A program made the position numbers and the translations under genes. 64,000 bases of DNA from Pseudocercospora fijiensis CIRAD86. Lineage: Eukaryota > Ascomycota > Dothideomycetes > Mycosphaerellales > Mycosphaerellaceae. Location: contig NW_006921538.1 of NCBI RefSeq assembly GCF_000340215.1, positions 868,001 through 932,000 of the forward strand, read 5' to 3'. Below the pieces are notes generated by a model. The model ran no database searches and had not been told where the DNA came from. It was given only the letters and a program-made list of their open reading frames with translations. Each line of letters starts with the position of its first letter. Position 1 is the first letter of the stretch. Below, piece by piece: positions 1 to 64,000 of the stretch.

Positions 1-156
1 TGGGGCTTCGGCGGCGGTGTGGACAGGCGGTGGTGGTGGTGGTGGTGGTGGTGGAGGTGTGGTTGTCGCTGCAACTTCAATGTCTGTGGAAGTGGAAGCT
101 GTGAGCACTTCGGCGAAGCGGACGGACCGATCGGCGCCAAGATGGCGGGAGGAGGA
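1..156 (-). CDS. Partial proline-rich coding segment (left-edge, tentative)
   Basis: The minus strand is open from position 156 to the window edge. It reads as a plausible protein segment (SVRFAEVLTAS, then a run of about ten prolines). The polyproline comes from a (GGT)n microsatellite on the plus strand at about 28-53. No ATG precedes it in this frame before a TGA at 157-159, so if real it is an internal exon entered by splicing from the 5' side, and its 3' part lies outside the window. It would be divergent from the gene starting at 475. No family is recognisable and the open frame could be chance. Confidence 0.3.
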
Positions 157-474
157 TCAGGGCAATGTGAATATCAAAGTGTAAACCCGTCTACCTTTCA
201 CTTAACTTCATCACAACTTGGCCTGGCCTGGAAAGACTTCACTGCGCAGCGCAGCACGCCCTGTTGACGACAACATACAACACATAGCTTGCAAAGCTCG
301 GCGTGCTCAGTCAGCGTGCTCAGCGTGCACAAAAACCTCCACGGACTTCACTACTGCGGATTCCACACAATCCCACGGCACCGATCCATCATCTCCACGA
401 CAAAACTGAAAGATTTGTTCCAGTAGCGCGCGGAAATTCTTGCGTGCAGTGGTGCACACTATCTGTGCCCGGCT

Positions 475-1800
475 ATGACACTCTACCACTGCCCTGCTCT
501 ACAACTCCTGCGAAGAAGGCAACCCTTGTCGGCACTGGACGTATACCGCTCGCGAACAGTCAAATACTCGTCAAATGATGCGGTAATCAGGAAAGCGGTG
601 GGCACTCAACACAAGACCGATGAATCTCGGCGTCACGATGCACCTCAAGGCAAAGACGAACGGCCACCAGCTGGCCCAACAAACGAAAAAGGGTCCTTGG
701 CAACCAGGTTGTCCCAATGGACACATGCTTCGCTCAGCCGTCACTCGCAAAATATTTCGCGGCGAGAGATAGCGGCATCCCAAGCACAGCCCGAGCATAC
801 TCGTCGTGTCGCCGAGCAATTACAACACTCCCCTGAGAATACATCACAAATTCTCATTAACTGTATCGATTCGGGGCATGTTGTTCCCCAACAGACGATC
901 GCTCTGTGTCTCAAGCATGCGTTCGGAAGGAGACAGGAGAAGGATGAAGGACCAATCGCCCGTCCGATTCTGAAGTATATTCTGGAAGATAGCAATAGAT
1001 GGCTCCCGCTGCTTCTCGACTCCAACGATGGTTCAAGGACCCATTTATGCTACTTCGCAATTCTAGAAGGGCTGGAACGAATCGTCCAGGACTTGTGCAT
1101 GGTTGACGTCAAAGAGCAGGAGTTTGGTCGACAGCTCACGCTGCAAGAACGTAATGTATGGAGAGGAAATCTTTTCGGAGCACTCGTGCGTGCGCACACA
1201 CATTTGACTCCAGGCAATGCCGATTCGGCCATGCGAGCCTTCTTTGAGGTGATAGATCGCAGGCAGAAGCGATTCGAGGAGTCCGGAATCAGAAGAGACG
1301 AATTTGCACGCGATACACGTACCGAAGCACCCGGAATAGTGACCTTGCCGCTGTGGTCTGCCACGATGTTCTTGATCAAGACGATAGCAAATGGCAGGCT
1401 GGTCAGCACCGATAGTGCCCTATATGGGCGATTTGAGGCATTTCACTGTTATCCAAAGGCGAGATCCAAGTCGACTCCTGAACAGCACGCCTGGCACCGT
1501 GCCTGTCTTGCTCTCTTTCGGCCGAACAGCCCGGATCAGCAGCCTATGATAGCATTGCTACGAAAACTTATAAGAGACCATCGGATCGAGCAGCGAGGAG
1601 AAGGAAATCCTATTCCTGACATGCTTCAAACAGCGTGGGCAATCAGAGCAATCAAGCGGACCCATGAGATTGCTCTGCGGAATGGCAATGCTCAAGATGC
1701 AGATTGGCTGGCAGATACATTCGGCGAAAACGTGCAGTTCTGGTCTCTGTCCAGTGGCGGTATTGCAGCTAGTGGCAAGCTCCCGCGCAGCAAAACATGA
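475..1800 (+). CDS. Conserved-looking hypothetical protein, 441 aa
   Basis: Single uninterrupted ORF from ATG 475 to TGA 1800. I do not recognise the family. The N-terminus (MTLYHCPALQLLRRRQPLSA) is basic and free of acidic residues over about 25 residues, which would fit a mitochondrial presequence; this is inference. The rest is soluble and mostly helical in composition, with regularly spaced Leu/Ala and Arg-rich helices reminiscent of helical-repeat (PPR/TPR-like) mitochondrial proteins, but no repeat signature can be assigned. Its 3' end overlaps the tentative minus-strand gene at 1692-2322. Codon use matches the neighbouring housekeeping genes, with no sign of decay. Confidence 0.75.
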   Translation: MTLYHCPALQLLRRRQPLSALDVYRSRTVKYSSNDAVIRKAVGTQHKTDESRRHDAPQGKDERPPAGPTNEKGSLATRLSQWTHASLSRHSQNISRREIAASQAQPEHTRRVAEQLQHSPENTSQILINCIDSGHVVPQQTIALCLKHAFGRRQEKDEGPIARPILKYILEDSNRWLPLLLDSNDGSRTHLCYFAILEGLERIVQDLCMVDVKEQEFGRQLTLQERNVWRGNLFGALVRAHTHLTPGNADSAMRAFFEVIDRRQKRFEESGIRRDEFARDTRTEAPGIVTLPLWSATMFLIKTIANGRLVSTDSALYGRFEAFHCYPKARSKSTPEQHAWHRACLALFRPNSPDQQPMIALLRKLIRDHRIEQRGEGNPIPDMLQTAWAIRAIKRTHEIALRNGNAQDADWLADTFGENVQFWSLSSGGIAASGKLPRSKT

Positions 1801-2322
1801 CCTGAGATATATAAGTCCGAACAGCGTTCGAGATGCAATTCGTTCTGGATCTTTACGACCACCTTCCGCCCATCGCCTTTGTGCCTGAAGGCCTTGATAG
1901 CATCTTCGAGCCCGCCTGTCCCAATCTCCTCATACTCTTTGTAAAGGCTGAATCCTTCCTCCTTCAACGAGTGATTGCAGCATTTGTTTGTTCTGCCGTA
2001 CCTAGTCATTGAGCTCTCATATATGGTCCCACCTTTGAAGTCGCCAACACTGCTCCAGTCATTTGTACCGGTATACGACACCTTCAGGCCCTGGACCATC
2101 CAAGAGCAGCTGTCTGGAAAGCAGCTCCTAACGTGACAGCTTGTGGAATCGTCAAGTTTGCTGCCTTCCGCATTGCCGCCATGGCATTCATGAGAAAGTA
2201 CTCGCGTGCGGTGCTGCACTCTTTTTGAGGACCCGACTCCCGAGCCTAGAGATGGAAATATAACACCCTTCACGGTTGCTTGCAATTGCGAATGGGAAGA
2301 CCGAGCTCAACTTGAATCTCAT
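1692..2322 (-). CDS. Possible small cysteine-containing secreted protein (tentative gene model)
   Basis: A minus-strand frame encodes a Cys-containing segment (CHVRSCFPDSCSWMVQG, later TNKCCNHS). No in-frame ATG sits at its start. A short exon from ATG 2322 (MRFKLSSVFPFAIAS, signal-peptide-like) can be joined to it by an intron 2201-2273 (donor GTGAAG, weak acceptor GAG), giving about 185 aa to the stop at 1692. The acceptor is poor and the 3' end overlaps the last ~110 nt of the convergent gene 475-1800, so either the stop or the splicing may differ. Secretion, small size and cysteines would fit an effector-like protein, but no family is recognised. Confidence 0.3.
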
Positions 2323-2601
2323 ATTTCTGCTTTAGTCTTATTATACACGATGCACTTGTGCAGATTCGCGAATACAGTGGGGCCTTTCATCCTGGAAATC
2401 CATCCTCCACATGCTAGGCTCTCAGCAAGCAACAACACTGTCTGCGTGTGGCGTACTTCGCGTACGCCAACCCGAGGCGCTGTCATGTCTCATGCTGACT
2501 TACTGATGACGAAATCCGCAATTTCATGCTATTCTACGCAGACCAATACAGCGACTCTCATATCTCATCTCTTCCTTGGACAGCCTCCGAAAGCATCCCG
2601 A

Positions 2602-4271
2602 CTAGTTCTTCTCCTCATGAACGCTAATTTGCTCAACCACACTCATGCGCTTCTCTGCGGAAACAGCGAACTCCCTGTAGCGGTGCTCCTCATCCGCAGC
2701 AGTGGCATGGATGACTCTTGTGGCCTCCTTGTCCAAACCCATCAGGGCTCTTGGGCTGTTGTAGAAAATTTCATCGATCTGCTCGAGAGAGCGACCAGAA
2801 GTTTCGACGCCTACGAAGGAAGGTCAGCAAATGTCTCAGACATTTTGGGGCTCTCGGGTTATTGGTGGCTTACCGAAGAAATAAGTGAGAGGCACGAAAC
2901 TGGCGCAGACGATGGCCCAGATCCAGAAGTAATTGCCGCTAATGTGGTCCAGACCAATTGGGGTGACCATTACCACGACGAAGTTGGATGACCAGTGGCT
3001 GAAAACACCCACTGCGGTGGCCTTGTTTCGGACACGCAGAGGCTGGATCTCAGCACTGTAGGACCAAGAGACTGGAAGGATACCGAGGGTGAAGCAGTCG
3101 AGGTACAGGAACATGAATGCCACGGCAGCAGCGGCGCTGGAATGCGATTGCTTGATGAGACAGCCGGCAATGACAGCCATGCAAATCGCGCAACCGATAC
3201 TGGACCAGATGACTGTCCATCGGCGACCGATCCTGTCGATGTAGAAGTATGGTGGCCAGGAGAAGACGGCATACTGAGTGAAGGCAACCGAGGCGAGGAT
3301 CAGAGACATGGAGCTGCTAAAGCCGAGGTATGACTTGAGGATGTAGGCGAGGTAGTAGCAGAGGGCGTTGATACCAGACCACTGATTCATCATGAATGGG
3401 CCCATGCCGAGCAGGACACGCTGCAAAGTGCGAGTCTTGGTAGCGTTGGAGAAGACCTCGGTCCAGGTTGGCTCGCCATCTTGGTCCTCCGTTGCGATGG
3501 CTTCGAGAATCTCGTTCAGCTGGCCCTTGACTTCTGGGTCCTCCTCCGGCTTATCGAGAAGGCGAGAGATGACGTGGCGAGCCTCGTCGGTGCGCCCGTG
3601 CTTGGCGAGCCATCTTGGCGTTTCTGGGATGAAGGGGCAGCAGAGCAGGACCAGGAGGGAGAAGAGGATCTGGCACGCAATCGGGAATCTCCACTGCAAG
3701 CTGGAGTCGGCGTACAGGCAGCCGAAGCAGAGCCACGAAGCGATGGCAACCCCGATGATAATCAGAGCGGATTGCACGACTAGAAGTGCACCACGGTTGT
3801 GTGATGGCAGTGTCTCGGATTGTAAAATCGGCACAGCCACTGTCGACAAGCCGACACCGACCCCTGCGATCACTCTCGAGACGGCCATCTGTGCGTACGA
3901 AAAGCTTGCCGTCTGGATCGTGGCTCCAACGATGACGACGAAATTCGCAAAGATAATACTGCGTCGCCGTCCGATTTTTTCTCCCCAGACGAAAGCTGCT
4001 ACGGCACCGGTGGCACAGCCGAGATCGTAGACTCCAGTGACGAGACCCGTCATCGTGGAACCGGGGTTCCCAAGCATATCCTGAAAGCGTTGACCACCCA
4101 GAATCCCGCCGAAGAGTCCCTGATCATATCTACGATGGATGGAATCAGTGCTGCAGCTGTGACGGCGTGGTTTGTATGCATGCATCATACATACCCAAAA
4201 AGCAAGAAGTCCAGCCCCGAAGCCAGCAGAATCACTGCCACGAGCTTCGAACCTCGGAGTTCAAATACCAT
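2602..4271 (-). CDS. MFS sugar transporter (hexose/quinate-type sugar porter), 513 aa
   Basis: Plasma-membrane proton-coupled sugar uptake is the expected role. Model: exons 4195-4271, 2874-4129 and 2602-2810 (introns of 65 and 63 nt, GTATGT..GTAG and GTAAGC..GTAG). Splicing restores the sugar-porter N-terminal motif FLLFGYDQGLFGG across intron 1. Across intron 2 it gives VETSGRSLEQIDEIF, the family's PETKGxxLEEI position with Val and Ser substitutions. Other hallmarks are GEKIGRRRS in loop 2-3, PETPRWLAKHGR after helix 6, and IDRIGRR in loop 8-9. About 12 hydrophobic segments are present. The length is normal for the family. The unspliced 450-aa frame lacks both ends, so it is not the true product. 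The substrate cannot be told from sequence. Confidence 0.92.
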
Positions 4272-4995
4272 CTTGTCGGTATCTCAAGTGGGCACAACGA
4301 AAGCCAAGTCGTAGTCTTGTTCAGAGACAAGGATCTTCTCCAAATTCTTCACGACAGGCGAAGTCGAAGAATCTTATATACTGGCTCCGTTCGGCCCTAG
4401 CCGAAGCATGTCATGCCTGTTCGACACGAGATTGTTTCTGATGATCTTCGGCAAATGTCTTCTGATTTCACTTTTTTGCTCCGCACGCGTTGAGATTTCC
4501 CCAGATAATGCTGGGGTCCATCGTGCGGAGTGATGTCTGGGGGCACGGCAAGTCTTGCGGTTTCCCCAGACGGGAATTCCTAAGGGTGGGCACGTGCTGC
4601 TCTGTGAAGGGGTGGTCGTTTTGGGGAAGCCGAGATTTGGGCCAAGACCTGCCTTCTTGAGAGAAGCATTTTGTCGTCGAAAATGGTGCAGACGCCTCCC
4701 TCTGGACTTGTGTTAAGAATCTGACAGCCACGCGATCGTCGCGTGCGGTCGGGACGAACCTTTCTTTGGGTGTGTCTTGAAGAGGAAGTCCGGGATCACA
4801 AGTGCTGACTGCATTGTCGTGCTACAGCATACAGTGTGGAAGCACGACGTTATCGATATGCCGCCACATGTTGCACGATGCGGTGATCATAGGTCACACG
4901 GTCAGAGGCAGGAGTTCGAGACTTCTTCGAATCGACTCACTCCGCGACAACATCGAGAAGAACGTCGATCTACGCCGCCTCGGACTGATAATGGA
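4272..4995. other. Intergenic, sugar-transporter promoter side
   Basis: Roughly 720 bp between the start of the minus-strand sugar transporter and the 3' end of the dioxygenase gene. Short open frames on both strands show no family resemblance or consistent coding character. A TATATAAG-like box (reverse complement of cttatata, about 4373-4380) lies ~105 bp upstream of the transporter ATG and may serve as its TATA element. Confidence 0.4.
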
Positions 4996-6232
4996 CTAAT
5001 CATAATACTTCACACTGACGCCCTTCAGCACCTCCTTCTTATTCCCCCCACGCGTCTCCGCCTTGTCCTGGTTCTGCTTGACACGCATTCTCACCCAGTC
5101 CCCAGCCTTGATACCAGCCGCTTCGCCCTCTTCATCAGTCTTGAGTCCAAGACGCCTCAGCAAAGGACTATCAACAGTCTTGAGGTCCAAATCGTACGCC
5201 GGGCTATCGAACAAGAATTAGCACACGATGAAAAACCCGCCAGCGAGCAGCACATCCATCACCTACCGCAAAAAATAAAGCAGACCTAATCGATCCAAAT
5301 GAGCCTGATCCTCAGGCGGAGCACAAACCCGATGAATCGAAGACTTGAGATACCCATTCGTCCAAAACTGCAACACATCCGCAATATTCACCGTGATACT
5401 CCCCGGATACGGCTTCACCCACTTCCACGTACCATCAGGCATATAAACCTGCAGAGCCGCGATGGGCTGCCGGAACAGCAACGTCAACGACCCAAAATCC
5501 GTATGCCCCCGCGAATACAGATTCTGATACCGAGCATTCTCCTCCGCCGTCCTCGCTCGATAAACCATATACCTCAAATGACAATCACTGACGTCCTCGT
5601 ACTTGTGCCCATTCGACAGGTACTCTTCCGGCAATTCCAGCACGATCGAGATGAGGACCAAAAGTTTCTGGATCGTGTTTTCGGCCATGTGGCGTTGGAA
5701 GGTCTCGATTTCGGCGCGGTGGTCGTGCAGGATTTGCGGGTGCGATCGCTCGAGGGCGGGGAGATGTTTGAAGACGTTGTACATTTCGATGTTGTCTCGC
5801 AGGCCGGGCAGAACTTCGCTTGTGCCTTGGGGTCGATAGCCGGAGTAATGGCCGTGTTCGAGATCGGCTCGATGAGCGAGCTTTTCTTCCACGGGGAGGG
5901 AGAAGAGTTCTTTTCCTATGGCGAATTGCCGGTCGATCTGTTCTTGGCTGAGACCGAAGTTCGTGATCTGTTCATTGAACTTTGTCGTTAGTGGATCGAG
6001 CATGTTTCTTTTTTTTTTCTTCTGCACGACACGACACGCAACGCACGTAGAAGAAGCCGACATTGTGAACGGCATCTCGGAGTTGGTTTGCTAGCTTCTG
6101 CTTCCCGCCTGGAAGTTCGAATTGCGATAAGTCGAGCGTGACGAGATCGGCCCAGTCCAAGTCGTATTTGGATTCAGCTGCTTGCTGATATGTTGGAAGT
6201 TCCCGACGCACTGTTTGGGTCGCGGTCGTCAT
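4996..6232 (-). CDS. 2-oxoglutarate/Fe(II)-dependent dioxygenase, isopenicillin-N-synthase-like, 364 aa
   Basis: Non-haem iron oxygenase, expected to oxidise a small molecule using 2-oxoglutarate. Exons 6047-6232, 5267-5967 and 4996-5203 (introns 79 and 63 nt). Splicing gives VGFFYITNFGLSQEQID, the conserved N-terminal DIOX_N signature, and a C-terminal LLYFLRPAYD joint. Iron ligands are visible: H217-T-D219 in RGHTDFGS and H274 in SSIHRVCAPP. The 2OG-binding RxS motif is R288-L-G290, a Ser-to-Gly change that may alter co-substrate binding. An upstream in-frame ATG at 6256 would add eight residues. The first intron is followed by a poly-A/T run that would otherwise be read as KKKKK. The enzyme stands alone, with no obvious biosynthetic cluster. 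Confidence 0.9.
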
Positions 6233-6738
6233 GCTGGAAACGTTATGGTATGACAATCATGAGGATCTTTCTTCACCAACACTCAGACTGACAGCACTTC
6301 CATCATCAGGTTTATCTACGAAACACCTCTTGCCCACCTGGCCGATAGCCGGCACCCCTCATACATCGTCCAGTAGCAGTCGCCGCGTTCCTGAGTACGT
6401 ACCATGTGAAAAGTGGATCTTGCTTACCGACCTCCATCACGTGTTTCGAGCTTGGCTAGCACGCAATATGCATGTCGACTTTGCAAAGGCTCGCTTCGAA
6501 GTACTTCATATTGAGCTACAATGTTGATGCTGTGATGCTATAGGATGACGATGCCCGCGTCGACTTAAGTGTTCAAAGATTTTGGTTTACTATTGGCGAC
6601 TACGGCTTTCAATTCCACTGATCTGCTTAGACGTGATGCCTAAGACCCGGCTTAGGACTTGCGAATACCGGTGGAAGATGTCAGTTCTCGCATAGGTACT
6701 TTGAAACAACGGCCTGAAATCAGAAAACTCTGTCGTTT

Positions 6739-6997
6739 GGTCTCGCTACGATTCGAACGTAGATTTCCCGCTTAGCTCACAATTGATCTTGTAGCAAGTT
6801 CCCTCTGACGTTGAGGTGGGTTTCTCGGTCGACTGTGCGACGGATGTATTCGGATCGACAGTGCGAACAGTGGGTTTCGGTCGACTTGCGCGACGGAATG
6901 GTTATCGGTGTCGACTACGCGACAGGAGATTTTTCCTTCTGGGAGTTCGAGCCATCAAAGGTTGAGCGCGGACGTGCTTCCATTGCACTACGAGACC
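6739..6997 (-). tRNA. tRNA-like gene with ~190-nt insert in the anticodon loop
   Basis: Minus strand 6997-6968 reads as a tRNA 5' half: acceptor GGTCTCG, TA, D-arm GTGC-AATGGAA-GCAC, G, anticodon 5' stem TCCGC. Minus strand 6771-6738 reads as the matching 3' half: anticodon 3' stem GCGGG, variable AAAT, T-arm CTACG-TTCGAAT-CGTAG, acceptor CGAGACC and discriminator A. All three long-range stems pair: acceptor 7/7, anticodon 5/5 with one G-U, and T stem 5/5. The halves plus a 7-nt loop give the normal ~71 nt. Between them lie 196 nt instead of 7. The joined loop lacks a clear U33, so the isotype (Arg- or Ser-like) is uncertain. Either an extremely long intron or an inactivating insertion is possible. 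Confidence 0.55.
6825..6925. repeat. Degenerate ~26-bp tandem repeat inside the tRNA insert
   Basis: Four imperfect copies of a unit containing TCGAC, 3-4 variable bases, then GCGA(C) start near 6829, 6855, 6881 and 6911, i.e. spacing of 26, 26 and 30 bp. They lie wholly inside the segment separating the two tRNA-like halves. The flanks of that segment carry short inverted ends (GCTCA on the minus strand at its 5' side, TGAGC at its 3' side). A 70-aa plus-strand open frame spans this block, but it has no other support. Confidence 0.5.
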
Positions 6998-7221
6998 TTT
7001 CTTTCATTGTTATTGGAAGCTGAGTGGTGGTTTTAGAAAAAGATTTTACAGGCAGGTTTCGAGTTCTCAGCGAGAATGTGAGGTTGGAGTGATGGAACAG
7101 ATGTCATTGAATTTGTTGGTTCGCCTCGCTCGCTGTGCTTAGTAGCAACAAGATGCCTGCCTGAATCACCTGGATTCATCTGCAGGCTCTTGATACAAAA
7201 GAAAACCAGCAACTGATTCGC

Positions 7222-8379
7222 TCAACCTGACATTGCCGCCGACTTGGTATCCTTCGCCCGCTTCACCTCCCTCGCCCAAGCAACAAAACCAGCCGGATCC
7301 TTGATAAACGCATCCACAACCACAGCATCCGTACGCTCAAGAACATCCTCACGAAACTGTTCCCCTGCCTTCCTCGGGCTCTCCTTCCTCATCAGCGTGC
7401 CCAGAATAGCCAGGTCGGAAGGCTGACAGCATCCAAGCGTGACGACATCGGAAGAAGCCATCTGCCTCGTCATAACTTTCGGCTGCGTGACAATCGGCCG
7501 AAGCAGGACTTCCATTCTCCTCATATTCGCTTCCCAGACCCCTGAAACCACGGCATCCTGCCAAGGAGGAGGTGCGTCGGCGATGACAGAGAATTTGGTG
7601 AGGCCTCGGACTTTTTTCAAAGTTTGGAACGCCATGGTCGCGGCGAGTTCTTCGTCGGTGAAAATGTCTCTAACCGCACGCGCTCCGTTTAGTTGCACGG
7701 TGTATGTGCCGGGACGGTATTCGATGCTTTTCAAAGCGGGAAATGCATCTGTACCACTCTGTCGCACAACGAGGTCTGATGTGGCGTGACACACCGTGAG
7801 CGTTTCGATATGTCGGGACAGGAATGAGGGTCTGGAGACCAGGGTTGTGCACGAGAAGTCGAGAATTTTGACAGCGTCTGCTACGGCTGAGAGTTCCCAG
7901 GTCTGGTTGCGAATATATGCCGATGCTGCTGCGTAGAAGAATGCTTTATTGACACCGAGGAAGTCGTTGATTTTGTGGCCTGGATATGCCTTGATGGAGG
8001 ACTTGTGAGAGTTTCGGAATGCTTGAGAGATCTCTTTGGCGAATTTATGATCTGACTCCCACCGCCTGAAGCTTTTGATGCGGAAGTTTTCGACAGTCGG
8101 GTATGCGAAGTTGAAGATCATGTCCACCATTTCCTGCGGGAGGTCGAAAAGCTGGCGACATGGCTCACGCATATCGAGCACAGCGCCAGAGTTTGGGAGC
8201 GCACGGGCTGAGATGACTCCAGGAGATGAGGTGGAGTGGGTGCCGCCAGGAGAGACGCCGCGAGCTTGGGGGCTGTTGGCAGGTGGAAGCGATTTGAGAG
8301 GCGCCAGCGCCTCGAAGAGGATGTCGTCGTCTTCGATGACATAGGGATCTTGTTGGGTGCCTGCCCCAGTGTGCGCCAT
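7222..8379 (-). CDS. Hypothetical protein with F-box-like N-terminal motif, 385 aa
   Basis: Single-exon gene. ATG 8379 (MAHTGAGTQQDPYVIEDDD) is the first ATG of the open frame. A disordered Ser/Pro-rich N-terminus leads to FDLPQEMVDMIFNFAYP at about residues 77-93. This resembles the LPxEhhdhIhxhh core of F-box-like motifs common in large dothideomycete families of uncharacterised proteins. The remaining ~290 residues contain no recognised repeat or enzyme motif. If it is a true F-box protein, it would bind Skp1 in an SCF ubiquitin ligase, but the motif is only partial. Upstream lies the 35-bp minisatellite. Confidence 0.7.
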   Translation of the reverse strand: MAHTGAGTQQDPYVIEDDDILFEALAPLKSLPPANSPQARGVSPGGTHSTSSPGVISARALPNSGAVLDMREPCRQLFDLPQEMVDMIFNFAYPTVENFRIKSFRRWESDHKFAKEISQAFRNSHKSSIKAYPGHKINDFLGVNKAFFYAAASAYIRNQTWELSAVADAVKILDFSCTTLVSRPSFLSRHIETLTVCHATSDLVVRQSGTDAFPALKSIEYRPGTYTVQLNGARAVRDIFTDEELAATMAFQTLKKVRGLTKFSVIADAPPPWQDAVVSGVWEANMRRMEVLLRPIVTQPKVMTRQMASSDVVTLGCCQPSDLAILGTLMRKESPRKAGEQFREDVLERTDAVVVDAFIKDPAGFVAWAREVKRAKDTKSAAMSG

Positions 8380-8514
8380 TTTGAGTGGACGTAAGGAAGT
8401 CTTGAGCGGGTTTGAGTGATGTGGAAAGAGAAAAGACTTGGGAAGCAAAGTGAAAAGTCATATATAGTCGTAGGAGGTGGTTGGGTAGTCTGTGCGTGCT
8501 ATTGTTAGCATTCA

Positions 8515-8689
8515 CTATTGTCACATGCAAGTGAAGTGAAATTCGTCCCCTATTGTCACATGCACGTTCAGCCGAATTCCTTTCCTATTGTCACATGCAA
8601 GTGAATCGGCATTACCTCCCTATTGTCACATGTAAGTTCAGCAGGATTCGTTCCCTACTATGACAGGCAAGTTCACCTGATACACTCAC
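8515..8689. repeat. 35-bp minisatellite, five copies
   Basis: The core CTATTGTCACATG(C) begins at 8515, 8550, 8585 and 8620, with a diverged fifth copy (CTACTATGACAGG) at 8655: an exact 35-bp period. Each unit continues with CAAGT(GAA/TCA) and an ATTC-containing segment before a CCC(T) end. A further degraded copy with the same downstream context (CTCACC..C..AATT..CGACTTCACC) appears at about 8787-8873, paralleling 8690-8719. It sits about 135 bp upstream of the F-box-like gene's ATG. The rest of the interval 8380-9624 shows only AT- or pyrimidine-rich sequence and no supported gene. Confidence 0.8.
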
Positions 8690-9624
8690 ACTCACCTCCG
8701 CAATTCGACTTCACCCTGTTGTTGCTCGGACCGAACTCATTGTGGATGCCAGTCTGAAACATCGCCTTTAGGGAGTGTAGTCATAGGGTAAGTTCAGCAG
8801 TATTCCTTCCCCAATATCATTATCACAGGTGAGTTCGCCTGACACACTCACCGCCAAAATTTCGACTTCACCGGTTACCATGAAGCAGCAGCAGCACGAT
8901 TCCTTTAGATCCCCACCGCTCCCCGAGTATCAGGTATCTCTCCAGACCCGGAAGTTGCCTCCAGCTTCTACCTCCTCCCCCTAGGTAGTAGTGTTGTGTG
9001 AAAGAAGTCTTCATCGCACGCAAGGTTAGGGATAGGTAGTAGATCGCAGCCCACCACCACCTGCCATACAAAGAAACAAACTTGCTTGCGCTCAGCGCTC
9101 AATCAGCAAAGGTAGTCTAGAAGCAAAGCGTGACAGCGCCCATCCTCACCATGCTCGCAAGATCCCCGCGATATAAAACCTCACTCACCAATGAAATACT
9201 CTGGCAAAGATGGAAAATAAAAATTAATGGGACACCCGAGCACGCCCGCCAGTATTCACCTCCTCCTCCGTCCGTCAAACCATCCCAACCTTGTCCCTCC
9301 GCGATATGACATTAATTTCCTTGTTCCGACGGTACGTACAAAGTTGTGGTCTGGTCACACAAAAAAGGCGCCAGGGAATTCCACAAGCCGGCCTGAAAAA
9401 AAAATGTGGAAATTCATGCATCTCCTCTCCTCCACCTCTACCAACAGCGATGAGGATGAGGATGAGGATCGAACCATGCAAACAAAACGGGGGGCTGGCT
9501 CTCATTCATCATGGCCACAGAATCGGAGGAAATGATCAGATAAGTTTTACTTTTCCTTGTTTTGCAGGCGCTTCTTCAATTCAAATTCCACCTACCTCTC
9601 TACCTCCCTTCTCCCTAAATATAT

Positions 9625-12600
9625 CTAATCCCCATCAAAAACAACCTGCCTCTTCTTCTTCCTCTTAACCTTCCCCTTACTCGACTCCTCCTCCTCCTCC
9701 TTGACCTCCTCCTTGACCTCCTCCTTGACCTCCTCCATCCCAGCACCCTCTCCCCCATCCCGTCCCTCTTTCCTCTTCTTCTTCTTCCTCATCTTCTTCT
9801 TTTCCCCAACCCCCTCTCCTCTACCCTCCTCCTCCCTCTCTCCGCCATCCTCCCCAAGCACAACACTCTTAACCTTCCTCCTCCTCCCCCTCTTAACAAC
9901 AACCCCCACCTCCTCCGGCTCCCCAATCCTCTCCTTCGCCCTCTGCATTTCCAACCTCAATCGTTCCACCTCCTTAATAGCTTTCGCCATTTCCTCCTGC
10001 TCTTCGAAGTCAAGTCTATGATGACGAGGATTCCCACTTTGATCGTGAAGGGAGAGGGAAGAAAGAGCACTACTATCGACTTGCAAAAGGGATTTCGCGC
10101 CTGCGCCTCGGGGTTTGGGGAGACTTGATGAGAGGGATGGTGCATCGTCACCGTCGCCGCCTAGAGTTTCGTCTGCGGCGATTTCAAAGTGTTTTCTGGG
10201 GTTTCGTGTGGGTTGGGGGGTGCTTGAGCGTGGGCGGGCAGATGGAGGGTCGAGTTTGAGTTCCATGACTGGGATGGAATCTACGTCTAAATCAGTGCCG
10301 TTCGCGTTGCGGAGGATGCTGTGCATTGGGGTGGAAGTTCCGGATCCGCGCTCTGAGTCGATGTAGTATGGGTCGTCTTTGTATCTTTCCCGTCTCTCGG
10401 CTTTCTTGCGAAGGAGGGATTCGCGATCGACGTCCTCTTCAGAGCCTTGATAAGACGCCTCCAAAAATTCTGCTGCTGGTCGCTGCTTCTCCACTACCGC
10501 CGTCGATGGCTTCTCGTGATAAAATCTGTATACTTCGTCGTTATCATCTTCATAATCTGTATCGTATTCTGCCTGGCTCAGAATCATCTGTAGACTGCTG
10601 TTGATGGGGGTGTCAAGGTCGAGTTCTTCGGGTTGCGGCACTTTACGTATCGCTGAAGCGGCGACGGGGTTCAACTCCATGCCTGCAAAGAGTGCTGGTA
10701 TCGCTTGCGTGAGCAGCAAAGGCGGTTCAGCATAGCCACCGTCCGCATCAACGTCCTGATTTGACGCAGCTTCCGACGCCAATCTCATCAGATCAAGATA
10801 TTCCACTGCGCGCTCCTGCACCTCCAAATTCGGATGCAGAGTCAAAGGCTCCAAGAAGTGCGTTATTCGCGCCGTCAGCAGGGTAGTCTGCGACTTGATC
10901 GCCGTATTCCAAGTCGACTGCTGACTTCCAGTCAATGCCGCAAAGATCTTCGGAATGGCTTGGAGATAGCTCGCAAGTGCTTCCGCAGGCAATGTCGCGC
11001 TCGATGGATGAGTCAGAGAAGTCAAGACAGCTTCTGCGTCGGGTAGCATATTCGCAAATTCGCCTGCGATGAATGCAGCAGCTGCCAGGACGCCTTGGCC
11101 ACTAGTACCTCCAGCCGGGAAAAGCTTCTCGCGCTGATCGATAAGGAGAAGCGACTGCGCAGCAGCAGCAGCTTCAGGTCGAACAGCTTTGACTCTGACC
11201 GAGACATTCAGCAGCTCCGAGCCAATGCCATCTGCCATGCTCGAAGTATCGCTCGACCCGAACTTGCCAGAGGCAGAGCAAGGACATTGCCTCACCAACT
11301 CCACAAGCACTCCAATATACCACTCAAAATCACTCATGTTGGCGTAAGTATCGCGCGAACACATATCGAGGATGCGTTCGATTACTGAACTCCTGTAATC
11401 GTCTGGCAGAGGCGGCGCATGCGTAGACTTGGCTTGCTTCGGCCTCACAGTCGCTTGCATATCATCGTCGTCCATCGCCATCGGAACAATACCCTCATGC
11501 GTGCCACGATCATTCTCCGGCTCATCGTCCACGCTGGCCTTCCCAGCAGTCCTAAGCTGTTTCAACAACCTCTCCACAACCGTCTGCAAATTGCCCGCAT
11601 TGATCATACCAACAGCAAGATCCAAAGCTCGTGTGCGGATCGAAATATCCGCGTCATCAATACACTCCAGAATGACGTCTTGATGCTGAGCCACAAGCTC
11701 CGCATGCGTAGTCGTAAGTTTCGCCAGAGCCAGAAGCGCAACATATCGCAAATTCGGATCTCCCTCTATCACCAGCATCGCCCTCAACTTACTGACACAA
11801 AGCCTCGCAATCTCATCCCCATCCGTCATTCCCCCTGCCGCCTCCATAATCCCACCCTGAATAATCCCATTGATACACTCATACAACAAACTCATCGCCG
11901 GCGTAGTCTTGATCAAGCTGGTCAAAGGCGGAAGCAACTTCTTCACCAATCGCGGCTCTAACGTCGTCAGGACGGAAAAGAGCTTAATAATTTTGATCGC
12001 CATCCAATTATTTCCCCCAGCAGTGAGCAGCTCAAACAATCTCGGCGCGAGAGGTAAGAAGTCATGAGGTCTCCGCCAACCCAGTTCACACACAACATTC
12101 ACAATCGCCGCCGTGACACTGGCATCCTCATTCTCATCCAACAACCTCTCTTTAATCTTCGGCCACGCAGGTCTCAACGTCTCAGGATATACGAGCGCAA
12201 GCCGATACAGCGTGACAATCGTCTTTTTCCGAATCGTGGGGTTCGAATGACTGAGTCTCGGGAGTAAATCCGTAAGCAAAGAATTCGCCATACTGGGGTT
12301 GATAACATGCGGGATGGCGCCGAGTGGAAGCTGAAGAGTAATCTTATCCGGAGAATTGAGATCCTTCTTCAAAAGATTCTCCGCGAGCATCAGGACTTCT
12401 GTATCTGGCCGGAAACTCTGTACCGCAGCCAGGTATCCGACTCTTTTCTGCAGGTATTTGCCCGAAGACATGACTTCGAGGACGTTGAAGGATGCCCACG
12501 ACATGTCGTGCCCGAACATTTCGAGGTATACGAGTTTCATGAGTGCGGTGGCTTTTTGATCCATGTCCTGGCTCTTGATTTCTTTGCGACATTCTTTCAG

Positions 12601-12681
12601 TGAGTCTTGGATGTATTCGCGCTCATTGCCTTTGTGGGCTCGCAGCCCTCTTATGAGCTGGTAGATGTCCTTTTCGAACAT
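9625..12681 (-). CDS. apl5: AP-3 adaptor complex subunit delta, 1018 aa
   Basis: Large subunit of the AP-3 coat that sorts cargo from Golgi/endosomes to the vacuole. Single exon. The N-terminus MFEKDIYQLIRGLRAHKGNE and the following adaptin block (KATALMKLVYLEMFGHDMSW) are diagnostic of the delta adaptin. An ARM/HEAT-like adaptin solenoid fills about residues 1-600 (for example SNPTIRKKTIVTLYRLAL). After it come an acidic hinge (DTDYEDDNDE) and a coiled segment (EEMAKAIKEVERLRLEMQ). The Lys/Glu-rich tail includes three VKEE units, seen as an 18-bp tandem repeat near 9700-9735. The family normally ends in a charged tail, so length and layout are as expected. Other AP-3 subunits are not nearby. 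Confidence 0.93.
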   Translation of the reverse strand: MFEKDIYQLIRGLRAHKGNEREYIQDSLKECRKEIKSQDMDQKATALMKLVYLEMFGHDMSWASFNVLEVMSSGKYLQKRVGYLAAVQSFRPDTEVLMLAENLLKKDLNSPDKITLQLPLGAIPHVINPSMANSLLTDLLPRLSHSNPTIRKKTIVTLYRLALVYPETLRPAWPKIKERLLDENEDASVTAAIVNVVCELGWRRPHDFLPLAPRLFELLTAGGNNWMAIKIIKLFSVLTTLEPRLVKKLLPPLTSLIKTTPAMSLLYECINGIIQGGIMEAAGGMTDGDEIARLCVSKLRAMLVIEGDPNLRYVALLALAKLTTTHAELVAQHQDVILECIDDADISIRTRALDLAVGMINAGNLQTVVERLLKQLRTAGKASVDDEPENDRGTHEGIVPMAMDDDDMQATVRPKQAKSTHAPPLPDDYRSSVIERILDMCSRDTYANMSDFEWYIGVLVELVRQCPCSASGKFGSSDTSSMADGIGSELLNVSVRVKAVRPEAAAAAQSLLLIDQREKLFPAGGTSGQGVLAAAAFIAGEFANMLPDAEAVLTSLTHPSSATLPAEALASYLQAIPKIFAALTGSQQSTWNTAIKSQTTLLTARITHFLEPLTLHPNLEVQERAVEYLDLMRLASEAASNQDVDADGGYAEPPLLLTQAIPALFAGMELNPVAASAIRKVPQPEELDLDTPINSSLQMILSQAEYDTDYEDDNDEVYRFYHEKPSTAVVEKQRPAAEFLEASYQGSEEDVDRESLLRKKAERRERYKDDPYYIDSERGSGTSTPMHSILRNANGTDLDVDSIPVMELKLDPPSARPRSSTPQPTRNPRKHFEIAADETLGGDGDDAPSLSSSLPKPRGAGAKSLLQVDSSALSSLSLHDQSGNPRHHRLDFEEQEEMAKAIKEVERLRLEMQRAKERIGEPEEVGVVVKRGRRRKVKSVVLGEDGGEREEEGRGEGVGEKKKMRKKKKRKEGRDGGEGAGMEEVKEEVKEEVKEEEEESSKGKVKRKKKRQVVFDGD

Positions 12682-13612
12682 TGCGGAGGTGTCGAGATCG
12701 TATCATCGCGGGGCTTGCGTTACCGGAGCATCTCTCGTAATAGGCGTCGTCGTTTTGGCGGAAGAGTCTGGGTTGTTTCTACGTACAGCTCCGTGTCAAG
12801 CTACAAAAAGCTCCGCTCCGAGCACGTCAAGAAGATCGCGGCCCGTCGGCAAAAGCTTCCGAAAAGCATGTAATCGGATATCAGAGCATTACCAACGCAC
12901 ATCATACGATTGATGAGCGCTCGTATAATAATTCTCCGCCAATGGGCGAAATTGCAAAAAAATGCCAAGTTTCCTTCTCACAGCATCTTACTCTGATCAT
13001 CAGATAACTACTCCAGCTTTCATCGATAGAAGTGCGTACGCATCCATTGGCATCCGCATCAACGAACCAGATATGAACAGAGAGACACAGATGCAGTACG
13101 TAGCATCACAATCACATGAATTTCCCTTTCCATTCCATTCCCATATCCATTTCCAAAAGTGTAGTAATAATCACTAACGCCTCCCAAGAACAAGTATCAA
13201 AAAACGCTTTGCCTCCGTTTCTGTATGCAGTCGAAAAAAAAAGTTCCCGCCATCACCGCAGTAGTAGTCACATGGATGGCATGCTCATGCTCATGCTGAT
13301 TGCGCATCTCTTCCTGTCGTGAACATCTTGGACTGGGACCAAGTTTTTTTTCTCGGCCGTCACATTCGTCACAAAGACCTTTCCGAAAGCGCCTCATCGT
13401 CCAGTGACGCGTGCCTCCCTCATCACGACCCAACATTCGGCATGTGGTGCGAGTCGTTCTTCAGAATCGCAGATCCAGCAACCGCCCTCGCATTCGATAG
13501 TGACGCTTCCGCCCACCCACGGCGCTTGGTATTGCACCTACACAGCACCCCACATCAAAGGGCCGTTTCCAAAAGACCAATCACCTCGATGAGGTCCATT
13601 CGCGCTTATTGA
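12682..13612. other. Intergenic between AP-3 delta and VelB
   Basis: About 930 bp between the 5' end of the AP-3 delta gene and the 3' end of velB. Several short open frames on both strands lack similarity or splice-site support. Nothing further is seen apart from low-complexity A-rich runs around 12,950 and 13,230. Confidence 0.5.
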
Positions 13613-15036
13613 CTAATCCGCATCATCGTCGTCATTGCCCTCATTCTTGTTATCCTTCCTGATTGGAATCTTGATACCTTGCTGAGCGAAGCATTTGCTC
13701 AGCGGTGTAGACTCTATCACCCCGGGGAACTTCTTTGCGCTGTACACTTGGAACTTGTCCGAGAAGGTCCAGGCAAGTACCGGGGCAGTACCACGATTTA
13801 CACCCGGAGCGCCTCGGTTGCTGATGTCGATGAAGCTCATACGTAATCTAGGAAACGAGTCAGCACTGACTTCGACGGAATTCGTCACCCTCACCTGAAA
13901 AAGCCCTCCGTCCGCACACTCAAGTCCTGCAGCACGAACCAATATCCGGACTTGTTGTCGTTATCAACCAATTTCGCGGCATTCACAGTAAGACTACCTA
14001 TGAGATTGCGCGTATACATCGCATTGTTCGTCTGCGCTGGTGGCATGTATCCAATCGGCGCTCCTGCCCCAGGCATTCCTGGATAGTACACCCCACCTCC
14101 ATACACGCCCGTTCTTTGCAGTGGAACAGCATACGAAGGTACTGCCGCATATATCGGGTGTCCGTCTGCGCCCATGTACACAACTTGGGCAGCTTCGGGA
14201 GGCATGTGGCGTGGTGGCTCGGCTGGAGGCGGATAGGAAGTCGTAGTGGCACTGCTGATGCTGACGGCCGGACTGTTACTGCTCGCGCGAACGACGTTGG
14301 CCTCCCGGTCGGCAGTCTCCGCCCACAGATCGACCTGGAGAACGAAGAAGCTCGCATCTGTCCCAATGTCCTCTGGATTGACTTCTTTGCCATCGATTCC
14401 GGTAATGACCAAACGAACACAAGGAGGAGGCGTGATCGGTCTGCGATCCTTGTCGCCGAAGCCACACATTCTGGCGCGCTGTGGCTGCTGCACGACTTCC
14501 AACGCGTACCGATAGCCATCCCTTTCACTGCTCGAGGACATCTTCTTTTCGCCGGTCGCAGAGTTTGTGCCCGGTCGGTTGCCTGGTTGAGGGGGTAAGG
14601 AGGATTGTTGCGGAGCTTGCATGATGGAGGGTTGCGGTATTGAGTATGGCTGTGGGGGCTGAAGTGGGTTAGCAGAGCTGTGCGGTCGTGAAGTTGGGGA
14701 TTCCGTTACGGGTGGAATTCCAGGCATTGGCGGACCAATACCCATGCCCGGCAATGCAGGCAGCTGGTTTTGCGATTGCGGCATGTAGGGTCTCTGCTGC
14801 TGTGGCTGCTGCTGTTGATGTTGCTGAGGTGGAGGCTGCCCGTATGCTCCACCATACGCCTGATAGGGATTCATGTGCGGATTCATGTCGCCAGGACTGG
14901 CGTTCTGCACAACACTATGCCCGTTGGTGTAGTCGGTATGCTGTGGGCTGGCGTCGGGGTGGATGCCGTTGGAAGAATATTGGTATGGGTGAGGATTGCC
15001 GTACTGGTGGCTCTGCTGCGGGCGAGGGTTGTGCAT
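13613..15036 (-). CDS. velB: Velvet-domain developmental regulator VelB, 458 aa
   Basis: Nuclear regulator that pairs with VeA/VosA to control sporulation, light response and secondary metabolism. Exons 13895-15036 and 13613-13847, intron 47 nt (GTGAGG..CCTAG). The join gives GFFRLRMSFIDIS, the conserved velvet-core end. The N-terminal ~170 residues are Pro/Gln-rich (PPPQQHQQQQPQQQR). The velvet domain begins at RYALEVVQQPQRARMCGFGD and is split by a ~100-residue Pro/Tyr-rich insert before RNLIGSLTVNAAKL. That split domain is characteristic of VelB rather than VosA or VeA. The C-terminus is acidic (NEGNDDDDAD). Its upstream region carries G-rich microsatellites. Confidence 0.93.
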
Positions 15037-16867
15037 TGCGCTGGTCGTGGCACGCGGGAAGGCGCAGAGGCTCCTTCCGCTCGAGGCAGCAAACAGAAGG
15101 GTGATGGAAGGAGTATGGTCGTGTCAAGGAGGGAGGGACCAGAGGGCTCGAATTCGAGCTTCGTGAGCAGGTGGTAGGTTGGTGGTGTGAAGCGGCGGTC
15201 CGGCAAGGTGTTCAGACAGAACAAGACAGGGCGGGCGATATGGATCTTTGACTTCGAGGCAATCCAGGTACGCGGTATCGTTCGCGACCACAAGACCATA
15301 AGCTTAGGATATTACAGCGAGCGCGACCGGCGACGGACCTTGCTCAGTGCAGCACTTTATTATTCAAGGGTATTCTACAGTAGTGTTCCTTGCTCATGCG
15401 CGCACATCTTGGCCTTGTGGTCACAAAAGTTTCGAATGGCAGCAGCTAGCACGTCTTATGCTGCTGGCGGTGGGGCATCGGGCAATAGGGTAGGGTAGGG
15501 TAGGGTAGGGTAGGGTAGGGCAGGGCAGGGCAGGGCAGGGTAGGGTGAGGCGTCGGTGTCGGTGGCGGGCGCAGGAGATGGAGGCGGAGGCGGAGGCGGA
15601 GGCGGCGTGGCGGCGATATGTCAGGATTCGTTGACTGCTGCTGTGTAGCACGAGAGCGAAATGCGTCTGCGAGCGCCAGTCAATTTGCCTTTTCTCGAAC
15701 GGAGGCGCACAACGGCCATGTGCCGGGTTCATACATGAAAGCAGTGCGGGCTGCCGTGCAATGCCAAATGCCAGGTTGTGCCTGCCACCACGTCACGTCT
15801 GTCGATGCCGGAAACAAGTGGTGTGGGTGTGGGTGGGAGTGTTGTGTTGTACTCGGTCGGAGCAGGGCAGCGTGTTGATTATTTGGGTGGTGAGCCCGAT
15901 GCAACGGACAGCTGCGCGACAGCAGCGCGGTGGAGCTTTGGGCTGGGCTGTCCTGTGCCTGCCTGCCTGCCGGGTGCGGGTGCGGGTGCTGTACCGCTTG
16001 CTTGGGCCCGCCGGCCAGCGCCAGTAGTGGCAGTAGAATAGGATGCGGCAGACACTCTCCGATTTCCGCGGCTAGCGCGTCCTGCACGCCAGAAGAAAGT
16101 GACAGGTCACCACTCACCACTCACCACTCACCACTCACCACTCACCACTTACCACTCACCGCTCATCACCACCACCTCGTCACGAACACCACGCCACTGC
16201 CCCGGGGCGGTGGGAACGCCGCCGAGGCCTGGGGCACTTCAAATCAGCACGAAATCCTGATCCCAGCGCTGTGTGCATTGGCCCGGCCCATGCCAGGTGC
16301 AACGTCGTTCCCCACGTGATGGAACTTTGACAACACATCTGTCTCTTCAAACAGACTTGAAGTTGTGGAACAGTGGACCAGAATAAATCCTGCAAGTGTC
16401 GGCGGAAAACGGCCGGTCTACCCACCTTGGCATGACAGCACTCGCCCGATATCTGAACACTGCCCACAAGATGAAGCAGTCTTGATGGAGTCCTTGACCT
16501 GCCGATCACGAATGACGCTCGCCAGCGTGCATAAGGATTGTGAGGATGATCAAGTGCCTGAATGGTCGGCATCCTGCCATGAACATCTCATCTCAGATCT
16601 GCGGTACTGCACCGTCGATGCACCTCACCAGAAGCACTCAGTCGCCTTCTTCAGACATCATGTAACGGCACCGAACATGAGGTCCTACCGTCCTGGCAGG
16701 TGCCGTTGGCGGAATACTGGGATGTGGAGATTCAATCCCGCGGCATCACAATTCCATTCCGCCCATTCTTCTGTGGCTCAGCGTTCCAAATGCTCCGGCA
16801 ATGTCACGCCGAGAAGATCTCGCAACAGGTGTATGGCATGGCTAACCACGTAGACAACTTCAACCCC
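15037..16867. other. Long intergenic region upstream of velB with several microsatellites
   Basis: No supportable gene. Visible structure: a (TAGGG)n tract shading into (CAGGG)n at 15486-15548, a (GGAGGC)n tract at about 15580-15606, and a 7-bp (CACCACT)n tract with about seven units at 16108-16163. The G-rich tracts could form G-quadruplexes about 450-570 bp upstream of the velB ATG. Open frames across 15.6-16.8 kb come from low-complexity sequence. Confidence 0.6.
15486..15548 (+). repeat. (TAGGG)n / (CAGGG)n pentanucleotide tract
   Basis: About twelve consecutive 5-bp units, first TAGGG then four CAGGG and a final TAGGG. The unit is one T short of the standard fungal telomere repeat TTAGGG, so this is a simple repeat resembling but not identical to interstitial telomere sequence. 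The run of GGG triplets every five bases makes it a strong G-quadruplex candidate on the plus strand. Confidence 0.85.
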
Positions 16868-17440
16868 CCTATTACTACCAAACACTAAGAGCTAGTAGCA
16901 AGTATATACTAGATCTCCTTACCTCTAAACCCTAGCCTATCCTATCCCTCCCTAGTAGCCTACTTCCTATAGAAGTTAGTTCTATATACTTCTATAACCC
17001 TAAAGCCTACCCTACTAGTTGCTAATCTAGAATACCGGACTAGATACTTTATACCTAAACGGGGCTAGCTACTATATCTCGGGTCCCGCTAGAGAACTTT
17101 ATAAGAATCCTAGTATAGTAGAATAGGGTAAAGATTAAAGAAGTAGAATATATACGACTACTAGTAGTAATATTAAGGTTAATAGAAGAGCGTATCGTAT
17201 CTTAAGAAGAAGTAGAGAGGTTTGCTATTACTATCTTTACTTAGATAGACCTCTAGTAGAAGGGAAGAGAGTTAGCTTTATTAATACTATAAGGAAGAAG
17301 GAAGGAGGGTCTAGGGGGAGACGTCTAGCTAGCTAACTTGATATATCTTAGTATCTATGTAATTAAAGGAGTAGGTTAGGTACGAGTAATTCTAATGTTT
17401 CGATATTGAAAACTTCTGCTAAAGTTGTGGGGCTATAGAT
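16868..17440. mobile_element. RIP-mutated repeat relic (unidentified)
   Basis: Composition changes abruptly at about 16,868 to TA-rich sequence nearly lacking CA and TG, full of CTAG/TATA steps, and returns to normal at about 17,440 just before the metalloprotease stop codon. This is the footprint of RIP on a repeated element. No terminal repeats or translatable transposase fragment could be recognised. It is an isolated ~570-bp island between normal genes. Confidence 0.65.
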
Positions 17441-17450
17441 GGTATCTTGT

Positions 17451-20400
17451 CTAGTTATCGCCATCTTCGCCATCCTCGTCCTCATTATCCTCATCCTCAT
17501 CATCCTCATCCTCTTCATCCTCCTCATCCTCCCCCTCACGTGCCTCAAGCCCATAATCATCCTCGAAGAAACTAAGCTCTTTCAATTCAACCTTGAAGCC
17601 CTCCTTCCCAAAATTCTCCACCATCTGATCCTTCATCCCATCAGCACAAGTCACGACCAAATTCGCGCTATCCCTATCAAAAAGCGGAGTCAACCATTTC
17701 CCAATCGAACCCTTCACCTCTTCAATCCTCACAGCCTGAATCTTCTTCAACATCCTCTTGTTCCAGTCCTTACTGATCCCTCGCAAAACCTGACTCGCAA
17801 AGCTCTCATCCGCAGCACTTCCCATCGTAGGTGCCTCATCAGCCATTTCGAATACGATTTCTCCCACGGCGGAATCTATGGCGAGTTTTTGAAGTTCTTT
17901 GGAGCCGTTCGCGTAGCCTTCGATTTCTGCTTTGGCGGCTGTGTAGGCTTTGTAGCAGTCTGGTGAGCGATCGATCCAGAAGTGGATTTTCCCCAGTTCC
18001 GTCGTGCGTCGGAGAGTGACGCCGTATGCGAGACCTGTGCCGCGGATTGCCACCCAGAGGGGACCTTCGACCGCACGGAGGTAGGCGATTGCGACCATCA
18101 AAGCGGGGAGGTCGGGATGTTCGTATGTGTCGGGACCGAAAGATGTGAGGACGGCGTAGGAGGAATCTATGGCTGGGATGGGCACGACGTACGCCGCCGA
18201 ACCGGGGTTGAGGCCGACCTCGCTGATTGTTGACTTGCTGTTGTCGAGTGGCGCCAGAGGTTTTGAGAGGTCGAAGCCGGATGTAAGTGTCTTCCAGGCT
18301 GACACTGGGTTGGGAAGTTTGGTCAGGTCTGCTGCGACGTAAACGCGGAAGTTCGATGGCTGGTGGAGGGCTGAGCAGAGAGTCTTGAGTTTGGAAATTA
18401 CTGCTTCTGGATCCGTCTTGATGAGTTTGCGAAGGCGTTTGAGGTAAAGAGTCTTGGTGAGGGCTGACATCGCACGACGGTTGGCGGACCGATTGGAGTG
18501 AATCATGGAGTTCACAGCCCAGGCCATAGAGTCACCAGCACGTCTTTCACTCGGCAGATCAGCGAGGAGTTTCGTGAGAGAGGCGTGTAGTCGGACTGGG
18601 TTGTGGATCGCGTCGAAGAGGACGGTACGAATGCGGCAGATGATGCCTTCGTAGGTGTCCGGCTCCGTGATGAAGCGAACTGCCAACATTTGCGAGTTGC
18701 CACCATGAGCTGAGTCGACCCAGTAAGAGGTCGTTTCCTTTTCTAGTGCTGATACCAGGTCTTCAAATTCTACCCGCTTGCCATCGATCATGACCGGAGT
18801 GGTAAAGAGATTTGCCATGTACAAGCTCAGCACTGGACGAAGCTCGTCAGGAATGCTGGCAGTGCCAAAGTACACTTTTACGCGCACGAAGTTGGACGGA
18901 ATATGCTCGAAGTGGATGAATAGTGGCGAGCCATCATCGGCTTTGTCGATGATCATCTGTGCATCTTTATCGCCTTCCCCCATTTTGCGAGCCGCTCCAG
19001 ATCGGGCGGTCGACGTGTTGATGAATTTGACAGACTCTGCCCTTGGTATTGGAAACTGCTCGAGGACAGAATCTGGTATATGCTGGCCGTTTGCCTTCTT
19101 TGCCTGCTCAAGCTTTTCGGCGAGATCTTTCAACCCTTGCTCGCCCAAGCGTTCTTGCTGGGCCTTGATGCGAGCCTTCTCTTCCGCAGCACTGCTCTTC
19201 TGCAGGTCTTTCGATGGCATGCCAAGCACACAGACGTGGCGACAGTCCACGAAGTACTTGATCAGGAATTCACGCCATTCCGACTCAGACCACCTGTCGA
19301 CTACGTCTAGCTCGCTGATTGTTTGCAGATTTTTCAGAGCGCGGCCATCTCGTGGGCTGTAGAGATGGTCCTCCAAGATGGGCTGCGTGTAAAAGTCCTC
19401 GGAGTTCTCGGCACTCTCCTTGATTCTACGTCTTTCGCGCTTCAGACAATCTTTCATATAGCTCATGTCTAGAGGCTTGCTCGCAGTCTCCCTGAAGAGT
19501 TGCACAAACCGGTCGTACACTTCTCTCAGTCGTTCAGTCTCGACCGAGGTAAGATCAAACCAGATGACAACGTCTGGACGAGTCTCTTGTTCGTAGTATA
19601 CGCCACTGCAGAGCTGCTCTCGCTCGACCAAAGTGTTCTCAAGTACACTTATTGGTGATCCTGCCAAGTAGCTCATAAGCACAGACAGCGCGGCGTTCGA
19701 TACAGAATCGTCACATTTCGGGCCAACGTAGCCAACGGTGATCTCGCCCATGGATTCGTCTTCTTCAGGGAACTTGATCGTGTCGACTTTTGTTTCTTTG
19801 AGTGCAGGAGCAGGTTTGGAGTCTACCCAGGGCCTCCTGAATGGCGCCTCGAGTTTCGGCACATGATCGATAATGGATGTTTCGAAGTCGTCTGCTATTT
19901 GCAGAAGCTCATCGTGATCGACTTCGCCCGTGATGATCACACGAAGATTCTTGGGCTGATACATCTCCTTGTGGTAGGCCCGAATGCGATCTGCCGTCAA
20001 GACTCGCAACTCTGGGGTGGTACCTCCCGTTTCTGATCGGAAGCCGCTCCCTTCTGGGTAGAGCAGTTCTCTCCGTCTCAGCTCCATCAGATCTCCCGGA
20101 GTATTTTCCCGAGCTTGCATTTCCGAGTATACGACACCAGCATCGTGACCGGTCCCATCCACGTGATGCACCTCGGTATAACAGCCATGGTCGGTGAGGG
20201 TGGGCACGATCAAGTGCTCCAGGTAGATTGGTAATATCTGAGCAAATCCTTCCCAGCCCGCAGTCTTGAGCGAGTAAGATGTATAGTCTGTAGCTGTGCC
20301 GGCATTGGTTGTAGAAAACGCTCGCGAAGATAATCTATCGAGAAGACCTTGGTAGTGATAGGACTTTGACCCCATGAACACCAGATGCTCCAAGGTATGT

Positions 20401-20594
20401 GGCGAGCCGGAGTTGTCGGTGATCTCCGTCGCCAAGGCAAACTCGCCTTCGACCTTCGGACCTTTCTTGTCGACGACGGCAATGCGCATGCCTGTGCGTG
20501 TCGACTCATATTGCGTGATGGTGATGGGTGCATAGTCTAGGCTGAACTTTTGCACCGTCTTGAAGCGCGGGTTCTGCTTCGCCAACGCCGGCAT
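17451..20594 (-). CDS. M16 (insulinase/pitrilysin) family zinc metalloprotease, 1047 aa
   Basis: Single-exon gene. The inverted zinc motif HxxEH is present as H66-T-L-E69-H70 (GSPHTLEHLVFMGS), with the distal glutamate likely at E158 in VVYSEMQAREN. The block after it (RRRELLYPEGSGFRSETGG) and the large size match the fungal M16 subfamily related to yeast YOL098C rather than mitochondrial presequence protease. There is no strong N-terminal targeting peptide, so a cytosolic peptidase is likely. The last ~45 residues are an acidic tail (DEEDEEDEDDEDEDNEDEDG) encoded by a simple repeat. The stop codon is about 10 bp from the RIP-mutated island, yet the gene itself is intact. Confidence 0.88.
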   Translation of the reverse strand: MPALAKQNPRFKTVQKFSLDYAPITITQYESTRTGMRIAVVDKKGPKVEGEFALATEITDNSGSPHTLEHLVFMGSKSYHYQGLLDRLSSRAFSTTNAGTATDYTSYSLKTAGWEGFAQILPIYLEHLIVPTLTDHGCYTEVHHVDGTGHDAGVVYSEMQARENTPGDLMELRRRELLYPEGSGFRSETGGTTPELRVLTADRIRAYHKEMYQPKNLRVIITGEVDHDELLQIADDFETSIIDHVPKLEAPFRRPWVDSKPAPALKETKVDTIKFPEEDESMGEITVGYVGPKCDDSVSNAALSVLMSYLAGSPISVLENTLVEREQLCSGVYYEQETRPDVVIWFDLTSVETERLREVYDRFVQLFRETASKPLDMSYMKDCLKRERRRIKESAENSEDFYTQPILEDHLYSPRDGRALKNLQTISELDVVDRWSESEWREFLIKYFVDCRHVCVLGMPSKDLQKSSAAEEKARIKAQQERLGEQGLKDLAEKLEQAKKANGQHIPDSVLEQFPIPRAESVKFINTSTARSGAARKMGEGDKDAQMIIDKADDGSPLFIHFEHIPSNFVRVKVYFGTASIPDELRPVLSLYMANLFTTPVMIDGKRVEFEDLVSALEKETTSYWVDSAHGGNSQMLAVRFITEPDTYEGIICRIRTVLFDAIHNPVRLHASLTKLLADLPSERRAGDSMAWAVNSMIHSNRSANRRAMSALTKTLYLKRLRKLIKTDPEAVISKLKTLCSALHQPSNFRVYVAADLTKLPNPVSAWKTLTSGFDLSKPLAPLDNSKSTISEVGLNPGSAAYVVPIPAIDSSYAVLTSFGPDTYEHPDLPALMVAIAYLRAVEGPLWVAIRGTGLAYGVTLRRTTELGKIHFWIDRSPDCYKAYTAAKAEIEGYANGSKELQKLAIDSAVGEIVFEMADEAPTMGSAADESFASQVLRGISKDWNKRMLKKIQAVRIEEVKGSIGKWLTPLFDRDSANLVVTCADGMKDQMVENFGKEGFKVELKELSFFEDDYGLEAREGEDEEDEEDEDDEDEDNEDEDGEDGDN

Positions 20595-21243
20595 ACTTGG
20601 ATGTTGTCGCCCTTCTCTTGTGTTTACCGGATCTTATTTGCTTCCGTGGCACATGTGATGTTGAACTGAGGCAAGCATGCAAGCAAGCAAGCAGATGCAG
20701 CCGTCAACTTAAGCAAGGCACCAGTTAAGGCACCAATTTTTCTGCCAACGACAACCCAACTATACCATTTCGTGAGATTTCCGTGCCGCCCTGGACCAGT
20801 TGACAATATTGGTTTCCACTATCTCTCAACAAACAAATGTGTCACTTCTCGCCATGGACGGAGATGAACGTGAGAGAGGGAGCAGGGGAAATGTCACGGT
20901 GGGCAAAAAGCATGCTTGGCGATCTGAAGCTTCATGCTTCGGATGACGCTCGCTGAAAGGGCCATAGAATACCGATTGCGGCGGCAGTCTCCGCAGCCTC
21001 ATTCGATGGGAAGCTGGGAGCGTAGGAGCCACGTATTGAGCCTGCCATCGCTTACTGTCGCAATGCCACCCCGTCTCTCTTGTTCCATCCACAATGCGAC
21101 CTCGACAATCGCGTCGCATACCATGAATTGCATCCGATGCTGAAGGCCATGCCGGGATATACGGTTACGCCTGGAAGCAAGCTTATCTATCTGATTGCGC
21201 CTACCCGTGTAGCTGTGTCAGGTTGAGACGACCTCCTGAAAGC
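20595..21243. other. Bidirectional promoter region between metalloprotease and ies1
   Basis: About 650 bp separating two divergently transcribed genes. It includes a short repeat of GCAAGCAA around 20,670-20,690. No supported gene is seen. Confidence 0.5.
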
Positions 21244-23815
21244 ATGAGCTCCCTCTCTCACATATTGGCCTCTGAGCCATCACCGCCCACCCCGCCCGCG
21301 CAACCACAACCACCTCCGCCCGCCGACGACGCTGGCCACAGTCCAATGCCTCCAAAGCGGAAAGCCGACGTGCTTGACGACGAGTCTGTCGCAACGCCCA
21401 AGCCAGACCACGGCGAAAAAAACGATGCCGACGAACTCTTGTACACAGCGACAACCACCTCGACCAGGACGAACAAGAACGGCGCAACGTCTTCCGTCTA
21501 CTCGGGCAATAAGATCAAACACTTGAAGAAGGAAGATGGCATCCCGTTGTGGCGCAAGGATATCCAGTATGATTTTCTCAAGCTGGTGTTCTACGACCAG
21601 ACGAAATGCTTCACCAAGTACAGCGACAAGACCAAGGGCCATACATTTGCCGACGTGTACATCGACGCCATGGCCAAGAGCAGCAAGTGTAGCAAGATTC
21701 TGAAGGAGAAGCTGCTGCAAGACCAGGAAGGCGCCATCACCATGGCCATGGTGTGCCTCCTGGTCAATGTTGGTAGAATGAACACGACACTGAATTGTAA
21801 GTGGAGGAATGAGGCACAGCTCATACCATCACTAACCCGTACCAGTCTTTCCAGAAATGCGCGCACAGCTTCGAACATACCATTCCATACCTGCGCTCCA
21901 AGCCCACCAAGACCCAAACGCATACAAGCAGCTTCAAGATGCTCCCCGCCTCAAGTCAATCCTCAAAGGCGCGACCGAAGATGAACCACAGCCAAGCACC
22001 ATGGAAGACATCAAAGCAGCTTCGATCCCGCGCACGAATCCCGTCAACCTCATTTTCGTCATGAGCCAATATGCACCCAAGATCAGCGAAGTGCACTTTC
22101 CTCCGCCACGAGATTTCTTCGACCTCGTCATGAGATCGAGCTTGAGCAGTGAGAGCAGAGCCAGGGCATTCTTGTGGCTGATTTGGTGGTATCTGGAGAG
22201 CGACTTCAGCGTTGAAGATGCCAAGCGAAATCCGTTCGGTGCAGGACAATATGGCGAGGGCGAGGGCGAGGGCGAGGCAGGCACCGATGCCGTGCCGATG
22301 CAGGTGCCCACATTGGAGAGCTTGACGGACGACCAGGCTGCGGAAGAGAATGTGGACACAGAGGCAGAACAGCTCTTTGGCGAGCAGAAGAGGAAGGAGC
22401 GAATTGCGATCTTGGCAAGCGAACCGAGTCCCGCGATGACGGCACTCAAGCGCGCACGGAAGGAGAAGGGCTTGACGACAGGACACAATCCCGTGCCCAG
22501 CGACGATGAAGGCAGTGAGGCCGGCCACTACAGGTCCCTCCCAACATCCGTCGGGAAGTCCGCTCTGCATCACGAGACCGGCAGCGAGTACACGCGCTCG
22601 CCCTCTCCTGCTGCTTCCCGTGGCTTCCAAGCCGTCAACGCCGCCAAACCGAGCGGAATGGGAATCAACAACCTCCTCAATATGGACGACGCCGGTCCAG
22701 ATCCCTCTCCGCCCCGTGCGACGCCCACCGCGCCGCCAGCGAAGAAAGGCCCTGGTCGAGGGAATTGGAGACGGAACAAGACGAAAGAGATGCATGCTGC
22801 AAAGGAAGCTGCCGCCTCTTCAGCACCAGTTCCGCTCTTGCCAAATACTGGGCAAATGCAATTCGTCAACAATGGTCCGACGTCGATGAGCAAGCCTGGA
22901 CAAGGCTCGTTCAGCTATGGCAACAACCCGCTCGCTGCAGCAACGGGCATGTCGCCTGGTCAGAACATATCGTTCCAGAGCCCGTCGACTGCCCGTGATC
23001 ACATACCTACCCCGTCATACCAGGCACAGAAGCGCCATCGCGGTGTCACTCAGCATCAATCGGCTGTTATCAACCACCGTAAGATGCAGATTGACTACAA
23101 TCTGGATCGCCGGCTTCGCCACGCACACAACCAAGCACGCGACTTCCGAGAATCACAAAGCACCCTTCTCCGCTCCTGGAAGAGGATCCGAGAACTGCCA
23201 TCAGGGTATGATTCCGAAGAGGAATCGATTCGAATCAAGAAAGCAAAGGACAGGGCGGAGAAGAATGATGATGATTGGCGAAGCATACATCGTGGGAAGG
23301 AGAATGACGAATATTTGGAGAACATCGACTTGTGGCGGCGACCCCGAGTGCTGTATGCGGGTTTTGCCAGGAGACCGAACGAGCCTAGTGATGTTGGAGA
23401 AGAAGCGAAGTCGCTCGCTCAGTCGTTCAGGCGGGCCAGCAGGCGCTTGGAAAGATGGCAAGAAGTGGCTCTGCCAGGACAAGCCATCATCAATCGGAGG
23501 CGGATGGAAGAACGAGGCATGCTTCGCCGCCCTGGTCGGGAGAGCCGCAAGCATAGCCTGGCCCACGATGGGGTAGAGATTTTGGATGACGGGCCTTCCG
23601 CACTGGCTGCTGTACAGAAGAAACGTGGCAGCGCTGGCAGACCAAGTGCGCGTAGGGAGCAGACAGAGCCTGAGGATAGCAAGATGGATGTCGATCCAGA
23701 GCCTGATGATGACGACGGCGGCGCGGAACTCGATGAGGAGGATAGAGAGCTGCTCGGTGAAGTTGATGCAGATGAGGATGAAGATGAGGATGAGGACGAG
23801 GAGATGGAGGACTGA
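21244..23815 (+). CDS. ies1: INO80 chromatin-remodelling complex subunit Ies1, 840 aa
   Basis: Fungal-specific INO80 subunit acting in nucleosome remodelling. Exons 21244-21796 and 21846-23815, intron 49 nt (GTAAGT..CCAG), joining LNFFPEMRAQLRTYHSIPAL. The conserved N-terminal core is visible: KHLKKEDGIPLWRKDIQYDF, then ARAFLWLIWWYLESDFSVED followed by AKRNPFG. This WxxWYLE..NPFG block is the Ies1 hallmark. The rest is disordered, with basic patches (KKGPGRGNWRRNKTKEM), a conserved-looking segment (HRKMQIDYNLDRRLRHAHNQ) and an acidic C-terminus (DADEDEDEDEDEEMED). ATG 21244 is the first ATG in frame. Confidence 0.85.
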
Positions 23816-23867
23816 GCTCCGACGATGGCGTAATGCCGCACTCGAGCCCGAACGAAGTCTCCGACAC

Positions 23868-24175
23868 GACGCTGCCAACACAGAAGCGCCACTTGCTGCA
23901 ATGTGGGCCGTCGATGCTGCTGCCATCCGCGAGAATGCTCTCACGCCAGATGCTTTCGCTGGACCGGGTCGCCCAGACTGCGTTCCGGCATGATCTCGAC
24001 CAGTACATTATTTGGAGGATTGAGCTTCGACAGCGACGCTACCGACACAGAAGCTCCACTTGCTGCTGTATAGGCCGTCGATGCTACCACCATCCGCGAG
24101 AGTGCTCTCACGCCGGGTGCTTTCGCTGAGCAGGTCAATTAGATGCGTTTCGGCATGATGTTGCTGAGCAGTTGT
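23868..24175. repeat. Two-copy direct repeat, ~140 bp, downstream of ies1
   Basis: Copy 1 (about 23,868-24,010) and copy 2 (about 24,035-24,175) share a 167-bp period and long matching blocks (GACGCT..C.ACACAGAAGC, GGCCGTCGATGCT, CTCTCACGCC, GCTTTCGCTG, CGGCATGAT). Translated in matching frames they give near-identical peptides (NTEAPLAAMWAVDA against DTEAPLAAV, stop, AVDA). Copy 2 therefore carries a stop and the unit is not part of a functional gene. It is probably a decayed duplication in the 3' flank. Nothing else is seen in 23,816-24,390. Confidence 0.7.
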
Positions 24176-24390
24176 AAATTATCACTTCATTGACATGAAT
24201 AGAACGCGACTTCCACTTCCATCCCCTCCTGCGGGGCTTCATTGTGTCGCCGCTGCCTGTGCCTTTCACGCGACTTCCGATTCTAGCAAGCGCTTTCAGC
24301 TCTCGCAAGACTTGATGCAGCCAAGTCAGAAATCAGACACTCACCACTTATGCCAACTGAATTATCAAAATCTAGTGCAGTGCAGTCAAC

Positions 24391-24922
24391 ATGTTTCCCG
24401 CCACAGAAATCACCCTCTCCGTACCCATCACGTTCGACCTCGACGCCCTGCTCCAGATCAAAAACAGCGACGACGCGCCCGAAAAACAATACATTGTCTC
24501 AACCACCAAGAAAGCAATTCTTGCCGCCCTTCCCACCCGCATCGACACTCAGAAAAACCCAAACCCTTACGTCCGCGAACCCACTTTCGACCTGCATGTC
24601 CGCGGCAACCCCCTCCGCGTCCAACGCCTGACCCTCACCGTCGCGCCTTCAACTACGCTTAACGAACTCATGATGCTTATTGAGGATGAGACGCGCCTGC
24701 CGGCGAAGAGGCAGAGGATTTTTTTAAGTGGACGGATTATTTGTGATGGGGTTGGGGATGAGGCGAAACATCTTCCTGTTTGTCATGTGAGTGAAACAAA
24801 AATTACCGCCGGTTTTGGTTGGGGATCTGGTCGTGCTGATTTCTTTTGGTGTGGTGCAGTTTGGTATTGTGAATGGGTTTACGATTAAGGTCGTGGAACG
24901 GGTTGCTGGGAGAGATGCGTGA
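24391..24922 (+). CDS. Small ubiquitin-like-fold protein, 152 aa
   Basis: Exons 24391-24786 and 24860-24922, intron 73 nt (GTGAGT..TGCAG). The N-terminal half (ALLQIKNSDDAPEKQYIVST) is unassigned. The C-terminal half reads as a ubiquitin-like beta-grasp: LTLTVAPSTTLNELMMLIED, then LPAKRQRIFLSGRII, then after the intron CHFGIVNGFTIKVVERVAG. The pattern of a Thr-Thr-x-x-x-L helix, a QR-hhLSGRhI strand and a final G-hTIKhV strand matches ubiquitin-domain proteins. There is no terminal di-glycine, so it is not a conjugated modifier. A BAG- or UBX-like adaptor role is possible but not shown. Confidence 0.7.
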
Positions 24923-25164
24923 GGGAGAGGAGTGGGATGGGGTGGGAGGCGTTTTGATATTGGTTTTGTGCATCTTTTCTGTATGCATCGCGAGGAGGTG
25001 GCTACGTCGGGTATGGATATGGCGATCGAGGAACACTACAGCGGATCGTGAACAGTTGGCTGGAGTATACTCCGAGGATGAATGGGAGTTCTGTGGAGAA
25101 GAAGACGATTACGCTGGAGGAAAGGGTGAGACTTTTCGCGTGCAAATAGTCTGGAAGTGCTCTC

Positions 25165-25560
25165 TCATGCTGCTAGGTAAGGAGCAGAGATTACATCGAC
25201 GGCTGCCTCGAGTCTTGCCACAATTTCCTGCACCTCTGGCTCGGTCACAACGAAAGGCGGACATATCACCACCGAGTCGACCTTCCAGGTACCAGGATGT
25301 CCCATATTTGCTAAGACTTGTAGACTTTGACCCGCAAGAGCCTGGCGCACGATTCTTTGAGAGAAGTCATCTTCAAGCGGAAACTCCTTGCGCTCTTTCG
25401 GATCAAGCATGAACTCCACCGCCCAGAACAGTCCGCGACCGCGAATGTCACCGACTAGGGGATGACACCCGAGACTCTCTTTGAGCAAATTCCCAAGAAT
25501 AGCAGTACTCCTCATCCGTCTCACCATCCCATTTCCCTCGATATGCACAGCAAGCATCAA
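25165..25560 (-). pseudogene. Class-III aminotransferase, C-terminal fragment
   Basis: Only the last ~130 residues of a PLP-dependent class-III (omega/4-aminobutyrate-type) aminotransferase remain. They include the post-catalytic helix (MLAVHIEGNGMVRRMRST) and the small-domain signature GDIRGRGLFWAVEF near the C-terminus, ending VDVISAPYLAA. The catalytic lysine and PLP-binding regions, which would lie at higher coordinates, are absent. Sequence resembling an unrelated permease on the opposite strand begins within a few bases of 25,560. The fragment itself is open and not RIP-mutated, which suggests a recent deletion or rearrangement. Confidence 0.8.
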
Positions 25561-25562
25561 CG

Positions 25563-26429
25563 ATATTTTTCGTGCTGGGAAGTCTCGCGGTGGGCGTCAA
25601 TGTGCCGTACAATGATCGCAAACTGATTGAAGCATATTCAAATGGCAAGGCAGGCGCCGCTGCGTCCCCGTTTGTACGCTCGATGGATATCTTGGGCATT
25701 CCTGTTTTGCCTCACATAGTCAATGCTCTTATTTTGACATCGGCATTCAGCGCAGGCAACAGGTACTCCTCCTCCTGCTCCTTATTCAGTGCCTGTCCGT
25801 AACGTTACTGATCCATGTCTAGCACCACTTACTGCGCAACACGAAGTTTATACGGCTTGGCTCTCGAAGGAAAAGCGCCCCGTCTCCTGACCAGATGCAC
25901 GCGATACGGTGTGCCATATGTCTGCGTGACCATCGTCCTGTGCTTCGGAGGTCTCGCCTTCCTGCAAGTCTCGAATTCCGCCTCTGTCGTCTTGACATGG
26001 ATCACAAACCTGGTCACCGCGAGTCAACTCATCAATTTCTGCGTCATCGCATACACATACATCCGCTTCCAGAAAGCCTGCAAAGCGCAAGGTCTCTCTC
26101 GCGATACATTACCTCACAAAGCATCCTTCCAACCCTACGCTGCGTGGCTCGGCCTCGCTGCGTGTTTTCTCGTGACTCTCGCAGCGGGTTACAGTATTTT
26201 CATCGACGATAACTTCAACGTACCGGATTTCCTTTTTCAATACATGATGGTTGGAGTCTTTCCTCTTATCTTCTTTGGGTGGAAATTTTGCAAACGCACC
26301 AAGTGGTTGAAACCTGATGAAGTGGATTTGGTTACTGGAGTCCTGGAAATCGAAGAGTATACTGCCAGTTTTCGACCAGATCCTGATAGCAGTCGGATTG
26401 GAAAAGCGTTGGATAAAGTTTTTAGCTGA
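25563..26429 (+). pseudogene. Amino-acid permease (YAT family), C-terminal half only
   Basis: From about 25,563 the plus strand encodes the C-terminal half of a yeast amino-acid-transporter-type permease. It begins IFFVLGSLAVGVNVPYNDRK and includes SPFVRSMDILGIPVLPHIVN. Intron 25763-25822 (60 nt) joins TSAFSAGNSTTYCATRSLYG, a hallmark block of the family. Later segments FGGLAFLQVSN and QLINFCVIAYTYIRFQKACK are typical, and the stop at 26,429 looks authentic. The first ~6 transmembrane segments are missing, and the sequence to the left belongs to the opposite-strand aminotransferase fragment. The surviving part has no stops or frameshifts. Confidence 0.85.
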
Positions 26430-26780
26430 TATGTGAGTGACCCGGTGATCGAGATCCTATGATCAGAAGGATCGGCTCATTCGATTAGCGAGCGCAGTAT
26501 TTCATGTTCCGGAGAGAAGAAAGATTAAGATCCAGGTCCAAGAGTGCCAATATCTCGAAGGGGCCGTGAAGTGCGGCCATATCAACCCGCCTTGGGTGAA
26601 GGAAGAAGGACTTCAGCGAAAACGCCAGCAGGAAAAGGGAGATCGTCGGCCAGGCTCCGCTCGCCAAAGAGCCGAAGCTGAACATCAAATCCGATAATCT
26701 GATTCGACGGGCGTACGCGATATTCACCCAAGACTCCCAAATGGGGCACCCTAGAACGTCACTACACGAATTAAGCATTT
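26430..26780. other. Unassigned non-RIP segment
   Basis: A ~350-bp stretch of normal composition between the permease fragment and the RIP-mutated zone. A 97-aa minus-strand open frame (26,485-26,778) has no recognisable family and probably is not a gene. It may be a leftover of the damaged locus. Confidence 0.4.
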
Positions 26781-26959
26781 TATAAACAAACGACCACTCA
26801 TCCGAAGAGATGTCCTAGAGGAAATGCTTAACCGTATAACCGCGGCTGTACCTTAAGACAAAGAAACGCAGCTTACCGCTTACCTTTAGGCTTTATTAAC
26901 CTCGAAATCCTCCCCTTATAACAACTACCTAACGGCCGAGTAATAGCGACGACAACTAA

Positions 26960-28464
26960 AGAGGACCGCGAGATTACCTTTATCGAGACCTTAAACGACT
27001 ATAACCGAAATTTTAAAAAACGAGTCCTTCGAAAAGTCGATCGAAGACTTCTACCGATACTAGGAGCTTTATATTGCATTGCACTCGTAGACCGGAACAA
27101 CATTTTAGTAGCGAGAATCTTAGGTTTAGACGAGGATCTTGCGTTAAATATTAGGAATCGCGCGAGTATAGCTTTGCTAGTGTTTTTTTATAGGGTATAT
27201 ATTGTTCGAGACTCCTAGTAAGTAGAATAGCGATTTTATAATTTCTAGGTCTAAGACGTATTGATTTTTTAAGACTTATAGGTAATATCGTAATTCGAAG
27301 AGTTAGGCCTACGGAATAGCTTTCTATAATAGTACTTGCTTATAGAGCGTTAGTTTAGGAATTAGGTTTCTATAAACTTAGGTAGAACTAGCTATCCTTC
27401 GCGCTATCCTTAGGGTCCTAGAAGCGGGCTATTATCCTAGATATATATATCTAATTGCGAGCTAGTCTAAGCGATACGAGCTTCAGAAGCGCTTGTCGTT
27501 GTTCTTCGTAACTGCAACCCCGGTCTCCGGATTTGCGAATATATTTGCTCTCGGACTGGTCCAGATCTCGCGGGTTACTAGCTACGATGTATATCATCGA
27601 GGGGGGGGTATTACTATGGCTATAGCAATTTTGGCATACTTCGTTGTCGTCGACTTTCCGAACTCGCATCGCAATGAATTCCTTTCGGCAGAAGAGAAAG
27701 CGTTCGTGGTTGCTCGGTTGGCGAATGATCGTGGCAGCGATGAACATGCCGAGAAGACAACTTGGAGAGTTGTGCGGACTACAGCACTGGATTGGAGGCT
27801 ATGGTCGTTCAGCTTCATGTACTTTGCCGGCGCTGCAGGAATCTATGCATTCGGGCTATTCTTGCCAATCAATCATTTTGCGAAATGGCCTGGGGTTCTC
27901 GAGAGAGCTGTCATTCTTGCTCGCAGCATTTCCTCCGGTATTCGCAGCACTGGAGGTCATGGTCCTTTCCGGGTGGTCGGACAAGATCCGGAAACGAGGA
28001 GTATTCGTGATTGGACAGGGACTTCTGGGGATATTCGGGTTGTGTCTGACAGCATTCCTGAACAATTCGGTGGGAAGGTATATTGGGACGTTTCTGGGAC
28101 ATGCAGGCGCTGTTGGACTGGTAGTCGGATCCTTGGCATGGTTGGCAAACAATGTTCGGAGCGATGGCAAAAGATCAGTGGCATCTGCTATTGCGATCAT
28201 GATGTCTGGAATTAGTGGGATTTATCATCGCTTGTGTTTCGACAGCAGGTAAGTCGAAGTCATAGAGTGAATGGGAATGCATTGCTGACGATATCGTAGG
28301 ATGCGCCGGACTATTTCCCAGGAATATATGCAGTGATAGCAGTCAACGTACTTGGAGTCTCGCTCGCGGCTGTGACAGTGATCGTACTTAAGCTGGAGAA
28401 CAGAAAAGCCGATCGCGGCGAAAAGGTGCTGGAAGGTTTAACAGAGTTCAGATATACTCTTTAG
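26960..28464 (+). pseudogene. Dal5-like MFS transporter (allantoate/vitamin type), RIP-mutated 5' half, frameshifted 3' half
   Basis: The whole gene can be traced. N-terminus: KRVLRKVDRRLLPILGALYC then IALVDRNNILVARILG, the family's LDRxNIGNA region, at about 26,975-27,130. Middle: RIP-scrambled TM2-5, then LFFVTATPVSGFANIFALGL at 27,495. C-terminal half: ITMAIAILAYFVVVDFPNSH onward. The 5' ~600 bp has the TA-rich RIP signature and many stops, while the 3' half from about 27,605 is normal. Two indels break the 3' half: an apparent 4-bp tandem duplication (ATCAATCA) at about 27,868, and a ~1-bp loss at about 28,221. An intron 28,249-28,299 and last exon (DAPDYFPGIYAVIAVNVLG) to TAG 28,464 are intact. 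Confidence 0.8.
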
Positions 28465-28580
28465 GCAGTCAAGATCAGCCAAAGATATTTAAAGTTGTGA
28501 CAATGAAGCTCCTTTCACCAGCCGGGAAAAGAGCGAAGCATTCTGCGTCCAACGATCGCTTGTTGATCGTCGGTCAAAGC

Positions 28581-29441
28581 TCACTGTTGACAGTATCGCG
28601 CTCTAGAGTTCTTACCTCCATTGGTGTAAGCCCACTCACCAATACCTTCGTCATCCGAGGTGAACCAGAACCAGCTGTACCCATCGTCGAAGGGATCACC
28701 ATAATAAAATCCCACAGAATCACAGCTGTGAGATAGCCTCGTGATTGTTAGAGTTCTAGGCAAGTCGCCTCTGAAGTCGATGGACTGAGCAAACCAGAAG
28801 TCCTGAGGTTGACTGGTGCTAGTCAGATGAACCTTTGTCCCATTGCGATGCACGAAAATGTCCACGGAAACCTTTTCCCAGGATTCGCCTGTGGTGTTGA
28901 GGTCAACGTGGAACTGCTCGATGTCCCGAGTTTCCCCGTCGAGTCGATGGGTGTTCATCCTCGTCGCATCGTACGGCCACTCAAGTCTACCGACAAAGTG
29001 TGCTTGCGGTCCCACTTGGACGAGGTTAGTCATATGGAATTGACGACCATCCTTTTGACAATTATTGAACGGCGCGAAACGGTATGTGAGACTCCTATTA
29101 GATTTGTTAGTGGAGTTGATGATTGGTCTTGCTGCCACTCACTGTTTAATGTCCTGAAATTGGACAACATCTTCTGCAAATGGAGAGCGCCAGCTCTCGT
29201 CCATATGGTCATGTGTACCCGACACCGCCATACCTCTCATATCCGGCAAATTGTGGATGTCGTCCACCACCCAAAGATACCAGTCGCCATTGTCCTCATT
29301 GTTGCTGCGCAGGACTTCGTTCACGGTCTGCAGTGGATGGATAAGCTTGCTTAGTAATCAGACTTGGCGGTTGCGGTTGCACTTCGCACCACTCACACTT
29401 GCTGGAACATCATCCATCACAAACAATGCATATATGTCCAT
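28581..29441 (-). CDS. Uncharacterised protein, 247 aa, three exons
   Basis: Exons 29397-29441, 29143-29327 and 28581-29094 with introns of 69 and 48 nt (GTGAGT..GCAG and GTGAGT..ATAG); all joins keep frame. An ATG at 29504 would add 21 residues. I do not recognise the family. There is no signal peptide. The body is rich in Trp, Tyr, Asp and Gly with beta-strand-like spacing (GRLEWPYDATRMNTHRLDGE, VGFYYGDPFDDGYSWFWF). The last exon could be spliced again near its end (a GTAAGA at the GG-KNSR joint), giving another C-terminus. It borders the decayed transporter locus but is itself intact. Confidence 0.6.
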
Positions 29442-30031
29442 CCGCGTATCATCATCATACCATTCGCCGCGCCATTCGGACTCTTCTGCCTCGCCCTCTG
29501 CCATCCTGGATTCGGTGCGAAATGCTGGAAGCCGCTTGGATTTCGCCCTCTGGTCGCTGCCCTCGCCCACGGCCGCAAGCGAAGTGGAACGGTTGAAATG
29601 AAGATGCAGATGTGCGGCGTAGTTTTATTATTCTCGGAAGGACTGCCCAAACGCCCAATATGCTAGAAAAGAGCCGGGAAGTTGGTGGAACGAAGCCAGC
29701 GCAAGCGCGCGCCTACCCCTACGCCTTGTTCACTCGGCTTGCCAAGCACAAGCACCTGCCTGCCTTCCTCTTTCACATCCATACACGACTTCACAGTTCG
29801 CATGTGCGCGTGCCAAACTAAATTGGTACGGAGGGGGCACAGCAGCGAGGCGCCCGAGTTGAGTTTGGGGCTGGAACTGGAGATCAGTCCAATTCAGCTT
29901 ATGCGAAGAGTGCAGAAATGGCCTTCGTGTCTGGGGCAGCAAAAGCCATGCGGAGGACGACATGCTTGCGCTGGTATATTGCAGACTGAAGTAAGTCAAA
30001 TGCTTCATTTGGTGTCCGTTGCTCGCCAAAA

Positions 30032-30664
30032 ATGCTACTCCTACTTTCATTTCTCACTCTCAACTGCCATTCAACGTCCGGCTCTGCCATACCAAGCAGA
30101 CCCATTAGCATACCCGCTACATCGAGCAGTTCCACATCTTCAAGCTCTTCAACAACAGCAACAACAAGCACATCATCAACGCCGAGCATCATATCAACCT
30201 CAACTACCTCAACCGCACCAAGATCGACATCGGCCCCACCACAAGAAACCTCAACCCAACCGCCCGCAGCACCCTCAACATCTATCACGCCCCTCACAGT
30301 CCAACCCCCAACCTGCCACAACGAAGCCGACTTCCCGGGCCACGCCGACATCAGCAAAAGCGACGTAAAACACACATCCTCAACCTTCTGCAACATGTTC
30401 GGTCACATACTCTTGAACAATTCCTCTAAACCCTGTTCCGGACTCTTTTACAGCGATGACGACATCTCATGCGGTTATGAAGTGAGTTGGACGAAGGATT
30501 GTACTACTACTGTAGAGATCCAGGGACTTGCGGAACCTTTGGGGAAGGATGGGGTGAGGTGTAAAGAGATTATGCTTGAGGCTTACAATAAGTGTGATAA
30601 TGGGGGTGTTGGGGGAGGGATTGGGGTGGGATGTTTGGGGTTTGATTTTACCGGGGGAAAGTAG
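30032..30664 (+). CDS. Secreted Ser/Thr-rich protein with C-terminal cysteine domain, 210 aa
   Basis: The N-terminus MLLLLSFLTLNCHSTSGSA is a convincing signal peptide. Residues ~25-90 are a Ser/Thr/Pro-rich mucin-like stretch, probably O-glycosylated. The remaining ~115 residues hold eight cysteines (in PTCHNEADF, STFCNMFG, SKPCSGLFY, ISCGYEV, TKDCTTT, VRCKEI, YNKCDNG, VGCLGF), likely four disulfides. This layout fits a cell-wall or apoplastic protein. No specific family is recognised. The short-tail codon repeats (GGG/GGT) at the 3' end give a Gly-rich run. Confidence 0.65.
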   Translation: MLLLLSFLTLNCHSTSGSAIPSRPISIPATSSSSTSSSSSTTATTSTSSTPSIISTSTTSTAPRSTSAPPQETSTQPPAAPSTSITPLTVQPPTCHNEADFPGHADISKSDVKHTSSTFCNMFGHILLNNSSKPCSGLFYSDDDISCGYEVSWTKDCTTTVEIQGLAEPLGKDGVRCKEIMLEAYNKCDNGGVGGGIGVGCLGFDFTGGK

Positions 30665-30912
30665 GGGGATGGGATTGGAGGATTGGGAAGAAGGGGAAAG
30701 GAAATAGAACTTTTGTTTTTCTCTCTCTCGAAACATAATTAATTCATCGCGAAAAAAACACACACTAAGTAAATCAAATCAATCTCGACATCACAGCCCT
30801 GGCATTTCTCTCGTCTCGACATTATATAAACGATCGTGTCAAATCAAATCCAAATCCAAATCCAAAACTATCCCCATCTTGGTTTTTCTTTTCCTTTTCC
30901 ACATTTCCCTAC

Positions 30913-31217
30913 TTAAAGCGCCCCCAAAAGCGAATCAAGAGTATCCTGCAACCCATCAATAGAGTCTTGAATAGTGCCGACAGCGTCACCAGTAGCTGTC
31001 TGCAAAGTCGCCTCGAGACTGGAGATTGTCGCGGTGATGGAGGCGATGATGCCGGAGACTTGGCGAGCTGGGATATATATATTTTAGTACAAACTTGAGT
31101 GTTGGATGAGGAGTGAGTGGGTGGGGAAAGTTTTTTACCTTCGAGTGTCTTTGGGACGGCGGCGGCGTTGAGGGCGGTCAGGCCCATGAGGGAGATGATG
31201 AGGGTGGTGAACTGCAT
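30913..31217 (-). CDS. Small secreted helical protein, 77 aa
   Basis: Exons 31139-31217 and 30913-31067, intron 71 nt (GTAAAA..CCCAG with a TACTAAAAT branch region). The unspliced frame gives nonsense after residue 26, while splicing gives a clean amphipathic product. MQFTTLIISLMGLTALNAAA is a signal peptide. The mature part runs from VPKTLEARQVSGIIASITAT to DTLDSLLGAL with a heptad-like Ile/Leu pattern and no cysteine. A similar plan (short, helical, cysteine-free) is seen in some surface-binding or effector-like proteins. No family assignment is possible. A TATATAA box lies at 31,328-31,334, about 110 bp upstream. Confidence 0.75.
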
Positions 31218-31327
31218 TTTGTTGGTTGTTTGGGTTGAGGGGGTTGGGAAGATTGATTTTTCTGGGTTGATGATGAGGTGTTGTTGTTGTTTGATGATTT
31301 TTTGTTCATGTAGGACTGTGACGGTCC

Positions 31328-31334
31328 TTATATA
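31328..31334 (-). promoter_or_regulatory. TATA box of the small secreted protein gene
   Basis: TATATAA on the minus strand, about 110 bp upstream of ATG 31,217, followed by a pyrimidine/AT-rich leader. This matches the usual position of a TATA element for a highly expressed small gene. Confidence 0.5.
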
Positions 31335-33463
31335 CCCTTTCTCGCTCGCATGAAGGGCTGGGAGATCATGATGCTTTCTTGGGCTGAGTTGATGGATACC
31401 GCTGTGATGTCACGTCATCTGAACATCTTGGTCGTGGTTGGTATGCGTTTTCAATGGCTGAAGGAATGGAGAGCTAAGTGGTTTCAGATATAGAGGTATT
31501 TTTGCCGACCGGATAGGATGTGGTTCAGGTCGAATGGGATGCTGAAGCGAGGAAGTGTCTCAGTTGGGAGCATGTGGGTAGACGTTGGAATCGTGTAGGT
31601 AGACCTTGGACGCGTGTATGTAGACTTTGAAAGGGTTTAGACGAGATGGAATTTCTCCATATGTTGTGCTAGGCACGTGGTCGTCGCGGGCTTCGCTTGC
31701 GATGAGTGAATCTGGGTGCGCACGGACCTACCAAAAAGGACTGGTGAAGATCACATGCATGCTTAGCTGTACAAAGTCTATCCTAGCCTCCAATTGGAAG
31801 TGCAGTTCTGAAACGAGAACACGCGCTGATCGCTGTCTGGCGAGATCGTTGCGTAGATCTACCAAGATTGCGGGGATATAATGTTTGGTAGAGCGGGCAG
31901 TTGACAGAACTTTGCATGTGCTTGGTACAGGTCAGACACTGTCGCAGAGAGCTACGCGAAAACGTTCTCGGGGAACTTCCCTTTACAGAATCTCTGCTGC
32001 TTCCATTCTGACGCGCGTGAGAATGGTGTCCAGCGTTTTGAAGCGTATGGCATCCACTTGACGTGCAGGCCTGCTATGAGTGATGCTGTGTCCGAAGTTA
32101 TTCCAGGATGAGCGTCACCAAGTTGTGTGTCGCAGCATGAGCGGAATGCGCGATAATGAGGGACACACTTTCCGTAGGGGGAAAGCTCTCTTCAAGCCCT
32201 AATTGACCGACGTAAAGAACTATCGCCATGGAGTGTGCGGATCTTTGCCCTGCCATGGACGGGACTTCGCTAATCTGAAGTGTATCTTCGCTCATCGTAG
32301 AAGAGCTCGCGTATCTTTGCATGGCGCACCGCATGGCCGGCTGTCAGATCGCATTATGCTTAGCGCAACGTAGATCAATCGTCCAACGTGGCAAAAGCAT
32401 ATTCTGGCAAGGCTGAGACAGACGTGGGAGTGGAGCAGATGTTTCAGAAGAGGCGGCCGTTTCTGCCGAGGAACGTGTGCGAACGCCCATCGCTACCAGA
32501 CTTTGTTGATCGATCGCACAGCCCCAGTTTCGCCGAGAAAGCAGCACTATTGTGTTGAAGGCCAGGATAGATGGGAATGCACTTGCATCGGAGCAGCTTC
32601 TGAAGACAAAGCACATTCGCGTAGAGTGCCATGGACGCGAGTGGAGTAGGATCGCTAGCGTGCTGACACGATGAATCTAGAGAAGGCCAGAGCAGCGGAG
32701 GAAGAACGATCGATAGCTACAGATGGTGCTTAAGGCCTTCTGACGTCTCGTACAGAATGAGTGTTGCCGCCTGGACCACTCCAATGTGGATGCTCAAGCC
32801 TGTTGTTGGTTCTTGTCGATTTGCGCTGCTCTCTTTGATGGAGATGGGCCTTCTCGATAGCTGTTCTTTGACTAGAGCCGAGTGCAAGAGTGCGCATGCA
32901 ACGGGTCTTAACCTGGCGCCTGCAAGGTTGCTGCACCCCGCCGGAGATGTTGTGGGATTAGTAGATATCTCTGATGGCTGCGCAGGGAGCAGTCCATAAG
33001 GACACCGTAGAAGTATGGTAAGATGGCCGAAGTCGAAGACCTGTCGTAAGTCTGCAGGCCAATGTCAAGACCTTCCAAGGCGGAGCATATTGTGACATGC
33101 TTCCATATGCTGGCTAGCTGGGAAGACAGTAGCAGCATTTTCAGTGATATAGGGTAGAATGGCGAGGCTATGCTTGCTCGTCCATCACATGCAGCCCTCA
33201 CTTCGTGCTCATTCATTATGAGGCTGGCGCTTGGAGCCTCAGCCTGCTGCGCTCTGATGTCTCAGGCTGTCATATTGTTCGTAGCCTTGCTTCCGCGACA
33301 TCACTTCAGTGCGCCGTCGTTGTTTCCCGCACCTTCCTCAGTTTGCTTCACCGGTGAGGTGAAAGCGGGCCGCAGCGGCTTTCCGCGTCTCTTCAGATAT
33401 TTGAACACAAACACCACTTCAATTTCAACACGCCACCTCCATCGCCCTCACCTCACCTGAGCC
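31335..33463. other. Long gene-poor interval
   Basis: About 2.1 kb with normal base composition and only short, mutually overlapping open frames on both strands. None shows a recognisable motif, signal peptide or convincing splice structure. It could contain non-coding transcripts or a small unrecognised gene. Nothing in it can be supported. Confidence 0.5.
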
Positions 33464-35968
33464 ATGGCGACCGACCACTATGGGCTCGGAGAGCCACGCA
33501 TGCTGGAGAAGATTGACAAGCTCTTTGCATGTGGCGTCGGGGAGCTGGTCGACCTTCCACAGATTGTTGTTGTTGGCGACCAGTCTTCAGGCAAAAGCAG
33601 CGTGCTCGAGGGTCTCATCAAGAAGCCACTGCCTCGCGACAGTGGCCTCTGCACGCGTTTCGCCACCCAGATCGTCTTCCGCCGCGCACCGGCTTCTAAA
33701 ATAGACGTCTCGATCATTCCATCTCGAGACGCGAAGCCTGAGCATGCCAGTCGCGCCAGAGGCTGGGGCAAGGCCGTCGAGAAGCTCGACTCGAAGGCCT
33801 TCATCAAGATCATGGACGAGGTACACGAGGTGATGGGGCTCAAGGCTGACAACAGCGACACGGAGGACAGTGCGCCAAGTCCAGTCAAGCCGCCGACATT
33901 CTCAAACGACGTGCTGCGACTCGAAATTTCCGGACCAGATCAAGAGCACCTGAGCGTCATCGATGTCCCTGGCATCTTCAAGTCTACGACCGTCGGGCTC
34001 ACCACTAAGACAGACATCGACCTTGTTCGGAACATGGTAAAGAACTATATGGACAATCCACGCTCCGTCATGCTCGCAGTCATCCCAGCCAATGTAGACG
34101 TCGCAACGCAGGAAATTCTCGAATTGGCTAATGACGCCGACCCGCATGGAGACCGCACTCTAGGTGTACTCACGAAGCCGGATCTGGTTGACAAGGGCGC
34201 TGAACCGCGCGTGATCGACCTCGTCGATGGTCGCGCGCGTCCTATGAAGCTCGGATGGCACATCATCAGGAACCCAGGTCAAATGGAAATGGCAGATACG
34301 GGTCTAGATCGCGGCGCCTTGGAGGCAAATTTTTTCCGCTCACAAGCTCCATGGAACACCATCGAGAAGGATAAGGTTGGCATTGATGCCTTGCGCGTGC
34401 GACTCAAGGATGTATTGTCGTCGCTGGTCAAGCGAGAGTTCCCCAAGGTGCGTAGCGATCCATCTTTCGTGGAAGCTGTTGCTAATCTGAGCGCTTTAGG
34501 TGAGGACCGAGATCAAGAACAGGCTCGAAAACCGGAACGCGCGACTGGAGACTCTTGGCCCAGAGCGCTCCGATTCCAGCGACCAGCGGGCCTTCCTGAC
34601 GAAACTCGCAACGCGGTTCCAGCGCCTTGTTTCTCTAGCTCTGTCAGCGAATCACGGTGCCGACAATGCCTTCAGCACGAGACCACAACTACGCATCGCG
34701 CCTGCCGCGATGGCTAGAATGAAGGTGAGGTGGCCGTATTCCTCCGCTGCAGCGCTGGACTCGTGCAGTCAAGCCAAAGAGTGCCAAATAGCCAGTGCTG
34801 TTTGGGGCGACATGCTGACCGTCTTCGTAGCTGTTTTCCGACGAAATGGCGGAAAATGGTCATACTTATGCCTTCCTCGACCACAGTGGGAAAGAACAAC
34901 GCCCCATCGCGGTTGCCACCGGCGCCAAGCCGCAGAAAGCCAGTGAGCCAGCGTTCGGTACCACGTCGCCCTTCAACAATACCCTCGCAAATGTCGGCAG
35001 AGGCCCTCAGCAACAAGGCTTCCCCAACCGGAAGATTGTCAATGAGTCCGTGGAACTGGTGGACATATTGCAAGCGGCGTCGCATATCGCCTATCCAGAG
35101 AAGGGCGGCATCAAGGGCTGGCTGACGTACGTCTTCAAGAACAATCGAGGATTCGAGCTTGGCACGTTCAATACCACAATTTTGGCCACCGTCATGAAGA
35201 AGCAATCATCGAAATGGGCCGAAATGAGCCTGGCCTACGTGAGCGACATCATCGTCATGGTACACAATTTCATCGTGGCCGCTCTGGAAGCCGAGTGTGG
35301 CGACGTCAATGTTCGCGAAGCCCTGATGCAGATCCTGCTCGATGAGTTGTTGAAGCGCTACCAGAAGTCGCTCGATGCCGCCAAATTTCTGCTCGAAGTC
35401 GAGAGCACTGACACGCCCTTCACGCTCAATCACTATTTCAACGACAATCTGCAGAAGACACGACACGAAAAGGTCCACGCAGGTCTCAAGCGGAAGGCAT
35501 TCGAGCTGGAAGGCACTCAGGTCGTGCGTGTGGACCAAGCTGCCGAGGTGAACGACATGAGTAACGACGAGCATGTTGTCCAAGAGATACATGATATCCT
35601 GAAGTCGTAAGTTTCCTCCAGCAAATGTCGACCTTGACCCCGCCAACCAAGCAAATCACGTCACAGACACGCGTGCTGTCTTGATCGCACAAGTTGGAGT
35701 CGAATGCTCACATGCCCCTCACAGGTACTACAAGGTCACCCGCAAGACCTTTGTCGACAACGTCTGCAAGCAGGCCACGAACCACTACCTCCTCACGAGC
35801 GATCAGTGCCCACTTGCCCTGTTCTCGCCTATCCTGGTAGGCCAGATGTCGGAGACCGACTTGGAGGAGATTGCTGGCGAGTTGCCTGAGGTGAAGCGCA
35901 CCAGGGCCCAGCTGAAGAAGGAAATCACGAGCCTGGCACAGGCGGTCAAGATTCTTTCTCGTGCTTGA
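33464..35968 (+). CDS. Dynamin-superfamily GTPase, Mx-like, 742 aa
   Basis: Large GTPase of the fungal Mx/dynamin-like group, expected to assemble on membranes. Exons 33464-34447, 34500-34724, 34831-35606 and 35725-35968 (introns 52, 106 and 118 nt, all GT..AG, frame kept). GTPase motifs: G1 GDQSSGKS (residues 38-45), G3 DVPG (167-170), G4 TKPD (237-240). The stalk begins after VKREFPKVRTEIKNRLENR, created by splicing. The C-terminal GTPase-effector region includes SYYKVTRKTFVDNVCKQATN and ends with a helix LKKEITSLAQAVKILSRA. There is no PH domain, as in Mx-type proteins. It is the only such gene here and appears intact. Confidence 0.9.
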
Positions 35969-36451
35969 TTGAGGATTCCACTCCGTTGCAAAATTATGGC
36001 GGAGCGATTGCATAGAATGTCCGGAGAAGTGTGTACGCGTGTTTGTAGCGTTTTCTGGGGTGCCGATACCTGAAGTGGCGTCTGATAGAATTGCATACTT
36101 GCTCTCCATCAACTTCAATTTCCATGACACCTGTCTCTTGCAGCATGTTCATACAGGGCCACAGACTCACGGAGTCGTCCTTCGCTCTTGTTCATTGAAG
36201 TGAACTAGAAATCGCTCACATCTCTCAATTCGCTCCATCTGGATCCTGCTTTGCGGTGTCCACGTCCAGTCCGGTACGGATTGTGCTAAAAGATGATTGA
36301 AGTTGGATATCCTCACGTTCTTACCCGTCACTCCATCTCCACGGAGATCCTCCTGCACACCCCCGATGGACCAGTGAAATTGCAATTTCCACCCTCATCT
36401 CAATCCCTCCACCCTGCATACCAGCGTACCGTTTTCAAAGCATCTTCCACT

Positions 36452-38050
36452 TCACCCCATCTCTTCCTCCACCAAATCCCTCCCATTAACCCCCTCCATC
36501 CCCTCCTCAGTATAAATCAACTTCCCAATCCTCCCTTTCCGTCCCCAATCGAAATGCTCCACACCCATATGCCTGACCGTACGATACGCGGCGAAGAAAA
36601 GTATCGTATCAAGCGTGCATGTAAGCGCGATAGAAAGTCCCAGACGACTGAGATATTTCCCCGCGTTTGAGAATGTTGTGGATGAGGGGGAACGGCAGAA
36701 GCTGGAGATTGGACCGCCGCCGAAGGGGAGGTAGAGGTGTGGGTTGTTTTTTGAAAAGAATTTTTTCGCTACGGATCTTGAGACTAGGGTTTCGAATGGG
36801 AGGCAGATTATGCGGGAGAAGAATTCGTCGAGGAATTCGGCTAGGAGTTGGGCGGGGAGGTGGGCGAGGGCTGTACTCCTGTGTATTGGCCATTTCGCGG
36901 TTCGGGGGGTTGGGATGACGGTGTCGTTTTCGTAGTCTTTTGCTCGGGTTGGTTTTCTTTCGCGTGTGATTACGTTCCAGCCTGTCCATTGCATGATGTG
37001 CTGGCGGAGAGTATAGCAGTAGTGCATGAGGCAGCCGAAAATGTCTAGACGTTTTGGTACGGGGACGTCGCGGACTTCTTCTGTGATTGGGGGGTAGCGG
37101 AAATCGGTTAGGAGGGAGAAGATGGGTATGTCGTAGTCTACGATGTCGTAATGGATCAGTTTGTGGAAGAGGAGGAGAACCGCTGGTGATGTGAGCGAGC
37201 TGAGGATCCCAAGGTTGGCGAGTGGTTTCCAGCCGAATTTGTGGAAGCTGTCTGGGTGCCAGGGAATGAATGTCGTCCAGGATGGAAAGAGTGGGAGGAC
37301 CGGTGCGAGACCGAGTTGCTGGGCGCAGGCGTGGAATTCCATGGGGAGGAGAAAGATGTCGATTCCCAAGGCCAGGCTCTCGAAAAGGACATTGATGGCT
37401 GTGTACATATTCTGTCTGGTTTTGCGCGTGATACCTTTTCGTCGGAGAACTGCGTTCTGCATGGTTCCAGTCAGTTGCTCGCCGACCAGGAGCAGAGGTA
37501 TTCTGACGCAGATGTGGGCAATGGTGTCGCCTAGAGCAGGAAAGCGAGTCGCCAGAGACCATTTCGTGCCGCCTCGCCACATGGCTGCCCATTCTGTGCT
37601 TAAGATCTCTGCCATGGTCCGAGAAGAGTCGTAGTAGCCAATCTGGATGCGCTGTCTGAAAGCATCGGTCCATAGATGGCTGAAGAACCTGACAGGGATG
37701 AAGACATATTCAAGAAGGTCGCCTCGCTCGTGCTCCTCATGCAAGAGTTCCTGACGATGCTTGTGAATGTATTTGAAGCGAAGTTCATTGACTTGATCCA
37801 CATGGTCTTTCCTCTCGACTACGCCGACAAGAGCTAGCACTTCATTCTGAGCCTTTCGCATTTCTGCATTGAAGGCATCTATCTCAGGATTGACCTGTCT
37901 GCCCTTGCCATCGTACTGCTGGGTCGTGCCATCATCCTGTACAGTGGCAGAGTTTCCCCGAGACTCATTTGATCCTGTGGGCTCTTCCACGTCTGCTTCG
38001 AAGGCCGAGCGACCTAGGGCCAAACGCGTTAAAAATTGTCGTCGGCCCAT
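36452..38050 (-). CDS. Uncharacterised fungal membrane-associated protein, 532 aa
   Basis: Single-exon gene starting MGRRQFLTRLALGRSAFEAD. The first ~60 residues are Ser/Thr/Gly-rich and disordered, followed by a charged helix (VDQVNELRFKYIHKHRQELL). Four or more hydrophobic stretches follow: IAHICVRIPLLLVG, LFESLALGIDIFLL, LTSPAVLLLFHKL and LSIALTCTLDTILFFAAYRT. They suggest an integral membrane protein. Orthologues of this type are annotated only as hypothetical, and no catalytic motif is visible. A basic N-terminus could direct it to mitochondria or be cytosolic. It is divergent from rrp9 with a 295-bp gap. Confidence 0.75.
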   Translation of the reverse strand: MGRRQFLTRLALGRSAFEADVEEPTGSNESRGNSATVQDDGTTQQYDGKGRQVNPEIDAFNAEMRKAQNEVLALVGVVERKDHVDQVNELRFKYIHKHRQELLHEEHERGDLLEYVFIPVRFFSHLWTDAFRQRIQIGYYDSSRTMAEILSTEWAAMWRGGTKWSLATRFPALGDTIAHICVRIPLLLVGEQLTGTMQNAVLRRKGITRKTRQNMYTAINVLFESLALGIDIFLLPMEFHACAQQLGLAPVLPLFPSWTTFIPWHPDSFHKFGWKPLANLGILSSLTSPAVLLLFHKLIHYDIVDYDIPIFSLLTDFRYPPITEEVRDVPVPKRLDIFGCLMHYCYTLRQHIMQWTGWNVITRERKPTRAKDYENDTVIPTPRTAKWPIHRSTALAHLPAQLLAEFLDEFFSRIICLPFETLVSRSVAKKFFSKNNPHLYLPFGGGPISSFCRSPSSTTFSNAGKYLSRLGLSIALTCTLDTILFFAAYRTVRHMGVEHFDWGRKGRIGKLIYTEEGMEGVNGRDLVEEEMG

Positions 38051-38345
38051 GCCTAAGATAAGGTCATCTTGGCGCGATGACTGTCAGCATATAGGAAGAA
38101 GTAAGACCTTCTGAAGCGTCTCAGCTATGAGGTTCCTTAGCAGGAATGTTTGATCATGTTGGATGTGATAGTAGAAACGATGGAGGTCGCGTTCGTATAG
38201 GCTTCGGCACGAGAATTAGTCATCATGCGGCTCTGCGGGAGTCGGCGCGTCGGCATCTGCAAGAAAGTCTAACAATGCCAAAAGTTCGCGATGGCATTTC
38301 TCAAGCTTCCCGTCGAGAAAAGTTCGACTTCTGCACACTCGCAGT

Positions 38346-40118
38346 ATGTCGTCGTTCTTCACCAAGCCCGCCTCTCAGGTAAAGCGGAAAAGGGCGACGA
38401 ATGATGTTACAGCGCGGCCACAGAAAAGAGCAGCCACACAGTCAACGCGAAAAGCTCGCGACGAATCAATAAGTGGCAGTGATGACGAGGACGATGAGGG
38501 TCAGACTAGGGGAGGCGGCGAGGACTTTTTCGGGGACGAGAGCGAAGATGATGAGCTAGAAGGGTTAGAGCCGGCGGCGAGGAGAATCGCGCTGGCAGAA
38601 AGATATCTGAATTCCACCAGACAGCAAGTCATCGACGAAGCTGGATTCGATGCTGCAGAAATCGACAAGGAATTACTGGCGGAGCGTATGGGAGACAGGC
38701 TGAAAGAGGAGACGGCGGAGACAAGGGGCAAAATCTATCGCTGGATCTCCCAAGATTTTGACTGGTCAAAAGCTGGCCGAGCACAATTTCGACACCATCA
38801 GAAAGCCGTCACTGGCGTCGCAATAGCGGGGGACTATGCATACACTGTGGGCAATGATATGATTCTGGTCAAGTGGAGACTTCCTCCTGTCGATATTGAG
38901 CCGGGCAGGAGCAGGAAGCCGCAAAAGGTGGCCGTAAGCAGATCTTTTGGCAAGAGACGGGATGAGAAGGAAATGCACACAAAAGCGATTCGGTGTGTCG
39001 CAGCAAGTCAAGATGGAAAGTTTGTGGCGACTGGCGGGTTGGACAGGAAGCTGATCGTGTGGGATGCTGCGACATTAAAACCTTTGAAAGTGTTCAGCTA
39101 CAACTCGCACCGAGATTCCGTGGAAAGTCTGGCATTTCGAAGAGGAACGAATCAGCTGTTCAGTGCAGGCCGGGACCGGAATGTGAAGATCTGGTCCTTG
39201 GATGAGCTCACATATGTTGATACCTTGTACGGACACCAGGATTCGGTCGTCGATGTCTCGGCCTTGGCGCAGGAAAAGTGCGTAACGGTGGGCTCGAGAG
39301 ACAGGACTGCACGGTTGTGGAAAGTTGTTGAAGAGTCGCAACTTGTGTTTCGAGGTGGAGGTGCACCGAAGGCAAAATCAAAATCGGCTCCCAGCGATAG
39401 CGCCGTTGACCTCTGGGGCGATGACCCAGCGCACGAAGGCTCGCTGGATCGCATAGCTTGCCTGGACGACGAAAACTTTATCACTGGCTCGGACAACGGC
39501 TCGCTCTCGCTTTGGAATATACACAAGAAGAAGCCAGTATTTACATACCCACTCGCTCACGGCATCGACCCTCCTTTACCTCTGACAAAGCTAAGTGCGG
39601 AAGAAGAGCCGCCTGAAGATGCGAGGAACAAGCCCACGCCAAGATGGATCACAGCATTGCGAGCGATACCCTTCTCGGACATTTTCGTGACGGGAAGCTG
39701 GGACGGATATATCAGAGTGTGGAAGATCACATCCGACAAGCGAAGAATCGAGTCTTTAGGTCGATTGGGTCGCATCGACAGCTCCGTGGACAATCTGCTT
39801 GACGAATTTGGAGTCAGTGCGGGATCGCTCACGAACAGTGCTCTACAAGACATCACAGATGCAACGCAGAAGCACGGCTTGGTCGAAGGCGTCATCAACG
39901 ATCTGGCTATAGAGGATCGTGGCGAAAGAGCAAAGGACGGCATCATCGTCATCGCAGCCGTTGGCAAAGAGCACAGGCTTGGCAGATGGAGGGAATTTGA
40001 AGATGGAAAGAACTATTCCGTCATCTTTGAAGTCCCACGGAAAGTGCTTGAGAAGGAACAGGAGGACTCATCTTCGGACGCAGCTTTCCATAGCGCGAAG
40101 GAAGATGTTGATAGCTAA
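38346..40118 (+). CDS. rrp9: U3 snoRNP WD40 protein Rrp9/U3-55K, 590 aa
   Basis: Nucleolar U3 snoRNA-binding component of the small-subunit processome, needed for 18S rRNA maturation. Single exon. The N-terminus is basic then acidic (GSDDEDDEGQTRGGGEDFF). The conserved pre-propeller helix follows (RRIALAERYLNSTRQQV, later KGKIYRWISQDFDWSKAGRA). At least five WD40 blades are visible: KAVTGVAIAGDYAYTVGND, then FVATGGLDRKLIVWD, LFSAGRDRNVKIWSLDEL, TVGSRDRTARLWKV and IFVTGSWDGYIRVWK. The final blade (VAAVGKEHRLGRW) closes the propeller. Length and order match fungal Rrp9. Confidence 0.93.
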   Translation: MSSFFTKPASQVKRKRATNDVTARPQKRAATQSTRKARDESISGSDDEDDEGQTRGGGEDFFGDESEDDELEGLEPAARRIALAERYLNSTRQQVIDEAGFDAAEIDKELLAERMGDRLKEETAETRGKIYRWISQDFDWSKAGRAQFRHHQKAVTGVAIAGDYAYTVGNDMILVKWRLPPVDIEPGRSRKPQKVAVSRSFGKRRDEKEMHTKAIRCVAASQDGKFVATGGLDRKLIVWDAATLKPLKVFSYNSHRDSVESLAFRRGTNQLFSAGRDRNVKIWSLDELTYVDTLYGHQDSVVDVSALAQEKCVTVGSRDRTARLWKVVEESQLVFRGGGAPKAKSKSAPSDSAVDLWGDDPAHEGSLDRIACLDDENFITGSDNGSLSLWNIHKKKPVFTYPLAHGIDPPLPLTKLSAEEEPPEDARNKPTPRWITALRAIPFSDIFVTGSWDGYIRVWKITSDKRRIESLGRLGRIDSSVDNLLDEFGVSAGSLTNSALQDITDATQKHGLVEGVINDLAIEDRGERAKDGIIVIAAVGKEHRLGRWREFEDGKNYSVIFEVPRKVLEKEQEDSSSDAAFHSAKEDVDS

Positions 40119-40475
40119 AACAGTTGGCCGCGCATCTACACAACCGGCAGTATCAAGTGGTGTATGTCGTTTTCGAATCTCTTCTGGTCCACTTCGGTAT
40201 CACCACGCCCCACCTTTTCGAGAATGGCAATCGTTGTCTGAGTGAATGATCGGTCACCTGATACATCTTCGTAGTCGCCATGTGTGCCTATGAATGGTAT
40301 TGAGGTGAAAGCGCTTCACTTGGGCAACACCTAACTCCTGCAAGATACATTGATCAGTATATTTGCGAGGTTCGAGACCAACTAAATAGTTACGATACGC
40401 CAATTGACCGCGTCCAGATAATTCAAGACGCCGATCGAAGGCATGGCTGAGACTTGCTCCAGAAATCGATCACGA

Positions 40476-41306
40476 TCACAGTTTCCCACCCTTCCTCGGC
40501 TGCGGCCAACTAAACCTGATATTATCATCCTCCAAACCCTTCTGCACAATTCCAATCCCACCATTCTTGATCAAAAACTCCAATCGATGATCTCTATATT
40601 CCCTCTTCCTACCACTACCCTTCTTCCAAGCCTCAGGCCCCATGGCTGCCATTTTCGGAGCAGCTTCAGCAACCTCATCCCAAGTCTGCTTGATCGCCGG
40701 GACCTCAGCACATCGCTTCCACCAAGCGTGCAAAGCAGAACCCGGAGCTGGCCCATCTCCGTTAATAACGGAACGATTCAAGATCGGAGCCACCGCGAAA
40801 TCCGCATACCCAACCTTCTCACCAGAGAAGAAAGCTTTCGAGCCCAATTTCGTCGCCAACCACTCCTGAATCTGCTGAATCTGCTCCCTAGCTGCAGCTT
40901 TCAATCGCTCAGCTTCAGCCCCTTCAGCACGTTTAAACCACCCAATCTCCCCCAACGCCCAATTGATCGCTTCATAATGCGTATCAAGCATTTCTTCAAT
41001 CATCCGAGCTTCCGCTTTTGCCTTTGCATCATTTCCTCCTTCCGGAAACAGGGATGGGGTATCAGGATATGCGTCTTCAAGATACATGAGAATGACGGTG
41101 GAATCAAAAATTTTGAAATCGCCATCGATCAAAGCTGGGACTTCCATTCGAGGATTTGCGGATTTGAAGGCGGTGTTTGGATTTCCTGCTCCGAGGTTCT
41201 CGGGCGTTTCTTTTTTGAATGCTAGGCCTTTGTGGCGAAGTGCCATTCGCACTTTCTGGGCGTAGGATGACATGGGATGGTCGTAGAGGAAGAGTTTGGA
41301 AGACAT
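40476..41306 (-). CDS. Glutathione S-transferase-like protein, 276 aa
   Basis: Cytosolic GST fold. ATG 41,306 begins MSSKLFLYDHPMSSYAQKVR, the thioredoxin-like N-terminal domain with the SSYAQKVRMAL active-site helix (Ser/Tyr region). NPRMEVPALIDGD is the cis-Pro loop and FDSTVILMYLEDAYP the glutathione gamma-glutamyl site. The helical C-domain includes SGEKVGYADFAVAPILNR, the conserved capping-box D. Earlier in-frame codons to 41,432 lack a supported ATG. The C-terminal ~40 residues (Lys/Arg-rich) extend beyond most GSTs. A detoxification role is likely; the substrate is unknown. The gap 41,307-42,065 upstream shows nothing supportable. Confidence 0.88.
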   Translation of the reverse strand: MSSKLFLYDHPMSSYAQKVRMALRHKGLAFKKETPENLGAGNPNTAFKSANPRMEVPALIDGDFKIFDSTVILMYLEDAYPDTPSLFPEGGNDAKAKAEARMIEEMLDTHYEAINWALGEIGWFKRAEGAEAERLKAAAREQIQQIQEWLATKLGSKAFFSGEKVGYADFAVAPILNRSVINGDGPAPGSALHAWWKRCAEVPAIKQTWDEVAEAAPKMAAMGPEAWKKGSGRKREYRDHRLEFLIKNGGIGIVQKGLEDDNIRFSWPQPRKGGKL

Positions 41307-42065
41307 CTTGATTGTTTGGTACTGCAACGAGTCTCTGGGATAATGCTGATAACTTGGGGGATATTCGCTCTTCACTTTCTCCGGGGATTGATATAGACCA
41401 GTCTGTGCTGTATCTAGTAGTTCCTGGACCACCCGCGCCGAATGCGAGATATATATGCGAGTGCGATTTTCGGAGCTTCCGTCGGTGGTATGCGTTATAT
41501 ACAGCCGCTATGCTTAGCAATGCTAGCTGATGTGAGTCCAATTCTTCTTCGATGGCATTCACCTAATTACGATCAAAACTTGTAGGTCTTCGTTGAAAGA
41601 CCTACAAGAGATGGAGTGGCACTACCTTCCGAGGTAAAGCGAGTCTGGCGCTTGATGTCAGCGCCCCACCCCATTCCAGTGCACTGACATGATTGGTGGA
41701 TATTGAAGTGAGAGATGCCAAAGTCTCATGCCTACTGTACTAAGGATGGATAGAATATTTATGGAACAATCGATCGCGCAGTTACTTCAAGAGTACATCG
41801 AGCTTCCTAAGCCCATATTTGGATTGACTGCCGCTTGCATTAGAACACGCCTATTGATGTCCCCTCAAGCCTCCATCTGACTTGGTCGGACACATTATGA
41901 GATTATTCCTGACACTTCACATCCGCTCTCGACTCTTTTACCAGCCTCACATTGCCCTGATTACCTCCAATACCTGAGCATCGGGAACAAAAAATCCCAA
42001 TCCCATTCCAACGGCTTCCACAGCTCCATCTTAATCCCCTCTCCTACTCCTTACTGCGTCTCCAC

Positions 42066-42567
42066 TCACTCCTTCGTCGCCAAATCCCTCTCAACTTTCC
42101 CCAGAACATTCCTCTTCGCCTCAATCTCATCATCCAAATCTACAATCACTTTGACAGGAACATGCGCCAGATAAATCCGACGCTGTTCTATCGACAAATC
42201 ATCGAATTCTTTGAAACTCAGGAGACGACTTCGGTCAGTACGTATCTGCTCCTCTGGTTGTTGCTTATCGTCGAGTTTGCTGCGAAGGGCGTTGATGCGA
42301 GAGATTAGGTCACTGAGTCTTTTCTCGCGGTCTTGGGACATGCTGGAGAGGTGGAGGTGAAGAATCTGTACAGGATTGTTAATAAGAGTTCTGCGTTCTG
42401 GAGAATTTGGACTTTGGTCTTACGGAGAGGACTGTGTCGTCTTCTGGGATGTCTGATGTTCTCACTTTGATGTTGGATGGTGTGGATTGCTGGATTTTCT
42501 TGTCGATTGATTCGAAGATTGCTTCAACTTCGTCGGCATCCATGGGCGGCGGTTGAGGACGGTACAT
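42066..42567 (-). CDS. Small coiled-coil protein A (paralogue of 42,934-43,402), 147 aa
   Basis: Exons 42424-42567 and 42066-42365, intron 58 nt (GTAAGA..ACAG). ATG 42,567 begins MYRPQPPPMDADEVEAIFES; ATG 42,543 is an alternative. The first exon ends KVRTSDIPEDDTVLS. The second begins ILHLHLSSMSQDREKRLSDL and is a charged heptad-patterned helix, ending with LSIEQRRIYLAHVPVKVI and a Lys/Glu-rich tail. No family is recognised. The same exon plan, intron position and motifs recur in the divergent neighbour, so the two are paralogues sharing a 366-bp promoter region. Confidence 0.7.
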
Positions 42568-42933
42568 GCTGATGCTGATGGCTTGGAGTATGCAGATCGA
42601 TTGATGCATGACGATTTTTCTTTTCAATTACTTTCGTCATCTTTGGTCTCCAAACAGCAAGCAAACTTATTGAGTGTGATGGCAAGCACTGGTGACCTGA
42701 AGAGCGTCTGGCACTCGGCGAAAGAGATTGAGCGGCTATTCTTCAGTCAGAAATCGTCTCTTTGATGTAGCGTGCTATTCCAGAATAGTTACTCTTGGAC
42801 ATCAATGGTACTTTGACCTTATTTGTTTGCCTTATACCGGCAGCAAACCCGCGACAGTGATACAAAAAGTCCATTTTCGATCATACCTCCCATCTCAATT
42901 CAACAGTAAGCCAAAGTCTGCATAGCAACGATC

Positions 42934-43402
42934 ATGGCACCACCACAGATCCCAAAACTGGGAGCCATTTGGAACTCTCTCAACCAGAAGCTTGAGAATT
43001 CTCGACCCGGCGCCATCACAGTGACTGGATCCGACATCCCAGAAATTTTCGTCAAAGTAAGCAAGCTCACACCATTTCTCCGCTCCAAAACTTATCTGAG
43101 CAAATCTTTAGGACCTCGCACTCCATCTTCTCAACGAATTCGAAGAGACTGAAGAAAAGTTGAAGGAGGTCCACAAGAAACTTCAGGACTTTGGCAACTC
43201 TGATGTGCCGGTAGATTGGAGAGCTGAGGGGTTCGAGAACCTTGCTGGTATGGCTGTGTTGACTAATGACGAACTGAAGGTTTATCTTCTGGATGTGTTA
43301 GTGAAGAAAGTTGTGGAGATGAAGGCGGAACTTGGAGAGAAGGAGGGAGAGCTTGCTTATGAGGACTTGAAGCATGAGAGCTTGAAAAAATTGAGGAAGT
43401 AG
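42934..43402 (+). CDS. Small coiled-coil protein B (paralogue of 42,066-42,567), 137 aa
   Basis: Exons 42934-43056 and 43112-43402, intron 55 nt (GTAAGC..TTTAG). Exon 1 (IWNSLNQKLENSRPGAITVT then GSDIPEIFVK) parallels IFESIDKKIQQSTPSNIKVR then TSDIPE of protein A. Exon 2 (DLALHLLNEFEETEEKLKEV) parallels A's second exon. Both have L(S/T)xx(E/Q)x(R/K)xYL followed by a final charged helix. The product is soluble, acidic/basic alternating and coiled-coil. Function unknown. The head-to-head arrangement implies an inverted duplication followed by strong divergence. Confidence 0.7.
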
Positions 43403-43428
43403 GTGCGTAGGGTGGCTGATGTTGCTCG

Positions 43429-44199
43429 TCATAGTCGATTTGAAGCAGAACTGTTGTGGCCTTGTTCTCCAAAGTCGCCACGCTCGGCTTTGATTTCGTA
43501 GCTCAGTTGAGCAAATCTGACGATAGCACGAATGAAGTCATACATGTCGTCTCGAAAGGTTCTCCTATCGTGAGGTGTGCCAACCACCACGCCATAGTCC
43601 GGAAATCGGTGCCCAAGAGCGCTCCTGGCGTGGCTGTCCAGCTCCATGAATAATTGAAGTGCAGTCGGAGTCTGATCGTGTAGGCGATGTACTGTTTGGT
43701 TGACTGACTCGCTCACGAGATGCCATTCATGCGCACAGAGATTGCCATATGCAGTTTGCGATGGCCTCGTCCAAATTAAAGCTGCCAGTTTGTGGTTCAT
43801 GAAGGCTTGATCGAAGGCGACATAGCTCCGAGCGTGGTAGTCTGGTTCTATGCAGCCGTGGACGATGTAGGTATTGACAATTTGCAATATCTCATTGGAG
43901 GAGTCGTTGCCTCCGAATGCCATCAGACCGACTTGTGCTCCACTCACTGGCTGACCAGTAATTCTGAAGTCTGCTGGATTTGATGCAGGTTCTCGATAAA
44001 GCTGTGCGCGGCACAGCGGACATGTGTTTGTGCGCTCCATCCATATTATCAACCCGAGAAGACAGAACGTGTGTCCGCATTCGGTGGTGGTCGGTGCTTG
44101 GGGATCGCCTTGGCAAATGGCGCAGTCAGATGCAGGAGAGGGAGGCCTGATGTCTGGTTCGAGGCTAGCGAGGAATTGATCTTTCGTTGGGAGTGTCAT
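43429..44199 (-). CDS. Degenerate RING-finger protein, 256 aa
   Basis: Starts MTLPTKDQFLASLEPDI. An N-terminal C3HC4-type RING is recognisable: C26-x2-C29, C41-x-H43-x2-C46, then C60-x2-C63. The sixth zinc ligand is missing: the motif reads CGHTFCLLGLIIW, with Gly at position 49 where Cys is expected. The tandem neighbour has Cys there. The ~190-residue C-terminal part (DYGVVVGTPHDRRTFRDD) has no recognised domain. If ubiquitin ligase activity is retained, it must do without a complete second zinc site. Otherwise this is a RING-like scaffold. It shares the start MTLxxxDxFLAxLxPD with the next gene. Confidence 0.75.
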   Translation of the reverse strand: MTLPTKDQFLASLEPDIRPPSPASDCAICQGDPQAPTTTECGHTFCLLGLIIWMERTNTCPLCRAQLYREPASNPADFRITGQPVSGAQVGLMAFGGNDSSNEILQIVNTYIVHGCIEPDYHARSYVAFDQAFMNHKLAALIWTRPSQTAYGNLCAHEWHLVSESVNQTVHRLHDQTPTALQLFMELDSHARSALGHRFPDYGVVVGTPHDRRTFRDDMYDFIRAIVRFAQLSYEIKAERGDFGEQGHNSSASNRL

Positions 44200-44432
44200 T
44201 GCGCCAGCGCAGTGATGACTTGACCGTATTACGAAGTAGAGAGGTATGGATGAGTGCTAGATGGCACGACAGTGTTAAGATGTTGGAAAGTTGCACTGAG
44301 CTTCCGTGTGAGCGTTGTTTCTGCAATCCAAGATCAGCTCGCATGGAAGAATATATACCATGAGGCTTGCAGCATGCGAGACACAATAGCCATATCTCAA
44401 AGACATGTTTGACTCAACCCCTTGGTAACAAC

Positions 44433-44756
44433 TCAGTTCAAATCCATAGGAAACACCATCGGCTCAGACCTCGGACTTGACAATACAGATTCGTCGTCGT
44501 CTTCTCTTCTCTCTGGATACAATTGCTCACTCCCTGAGCTGTCTGACAGTGCGTCAGGATCCTCGAACAATGCATTGCGGCAGGATGGACATGTGTGGTG
44601 GCCCGTTGTCAGCCACCGCCTGAGACATCTGAAACAAAAGATGTGACCGCAACTCGTGGTGCACGCAATGATCGCGATATCTCGGCAGATTGGGCAATCG
44701 GGAATGTAATCTGGTCGAAGTCGAGCAAGGAATTCGTCTCTTGAGAGTAGTGTCAT
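44433..44756 (-). CDS. Small RING-finger protein (E3 ligase-like), 107 aa
   Basis: ATG 44,756 gives MTLLSRDEFLARLRPDYIPD. A complete C3HC4 RING follows immediately: C21-x2-C24, C36-x-H38-x2-C41-x2-C44, C56-x2-C59 (CPICR...CGHIFCFRCLRRW...CPSCR). The C-terminal 45 residues are acidic and Ser-rich. It is expected to bind an E2 enzyme. The N-terminal leader and RING match the 256-aa neighbour 233 bp away on the same strand, so the two arose by tandem duplication with later loss or gain of the long C-terminal region. Only this copy keeps all eight zinc ligands. Confidence 0.75.
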   Translation of the reverse strand: MTLLSRDEFLARLRPDYIPDCPICRDIAIIACTTSCGHIFCFRCLRRWLTTGHHTCPSCRNALFEDPDALSDSSGSEQLYPERREDDDESVLSSPRSEPMVFPMDLN

Positions 44757-44904
44757 TGCCGCAAATAATCGTAGAAGTCCAGCGATAGAAGGGAAAGTCG
44801 AGCGGCTATATCTGTCAACAACATGTAGATACGAACGTATGGGATATGGAGCGAGATCGATCACATCTCACCTCGAGGTGCGATGACGAGATTTCCGATG
44901 CTAC

Positions 44905-45924
44905 TCAGCCATGCATGACCAACGCCACGTGCAAAAATCCGTCTGGATAAGCTGCCGCTTTTCCCAGATCATCTATCTGGGCAGATAATGGTACCACGGC
45001 TCCATGCAGCACGGCACTCGCGTAGATGGGATTCCTCCGCGATGGAAAGATCGTGGGTAATATACCATGAAGAGCCGTACCAAGCGTTTGGGGTTTCTTA
45101 TCCTCCTGCCTCAGAGGCACCAAAGACTGAACGACTCGCAGCTGACCAGCTTTGGGCTCCTCTTCGATCGTGTCGGTGGTGTCTTGATTCGCTGATGTGG
45201 GCAGATAGATCTTCACCGGGATGTGCCGAAGCTCGATTCCTGGTGGATTCAGCAGCTTGTTATTGACGACATTGAACATGTCACGGTTGTCTGTGTTCGT
45301 CAGTATCAGCACTCAAGGCAGGTTCGGAGCATGCATACGCTTCTGAACTGCAAGCCACAAGTTGTCGGAATCGTCTTTGCTCAAAGACATGACCGTCCTG
45401 GCTGTCCCATTTCTGACGTAGTCTGCTTCCTTGACAGCGTTGATGAATGTATCCTGCATCGCTCTCAAATCTGGATCAAGCTGTATAAGTTGCCCGTCTG
45501 GAACATCGGAATAGTGTACTGTCAATTTCCACGGAAGACACTCGACGCTCGCAGGTGCCTCAGCTTCCGGATTGGCAGACTTGCTGACCTCGGCTTTGCT
45601 CGATGCATCTAACGGGAATGGTTCCACCCCAGCAAAGAGGTCATATAATAGGCCTGCGGGTAGATGCCATTTCAGCGGAACATCCTCGAACGAGAGCCAA
45701 GCATCGTAAAAGCCAACTTCCGGATTGATCAGGTCCGGGACGAAATTGGCGTGTAGTCTCGGTAGCAGAAAGGCCAGATACGACAGTCGAGGATACTGCA
45801 CGAAATAAGGCTCGCTTTTGTCATAAGTCCGACAATCTGATGCGGCCAGCCGAATCTCCAGCGGTATTGATCCGTTCCATATTCTGGACTGCAAGGCGGC
45901 TACGGCAGCTTGCGATGCAGGCAT
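44905..45924 (-). CDS. atg5: Autophagy protein Atg5, 323 aa
   Basis: Acceptor of the ubiquitin-like protein Atg12; with Atg16 it forms the E3-like complex that lipidates Atg8. Exons 45339-45924 and 44905-45290, intron 48 nt (GTATGC..ACAG). ATG 45,924 starts MPASQAAVAALQSRIWNGSI, the usual Atg5 beginning. Conserved segments: PLEIRLAASDCRTY, YPRLSYLAFLLPRLH, PLKWHLPAGLLYDL. The conjugation lysine is K165 in FINAVKEADYVRNGTA. The C-terminal ubiquitin-like domain has IPVKIYLP and TALHGILPTIFPSRR, then HGAVVPLSAQIDDL. Divergent from emc2 across ~280 bp. Confidence 0.95.
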
Positions 45925-46204
45925 TACCGCAGCTTGAGGTATAGCAGCGTGCTGTGCGTGGAGATGGCAACTCGCATGTTGGTGGAGATGGAGATGCCAG
46001 TGCGATGAGACGAGGGCTGATTGCTGCTTAATTGAAGTTGACTGGAGGAGTGAAGTCGGCAGCAGCTGGACCATGACAACCATTTTTTCGGCAAGTCCAG
46101 CCGAGGCCTTCATCGAGCTCCAGCATGTGAGCGACTCCAGACCAACGACCAACCGAATATCCCAACTCGACCTTCTACCGCCAAACAAACACGACATATC
46201 GAAC

Positions 46205-47194
46205 ATGTCGACCGCCCTCCTTGAACCACCAACCCGCGACCGCCCGCAAGCAACCCTCAAACTCTCCCAATCCGCACCCAACTTCATAAAATCCCAAACC
46301 TCAACCTTCCAACTCCCCTACCCACTCTCCCTCTTCAGCAACTCCGAGTCCCTAGAAAAATGGTCCGCAACCGAAAACCTCTTCCTCGCAACCCTCCGCT
46401 CAGGCGACAATGACAGCGCCTACGCCCTCCTAGAATCCCTCACCGACCGCTTTGGCCTCGAAAACGAACGCATAGCCGCACTTCGAGGTCTTTGGGCAGA
46501 AGCCACAGCCAAGACACCACAGGAACTCATCGATGTGCTGAAGAATTACGAGGAGATATTGAAAGAAGATCCGAGCAATTTCGCGATTCGGAAGAGGAGA
46601 TGTGCGGTACTCAGGAGTATGGGACAAACGGAACAGGCTTTGAATGCGCTGACGAATTTCGTGGATACGAGTCCCACGGATGCGGAGGCGTGGAGTGAGT
46701 TGGGAGATTTGTATGTGGAATTGGGCATGTATGAGCAGGCGATCTTCTGTTTGGAAGAGGTGCTGGTGTTGATGCCGAATGCTTGGAATATGCAGGCGAA
46801 GATGGGAGAAGTGCTATACGTTTCTGCCAATCAGAAGCAGGAAAGTGGAGAGGTGGCGAGGAGTCTGAGTGAGAGTATGAGGAGGTTTTGTCGCAGTATT
46901 GAGCTTTGTGATGATTATTTGAGGGGGTATTTTGGTTTGAAGATTTCTACGACGAGATTATTGGACGTTTTGGGGACGGGGAAGAATGTGCAGTCGACTA
47001 CACTGGCTGATGGGGAGCTTGCGTTGCCGAAGGTGGAGAGTGTGAGGAAGTTGAACCAGGTTGCCACTGCGAAGTTGGCCGAGATTGTGAGACGCGTGGG
47101 AGCTGGAGAGAAGGGGTGGGATGGATACAGTGAGGCTGAAATTGCTGCCGCCAAGGAGTTGCTGGCACGAGAGACGCAGAAGATTGAGAGATGA
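46205..47194 (+). CDS. emc2: ER membrane protein complex subunit 2 (EMC2), TPR protein, 329 aa
   Basis: Cytosolic TPR subunit of the EMC insertase for membrane proteins. ATG 46,205 (MSTALLEPPTRDRPQATLKL) fits the usual fungal EMC2 start. An earlier in-frame ATG at 46,073 adds 44 residues lying in the bidirectional promoter and is less likely. TPR units include YEEILKEDPSNFAIRKRRCA, then TDAEAWSELGDLYVELGMY and EQAIFCLEEVLVLMPNAWNM, the EMC2 signature. Single exon, normal length. The rest of the EMC is not nearby. Confidence 0.87.
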   Translation: MSTALLEPPTRDRPQATLKLSQSAPNFIKSQTSTFQLPYPLSLFSNSESLEKWSATENLFLATLRSGDNDSAYALLESLTDRFGLENERIAALRGLWAEATAKTPQELIDVLKNYEEILKEDPSNFAIRKRRCAVLRSMGQTEQALNALTNFVDTSPTDAEAWSELGDLYVELGMYEQAIFCLEEVLVLMPNAWNMQAKMGEVLYVSANQKQESGEVARSLSESMRRFCRSIELCDDYLRGYFGLKISTTRLLDVLGTGKNVQSTTLADGELALPKVESVRKLNQVATAKLAEIVRRVGAGEKGWDGYSEAEIAAAKELLARETQKIER

Positions 47195-47621
47195 AGCAGA
47201 TTGGTTGCGTGAGATGGGATAAGACAAGGCCGAAAACAGGCCTCCAGAGTCTGAGCTTCAATGAGCCTAGCACGGCGGCACACTGCGTACGACACGCAAA
47301 GAAAACCCTTTCATGCTGGCCGCCATGGCATGAGTTCACGAAGAGTCACAACACCGGAGACATGCGAGCAGGTGGAAAGATACATGTAGAAGATTCCATG
47401 TCGCTGAGATGGACCTTCCGATATAGACTTGGGCGAGATTTCGGAGTCGTTCTCCAGGGCAGCACAGATGAAGCGCAAGTCAAATACGTTCGCATCCAGG
47501 CTTCTGCGCCTACTCCGTATCAGGGTACTGTCGTGGTATCTAGCTCTCACAAAACACAAGCAAATCCGTCAATCATTCCGATTCCCTTCCCATCTCCCAA
47601 GCTCTTCCCCACGCCTCGCTA

Positions 47622-48473
47622 CTAACTAATAGCATGCGCAAAAACCTTCTGCGCCAACTCACTCAACAACCTCATTTTCTCCGGCTGATCCAACTCCTGA
47701 AAAACACTGTAAACACTCTTTCCCCTCTTATCCCTGATCGCTCCCAGCCTATTCCCCGCCACAGCACCAGCAAGCGCTCCAGGCACATTCGCGACAATGA
47801 ACCCCATAGCCCCACCACTCACCCCACCCACAATCGACCAGAAAACCTTTGTGGGCGAATTATTCGAATCCGCCATTCCTTCGTCTCTCATCATCTCTTC
47901 GAATACCGACCCGAATTGTTCGTTTGAGTATCGGTTTGCGTCATCTTCGGTCTTTGCGCTGCCGCCGAAACCGAAGGCCGACCATGGGAAGGAGCCGGGT
48001 TGCGGGCGTGGGATTTCCTCTTCGGCTGGGTCGGGTGCTGAACTGCTGGATGGGAAGCCGTGGAATTGGTTGCGGGTTAGGTCGTAGTCTTTTCGTCGGT
48101 TGGAGTCTGAGAGGGTGTAGTAGGCGTCGTTGATTTGTTGGAACTTTTTTGTGCGCGATTGGCGATCGGGGGACGTGGCGGGTACACGGTCGGGGTGGTG
48201 GCGGAGGGCTTGTCTGTAGGGAAGATATGGTTAGGAAGATTGCAGAATGAAGGCAAGGCGTATGGGAAGGAAAACCTTTTGTAGGCATCTCGGATTTGTT
48301 GTTGTGTGGCTTTGGAGTCGACTTCTAGCGCCGCGTCTATGCTTCGTTAGATTTTATGTTCATTTCGAAGTCTTCGGACTTGTGGACGTACAGTAGTCGA
48401 CTGGCGGCGCTGTATTTACATTAGCATTCTGCTGTCGTCAGTACCCATGTTTGCGCCGGAGCTTACCAGACAT
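47622..48473 (-). CDS. J-domain (DnaJ-type) co-chaperone, 225 aa
   Basis: Hsp70 co-chaperone. Four exons: 48467-48473 (7 nt: ATG TCT G), 48392-48409 (18 nt), 48276-48336 and 47622-48213; all introns are GT..AG and the total is 226 codons. Splicing builds MSAPPVDYYAALEVDSKATQ with QIRDAYKRQALRHHPDRVPA, a J domain with intact HPD. After a Ser/Pro/Glu linker containing a WSAFGFGG motif, the C-terminal region VFWSIVGGVSGGAMGFIVAN is a glycine-rich hydrophobic hairpin like a glycine zipper, so membrane association is likely. It lies beside the RIP-mutated block but is undamaged. Confidence 0.88.
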
Positions 48474-48879
48474 GATGGTGCCGAACTGCTTTGGTTATGA
48501 ATAGCCGTTATCTTGCGGGTGGATGTAGAAGACTCGTGCCTGACCCAGATTCGCGCGAGGTATGCTCCTAGGACGTTGTGTCGCGTGTTGCAAGGAGGAA
48601 AGCTATACGTCTTCACATGGGCCTGGTCATAGCAACGACGTCATCGTGCGCATGGACCAAGGCCCCCGGAAATGTCAGGGTACTGTGTTTTGCCGGAAGG
48701 TTGAGAATGCCAAGACTTGGGAAACCCTACTAAGAATTTACTAGCAAATCGCCTATTTCTTCCCATTCTTGCGCGATTATAGCCTTAAACACGATAAAAT
48801 ACAGGTTGTTAGTATAGCCGTTAAATATATAGTTTAAGGTATTGTTATTATTATTGCTCTATCTATTCTAGCTCTTCTA

Positions 48880-49880
48880 CGCCGCCCGAGCCCTTCCTAC
48901 CGCCCTACCTAAGTATACGATTCGACTCGCTAAAGAATACTTCGATAGCGGTTACGAGGTAATTAAAATAATAGCGAAAATAGATACAAGCTAGTCGACT
49001 ATATATCGTTAGAAGTACTACTATAGCCTATTTAGTAAGGTATTCCTACCTTCGGAGAGGTTTAAATCGAGTCGTAAGAGGAGGATAACGAAGGAGATAG
49101 AAATCTTCCTACTTAAGTACTTATTAGTAAAGCTAGAGGCATATCTCGAGGAAATATATACTACGCTATACGACTAGTTTAATATTGAATTAGATCCTTC
49201 TACGGTATAGCGCTACCTATATAGACTCGGTTAGAGTCGCAAGGCTACTCGTAAAGTTGCTAAAGAACGTAGTGCGCTAGCAAGAGCGGCCTAGTATATA
49301 AAGAGCTAGAAATAGCCTATAGATAAGTTAGTATTTATCGATAAGACTGCCTCTAATAAGAAGACTAGACACCGCAAATATAGATAGTCTCTAAAGGGTG
49401 TCGATTGCTACGACTATTAGTATACGCAACGGCAAGAGCGAATATCGGTACTTCTAGCACTTACAATCTATAGATACTTGCCTTACACTCTCTATATCTA
49501 AGGCGCGGTTAACTAGGTTACATTTAACGATTAGATTAAGAATAAAGTGCTACCTTTTCTTAACGATAATATAATTATTATAATAGACAACGCTTTAATC
49601 TACTATAGCTAGAAGGTCGAGGAGATAATCCGCTTAGCTAGATATACCCTTAAGTATCTACTACTATACTCGCCGGACTTAAATCCTATTAAACAGACCT
49701 TCGCTATACTAAAGAAGTAGATTAAGAAGAACAAAGATCTTATAGAAGATTTTGAGACCTTCTACGACTTCCTTATATAGGCTCTTAGTTATGTTAGCAA
49801 TATAGACGTTATAGGGTTGTTTAAACATAGCGGCTATAACGTATACGGCTTCGAGACTAACGAGGAAAGCTAGCTTACTA
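48880..49880 (+). pseudogene. Tc1/mariner-type DNA transposase relic
   Basis: The plus strand, read with TAG/TAA as former Gln/Trp, gives a Tc1/mariner transposase with a DDE_3 domain. A helix-turn-helix part lies around 49,060-49,240 (KRRITKEIEIFLLKYL). The first catalytic Asp is in VFIDKTASNKKTR at about 49,331. The second is in IIIDNALIYYS at about 49,575. The third region YSPDLNPIKQTFAILKK is at about 49,665 (the E is now K, consistent with G-to-A). It ends near GYNVYGFETNEES. At least a dozen stops make it inactive. Terminal inverted repeats were not resolved. Confidence 0.75.
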
Positions 49881-50229
49881 GCAACCTTTAGTCGCTTTAG
49901 ATTTAACTACTACAATATCGATAATATATCTTAGTATCTGTAGGATATTAAGATAACGTGTATCTAAAGCTCCGCTGCGATTTTTATATATATAACTAGT
50001 ATAGTGTTAGTATAGCAAAATTAATTAGGTATTAGTGCGTATACTAAGCTTTATATGTCTTACTAGCTTTCGATACTACCGAATTTCTCGAAGTAACGAC
50101 GGTAATAGAGACATACGTAATGGAGCAAATAGAACGCCATTCAATTCGCTATTACTATATAAACGCCTATCAAATCTGAACTAATAAAAGCGGCCGTCGC
50201 TCCGTTATAAATATTATTATTTTCTTACT

Positions 50230-50936
50230 CCTTCTTAGACAGTTTTTCCTTCTAGAAGCGCTTCAAACAGTTACGCAAGGTGCCTAGGTTACCTTTATAG
50301 AAGCTAAGCTCCTTCTACTCTCTTAAAGGAAGTTAATATAACTAGTCGCAGTTATATCGTTTAGTTATAAAGTATACTTCTATCTTTAAGAGCTGTTCTT
50401 TGTCTTCCGGCTCTTTCTATTTATGCTATATCGCTGCCTATATAAAGAACTGTCTAAGTAGACTTCTTAGCGGAGTATTAAGCTACTAAGCAACCTACTT
50501 TAGAACAGGTAAGTCTTGTTCTTCTTATTATTGTTGTATAGGCTAAGCTTCTTGCTAAGCGGTAGAAGCAACGCCTAGCTGCTAATTAATTAAGTTAAAC
50601 ATAGTCTCGAAGAGCTTAATATAGTTAATAGCCGGCGGCGGCGGCGGTAGATAAACTAGCGCAGAGCGAGCCTTTGCTACTAGTGTCTATAGCTCCTTCG
50701 AGGCGGCAAGTAGACTATTTAGTTTGCGAGATTGCTGCTTCTCTTTATATAACTACATCTTCGCTAATACACTATACGGCGGCTTCTTAACAGTTACACC
50801 TTCTTACTTCGTAGTAAGGGTATAAGACTATAGCTTTGTAGCCTTACTATAGAGCTAGTAATAGTACCGATCGATATCTAGCAATCCTTTAGGCCTATAG
50901 TAGTAGTTGTTATAGTTCTCGTAGCTAGGAAGGGTA
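50230..50936 (-). pseudogene. C-terminal part of an unknown ORF split by the hAT insertion
   Basis: The minus strand below the left element end is open apart from RIP-type stops. It starts TLPSYENYNNYYYRPKGLLD, then Gln-rich helical sequence with a polyproline run (VYLPPPPPA) and many former Gln codons. No family is recognised. Its 5' part is on the far side of the hAT element at 60,512-60,970. Deleting the element plus one copy of the TATATATA duplication joins the two pieces in frame (EILTNYIY then TLPSYENYNN). It probably belonged to an older repeat. Confidence 0.55.
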
Positions 50937-50944
50937 TATATATA
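50937..50944. repeat. Target-site duplication, left copy
   Basis: TATATATA immediately left of the hAT terminus. It is identical to the 8 bp at 60,504-60,511. The low-complexity TA run means the exact register could shift by two bases, but 8 bp is the standard hAT duplication length and gives an in-frame empty site. Confidence 0.7.
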
Positions 50945-51087
50945 TAGACCCCGTAGTAGTTCGGTTTCCGAACTACTAAACGTATATAGTTTGGTTTCTT
51001 AGCGGCGAACTAGCTCCCTAGTTCCGGTTTGGTTTTTTCGAACTATATAGATTCCTAGTTTAAACTAGAGACTATATTAGTTTTACC

Positions 51088-51415
51088 ATAAGGACACTCT
51101 TATTCGACTGCCGGCTACGATTGCCGGCTATAATAGTAACTCTGTTACATTTACTACGCTCTTTTGCCGTTGCTAGGGCGTAGTTACCGTTGCTAGGGCG
51201 TAGTTGCCGTTGCTAGGGCGTAGTTTTGCTATAAGGACACTCTTATTCGACTGCCGGCTACGATTGCCGGCTATAATAGTTACTAGGTTGTATTTACTAC
51301 GCTTTATTACCGTTGCTAGGGCGTAGTTACCGTTACTAGGGCGTAGTTGCCGTTGCTAGGGCGTAGTTGCTATTACCGGGGCGTAGTTACCGTAGTTACG
51401 AAAGCTTACCTATAT
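51088..51415. repeat. 143-bp duplication containing 20-bp tandem repeats
   Basis: ATAAGGACAC begins at 51,088 and again at 51,231 (143-bp period). Each copy has a pair of GCCGGCTA palindromes, then three or more 20-bp units CGTTGCTAGGGCGTAGTT(A/G)C (about 51,165-51,225 and 51,310-51,390). It lies just inside the left terminus of the hAT element and may be a subterminal transposase-binding or regulatory array. It carries fewer RIP changes than the coding parts because its words lack CA/TG. Confidence 0.75.
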
Positions 51416-51539
51416 AACGTTACGTAGGCGGCAACAATTAGGGCTTCGCGATATTCTTACACTTTTAACTTCTTCCTCTATACCTATACCGACAATAACT
51501 ACTATACGCTACGCCCCCGCCCCTTTCCCTTATAATAGC

Positions 51540-53040
51540 AAGAGAGAAGCGCGCCGCGCGCTAAACAGAAGATAGAACTAAAGACCGCGAGTTTGTTTTG
51601 CCTAAGCGTCTAACTAAAAAGCGCAAAACTAAAGAGGAGTACTCTATAAAGAAGAATTCCGTATAAGACCGCGAGAGAAAGGATAAGATAGATAAGGATA
51701 AAAGAGCTAAGGATAAGAGAAGAAAGGCGCGGAATAAGGCATTCTATCGATAGCTAGCGCCTATAGAAAAAAGTGAAGGTTAGAATAAGAAGACAATCTA
51801 AGAGAAGGCTAAGAGGAGGAAAGAATTGCGGCTAGTTTTCGAGCGTAAAGTTCTAGCAGCGTAAGTCAATCTAGCTAGCGGCCGTAGCTAGTAGCTATAG
51901 CCGGCAGCCGTAGCCGGTAGCTATAGCCGGCATATTTTTCTTTAACACGTTAACTAATAGCATTTAGACCTATAGCCGCTACCTCTATCGATACGACCGA
52001 TAGTAACGGAGATATTTAGATAGCCGAGAACAACAATGCTAGAGTTTAGGATGCCGCGATAGAGCTTAATACTACGAATAAAGGAACTAAAAAAAGCGAG
52101 GAGATACTATACGTCGATCTAGTAATAGGTACAGTCTTAGGGCCTAACGCTATAGACGATAAGCGTTAGGAGTAGATCGAGTATAGTTAAAGAGACGAGA
52201 TACTAGTAAAGGGCTAAGGTATAAGTCCTATTAATCTAGAAAATTATAGTTAAAGCTACTACGAAAAGCTAGCAAGGATTGGAATCGAGACTAGTCGTCT
52301 TTATATCCTCGATATAGAGTAGAAGTTTCTTTATTAGTATTAGAGCGAAGCCTTTACGTCTAGAAAGGCAAAGTAGCTTGCGATTAATACGATCGGGGCT
52401 AGGTATCTAGGGACGGCAGAAGTGTTACTATAGGAGGAAGGGGTACAGGTAATTATTCTATACTCGGTATATATAGCCGGCGTTCGTAGCCGGCAGATAC
52501 TAACAGTTAAATAGAAAGCGTTTCTCGAAGGCAGAGTGCTACTGCTACATGAAATCTTTACTAAGGCAGAGAGGGCTTGTATCCGGAATCTAAGCTGCTA
52601 GTGGGATAGGTTAGCGTTAGAATTCTCTAAATCTCTATATAAGCCTCCGAAGGATTACCTATTTCAGCGATACGGCTTTATCTCGACTACTCCGTAGGTA
52701 CCCGAAGAAGCTCGAGCGCTCTTTAAGGTCTTTACTAAGAAGCGGAAGGAGTTCGAGGATTAGGATTGGTTACTAGAGCTATTAGTTAGTCTTAGGTTTC
52801 GTAGTTAGACTCGGCCTAAGCATTTGCTTGTCGAGTGTCTTATACCGAAAGAGGATAGATTAAGACTAAAAACGAGCTTAGATTCGTTAGGTATAGTAGC
52901 TCGGTTCCGTTAGTAGAGAGAGCGCGTATAGAAGGCAAAATCAGGTAGTTAGGGTAGCTAGGAAAGAAATTCTGGTAGTTAGGCTGGCTAGGGTAGCTAG
53001 GAAAAAAAATCTAGTAGTTGGGTAGCTAGGAAACAAAAAA
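51540..53040 (+). pseudogene. Unknown element-encoded ORF (three exons), RIP-mutated
   Basis: Upstream of the transposase. Exon 1 (about 51,540-51,860) is Lys/Arg/Glu-rich (RDREKDKIDKDKRAKDKRRK). Intron 51,861-51,960 (GTAAGT..TAACTAATAG). Exon 2 to 52,448 (EEILYVDLVIGTVLGPNAID). Intron 52,449-52,514 (GTAATT..ATACTAAC..ATAG). Exon 3 contains VPEEARALFKVFTKKRKEFE and RTLIPKED-like segments, then decays into GS-type repeats near 53,000. Only RIP-type stops interrupt the frame. No known domain could be named. It resembles the accessory ORFs of large DNA transposons. Both introns contain GCCGGC arrays. Confidence 0.5.
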
Positions 53041-53174
53041 AAAAGGTAGCTAGCTATTTACTGCCTAGCTGTTCCTAACGATACGATGCTATAAAAGAAA
53101 GGGTGTTTCTCTATAGCTACTAGTATACATCTACTACTCCTAAGTCCTTACCTTACCGTACGAAACCTTAAAAC

Positions 53175-56100
53175 ATGCCGACCGACATTGTCTATATACT
53201 AGGCGCTATACTAGGAAGGGTAACAACGAGACGACAGTCGAAACAGTCTAGTATACGAGCGAGATTGCGACAACGTCGAGAGGAGGTCGCATACTTACCT
53301 TCGAGCCTATCGAGTCCTAGACGACGATTAGGGCTAGATTCATCCTCTCCGAATCCTAGTAGTAGGAATTCATTATAGGGTACTACTACCTAGTCCTTAC
53401 CTTTACGGAGTCTAAGTAGAAGGTTGTTCGGAGACATAAGAACATCGAGTATTAACCCGGAAATCTTCGAAAAGGCTAGCTAGGCGTATCTTTAGAAACC
53501 CGAGTATATAGAGCAGTTCAATTAATAGGTCTATAAGATATAGTTCCCTTTATACTTACGTTCGAAGGAGTGTAAACTCCGGAAGTACTCGATGCGATAG
53601 GGGAGTAAGGAGCGAACGGACACATTCTAGAAGTTCTTTATAGAGGGGGCATTACACCGTTATACGACTTCTCGACTTAAAGGTTAACTAGTAATTGTCT
53701 ATAACTTCTACGGTTCAATCTTAAAACACCCGAAACTAGGGGATAGGAACTCATCGCCTACGAACTATCTCTATTCTAAACGGTATCGGGAATCTTAAGG
53801 AGAGAGGAGAGTTAATATAGATATAGCGTTCTAGAAAGAGGTATGTCTTCTAAAATGCCGGCTATAGCTGCCGGCTACAGCTGCCGGCTATAGATTCCGG
53901 CTACCTAAATCAACCGTAGAGATCTAGCTAATTATTATAGGCTACGCTTAAGGAAGCTCTAGGATTAAAGGCTACCGATTTCTCCCCCGAAGACTTTAAG
54001 CAACTAGCAAACGAAATGCTAGCTATAAACGGTCTTCCGGAAGACTTCTACGAAAGGGAGTCTATATAGAAGACATACCTATATCTTATAAACTACCCTC
54101 CCCTATTTCTCGGCGCGATAACCTAGCGTATTATATTCGAAAAGAACAAAGAGGCTGCGTTAGACGACATTCGGGAGATCCTCCGTAATACTCGCCGAGT
54201 AGCTATTACTATCGATAGCTAGTTAAGCCGGACTATAAGAGCCTCCTTCCTCTCGATTATACTATACTTTATTAATTCGGATTAGAAACTCTAGGAACTT
54301 ATAATCGGATTCCCTAAAATTCTAGGTTCCTATACTAGTAAGGATATAGCGAAGCTTGTCTATACGGCAATAGATAGGGTTAGCGTAACAACGAAACTAA
54401 TCTCGATTACTACGGACAACGCTAGTAATAATCGAATATTATATAAGGCGTTGTATATACAATTCACTCGTATATATCTTTGAAATTACTAATTGTATCG
54501 ATAGGGTCGAGTACGTAGAGGAGACTACAAGGTCTATAATCTAGCTTAATCTTCCGAATATTAAGCTCGCTACGATTCCGGATACGTACGACAATACGCA
54601 CGATAATAACGATAAAGAGGAGCCTATTAATAGCCCTAGCCCTAACGAATCGGAGCCGACGTCGTTGCTAGTTACATCCCTATAGAAGTTTCCCTACCTC
54701 GCTTATATAGTTCAAATCGCGATCCGAGCCCTCTTTAAGACGCTTAAAATTGTACTATTAAACGACGACTAATAGAAGATCCTAGATAAGGATAAAGCAA
54801 AGTCGAAAGTCGAGAAACTTATTATAGTAATAAGACGGGATAAGGTAGAGAGCCTCGCTCTCGTTTTATATAAGGTATAACTTTTGTCTGTAGCCGGCAC
54901 CTATAGCCGGCAACCTAGTATAGTTCTAACTCTTTTTCTCTAGCTTCGTCGTCTAGCAATATATACGAACTCGAGCTTATAGAGATATAACCGATTCGAG
55001 GCTATTTAAAAGAACCTAATCGAGCGCCCTAAAACCGATACCTAGAATATCGTATAGAATAAGCGATAGCAAAAGCGGCCTCCTTAGCGCCTACTCCGTT
55101 TTACCTAAGACGTTAAGACCCGGTTCGATTCGACTTTCTATATAGTTACAAGGGGATGTACTTTACGTACCGCTCTCGAGATCTATTAGAGTTCCGAGAG
55201 TATTAAGTAGCTCGGCCTTACCGCCGCTAAATAGCGCTAAGTAGAGTATCTCGTCGATATTAGTAAGCATTACGCGAAGGTTACTACTACGATTAGAAGA
55301 ACCCGAGGACCGACGATCTACCTTGTCTTTACGTACTACAACTAGCTCTTTAACGAGCTCGAGGAAACCGTAGCTAAGCTAGCTAAGAAGAGCGTTCCCT
55401 AGAAAGTAGCTATAACGAAAGCTATAGACACCTCCTATACTAAATTGCATAAATATTATAGTACTACCTTTAACTCGTTCGGGGATATCTATAGCGTTAC
55501 GTGCTTACTTAACCCGGTAGAAAAGGATATATACTAGTAGAGGCTAGAATAGAAGGCGGACGAGGTATAGCCGAAGCATTACTAGACTATTCTAGAAAAG
55601 ATGTTCTACGAGCGTCGGAAAGAAACTAGTCTAAATGCAGCTCCTATAAAGAAAAAGAAGGTTTAGAAGGCTCCGATATTATACCTATTTCGTAGGTAGG
55701 AAGTAGAGGCAGAAGAGGAAGCAACTACTAAAGTAAATAAGGAAGAGTTCGATCTCTATCGGCGCGCGAGTAAGTACAAACCCGTAGGCTCGGAAAGAGG
55801 GCTAATAATCTCTAGATCTTACCGGTCTTCTAGACGAATTCGGAGACGATATTCTCGCTATATAGCAGCGGTTAGAGCCTAAGTTTCTAACGATAGCGTC
55901 GGTCGCTCGGGACGTCCTCGCTATCCCGAGCGCAGGCATAGGCTATAAGAGGTCTTTTAGTATCGCTCGTTACTAGGGCCGCTTTAATCGAACATACTCG
56001 CCTACTACCTTCGAATCTATTATAGTATTCCGATACTATCTCCTCTACTAGAATCGCTAAGGTAGGTTACTAAAGATTATACTAAAGGAGTTGATCGAGG

Positions 56101-56344
56101 AATTAGAAAACCTTAAGATCGAAGAAACCTAGGAGCGCGAAGAGAATGCGAAATTTAGTCTAAGCGAAACCCTAATTAGCGATAACGAAGAGGAGGAGGG
56201 CGGAGGCAGAAGGCGATACCGGGTCGAGAAGCGGAAACGTATATAGGCTTAGAGTAGCTTTAAGGAGACGAAGCGTTTATATATAAGGTAATATAGCCGG
56301 CGTATATAGCCGGTATATATCCGAAATGTGTTTCGAATTCCTAG
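53175..56344 (+). pseudogene. hAT-superfamily transposase, RIP-mutated
   Basis: ATG 53,175 starts MPTDIVYILGAILGRVTTRR. Introns at 53,841-53,940 and 54,875-54,943 contain GCCGGC arrays; a third, 56,288-56,344, lies at the 3' end. Catalytic-domain blocks: DDIREILRNTRRVAITIDS then a former Trp, LSRTIRASFLSIILYFINSD, the hAT first-Asp region near 54,200. KLISITTDNASNNRILYKAL is the second-Asp region near 54,430. The C-terminal dimerisation block is near 55,880-56,010 (FLTIASVARDVLAIPSAG.. then RSFSIAR), matching the hAT W..PxLAxxARdhLaIPas..ERxFS pattern. Over a dozen TAG/TAA codons occur at Gln/Trp positions. It is expected to have mobilised the surrounding 9.56-kb element. Confidence 0.8.
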
Positions 56345-56459
56345 GACCTAAACAGACTAGTTGCTATAGCAACCGACCCCGCTTACCTGCGGACTATTTC
56401 TAATTCTCTATTCGCTCTTCCTCTCCTTCTTCCCTTTCCCTATATTCTTAAAGATAAAC

Positions 56460-57834
56460 ATGCCTTAAGGATTCGGCTCTTCGGGCCTTCCTAAGCCGGC
56501 TGCCTCCCCTTCCTTAAGCTACTATCCTTTATTCGAATCTAACGATGACCTAATAAGGCGGTTTAATAGAAGACTATTTGTTCTAGAAGGCAAGAAGCAT
56601 TAATGTCTCCCTACGATTATATGCTTATTAATTTTCTAGGTCCTACCGATATACCCTCGTCGCCTAAACGCATAGATGAATATCTTTAGAGGCTAAAGGG
56701 CAAGGGTAAAGTAAGCTAAGTATAGGGAGACTGTAGCGAGAACGAGATATCGGAAGAGTAAGGCTCTCCGTAGTATATACGAAGGAAGGGGGTTCCTCGG
56801 AAAATAGTACCGAAAAACAAGAAGGCTATAGGTAGATAGAAGAAGGCTAAAAAGAGTAGGCGGACGAAGACTATTACGAAGAAAAGTTATCTTTCTATTA
56901 AAAGAAAGGGAACAAGGTAGGACTCGACGACAAAGAAGCGGCGCTTTAAACTAGGTACTATTGCCCTTCGCTAGATCCGGCTTTTCTAAAACAAAAGAGG
57001 GACCGAGCTTTTAATCCTTAAGACTCCCTTCTAGCGACTCGTCCGAGAAATTATATTAGATTTTCGGTTTAGTATGCGATTTACGGCTAAGGCGATTAGT
57101 GCTCTTTAGGAAGCTACGGAGGCATTTCTCGTAACCGAGCTTAAGCTTTTAAACCTCCTTACTATCTATACGAAGCGGGTTACTCTTTAAAATAAAGATA
57201 TACAGCTTCTAGCTAAAATTCGGCGTCGGTTTATAGCGGATTAGTTAGAAATTGTATTTAGTCGTTAGATTAACCTAGGAGGAGGCCCATTTTCGCATCC
57301 TTTTACTAGCTATAGGTACCGGCTACATTTCTGATTTTATCTCCGCGCCGTCCCTAAATCTAAGGTACGAAGTAGAAACCTAGCGCTCTATATTTACCCG
57401 GCTATTACAGAGACGAGCTATATTTAGATTAGTTTCTTCGTATATCGCGACCTAGCGGGTAGTAAGCGAAAGGGCGATAGAACGTTTATAATACGTCTCT
57501 ATTTAGACCTAAAACATAAAGGTCCTAAGGAGCCCTAGTATCCTAACTATAAGGAGATTCTTTAGTATTAGCACTTTAATCCTCTATACTACGAGGCAGA
57601 TAGCAAGCCTACGAGAGAGAAACTTTAACGAGAAATTCTCTATAATGCGTAGCGCTATTATATAGCTATAGATGCGTACTAAGTCCGGCAACTCGAAGAA
57701 GAATTAAGACAGCGTATTAGCGACCGAGGAAGAGATCGATAGTATACTAGTAGAGTCGAGGTCTTATAAGCGAAGTATAAGATAATATAGGCTCTTAGTC
57801 GTATAGAGTAACGTACTATATAAATAACTAGGCG
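56460..57834 (+). pseudogene. Histone H3-fold fusion protein gene carried by the hAT element (RIP-mutated)
   Basis: ATG 56,460 starts MP(Q)GFGSSGLPKPAASPS. A likely GC-AG intron, 56,590-56,639, restores frame. The second exon stays in one frame to about 57,834, interrupted only by stops at former Gln/Trp codons. After a basic N-terminal region comes an H3-like tail (RRTKTITKKS, compare ARTKQTARKS). The full histone H3 fold follows: FKLGTIALR(Q)IRLF, then TELLILKTPF(Q)RLVREI, RFTAKAISAL(Q)EATEAFL and YTKRVTL(Q)NKDIQLLAKIRR. It has a four-residue insert before TELL and a one-residue-shorter loop after alpha-2. A ~250-residue C-terminal extension of unknown type follows (FFVYRDLAGSKRKGDRTFII). 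Not core H3; a CENP-A-like or DNA-binding variant is possible. Confidence 0.75.
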
Positions 57835-58555
57835 TACTACTCTTATTTACTTACGACCTATATCCTAGGATACTCTTCTCGTACTTTTTATACTCTTTTC
57901 TAATACCTTACCTATAAGCGCTCTGCGACAACCGAGTGAATATAAGCTATAGGGTTTCCGCTCGGTACCTTAGCCTCCGAGATAGGGCGGAGTTGAATTT
58001 AGAGCGATAGCCGGCACTCGTAGCCGGTATATAGAGACGGTAGTAGGCCTTTTCCTACTAAATAACTAGCTTGTTTAGTATAGCCTACCTGATATTTCTT
58101 ATATTTACTAGCAATAGGCCTAGGTTACTTATAAGATTACTATAGCTAGTAAAGGCATTACTAAAGAATATCTATACTATAGTAAGATACTATTATTACG
58201 CCGGCTATTTATTAAAAGGAGGCTTTCGCCTATTACTATACTAGCTATATATGCCGGCTATATTTCAAAGTCTCCCGTACCTGCCTTTTTTAGCCGTGCC
58301 TGCCTTTTTTAGCCGTACCTACCTTCTTTCCTTGCTCTAACGTTACTATAATGTAGGCTTACGCGAAGCTTACTCTGTTGCCTAGCGATACCGCGATACT
58401 ACCGCTATATTCAACCTTCGCATCGATACCTATACCTCTACGCTCTATATCTACTACCTCCGTAATACCCTCGCTCCGCGCGCTTTCGTATACCTTCGTA
58501 ACGCACTTTTTTCCTTAATTCGACGACTTTTATAATAGCGAGTCTACTTAACTAA
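57835..58555. other. Spacer between the two H3 genes inside the hAT element
   Basis: RIP-mutated, no convincing frame. It contains GCCGGC pairs at 58,008-58,030 and single copies at about 58,200 and 58,252. A short direct repeat (CCTGCCTTTTTTAGCCGT, two copies plus a partial) lies at about 58,280-58,325. A pyrimidine-rich stretch before 58,560 may be the promoter of the second H3 gene. Confidence 0.45.
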
Positions 58556-59250
58556 GTTACGACGCCTCGCAAGAAGGGACCTAGTGCTTCTACGGGTCGT
58601 AATAAGACCGGAAATAGTAGAACGAGCATAGTATATTAACGTAAGAGGGCTGCTACTACTACCGCTAGCTCCGGTACTAGAAAGGGCGTCGCGAGCAAGG
58701 CTCCGCGTAAGACAACGGCGGGCAAGGCTCTACGTAAGACGACAACTAGCGCTTCTACTACTAGTAGCAATCGTACGAAGCGTCGATAGCGCCTAGGAAG
58801 TAAGTCCTATTTATAGCCGGCAGCGTAGCCGGCAGCGTAGCCGGTAGCGTAGCCGGCATTCTTACTGTCTTTTTACTAATCCTTCTTTAGCCGTAGCCCT
58901 CCGTAAGATTCGGCAGTATTAGAAGAGTTCTTAGCTCCTAATCCGTAAAGCTCCTTTCTAACGACTTATTCGCGAAATTGCCTAGGATTATAGAACGGAC
59001 CTTCGCTTCTAAGCCTCCGCGATAGGCGCCCTTTAAGAGGCTATAGAAGCCTACCTAGTTCGTATCTTCGAATATATGTTTCTCTTCTACCTCTTTTCGG
59101 ACTATACTAATACTATTTTAGCGGTTAACCTTATAGCTATCTACGCGAAGCGTATAACGATTATAGACAAGGATTTCAAAGCACTCGATTAGATTCTAAA
59201 AGGCTAGAATGTCTACATTCGAGACGGTACTAGGTAGGATAGATGTTCTA
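58556..59250 (+). pseudogene. Second histone H3 gene in the hAT element, intron-containing, RIP-mutated
   Basis: Exon 1 (about 58,556-58,799) encodes a long H3-like tail: TPRKKGPSASTGRNKTG, then RKGVASKAPRKTTAGKALRK, compare TGGKAPRKQLASKAARK. Intron 58,800-58,890 (GTAAGT..TTACTAAT..TTTAG) holds four GCCGGC palindromes. Exon 2 reads LGTVALRKIR(Q)Y, then LLIRKAPF(Q)RLIREIA, DYRTDLRF(Q)ASAIGAL and EAIEAYLVRIFE, very close to canonical H3. A second intron at 59,074-59,121 has its donor changed to ATATGT. It joins to SVNLIAIYAKRITIIDKDF, exactly matching H3 spacing (FEDTNLCAIHAKRVTI). Stops are all RIP-type. The frame continues past the H3 end. The start codon was not identified with certainty. 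Confidence 0.75.
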
Positions 59251-59499
59251 GTAGAAAGGATGTTCGTAGTAATATCTATAAGCTTTTCTATATACGAAAT
59301 GAGCCGCTGTTATACGGCGCTGTATACCGCGCTCTAAATACTCTCTAAGTATATATATATAGTACAGTATGCTTTATTAGCCGTACGGAATAGAAGTCTC
59401 CTAAAATCCCGTTAGTACTAAGCAGTAAAAAGGCCGGCTACGCTGCCGGCTACGCTGCCGGCTACGCTACTAGCTACGCTGCTAGGTTTTTTAAAGAAC

Positions 59500-60063
59500 T
59501 AAAAGAAGATAGACATTCCGGTTGATTTGTATTAGTTTAGATTTTTATAAAAAGAAAACAGGGAAAAATAAGGAAGGTTAAAGAGCCTAATAGTTATAGT
59601 TATAGGCACTATCCCTGTTTTCTAGAGCATATTATATACCTGCCTTCGCAACTCTACCTAATACTCCCTCTAAATATCCTTATACTCTACCTACTAAAAA
59701 TTCAACTAGGTACCTAGACCTATAGCTGCCTCTATATCTTTTACTATCTTCTATAGGTTAAAGGCCTCTTCTATAGCAGCCTCTACCTCCTTATACAACA
59801 CGAAGTTACTACCTACCCTACCCTTTATATCTCCTAAATAACTAAGAGTTCTAAGGAACGAACTAGTATTCGGCCTTAGTATAGCGAGTAACTAGTGGAA
59901 CGTTCTATAGAGCTGCCTTATAGCTCTTTTATATACTATGCCGATACCGAGGGAGGAGCTATCCTAGTACTTAATATTGTCGAATAGTTCAGTAGGAAAG
60001 TGTATAAACTTCTTAAGGAGGAGGACTTCTAGGGAAATCGATAAGTTCTACCTAGATCTAGAT
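59500..60063 (-). pseudogene. Unidentified minus-strand ORF near the right end of the hAT element
   Basis: Read on the minus strand with RIP-type stops restored as unknown residues, the segment gives a coherent helical protein: LFDNIKYQDSSSLGIGIVYK, then RTLSYLGDIKGRVGSNFVLY and KEVEAAIEEAFNL. It continues toward 59,500 and possibly into the GCCGGC array at 59,432-59,486, which on this strand would read as SVAG repeats. No family is recognised. It is transcribed opposite to the other element genes. Confidence 0.35.
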
Positions 60064-60483
60064 AAAGACATTCTACTAAGCAGTTAGGGAATTGAACCGT
60101 AAACGAAAGGATGAAATTCATACCTAAGGAATGCAGTTTCTAAACTAAACTATAATACCTTATATATATATATATGTGCTTTTGATTAGTTAGTGCCCTT
60201 AGCTAATTGTCTATAGATTTGAGGTTATATAAGTACCTTTATACAACTACGTAGCCTAAGTAGGATTCGAAAATTCTATAAGTACTAAGGACTAAAAATG
60301 CCGGCTACGCTGCCGGCTACACTGCTAAGTCTTACAAAGGGCTTGCTTGAAGCTACGTATACATTCGTACACTTCTTAAAAACCGATAAATTATATAGTT
60401 CGAACTAGCTACTTATATAGTTGCTTAGCAAACCAACCTAAACCAAACTAGAGTTTCGGCTTAGCAAACCAAACCAAACCAAC

Positions 60484-60503
60484 CCGAACTACTACGAGGT
60501 CTA
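60484..60503 (-). repeat. Right terminal inverted repeat of the hAT element
   Basis: Reverse complement reads TAGACCTCGTAGTAGTTCGG, matching the left end except for one C/T difference. Inside it lie repeated AAACC/AACCAAACC motifs (60,429-60,484), mirrored at the left end by GGTTTGGTTT (about 50,988 and 51,026). These are typical subterminal binding motifs of hAT transposases. Confidence 0.8.
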
Positions 60504-60511
60504 TATATATA
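60504..60511. repeat. Target-site duplication, right copy
   Basis: TATATATA, identical to 50,937-50,944 at the other end of the hAT element. Confidence 0.7.
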
Positions 60512-60970
60512 GTTAGTAAGAATCTCGGTAGTATAGTTGCTATCTTTACGCTCTTTAGTAATAAAGGTAAGACTATCTATATTCTGTTAATTATTCGGCT
60601 TTAATTTGCTAACCTTAAGGATAGCTCTAGCTCCGGTATCTTTAGTAGTAGTCTTAAACTCGATATTAATCTTAATCTTGTCTTTAGTATTATTTATTAA
60701 TTCTATAGCGTAGTCGAGAGCCTTATTGTAATCTTCCGCTATAGAAGAAATTAGTATAGGTTAAGCGGAAGTAGCCGTTAGGCAAGAGCGATAGTAAGAG
60801 AACCTTACCCTTCTTCTAACTCTGCTTAAACTAGTTACCTTTCGCGACCTTCGCGGCGGATACGATTAATATATAGTCGCCGACGTAGAGCTACTTCTTC
60901 CTATCTCTATTCAGACCCTTACAGCTAGCGGAATGACGTTGTGGTTTATTTATAAACCCCTTGCGAAGCA
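60512..60970 (-). pseudogene. N-terminal part of the unknown ORF split by the hAT insertion
   Basis: The minus strand reads LYVGDYILIVSAAKVAK, then after a probable ~100-nt intron (GTAACT..TACTAATTTCTTCTATAG, about 60,750-60,850) AEDYNKALDYAIELINNTKD and KINIEFKTTTKDTGARAILK. It ends EILTNYIY at the element boundary. The sequence resumes at 50,936 on the other side. Only RIP-type stops are seen. The family is not recognised. It records that the hAT element jumped into an already existing repeat or gene. Confidence 0.5.
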
Positions 60971-61114
60971 AGGGTCTAAGGATAAGTTGTATAAAAGCGG
61001 CCATTTCTGTACTATAGAAATACTAGGTTAGCATATAGCACGAAATACACAGATATTAAAATAGGAGGTTGTAGAGCAAGCAATTACGAATTCAAATGTC
61101 TAAAAATCTCATCT

Positions 61115-61369
61115 ATGCGACGTATAGATGTTAAGAAACTGGCGATGCCGCAAGCTAGGTTAGATAGGTTAGCTACAGCTAGGTGTGTAGCTAGCCGCCC
61201 GCTTACTAAGCGTAAAACCCATTTTGCTAATATATTAATTAAACACATCGAGCTTGTAGAGACAATGCATCCGCTTTATTTATCGACTATTCGACCTTCT
61301 AGCGACGTAGGGTTGTTAAGAAACAAGCAGTTAGAGAAAGTACCTGTCCTAGCAGCCGCCTTAGGCTAA
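61115..61369 (+). other. Short intact ORF (84 codons) within RIP-mutated DNA
   Basis: ATG 61,115 (MRRIDVKKLAMPQARLDRLA) to TAA 61,369 without RIP-type stops, which is unusual in this block. It is basic and helical (RKTHFANILIKHIELVETMH). It may be a surviving fragment of a larger repeat-encoded protein. No family is recognised and it could be chance. Confidence 0.3.
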
Positions 61370-61493
61370 AATCCGCGCTAAGCCTTCACTAACTACATCG
61401 TATCGCACCGCGCTAACTATGCCGTATCGTACTACATTATAACTAATCTTTAAGAGGTCGGCCTCTATATAGAAGATATCGAGCTCGCTGCGC

Positions 61494-62198
61494 TTAATTG
61501 CAGCCGATAATATACTTGTTCTCGCCCTTGTTCTCGTCCTTGTTCTCGTCCTTCTTCTCGTCCTTCTTCTCGTCCTTGTTTCCGCTAGTTCCTTCGGTTC
61601 GATCGAGGGCGATAACTTCGATAGCCGGCAGGCCTAATCGGTTAGCATTTGTATAAGATCTATATAAAGCGGCACTCGTACTAGTTATTATCGTATATGC
61701 CGATACAAGAACAGACTTCTTAGATTTAGTAACGTTGGCTAGAATAGCGGCATTCTTAAATACTAGTTCGTAGAGGATGTCGACCTGTCCGATACGTAGA
61801 AGCACGTTATAGCCTATAGTGTCCTTTAATACACGCTAAAGGCCCTCGCTAGCGATAGTATACTTAATGTTATTCGAATATGCTTTAGCATCGACGACTA
61901 GGTCCTATAAGGCTATATACGTAAGCGGTGTCTTAACTAGCTGCTTTAGCTTGTCGGAAATACGCTCAAAGGAATCGTATACGACAAAGTCGCGCTTCTT
62001 ATCGAATAGGTTAATATAGGAGATACGGTCCTTTATCGCAGTAATATCGAGTTCCTTATTAGAGGCTATATTTACTAAGCAGTCGAGGGTTAGATAAGAG
62101 CGAGGTCGATATAGGTCGATAGAGGTCGATGTTAGGTTTAAAGTTGAAGTTAAAGTTGAAGTTCTAGAACACGGTGTCTTTAAGAAGCGCTTAGGCAC
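61494..62198 (-). pseudogene. Unknown ORF divergent from the helicase, with Lys/Glu/Asp repeat
   Basis: One frame runs through two open parts, 61,905-62,198 and 61,494-61,805, separated only by RIP-type stops. N-terminal part: VPKRFLKTPCSRTSTLTSTL. Middle: DKKRDFVVYDSFERISDKLK. C-terminal part: GLPAIEVIALDRTEGTSG, followed by a (D/N)(E)KK repeat encoded by a 12/18-bp TTCTCGTCC minisatellite (about 61,515-61,580). No known domain. Its head-to-head placement with the RecQ-like helicase (about 170 bp gap) suggests both belong to one repeat family. Confidence 0.45.
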
Positions 62199-62372
62199 TT
62201 CTATATAGGGCTATACGTAAATTATGTGCGACGTAACGCGACTAACATACGTTACGTTCAAACGCAGTAGACACCCGCTCGTTAACATCTCCTATTCCTT
62301 CGGCTCTTAAATACTTCCGGTCTCGAATACTAAACACACTAGCACTTAATCTAGCATACCGCACACCGCATA

Positions 62373-64000
62373 ATGCTACGTACTACTAAGGCGAGTCGGC
62401 GCAAGCAGGCAAAGCTAGCGTCTAGCACAATCCGCGGTCGCCTAGCTAGCAAGTATTATACACGTATCGGACAAGAGAAGCAGCGTTAGTATAAGAAGCA
62501 TACGAAGACTCGATTGCTAGGTCGTATATCTATTAATCGTGCGCGGCCGAAATAGTCCGAAGATCGTAGCGTACTACTGCCGGATAACGATGCATCGCTA
62601 TAGACCTAGAAGCAGTACTTCTTAGACCTATGCGACCGTATTGTCTAGGATACTCTAGACTAGCTGTTATTATAGCAGATCTAGCGCCTTGTCTTCGATG
62701 CTAGCGAGCGACTAGAGGCTCTACTATTCTAGCGCCTAATTATCTAGGCTAGCTTATGCCGTATTCTATAGATAATGCATCTATAAGCCGACAATCCTTA
62801 GCCGACGGAAATGCAGATTAACGTTGTTAAGAGCCTTGTCTTCGGACAAAGTAATACGCTAATAATCGCGAAGACTAGTGCTAGTAAGACGCTTCTATTC
62901 TAGGCGTTTACGATGTTGACTGGCTTAATAACCATCTAGGTCGTGCTACTTACTCGTATTAGCGATGAGTAGAAGGACGATATCGAGCGCGTAATAAGTC
63001 GTCTTAAGGGCGAGTCTAATCTTGTTAAAGTCTGCCTAATTGATGCCGATACTAAGAAGCTCGACCCGACGATGTTTAATAATATCCGCGCTAGCCGCTA
63101 CTAGTATATTATCCTTAGTCCTAAGCAGGCCTCTATGCCTAACTTCCGCGATATACTACGCAAGGTCTCCGATATAATCGGATTGGTCGTTATTAATAAG
63201 GTCTACCTAGTTAAGAAGTAGAAGGACTTCCGCAAACAGTTCTCGGAGATCTACTAGTTACGCCGCCTATTGCGTACCGACACGGTATAGCTCGGTGCCT
63301 CTGTAACAGTTACTAAAGATACTATAGAATACGTCCTCGATCGAGCTAGGTTTCGTAATATCGGTAATAACGCATTTATAACACAAATCTTCCGTATAAG
63401 CATCGACTAAGTTAAGACTTAGTATATTATAGAGACTGTACCGGATGTTAAAGACTTCTCGCCCCTCTACTTTATCGTTAATAATGCTATTAACGCTAAG
63501 ACCGGCGAGGCGTCTCCGCAGAATGTCTCTAAGACTAAGATCTTCGTAGATAGCTTAATAGAGGTCGACAACTTGTCTTATATAATCCGTTTATAGCTAG
63601 TCGACCTAACTAAGGACATAGCAGACCTAAAGAAGAAGTATACTTGGGACAGCGGCGGCTATAATGTATATAATATCGTCAACTTTTATATAAGCCGTAT
63701 CGCTAAAGTAGATAAGGATAAGCGATACAACGCCTTCAAATAGCGCGACTCCGTCTGTCGCTTTATAATTGGAACTCTAGCAACTGCGATTAGTACTAAT
63801 GTTCTAGATATTACTATATTAATCCTCTAGGGCTTTCTAATTACTAAGAACATCGACGATATAGTCTAGAAGATTGGTCGTACTAGGCGTACACTGCTAT
63901 ATAGTGCGCGAGCGAAGGCGATTATCTTCCTGCCGTAGTAGGTCGATAACACGAAGAAGGATATACCTCCTAGCTCTAACTACAAGTCGATAGTACCTCC
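62373..64000 (+). pseudogene. RecQ-like DEAD/DEAH helicase, RIP-mutated, truncated by window edge
   Basis: ATG 62,373 (MLRTTKASRRKQAKLASSTI). One frame runs to 64,000, broken only by RIP-type stops. Helicase motifs: a Q/I region INVVKSLVFG(Q)SNTLIIAKT, where the Walker A GxGKT has decayed to SASKT at about 62,874; VVLLTRISDEQKDDIERVIS (Ia); ILSPKQASMPNF; the DEAH position reads VVINKVYLVKK near 63,190; motif VI reads KIGRTRRTLL near 63,870. The layout fits RecQ-family or telomere-linked helicases, which fungi often carry in subtelomeres. The 3' end is outside the window. Confidence 0.75.

What the first reader, a model, noticed from the sequence alone, without database searches (positions are those of the whole stretch)
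56460..59250. Two histone H3-domain genes as cargo of a hAT transposon
Both genes keep the H3 fold from the alpha-N helix to alpha-3 with correct spacing. One is close to canonical H3 with a lysine-rich tail. The other has an H3-like tail, a small insert before TELL and a ~250-residue C-terminal extension. Both lie between the inverted termini of one element and share its GCCGGC-array introns or flanks. I know of no described fungal hAT with H3 genes. An element-encoded H3 could influence target choice, mark its own chromatin, or evade silencing or centromere exclusion. The identification is by eye from RIP-damaged reading frames.
Basis: partly seen in the sequence, partly recalled or inferred. 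Interest (0 to 1): 0.95.

Follow-up and report, generated by a model that had tools for sequence, protein, structure and literature searches.

The report
Published histone-carrying hAT transposon, dead copy
The window holds one mutation-killed copy of a fungal jumping gene, already described in print, that carries two histone H3-like genes; comparing divergent copies adds hints that at least one of these histones was a working part of the element rather than passive baggage.

Summary
The window holds a 9,559-bp hAT-type element (50945-60503) with inverted termini and an 8-bp target duplication. It carries two RIP-mutated histone H3 genes: H3-a (Pfam Histone E=3e-21) and H3-b (6e-19). All 105 scored genomic matches to H3-a carry stops (946 first-look candidates). 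The claim of novelty fails: it matches the H3-carrying hAT of Pseudocercospora fijiensis (Dhillon 2019, PMC6710886); a first such fungal hAT was published in 2013 (PMC3538342). The species is inferred.

Points I did not find in the parts of those papers that I read: (1) H3-b has two introns by sequence signals; the published 16-aa insertion is a 48-nt intron, so "no introns, hence a captured transcript" does not hold for H3-b. (2) GCCGGC arrays recur through the element, five of them in intron-like stretches. (3) There are at least three subfamilies; between A and B, non-RIP differences suggest purifying selection on the H3 cores (omega about 0.5, p=0.002, driven by H3-b), not on the tails. 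A-C comparisons and an earlier transversion test were not significant. (4) The 250-residue extension of H3-a is not conserved. Neither H3 looks like CENP-A.

The parts
50937..50944 (.). left target site duplication TATATATA (identical to 60504-60511)
   Evidence: low-complexity sequence, but two other copies show perfect 8-bp duplications (ATTCTAGT, GGAATTGA) outside the same TAGACC.. ends
50945..50964 (+). left terminal inverted repeat, TAGACCCCGTAGTAGTTCGG (20 bp, length taken from PMC6710886)
51580..52910 (+). ORF1, probable gene of unknown function in about three exons (51580-51866, 51972-52435, 52520-52910), with GCCGGC arrays in the two gaps
   Evidence: frames chosen by eye; no Pfam match, no significant PDB-sequence match; selection not significant over all exons
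53175..56255 (+). transposase gene, several exons (frames chosen by eye); hAT dimerisation domain at about 55848-56012
   Evidence: PF05699 E=0.0021, 18.3 bits, below the curated cut-off of 21.4; omega 0.66, p=0.0013 on non-RIP differences
56460..57273 (+). H3-a gene: long lysine-rich N-terminal part, H3 fold 56849-57223, alike in subfamilies A and B to about 57273
   Evidence: PF00125 E=3e-21; PDB H3.3C 4.7e-25; end of A/B homology
58565..58799 (+). H3-b exon 1: N-terminal tail with KAPRK-type repeats
58800..58890 (+). H3-b intron 1: GTAAGT ... CTAAT ... TTTAG, holding a 12-bp GCCGGC array whose unit number differs between copies
   Evidence: GTAAGT in 24 of 25 aligned copies (the other reads N there); sequence signals only, no RNA evidence
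58891..59073 (+). H3-b exon 2: alpha-N to alpha-2 of the H3 fold
   Evidence: PF00125 E=6.3e-19
59074..59121 (+). H3-b intron 2, 48 nt, very likely the '16-aa insertion' of the literature
   Evidence: begins GT in 10 of 25 aligned copies (5 with GTATGT), AT in 14, AC in 1; CTAAT and TTTTAG in the 23 copies that reach there; sequence signals only
59122..59350 (+). H3-b exon 3: alpha-3 and a C-terminal stretch that looks alike in subfamilies A and C
51111..60320 (.). 12 GCCGGC-array clusters of two or more units: 51111-51131, 51254-51274, 51898-51931, 52474-52494, 53858-53904, 54891-54911, 56294-56314, 58008-58028, 58201-58261, 58814-58857, 59434-59465, 60301-60320
   Evidence: two further single motifs at 57319 and 57398; genome-wide 1,724 matches of a two-unit pattern, 0 for the reversed control
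60484..60503 (-). right terminal inverted repeat
60504..60511 (.). right target site duplication TATATATA

Best explanation
The window holds a RIP-inactivated copy of the already published H3-carrying hAT DNA transposon of Pseudocercospora fijiensis. While alive it was probably an autonomous element with four genes: ORF1, a hAT transposase, H3-a and H3-b. It moved by cut-and-paste, leaving 8-bp duplications. Shown: the two H3 genes, the termini, the many copies with stops in every scored match, the splice-signal pattern of H3-b, and a non-neutral pattern between subfamilies A and B. Inferred: H3-b (and less surely H3-a) was expressed and spliced, and was kept by selection at the element level as a histone variant. 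The likeliest role, not shown, is a variant H3 that enters nucleosomes and changes the chromatin state of the element or of its targets. Repeat-induced point mutation later destroyed every copy that I scored.
For: Identity with the published element: 9,559 bp (published 9.5-9.9 kb), two H3 genes, 8-bp duplication, CpA/TpG depletion, 73.9 Mb assembly with a largest contig of 11.88 Mb, intact host H3 on contig 6 (published: 74 Mb, 11.8 Mb, scaffold 6). H3 identity. Selection, window versus L043: H3 cores omega 0.49, p=0.0018 (transversions alone 0.38, p=0.0026), wrong-frame controls 1.38 and 0.89, tails 1.00, transposase 0.66. A looser test gave z>1.64 in 85 of 85 A x B and 10 of 10 B x C pairs, which are not independent. 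Introns.
Against: H3-a alone is not significant (omega 0.70, p=0.21). A versus C cores are not significant (0.69, 0.83, 0.87 in three pairs; 0 of 34 pairs above z 1.64 in the looser test). The first, fixed-transversion test was not significant (p=0.18 A-B, 1.0 A-C, 0.47 B-C). Some by-eye exons show no constraint (transposase 54490-54870 omega 2.34, ORF1 exon c 1.61, H3-a exon 1 2.97). Tails evolve as if unconstrained. Several gene sets and modes were tried, without correction for multiple tests. Within-A pairs, with a mean of 2.4-2.6 changes, gave an odd wrong-frame result (frame+1: 50 of 115 pairs above z 1.64), so small samples are unreliable. No expression evidence. The transposase profile match is below cut-off. 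The species name rests on matching features.
Confidence: 0.6

Rival explanations
1. Passive cargo, the published view: a host H3 transcript was captured and amplified by the transposon, had no role for it, and all copies were pseudogenised by RIP.
For: Published for this species. H3-a lacks an intron where host H3 has one. Tails evolve without constraint, A versus C is not significant, and the first selection test was not significant.
Against: H3-b has two introns by sequence signals, one within a codon of a host H3 intron and in the same phase, so a transcript copy does not explain it simply. H3 cores show a selection signal between A and B comparable to the transposase. H3-a and H3-b, only 46-54% identical to each other, both keep the fold in three subfamilies (one copy per subfamily compared).
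Confidence: 0.35
2. Independent nested insertions or pseudogenes of host H3 beside a hAT.
For: RIPped sequence with other repeats surrounds the element.
Against: H3-a and H3-b sit at matching places in all 7 fetched subfamily B and C copies and in 27 of 29 further A loci; both lie between termini with a target duplication.
Confidence: 0.02
3. One or both are transposon-borne CENP-A-like centromeric histones.
For: H3-a has a divergent tail and a 2-residue insert before the TELL motif.
Against: No lengthened loop 1, unlike the host CENP-A candidate; H3-a is 55-57% identical to host H3 and 51-53% to the host CENP-A candidate, H3-b 58-69% and 47-56%.
Confidence: 0.03

Closest known systems
H3-carrying hAT of Pseudocercospora fijiensis and five related species (Dhillon et al. 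2019, PMC6710886)
   Same: Length, two H3 genes per full element, 8-bp duplication, TIRs, hAT transposase, RIP, hundreds of dead copies, one intact host H3 on scaffold/contig 6
   Different: No difference found in the element itself. [quoted passage not shown]
H3L-carrying hAT of Pyrenophora tritici-repentis (Manning et al. 2013, PMC3538342; passages seen)
   Same: hAT with an additional ORF of unknown function and a divergent H3 that is neither canonical H3 nor CenH3
   Different: 5.6 kb, one H3L, nearly identical and mostly intact copies, with ESTs; PMC6710886 reports no similarity between its nucleotide sequence and the six consensus elements. Protein-level relationship not testable here
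Fungal DNA transposons (including hAT) that encode a TET/JBP dioxygenase (PMC12730594; passages seen)
   Same: Transposons carrying an epigenome-related gene, proposed there to help escape methylation-based silencing
   Different: An enzyme acting on 5-methylcytosine, not a histone; other fungi

Membership tests
P. fijiensis H3-hAT (PMC6710886) | full length 9.5-9.9 kb with two H3-like genes | tested here: met
   9,559 bp, H3-a and H3-b
P. fijiensis H3-hAT (PMC6710886) | second H3 copy longer by 16 aa | tested here: met
   48-nt stretch 59074-59121 in H3-b
P. fijiensis H3-hAT (PMC6710886) | hundreds of RIPped copies, one intact host H3 on scaffold 6 | tested here: met
   H3-a: 946 first-look candidates, 105 scored, all 105 with stops. 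Histone profile: 150 of 772 candidates scored, two without stops, C6:1692026 (H3) and C5:606604 (CENP-A-like)
P. fijiensis H3-hAT (PMC6710886) | same species by named record | not testable with these tools
hAT superfamily | 8-bp target duplication and short TIRs | tested here: met
   of 6 copies looked at, both ends were found in 5; perfect 8-bp duplications in 3 of these, not in 2
hAT superfamily | hAT dimerisation domain PF05699 | tested here: inconclusive
   E=0.0021, 18.3 bits against a cut-off of 21.4
hAT superfamily | RNase H-like catalytic domain / DUF659 | tested here: inconclusive
   no significant profile or PDB match with X at stops; a TTDNASNN stretch resembles a recalled hAT motif
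Histone H3 | PF00125 profile above cut-off and H3 order alpha-N to alpha-3 | tested here: met
   76.3 and 68.9 bits against 26.4; alignment to PDB H3.3C
CENP-A / CenH3 | lengthened loop 1 and closer identity to CENP-A than to H3 | tested here: not met
   against the host CENP-A candidate only
Captured H3 transcript (retrocopy) | absence of introns | tested here: not met
   H3-b has two introns by sequence signals; H3-a shows none in its core

The most novel reading that the evidence does not exclude
The H3 genes were working accessory genes of the transposon, kept by selection during its mobile life. A transposon-encoded H3 variant without the ARKS contexts of K9 and K27 could have loaded on the element or its targets and resisted heterochromatin marking. 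The separate Pyrenophora hAT with H3L would then be a second, possibly independent, recruitment of H3 by hAT elements.
Probability: 0.3. Interest if true: 0.75.

Novelty: already known. Interest (0 to 1): 0.35.

Why it matters
The finding itself is in print, so the window adds no new kind of element. What could matter is the reinterpretation: the 2019 paper treats these H3 genes as captured transcripts turned pseudogene, whereas introns in H3-b and a selection signal on the H3 cores suggest element genes with a role. If confirmed with named genomes, this would put histones beside other chromatin-related genes known in transposons (TET/JBP dioxygenases, and SET methyltransferases as cited in PMC12730594).

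Tried and rejected
Chance or by-eye artefact: rejected by profile E-values. Nested host pseudogenes: rejected. CENP-A: not met. C-terminal extension of H3-a: rejected, homology ends near 57273. Viral contigs: 18 stretches matched a pattern, none encodes a relative. Rfam: nothing at gathering threshold in 48000-64000. ORF1: no Pfam match, no significant PDB match.

Selection tests: the first, on fixed transversions, was not significant. A looser one, counting all transitions outside CpA/TpG, gave omega 0.42 for the cores. Because C/T changes outside CpA also vary among A copies (52% of variable columns in H3-a, 56 of 108), I replaced it with a direction-aware null, which weakened but kept the result. 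The H3-b core segment starts at 58887 and so includes 4 intronic bases. In one search the ten extra pairs were picked by hand. Rows dropped: the H3-b alignment holds 25 of 39 copies, because 14 A copies covered less than half of the region; one search used 17 A copies. Of nine places fetched as possible divergent copies, two (L047, L051) proved to be subfamily A. Within-A pairs had too few changes to test.

ARKS was found in 0 of 39 H3-a and 0 of 25 H3-b copies, scanning H3-a from 56642 and H3-b exon 1 only; 4 of 5 subfamily B tails have RKS, so loss of the K9/K27 context is only suggestive. The H3-b part of the RIP context count failed with a script error and was not repeated.

Paper searches that bear on 'not in print': open-licence PMC papers only. 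I read PMC6710886 abstract, background, results, discussion and methods; PMC3538342, PMC4981457, PMC13041039 and PMC12730594 as passages only. No supplement was read.

Full report
What is there. The window lies in an unnamed 73.9 Mb assembly. [quoted passage not shown] Inside this tract lies one element, 50945-60503, with TAGACCCCGTAGTAGTTCGG-type inverted termini and TATATATA on both sides. I looked at the ends of five other copies. One left end was not in the stretch fetched. Of the five copies with both ends, the window included, three have perfect 8-bp duplications and two do not.

H3 genes. Read with X at stops, H3-a matches PF00125 at 3e-21 and PDB Histone H3.3C at 4.7e-25. H3-b matches PF00125 at 6.3e-19. 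With one copy per subfamily, H3-a cores are 55-57% identical to the host's own intact H3 and 51-53% to a host CENP-A candidate; H3-b cores 58-69% and 47-56%; H3-a and H3-b are 46-54% identical to each other. Neither has the longer loop 1 seen in the host CENP-A candidate. The host H3 is on contig 6, without stops.

Copies. The own-genome search gave 946 first-look candidates for H3-a and scored 105; all 105 carry stops. For H3-b it gave 809 candidates and scored 150. Of the 29 best other loci (L002-L030, chosen by H3-a score), 27 continue into H3-b and 2 (L016, L027) break off at about 58441-58453. Seven fetched divergent copies fall into subfamily B (L043, L044, L045, L046, L048; about 71-85% identical to the window in aligned pieces) and C (L049, L050; about 82-89%, apart from one short piece at 68%); all 7 carry both H3 genes. 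Between A and B, homology is lost at about 57273-58159 and about 59430-60328, so the proposed C-terminal extension of H3-a is not a conserved part of the gene.

It is published. Manning et al. 2013 described a 5.6-kb hAT with an H3-like gene in Pyrenophora tritici-repentis (passages). Dhillon et al. 2019 described, in P. fijiensis, a 9.5-9.9 kb hAT with 20-bp TIRs, 8-bp duplications, CpA-to-TpA RIP and one or two H3-like genes, 784 H3-like sequences in all, the second copy longer by 16 aa, and the intact H3 on scaffold 6. The P. fijiensis genome paper gives 74 Mb, 28 scaffolds above 50 kb and a largest scaffold of 11.8 Mb; the assembly here has 73.9 Mb, 30 contigs and a C1 of 11.88 Mb. I conclude that this is that element, probably in that genome; no named record was available to prove the species.

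What I would add or correct. (1) H3-b introns, by sequence signals only. Intron 1 (58800-58890) starts GTAAGT in 24 of 25 aligned copies, the other reading N there; it carries a GCCGGC array of variable unit number. Intron 2 (59074-59121) is 48 nt; it starts GT in 10 of 25 copies, AT in 14 and AC in 1, with a CTAAT branch-like site and TTTTAG in the copies that reach there. Without it the fold aligns to H3 with no gap, so the published 16-aa insertion is very likely an intron. Host H3 has an intron one codon away from intron 1, in the same phase. The published inference that a transcript was captured, because introns are absent, does not hold for H3-b; H3-a shows no intron in its core. (2) Arrays. 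GCCGGC arrays form 12 clusters of two or more units in the element, five of them (51898, 52474, 53858, 54891, 58814) in stretches with intron-like borders as read by eye. A two-unit pattern occurs 1,724 times in the genome, reversed control 0; only the first places, all on one contig, are listed, and those I compared by eye lie beside H3-b matches, so restriction to this family is likely but not shown. [quoted passage not shown] Their function is unknown; transposase binding or a role in splicing are guesses. (3) ORF1, upstream of the transposase, has no known domain.

Selection. To ask whether the H3 genes were dead weight, I compared the window with L043 at differences that RIP does not readily explain: transversions, plus transitions outside CpA/TpG with a direction-aware null. 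H3 cores: 60 differences, 28 synonymous against 17.9 expected, omega 0.49, p=0.0018; transversions alone 0.38, p=0.0026; transitions alone 0.60, p=0.086. H3-b: 0.41, p=0.0012. H3-a: 0.70, p=0.21. Tails: 1.00. Transposase: 0.66, p=0.0013. ORF1: 0.87, p=0.24. Wrong-frame controls for the cores: 1.38 and 0.89. Of ten further pairs picked by hand, the seven A-B and B-C pairs agree (z 2.09 to 3.05) and the three A-C pairs do not reach significance (z 0.35 to 1.08). Pairs within a contrast are not independent, and p-values are one-sided and uncorrected for several tests. A first test on fixed transversions was not significant, and some by-eye exons show no constraint. I read this as moderate evidence that at least H3-b was constrained while the subfamilies diverged.

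Mechanism. Most likely the element was an autonomous hAT whose H3 proteins acted in chromatin. A route to evading K9/K27-based silencing is suggested by the lack of ARKS in the scanned parts of all 39 H3-a and 25 H3-b copies aligned, against its presence in host H3, but is weakened by RKS in 4 of 5 subfamily B tails. This step is inference. The passive-cargo view remains a serious rival.

Noticed in passing
window 48740-50930: AT-rich, RIPped sequence left of the element, with a stretch resembling a Tc1/mariner-type transposase (by eye, recalled).
   Followed up: no
window 62383-64000: Right of the element a long RIPped frame that by eye resembles a RecQ-like helicase; no Pfam match in the frames tried with X at stops.
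   Followed up: partly
L003, L009, L011-L014, L021, L022, L028-L030: These 11 of the 29 A loci repeat a segment equal to window 57635-57996 between the two H3 genes.
   Followed up: no
L016 and L027, break at window-equivalent 58441-58453: Two A copies break off at nearly the same point; a further H3-b match lies about 10 and 14 kb beyond the expected place, suggesting later insertions.
   Followed up: partly
H3-b tail, L046: The KAPRK-type tail repeat is longer in L046 than in the other copies printed, so the histone tail itself contains a variable repeat.
   Followed up: no
L058 and L059 versus window about 60073-60115: One copy is inserted in sequence that also occurs in the window's element between H3-b and the right end, so that part may be a nested repeat.
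   Followed up: no
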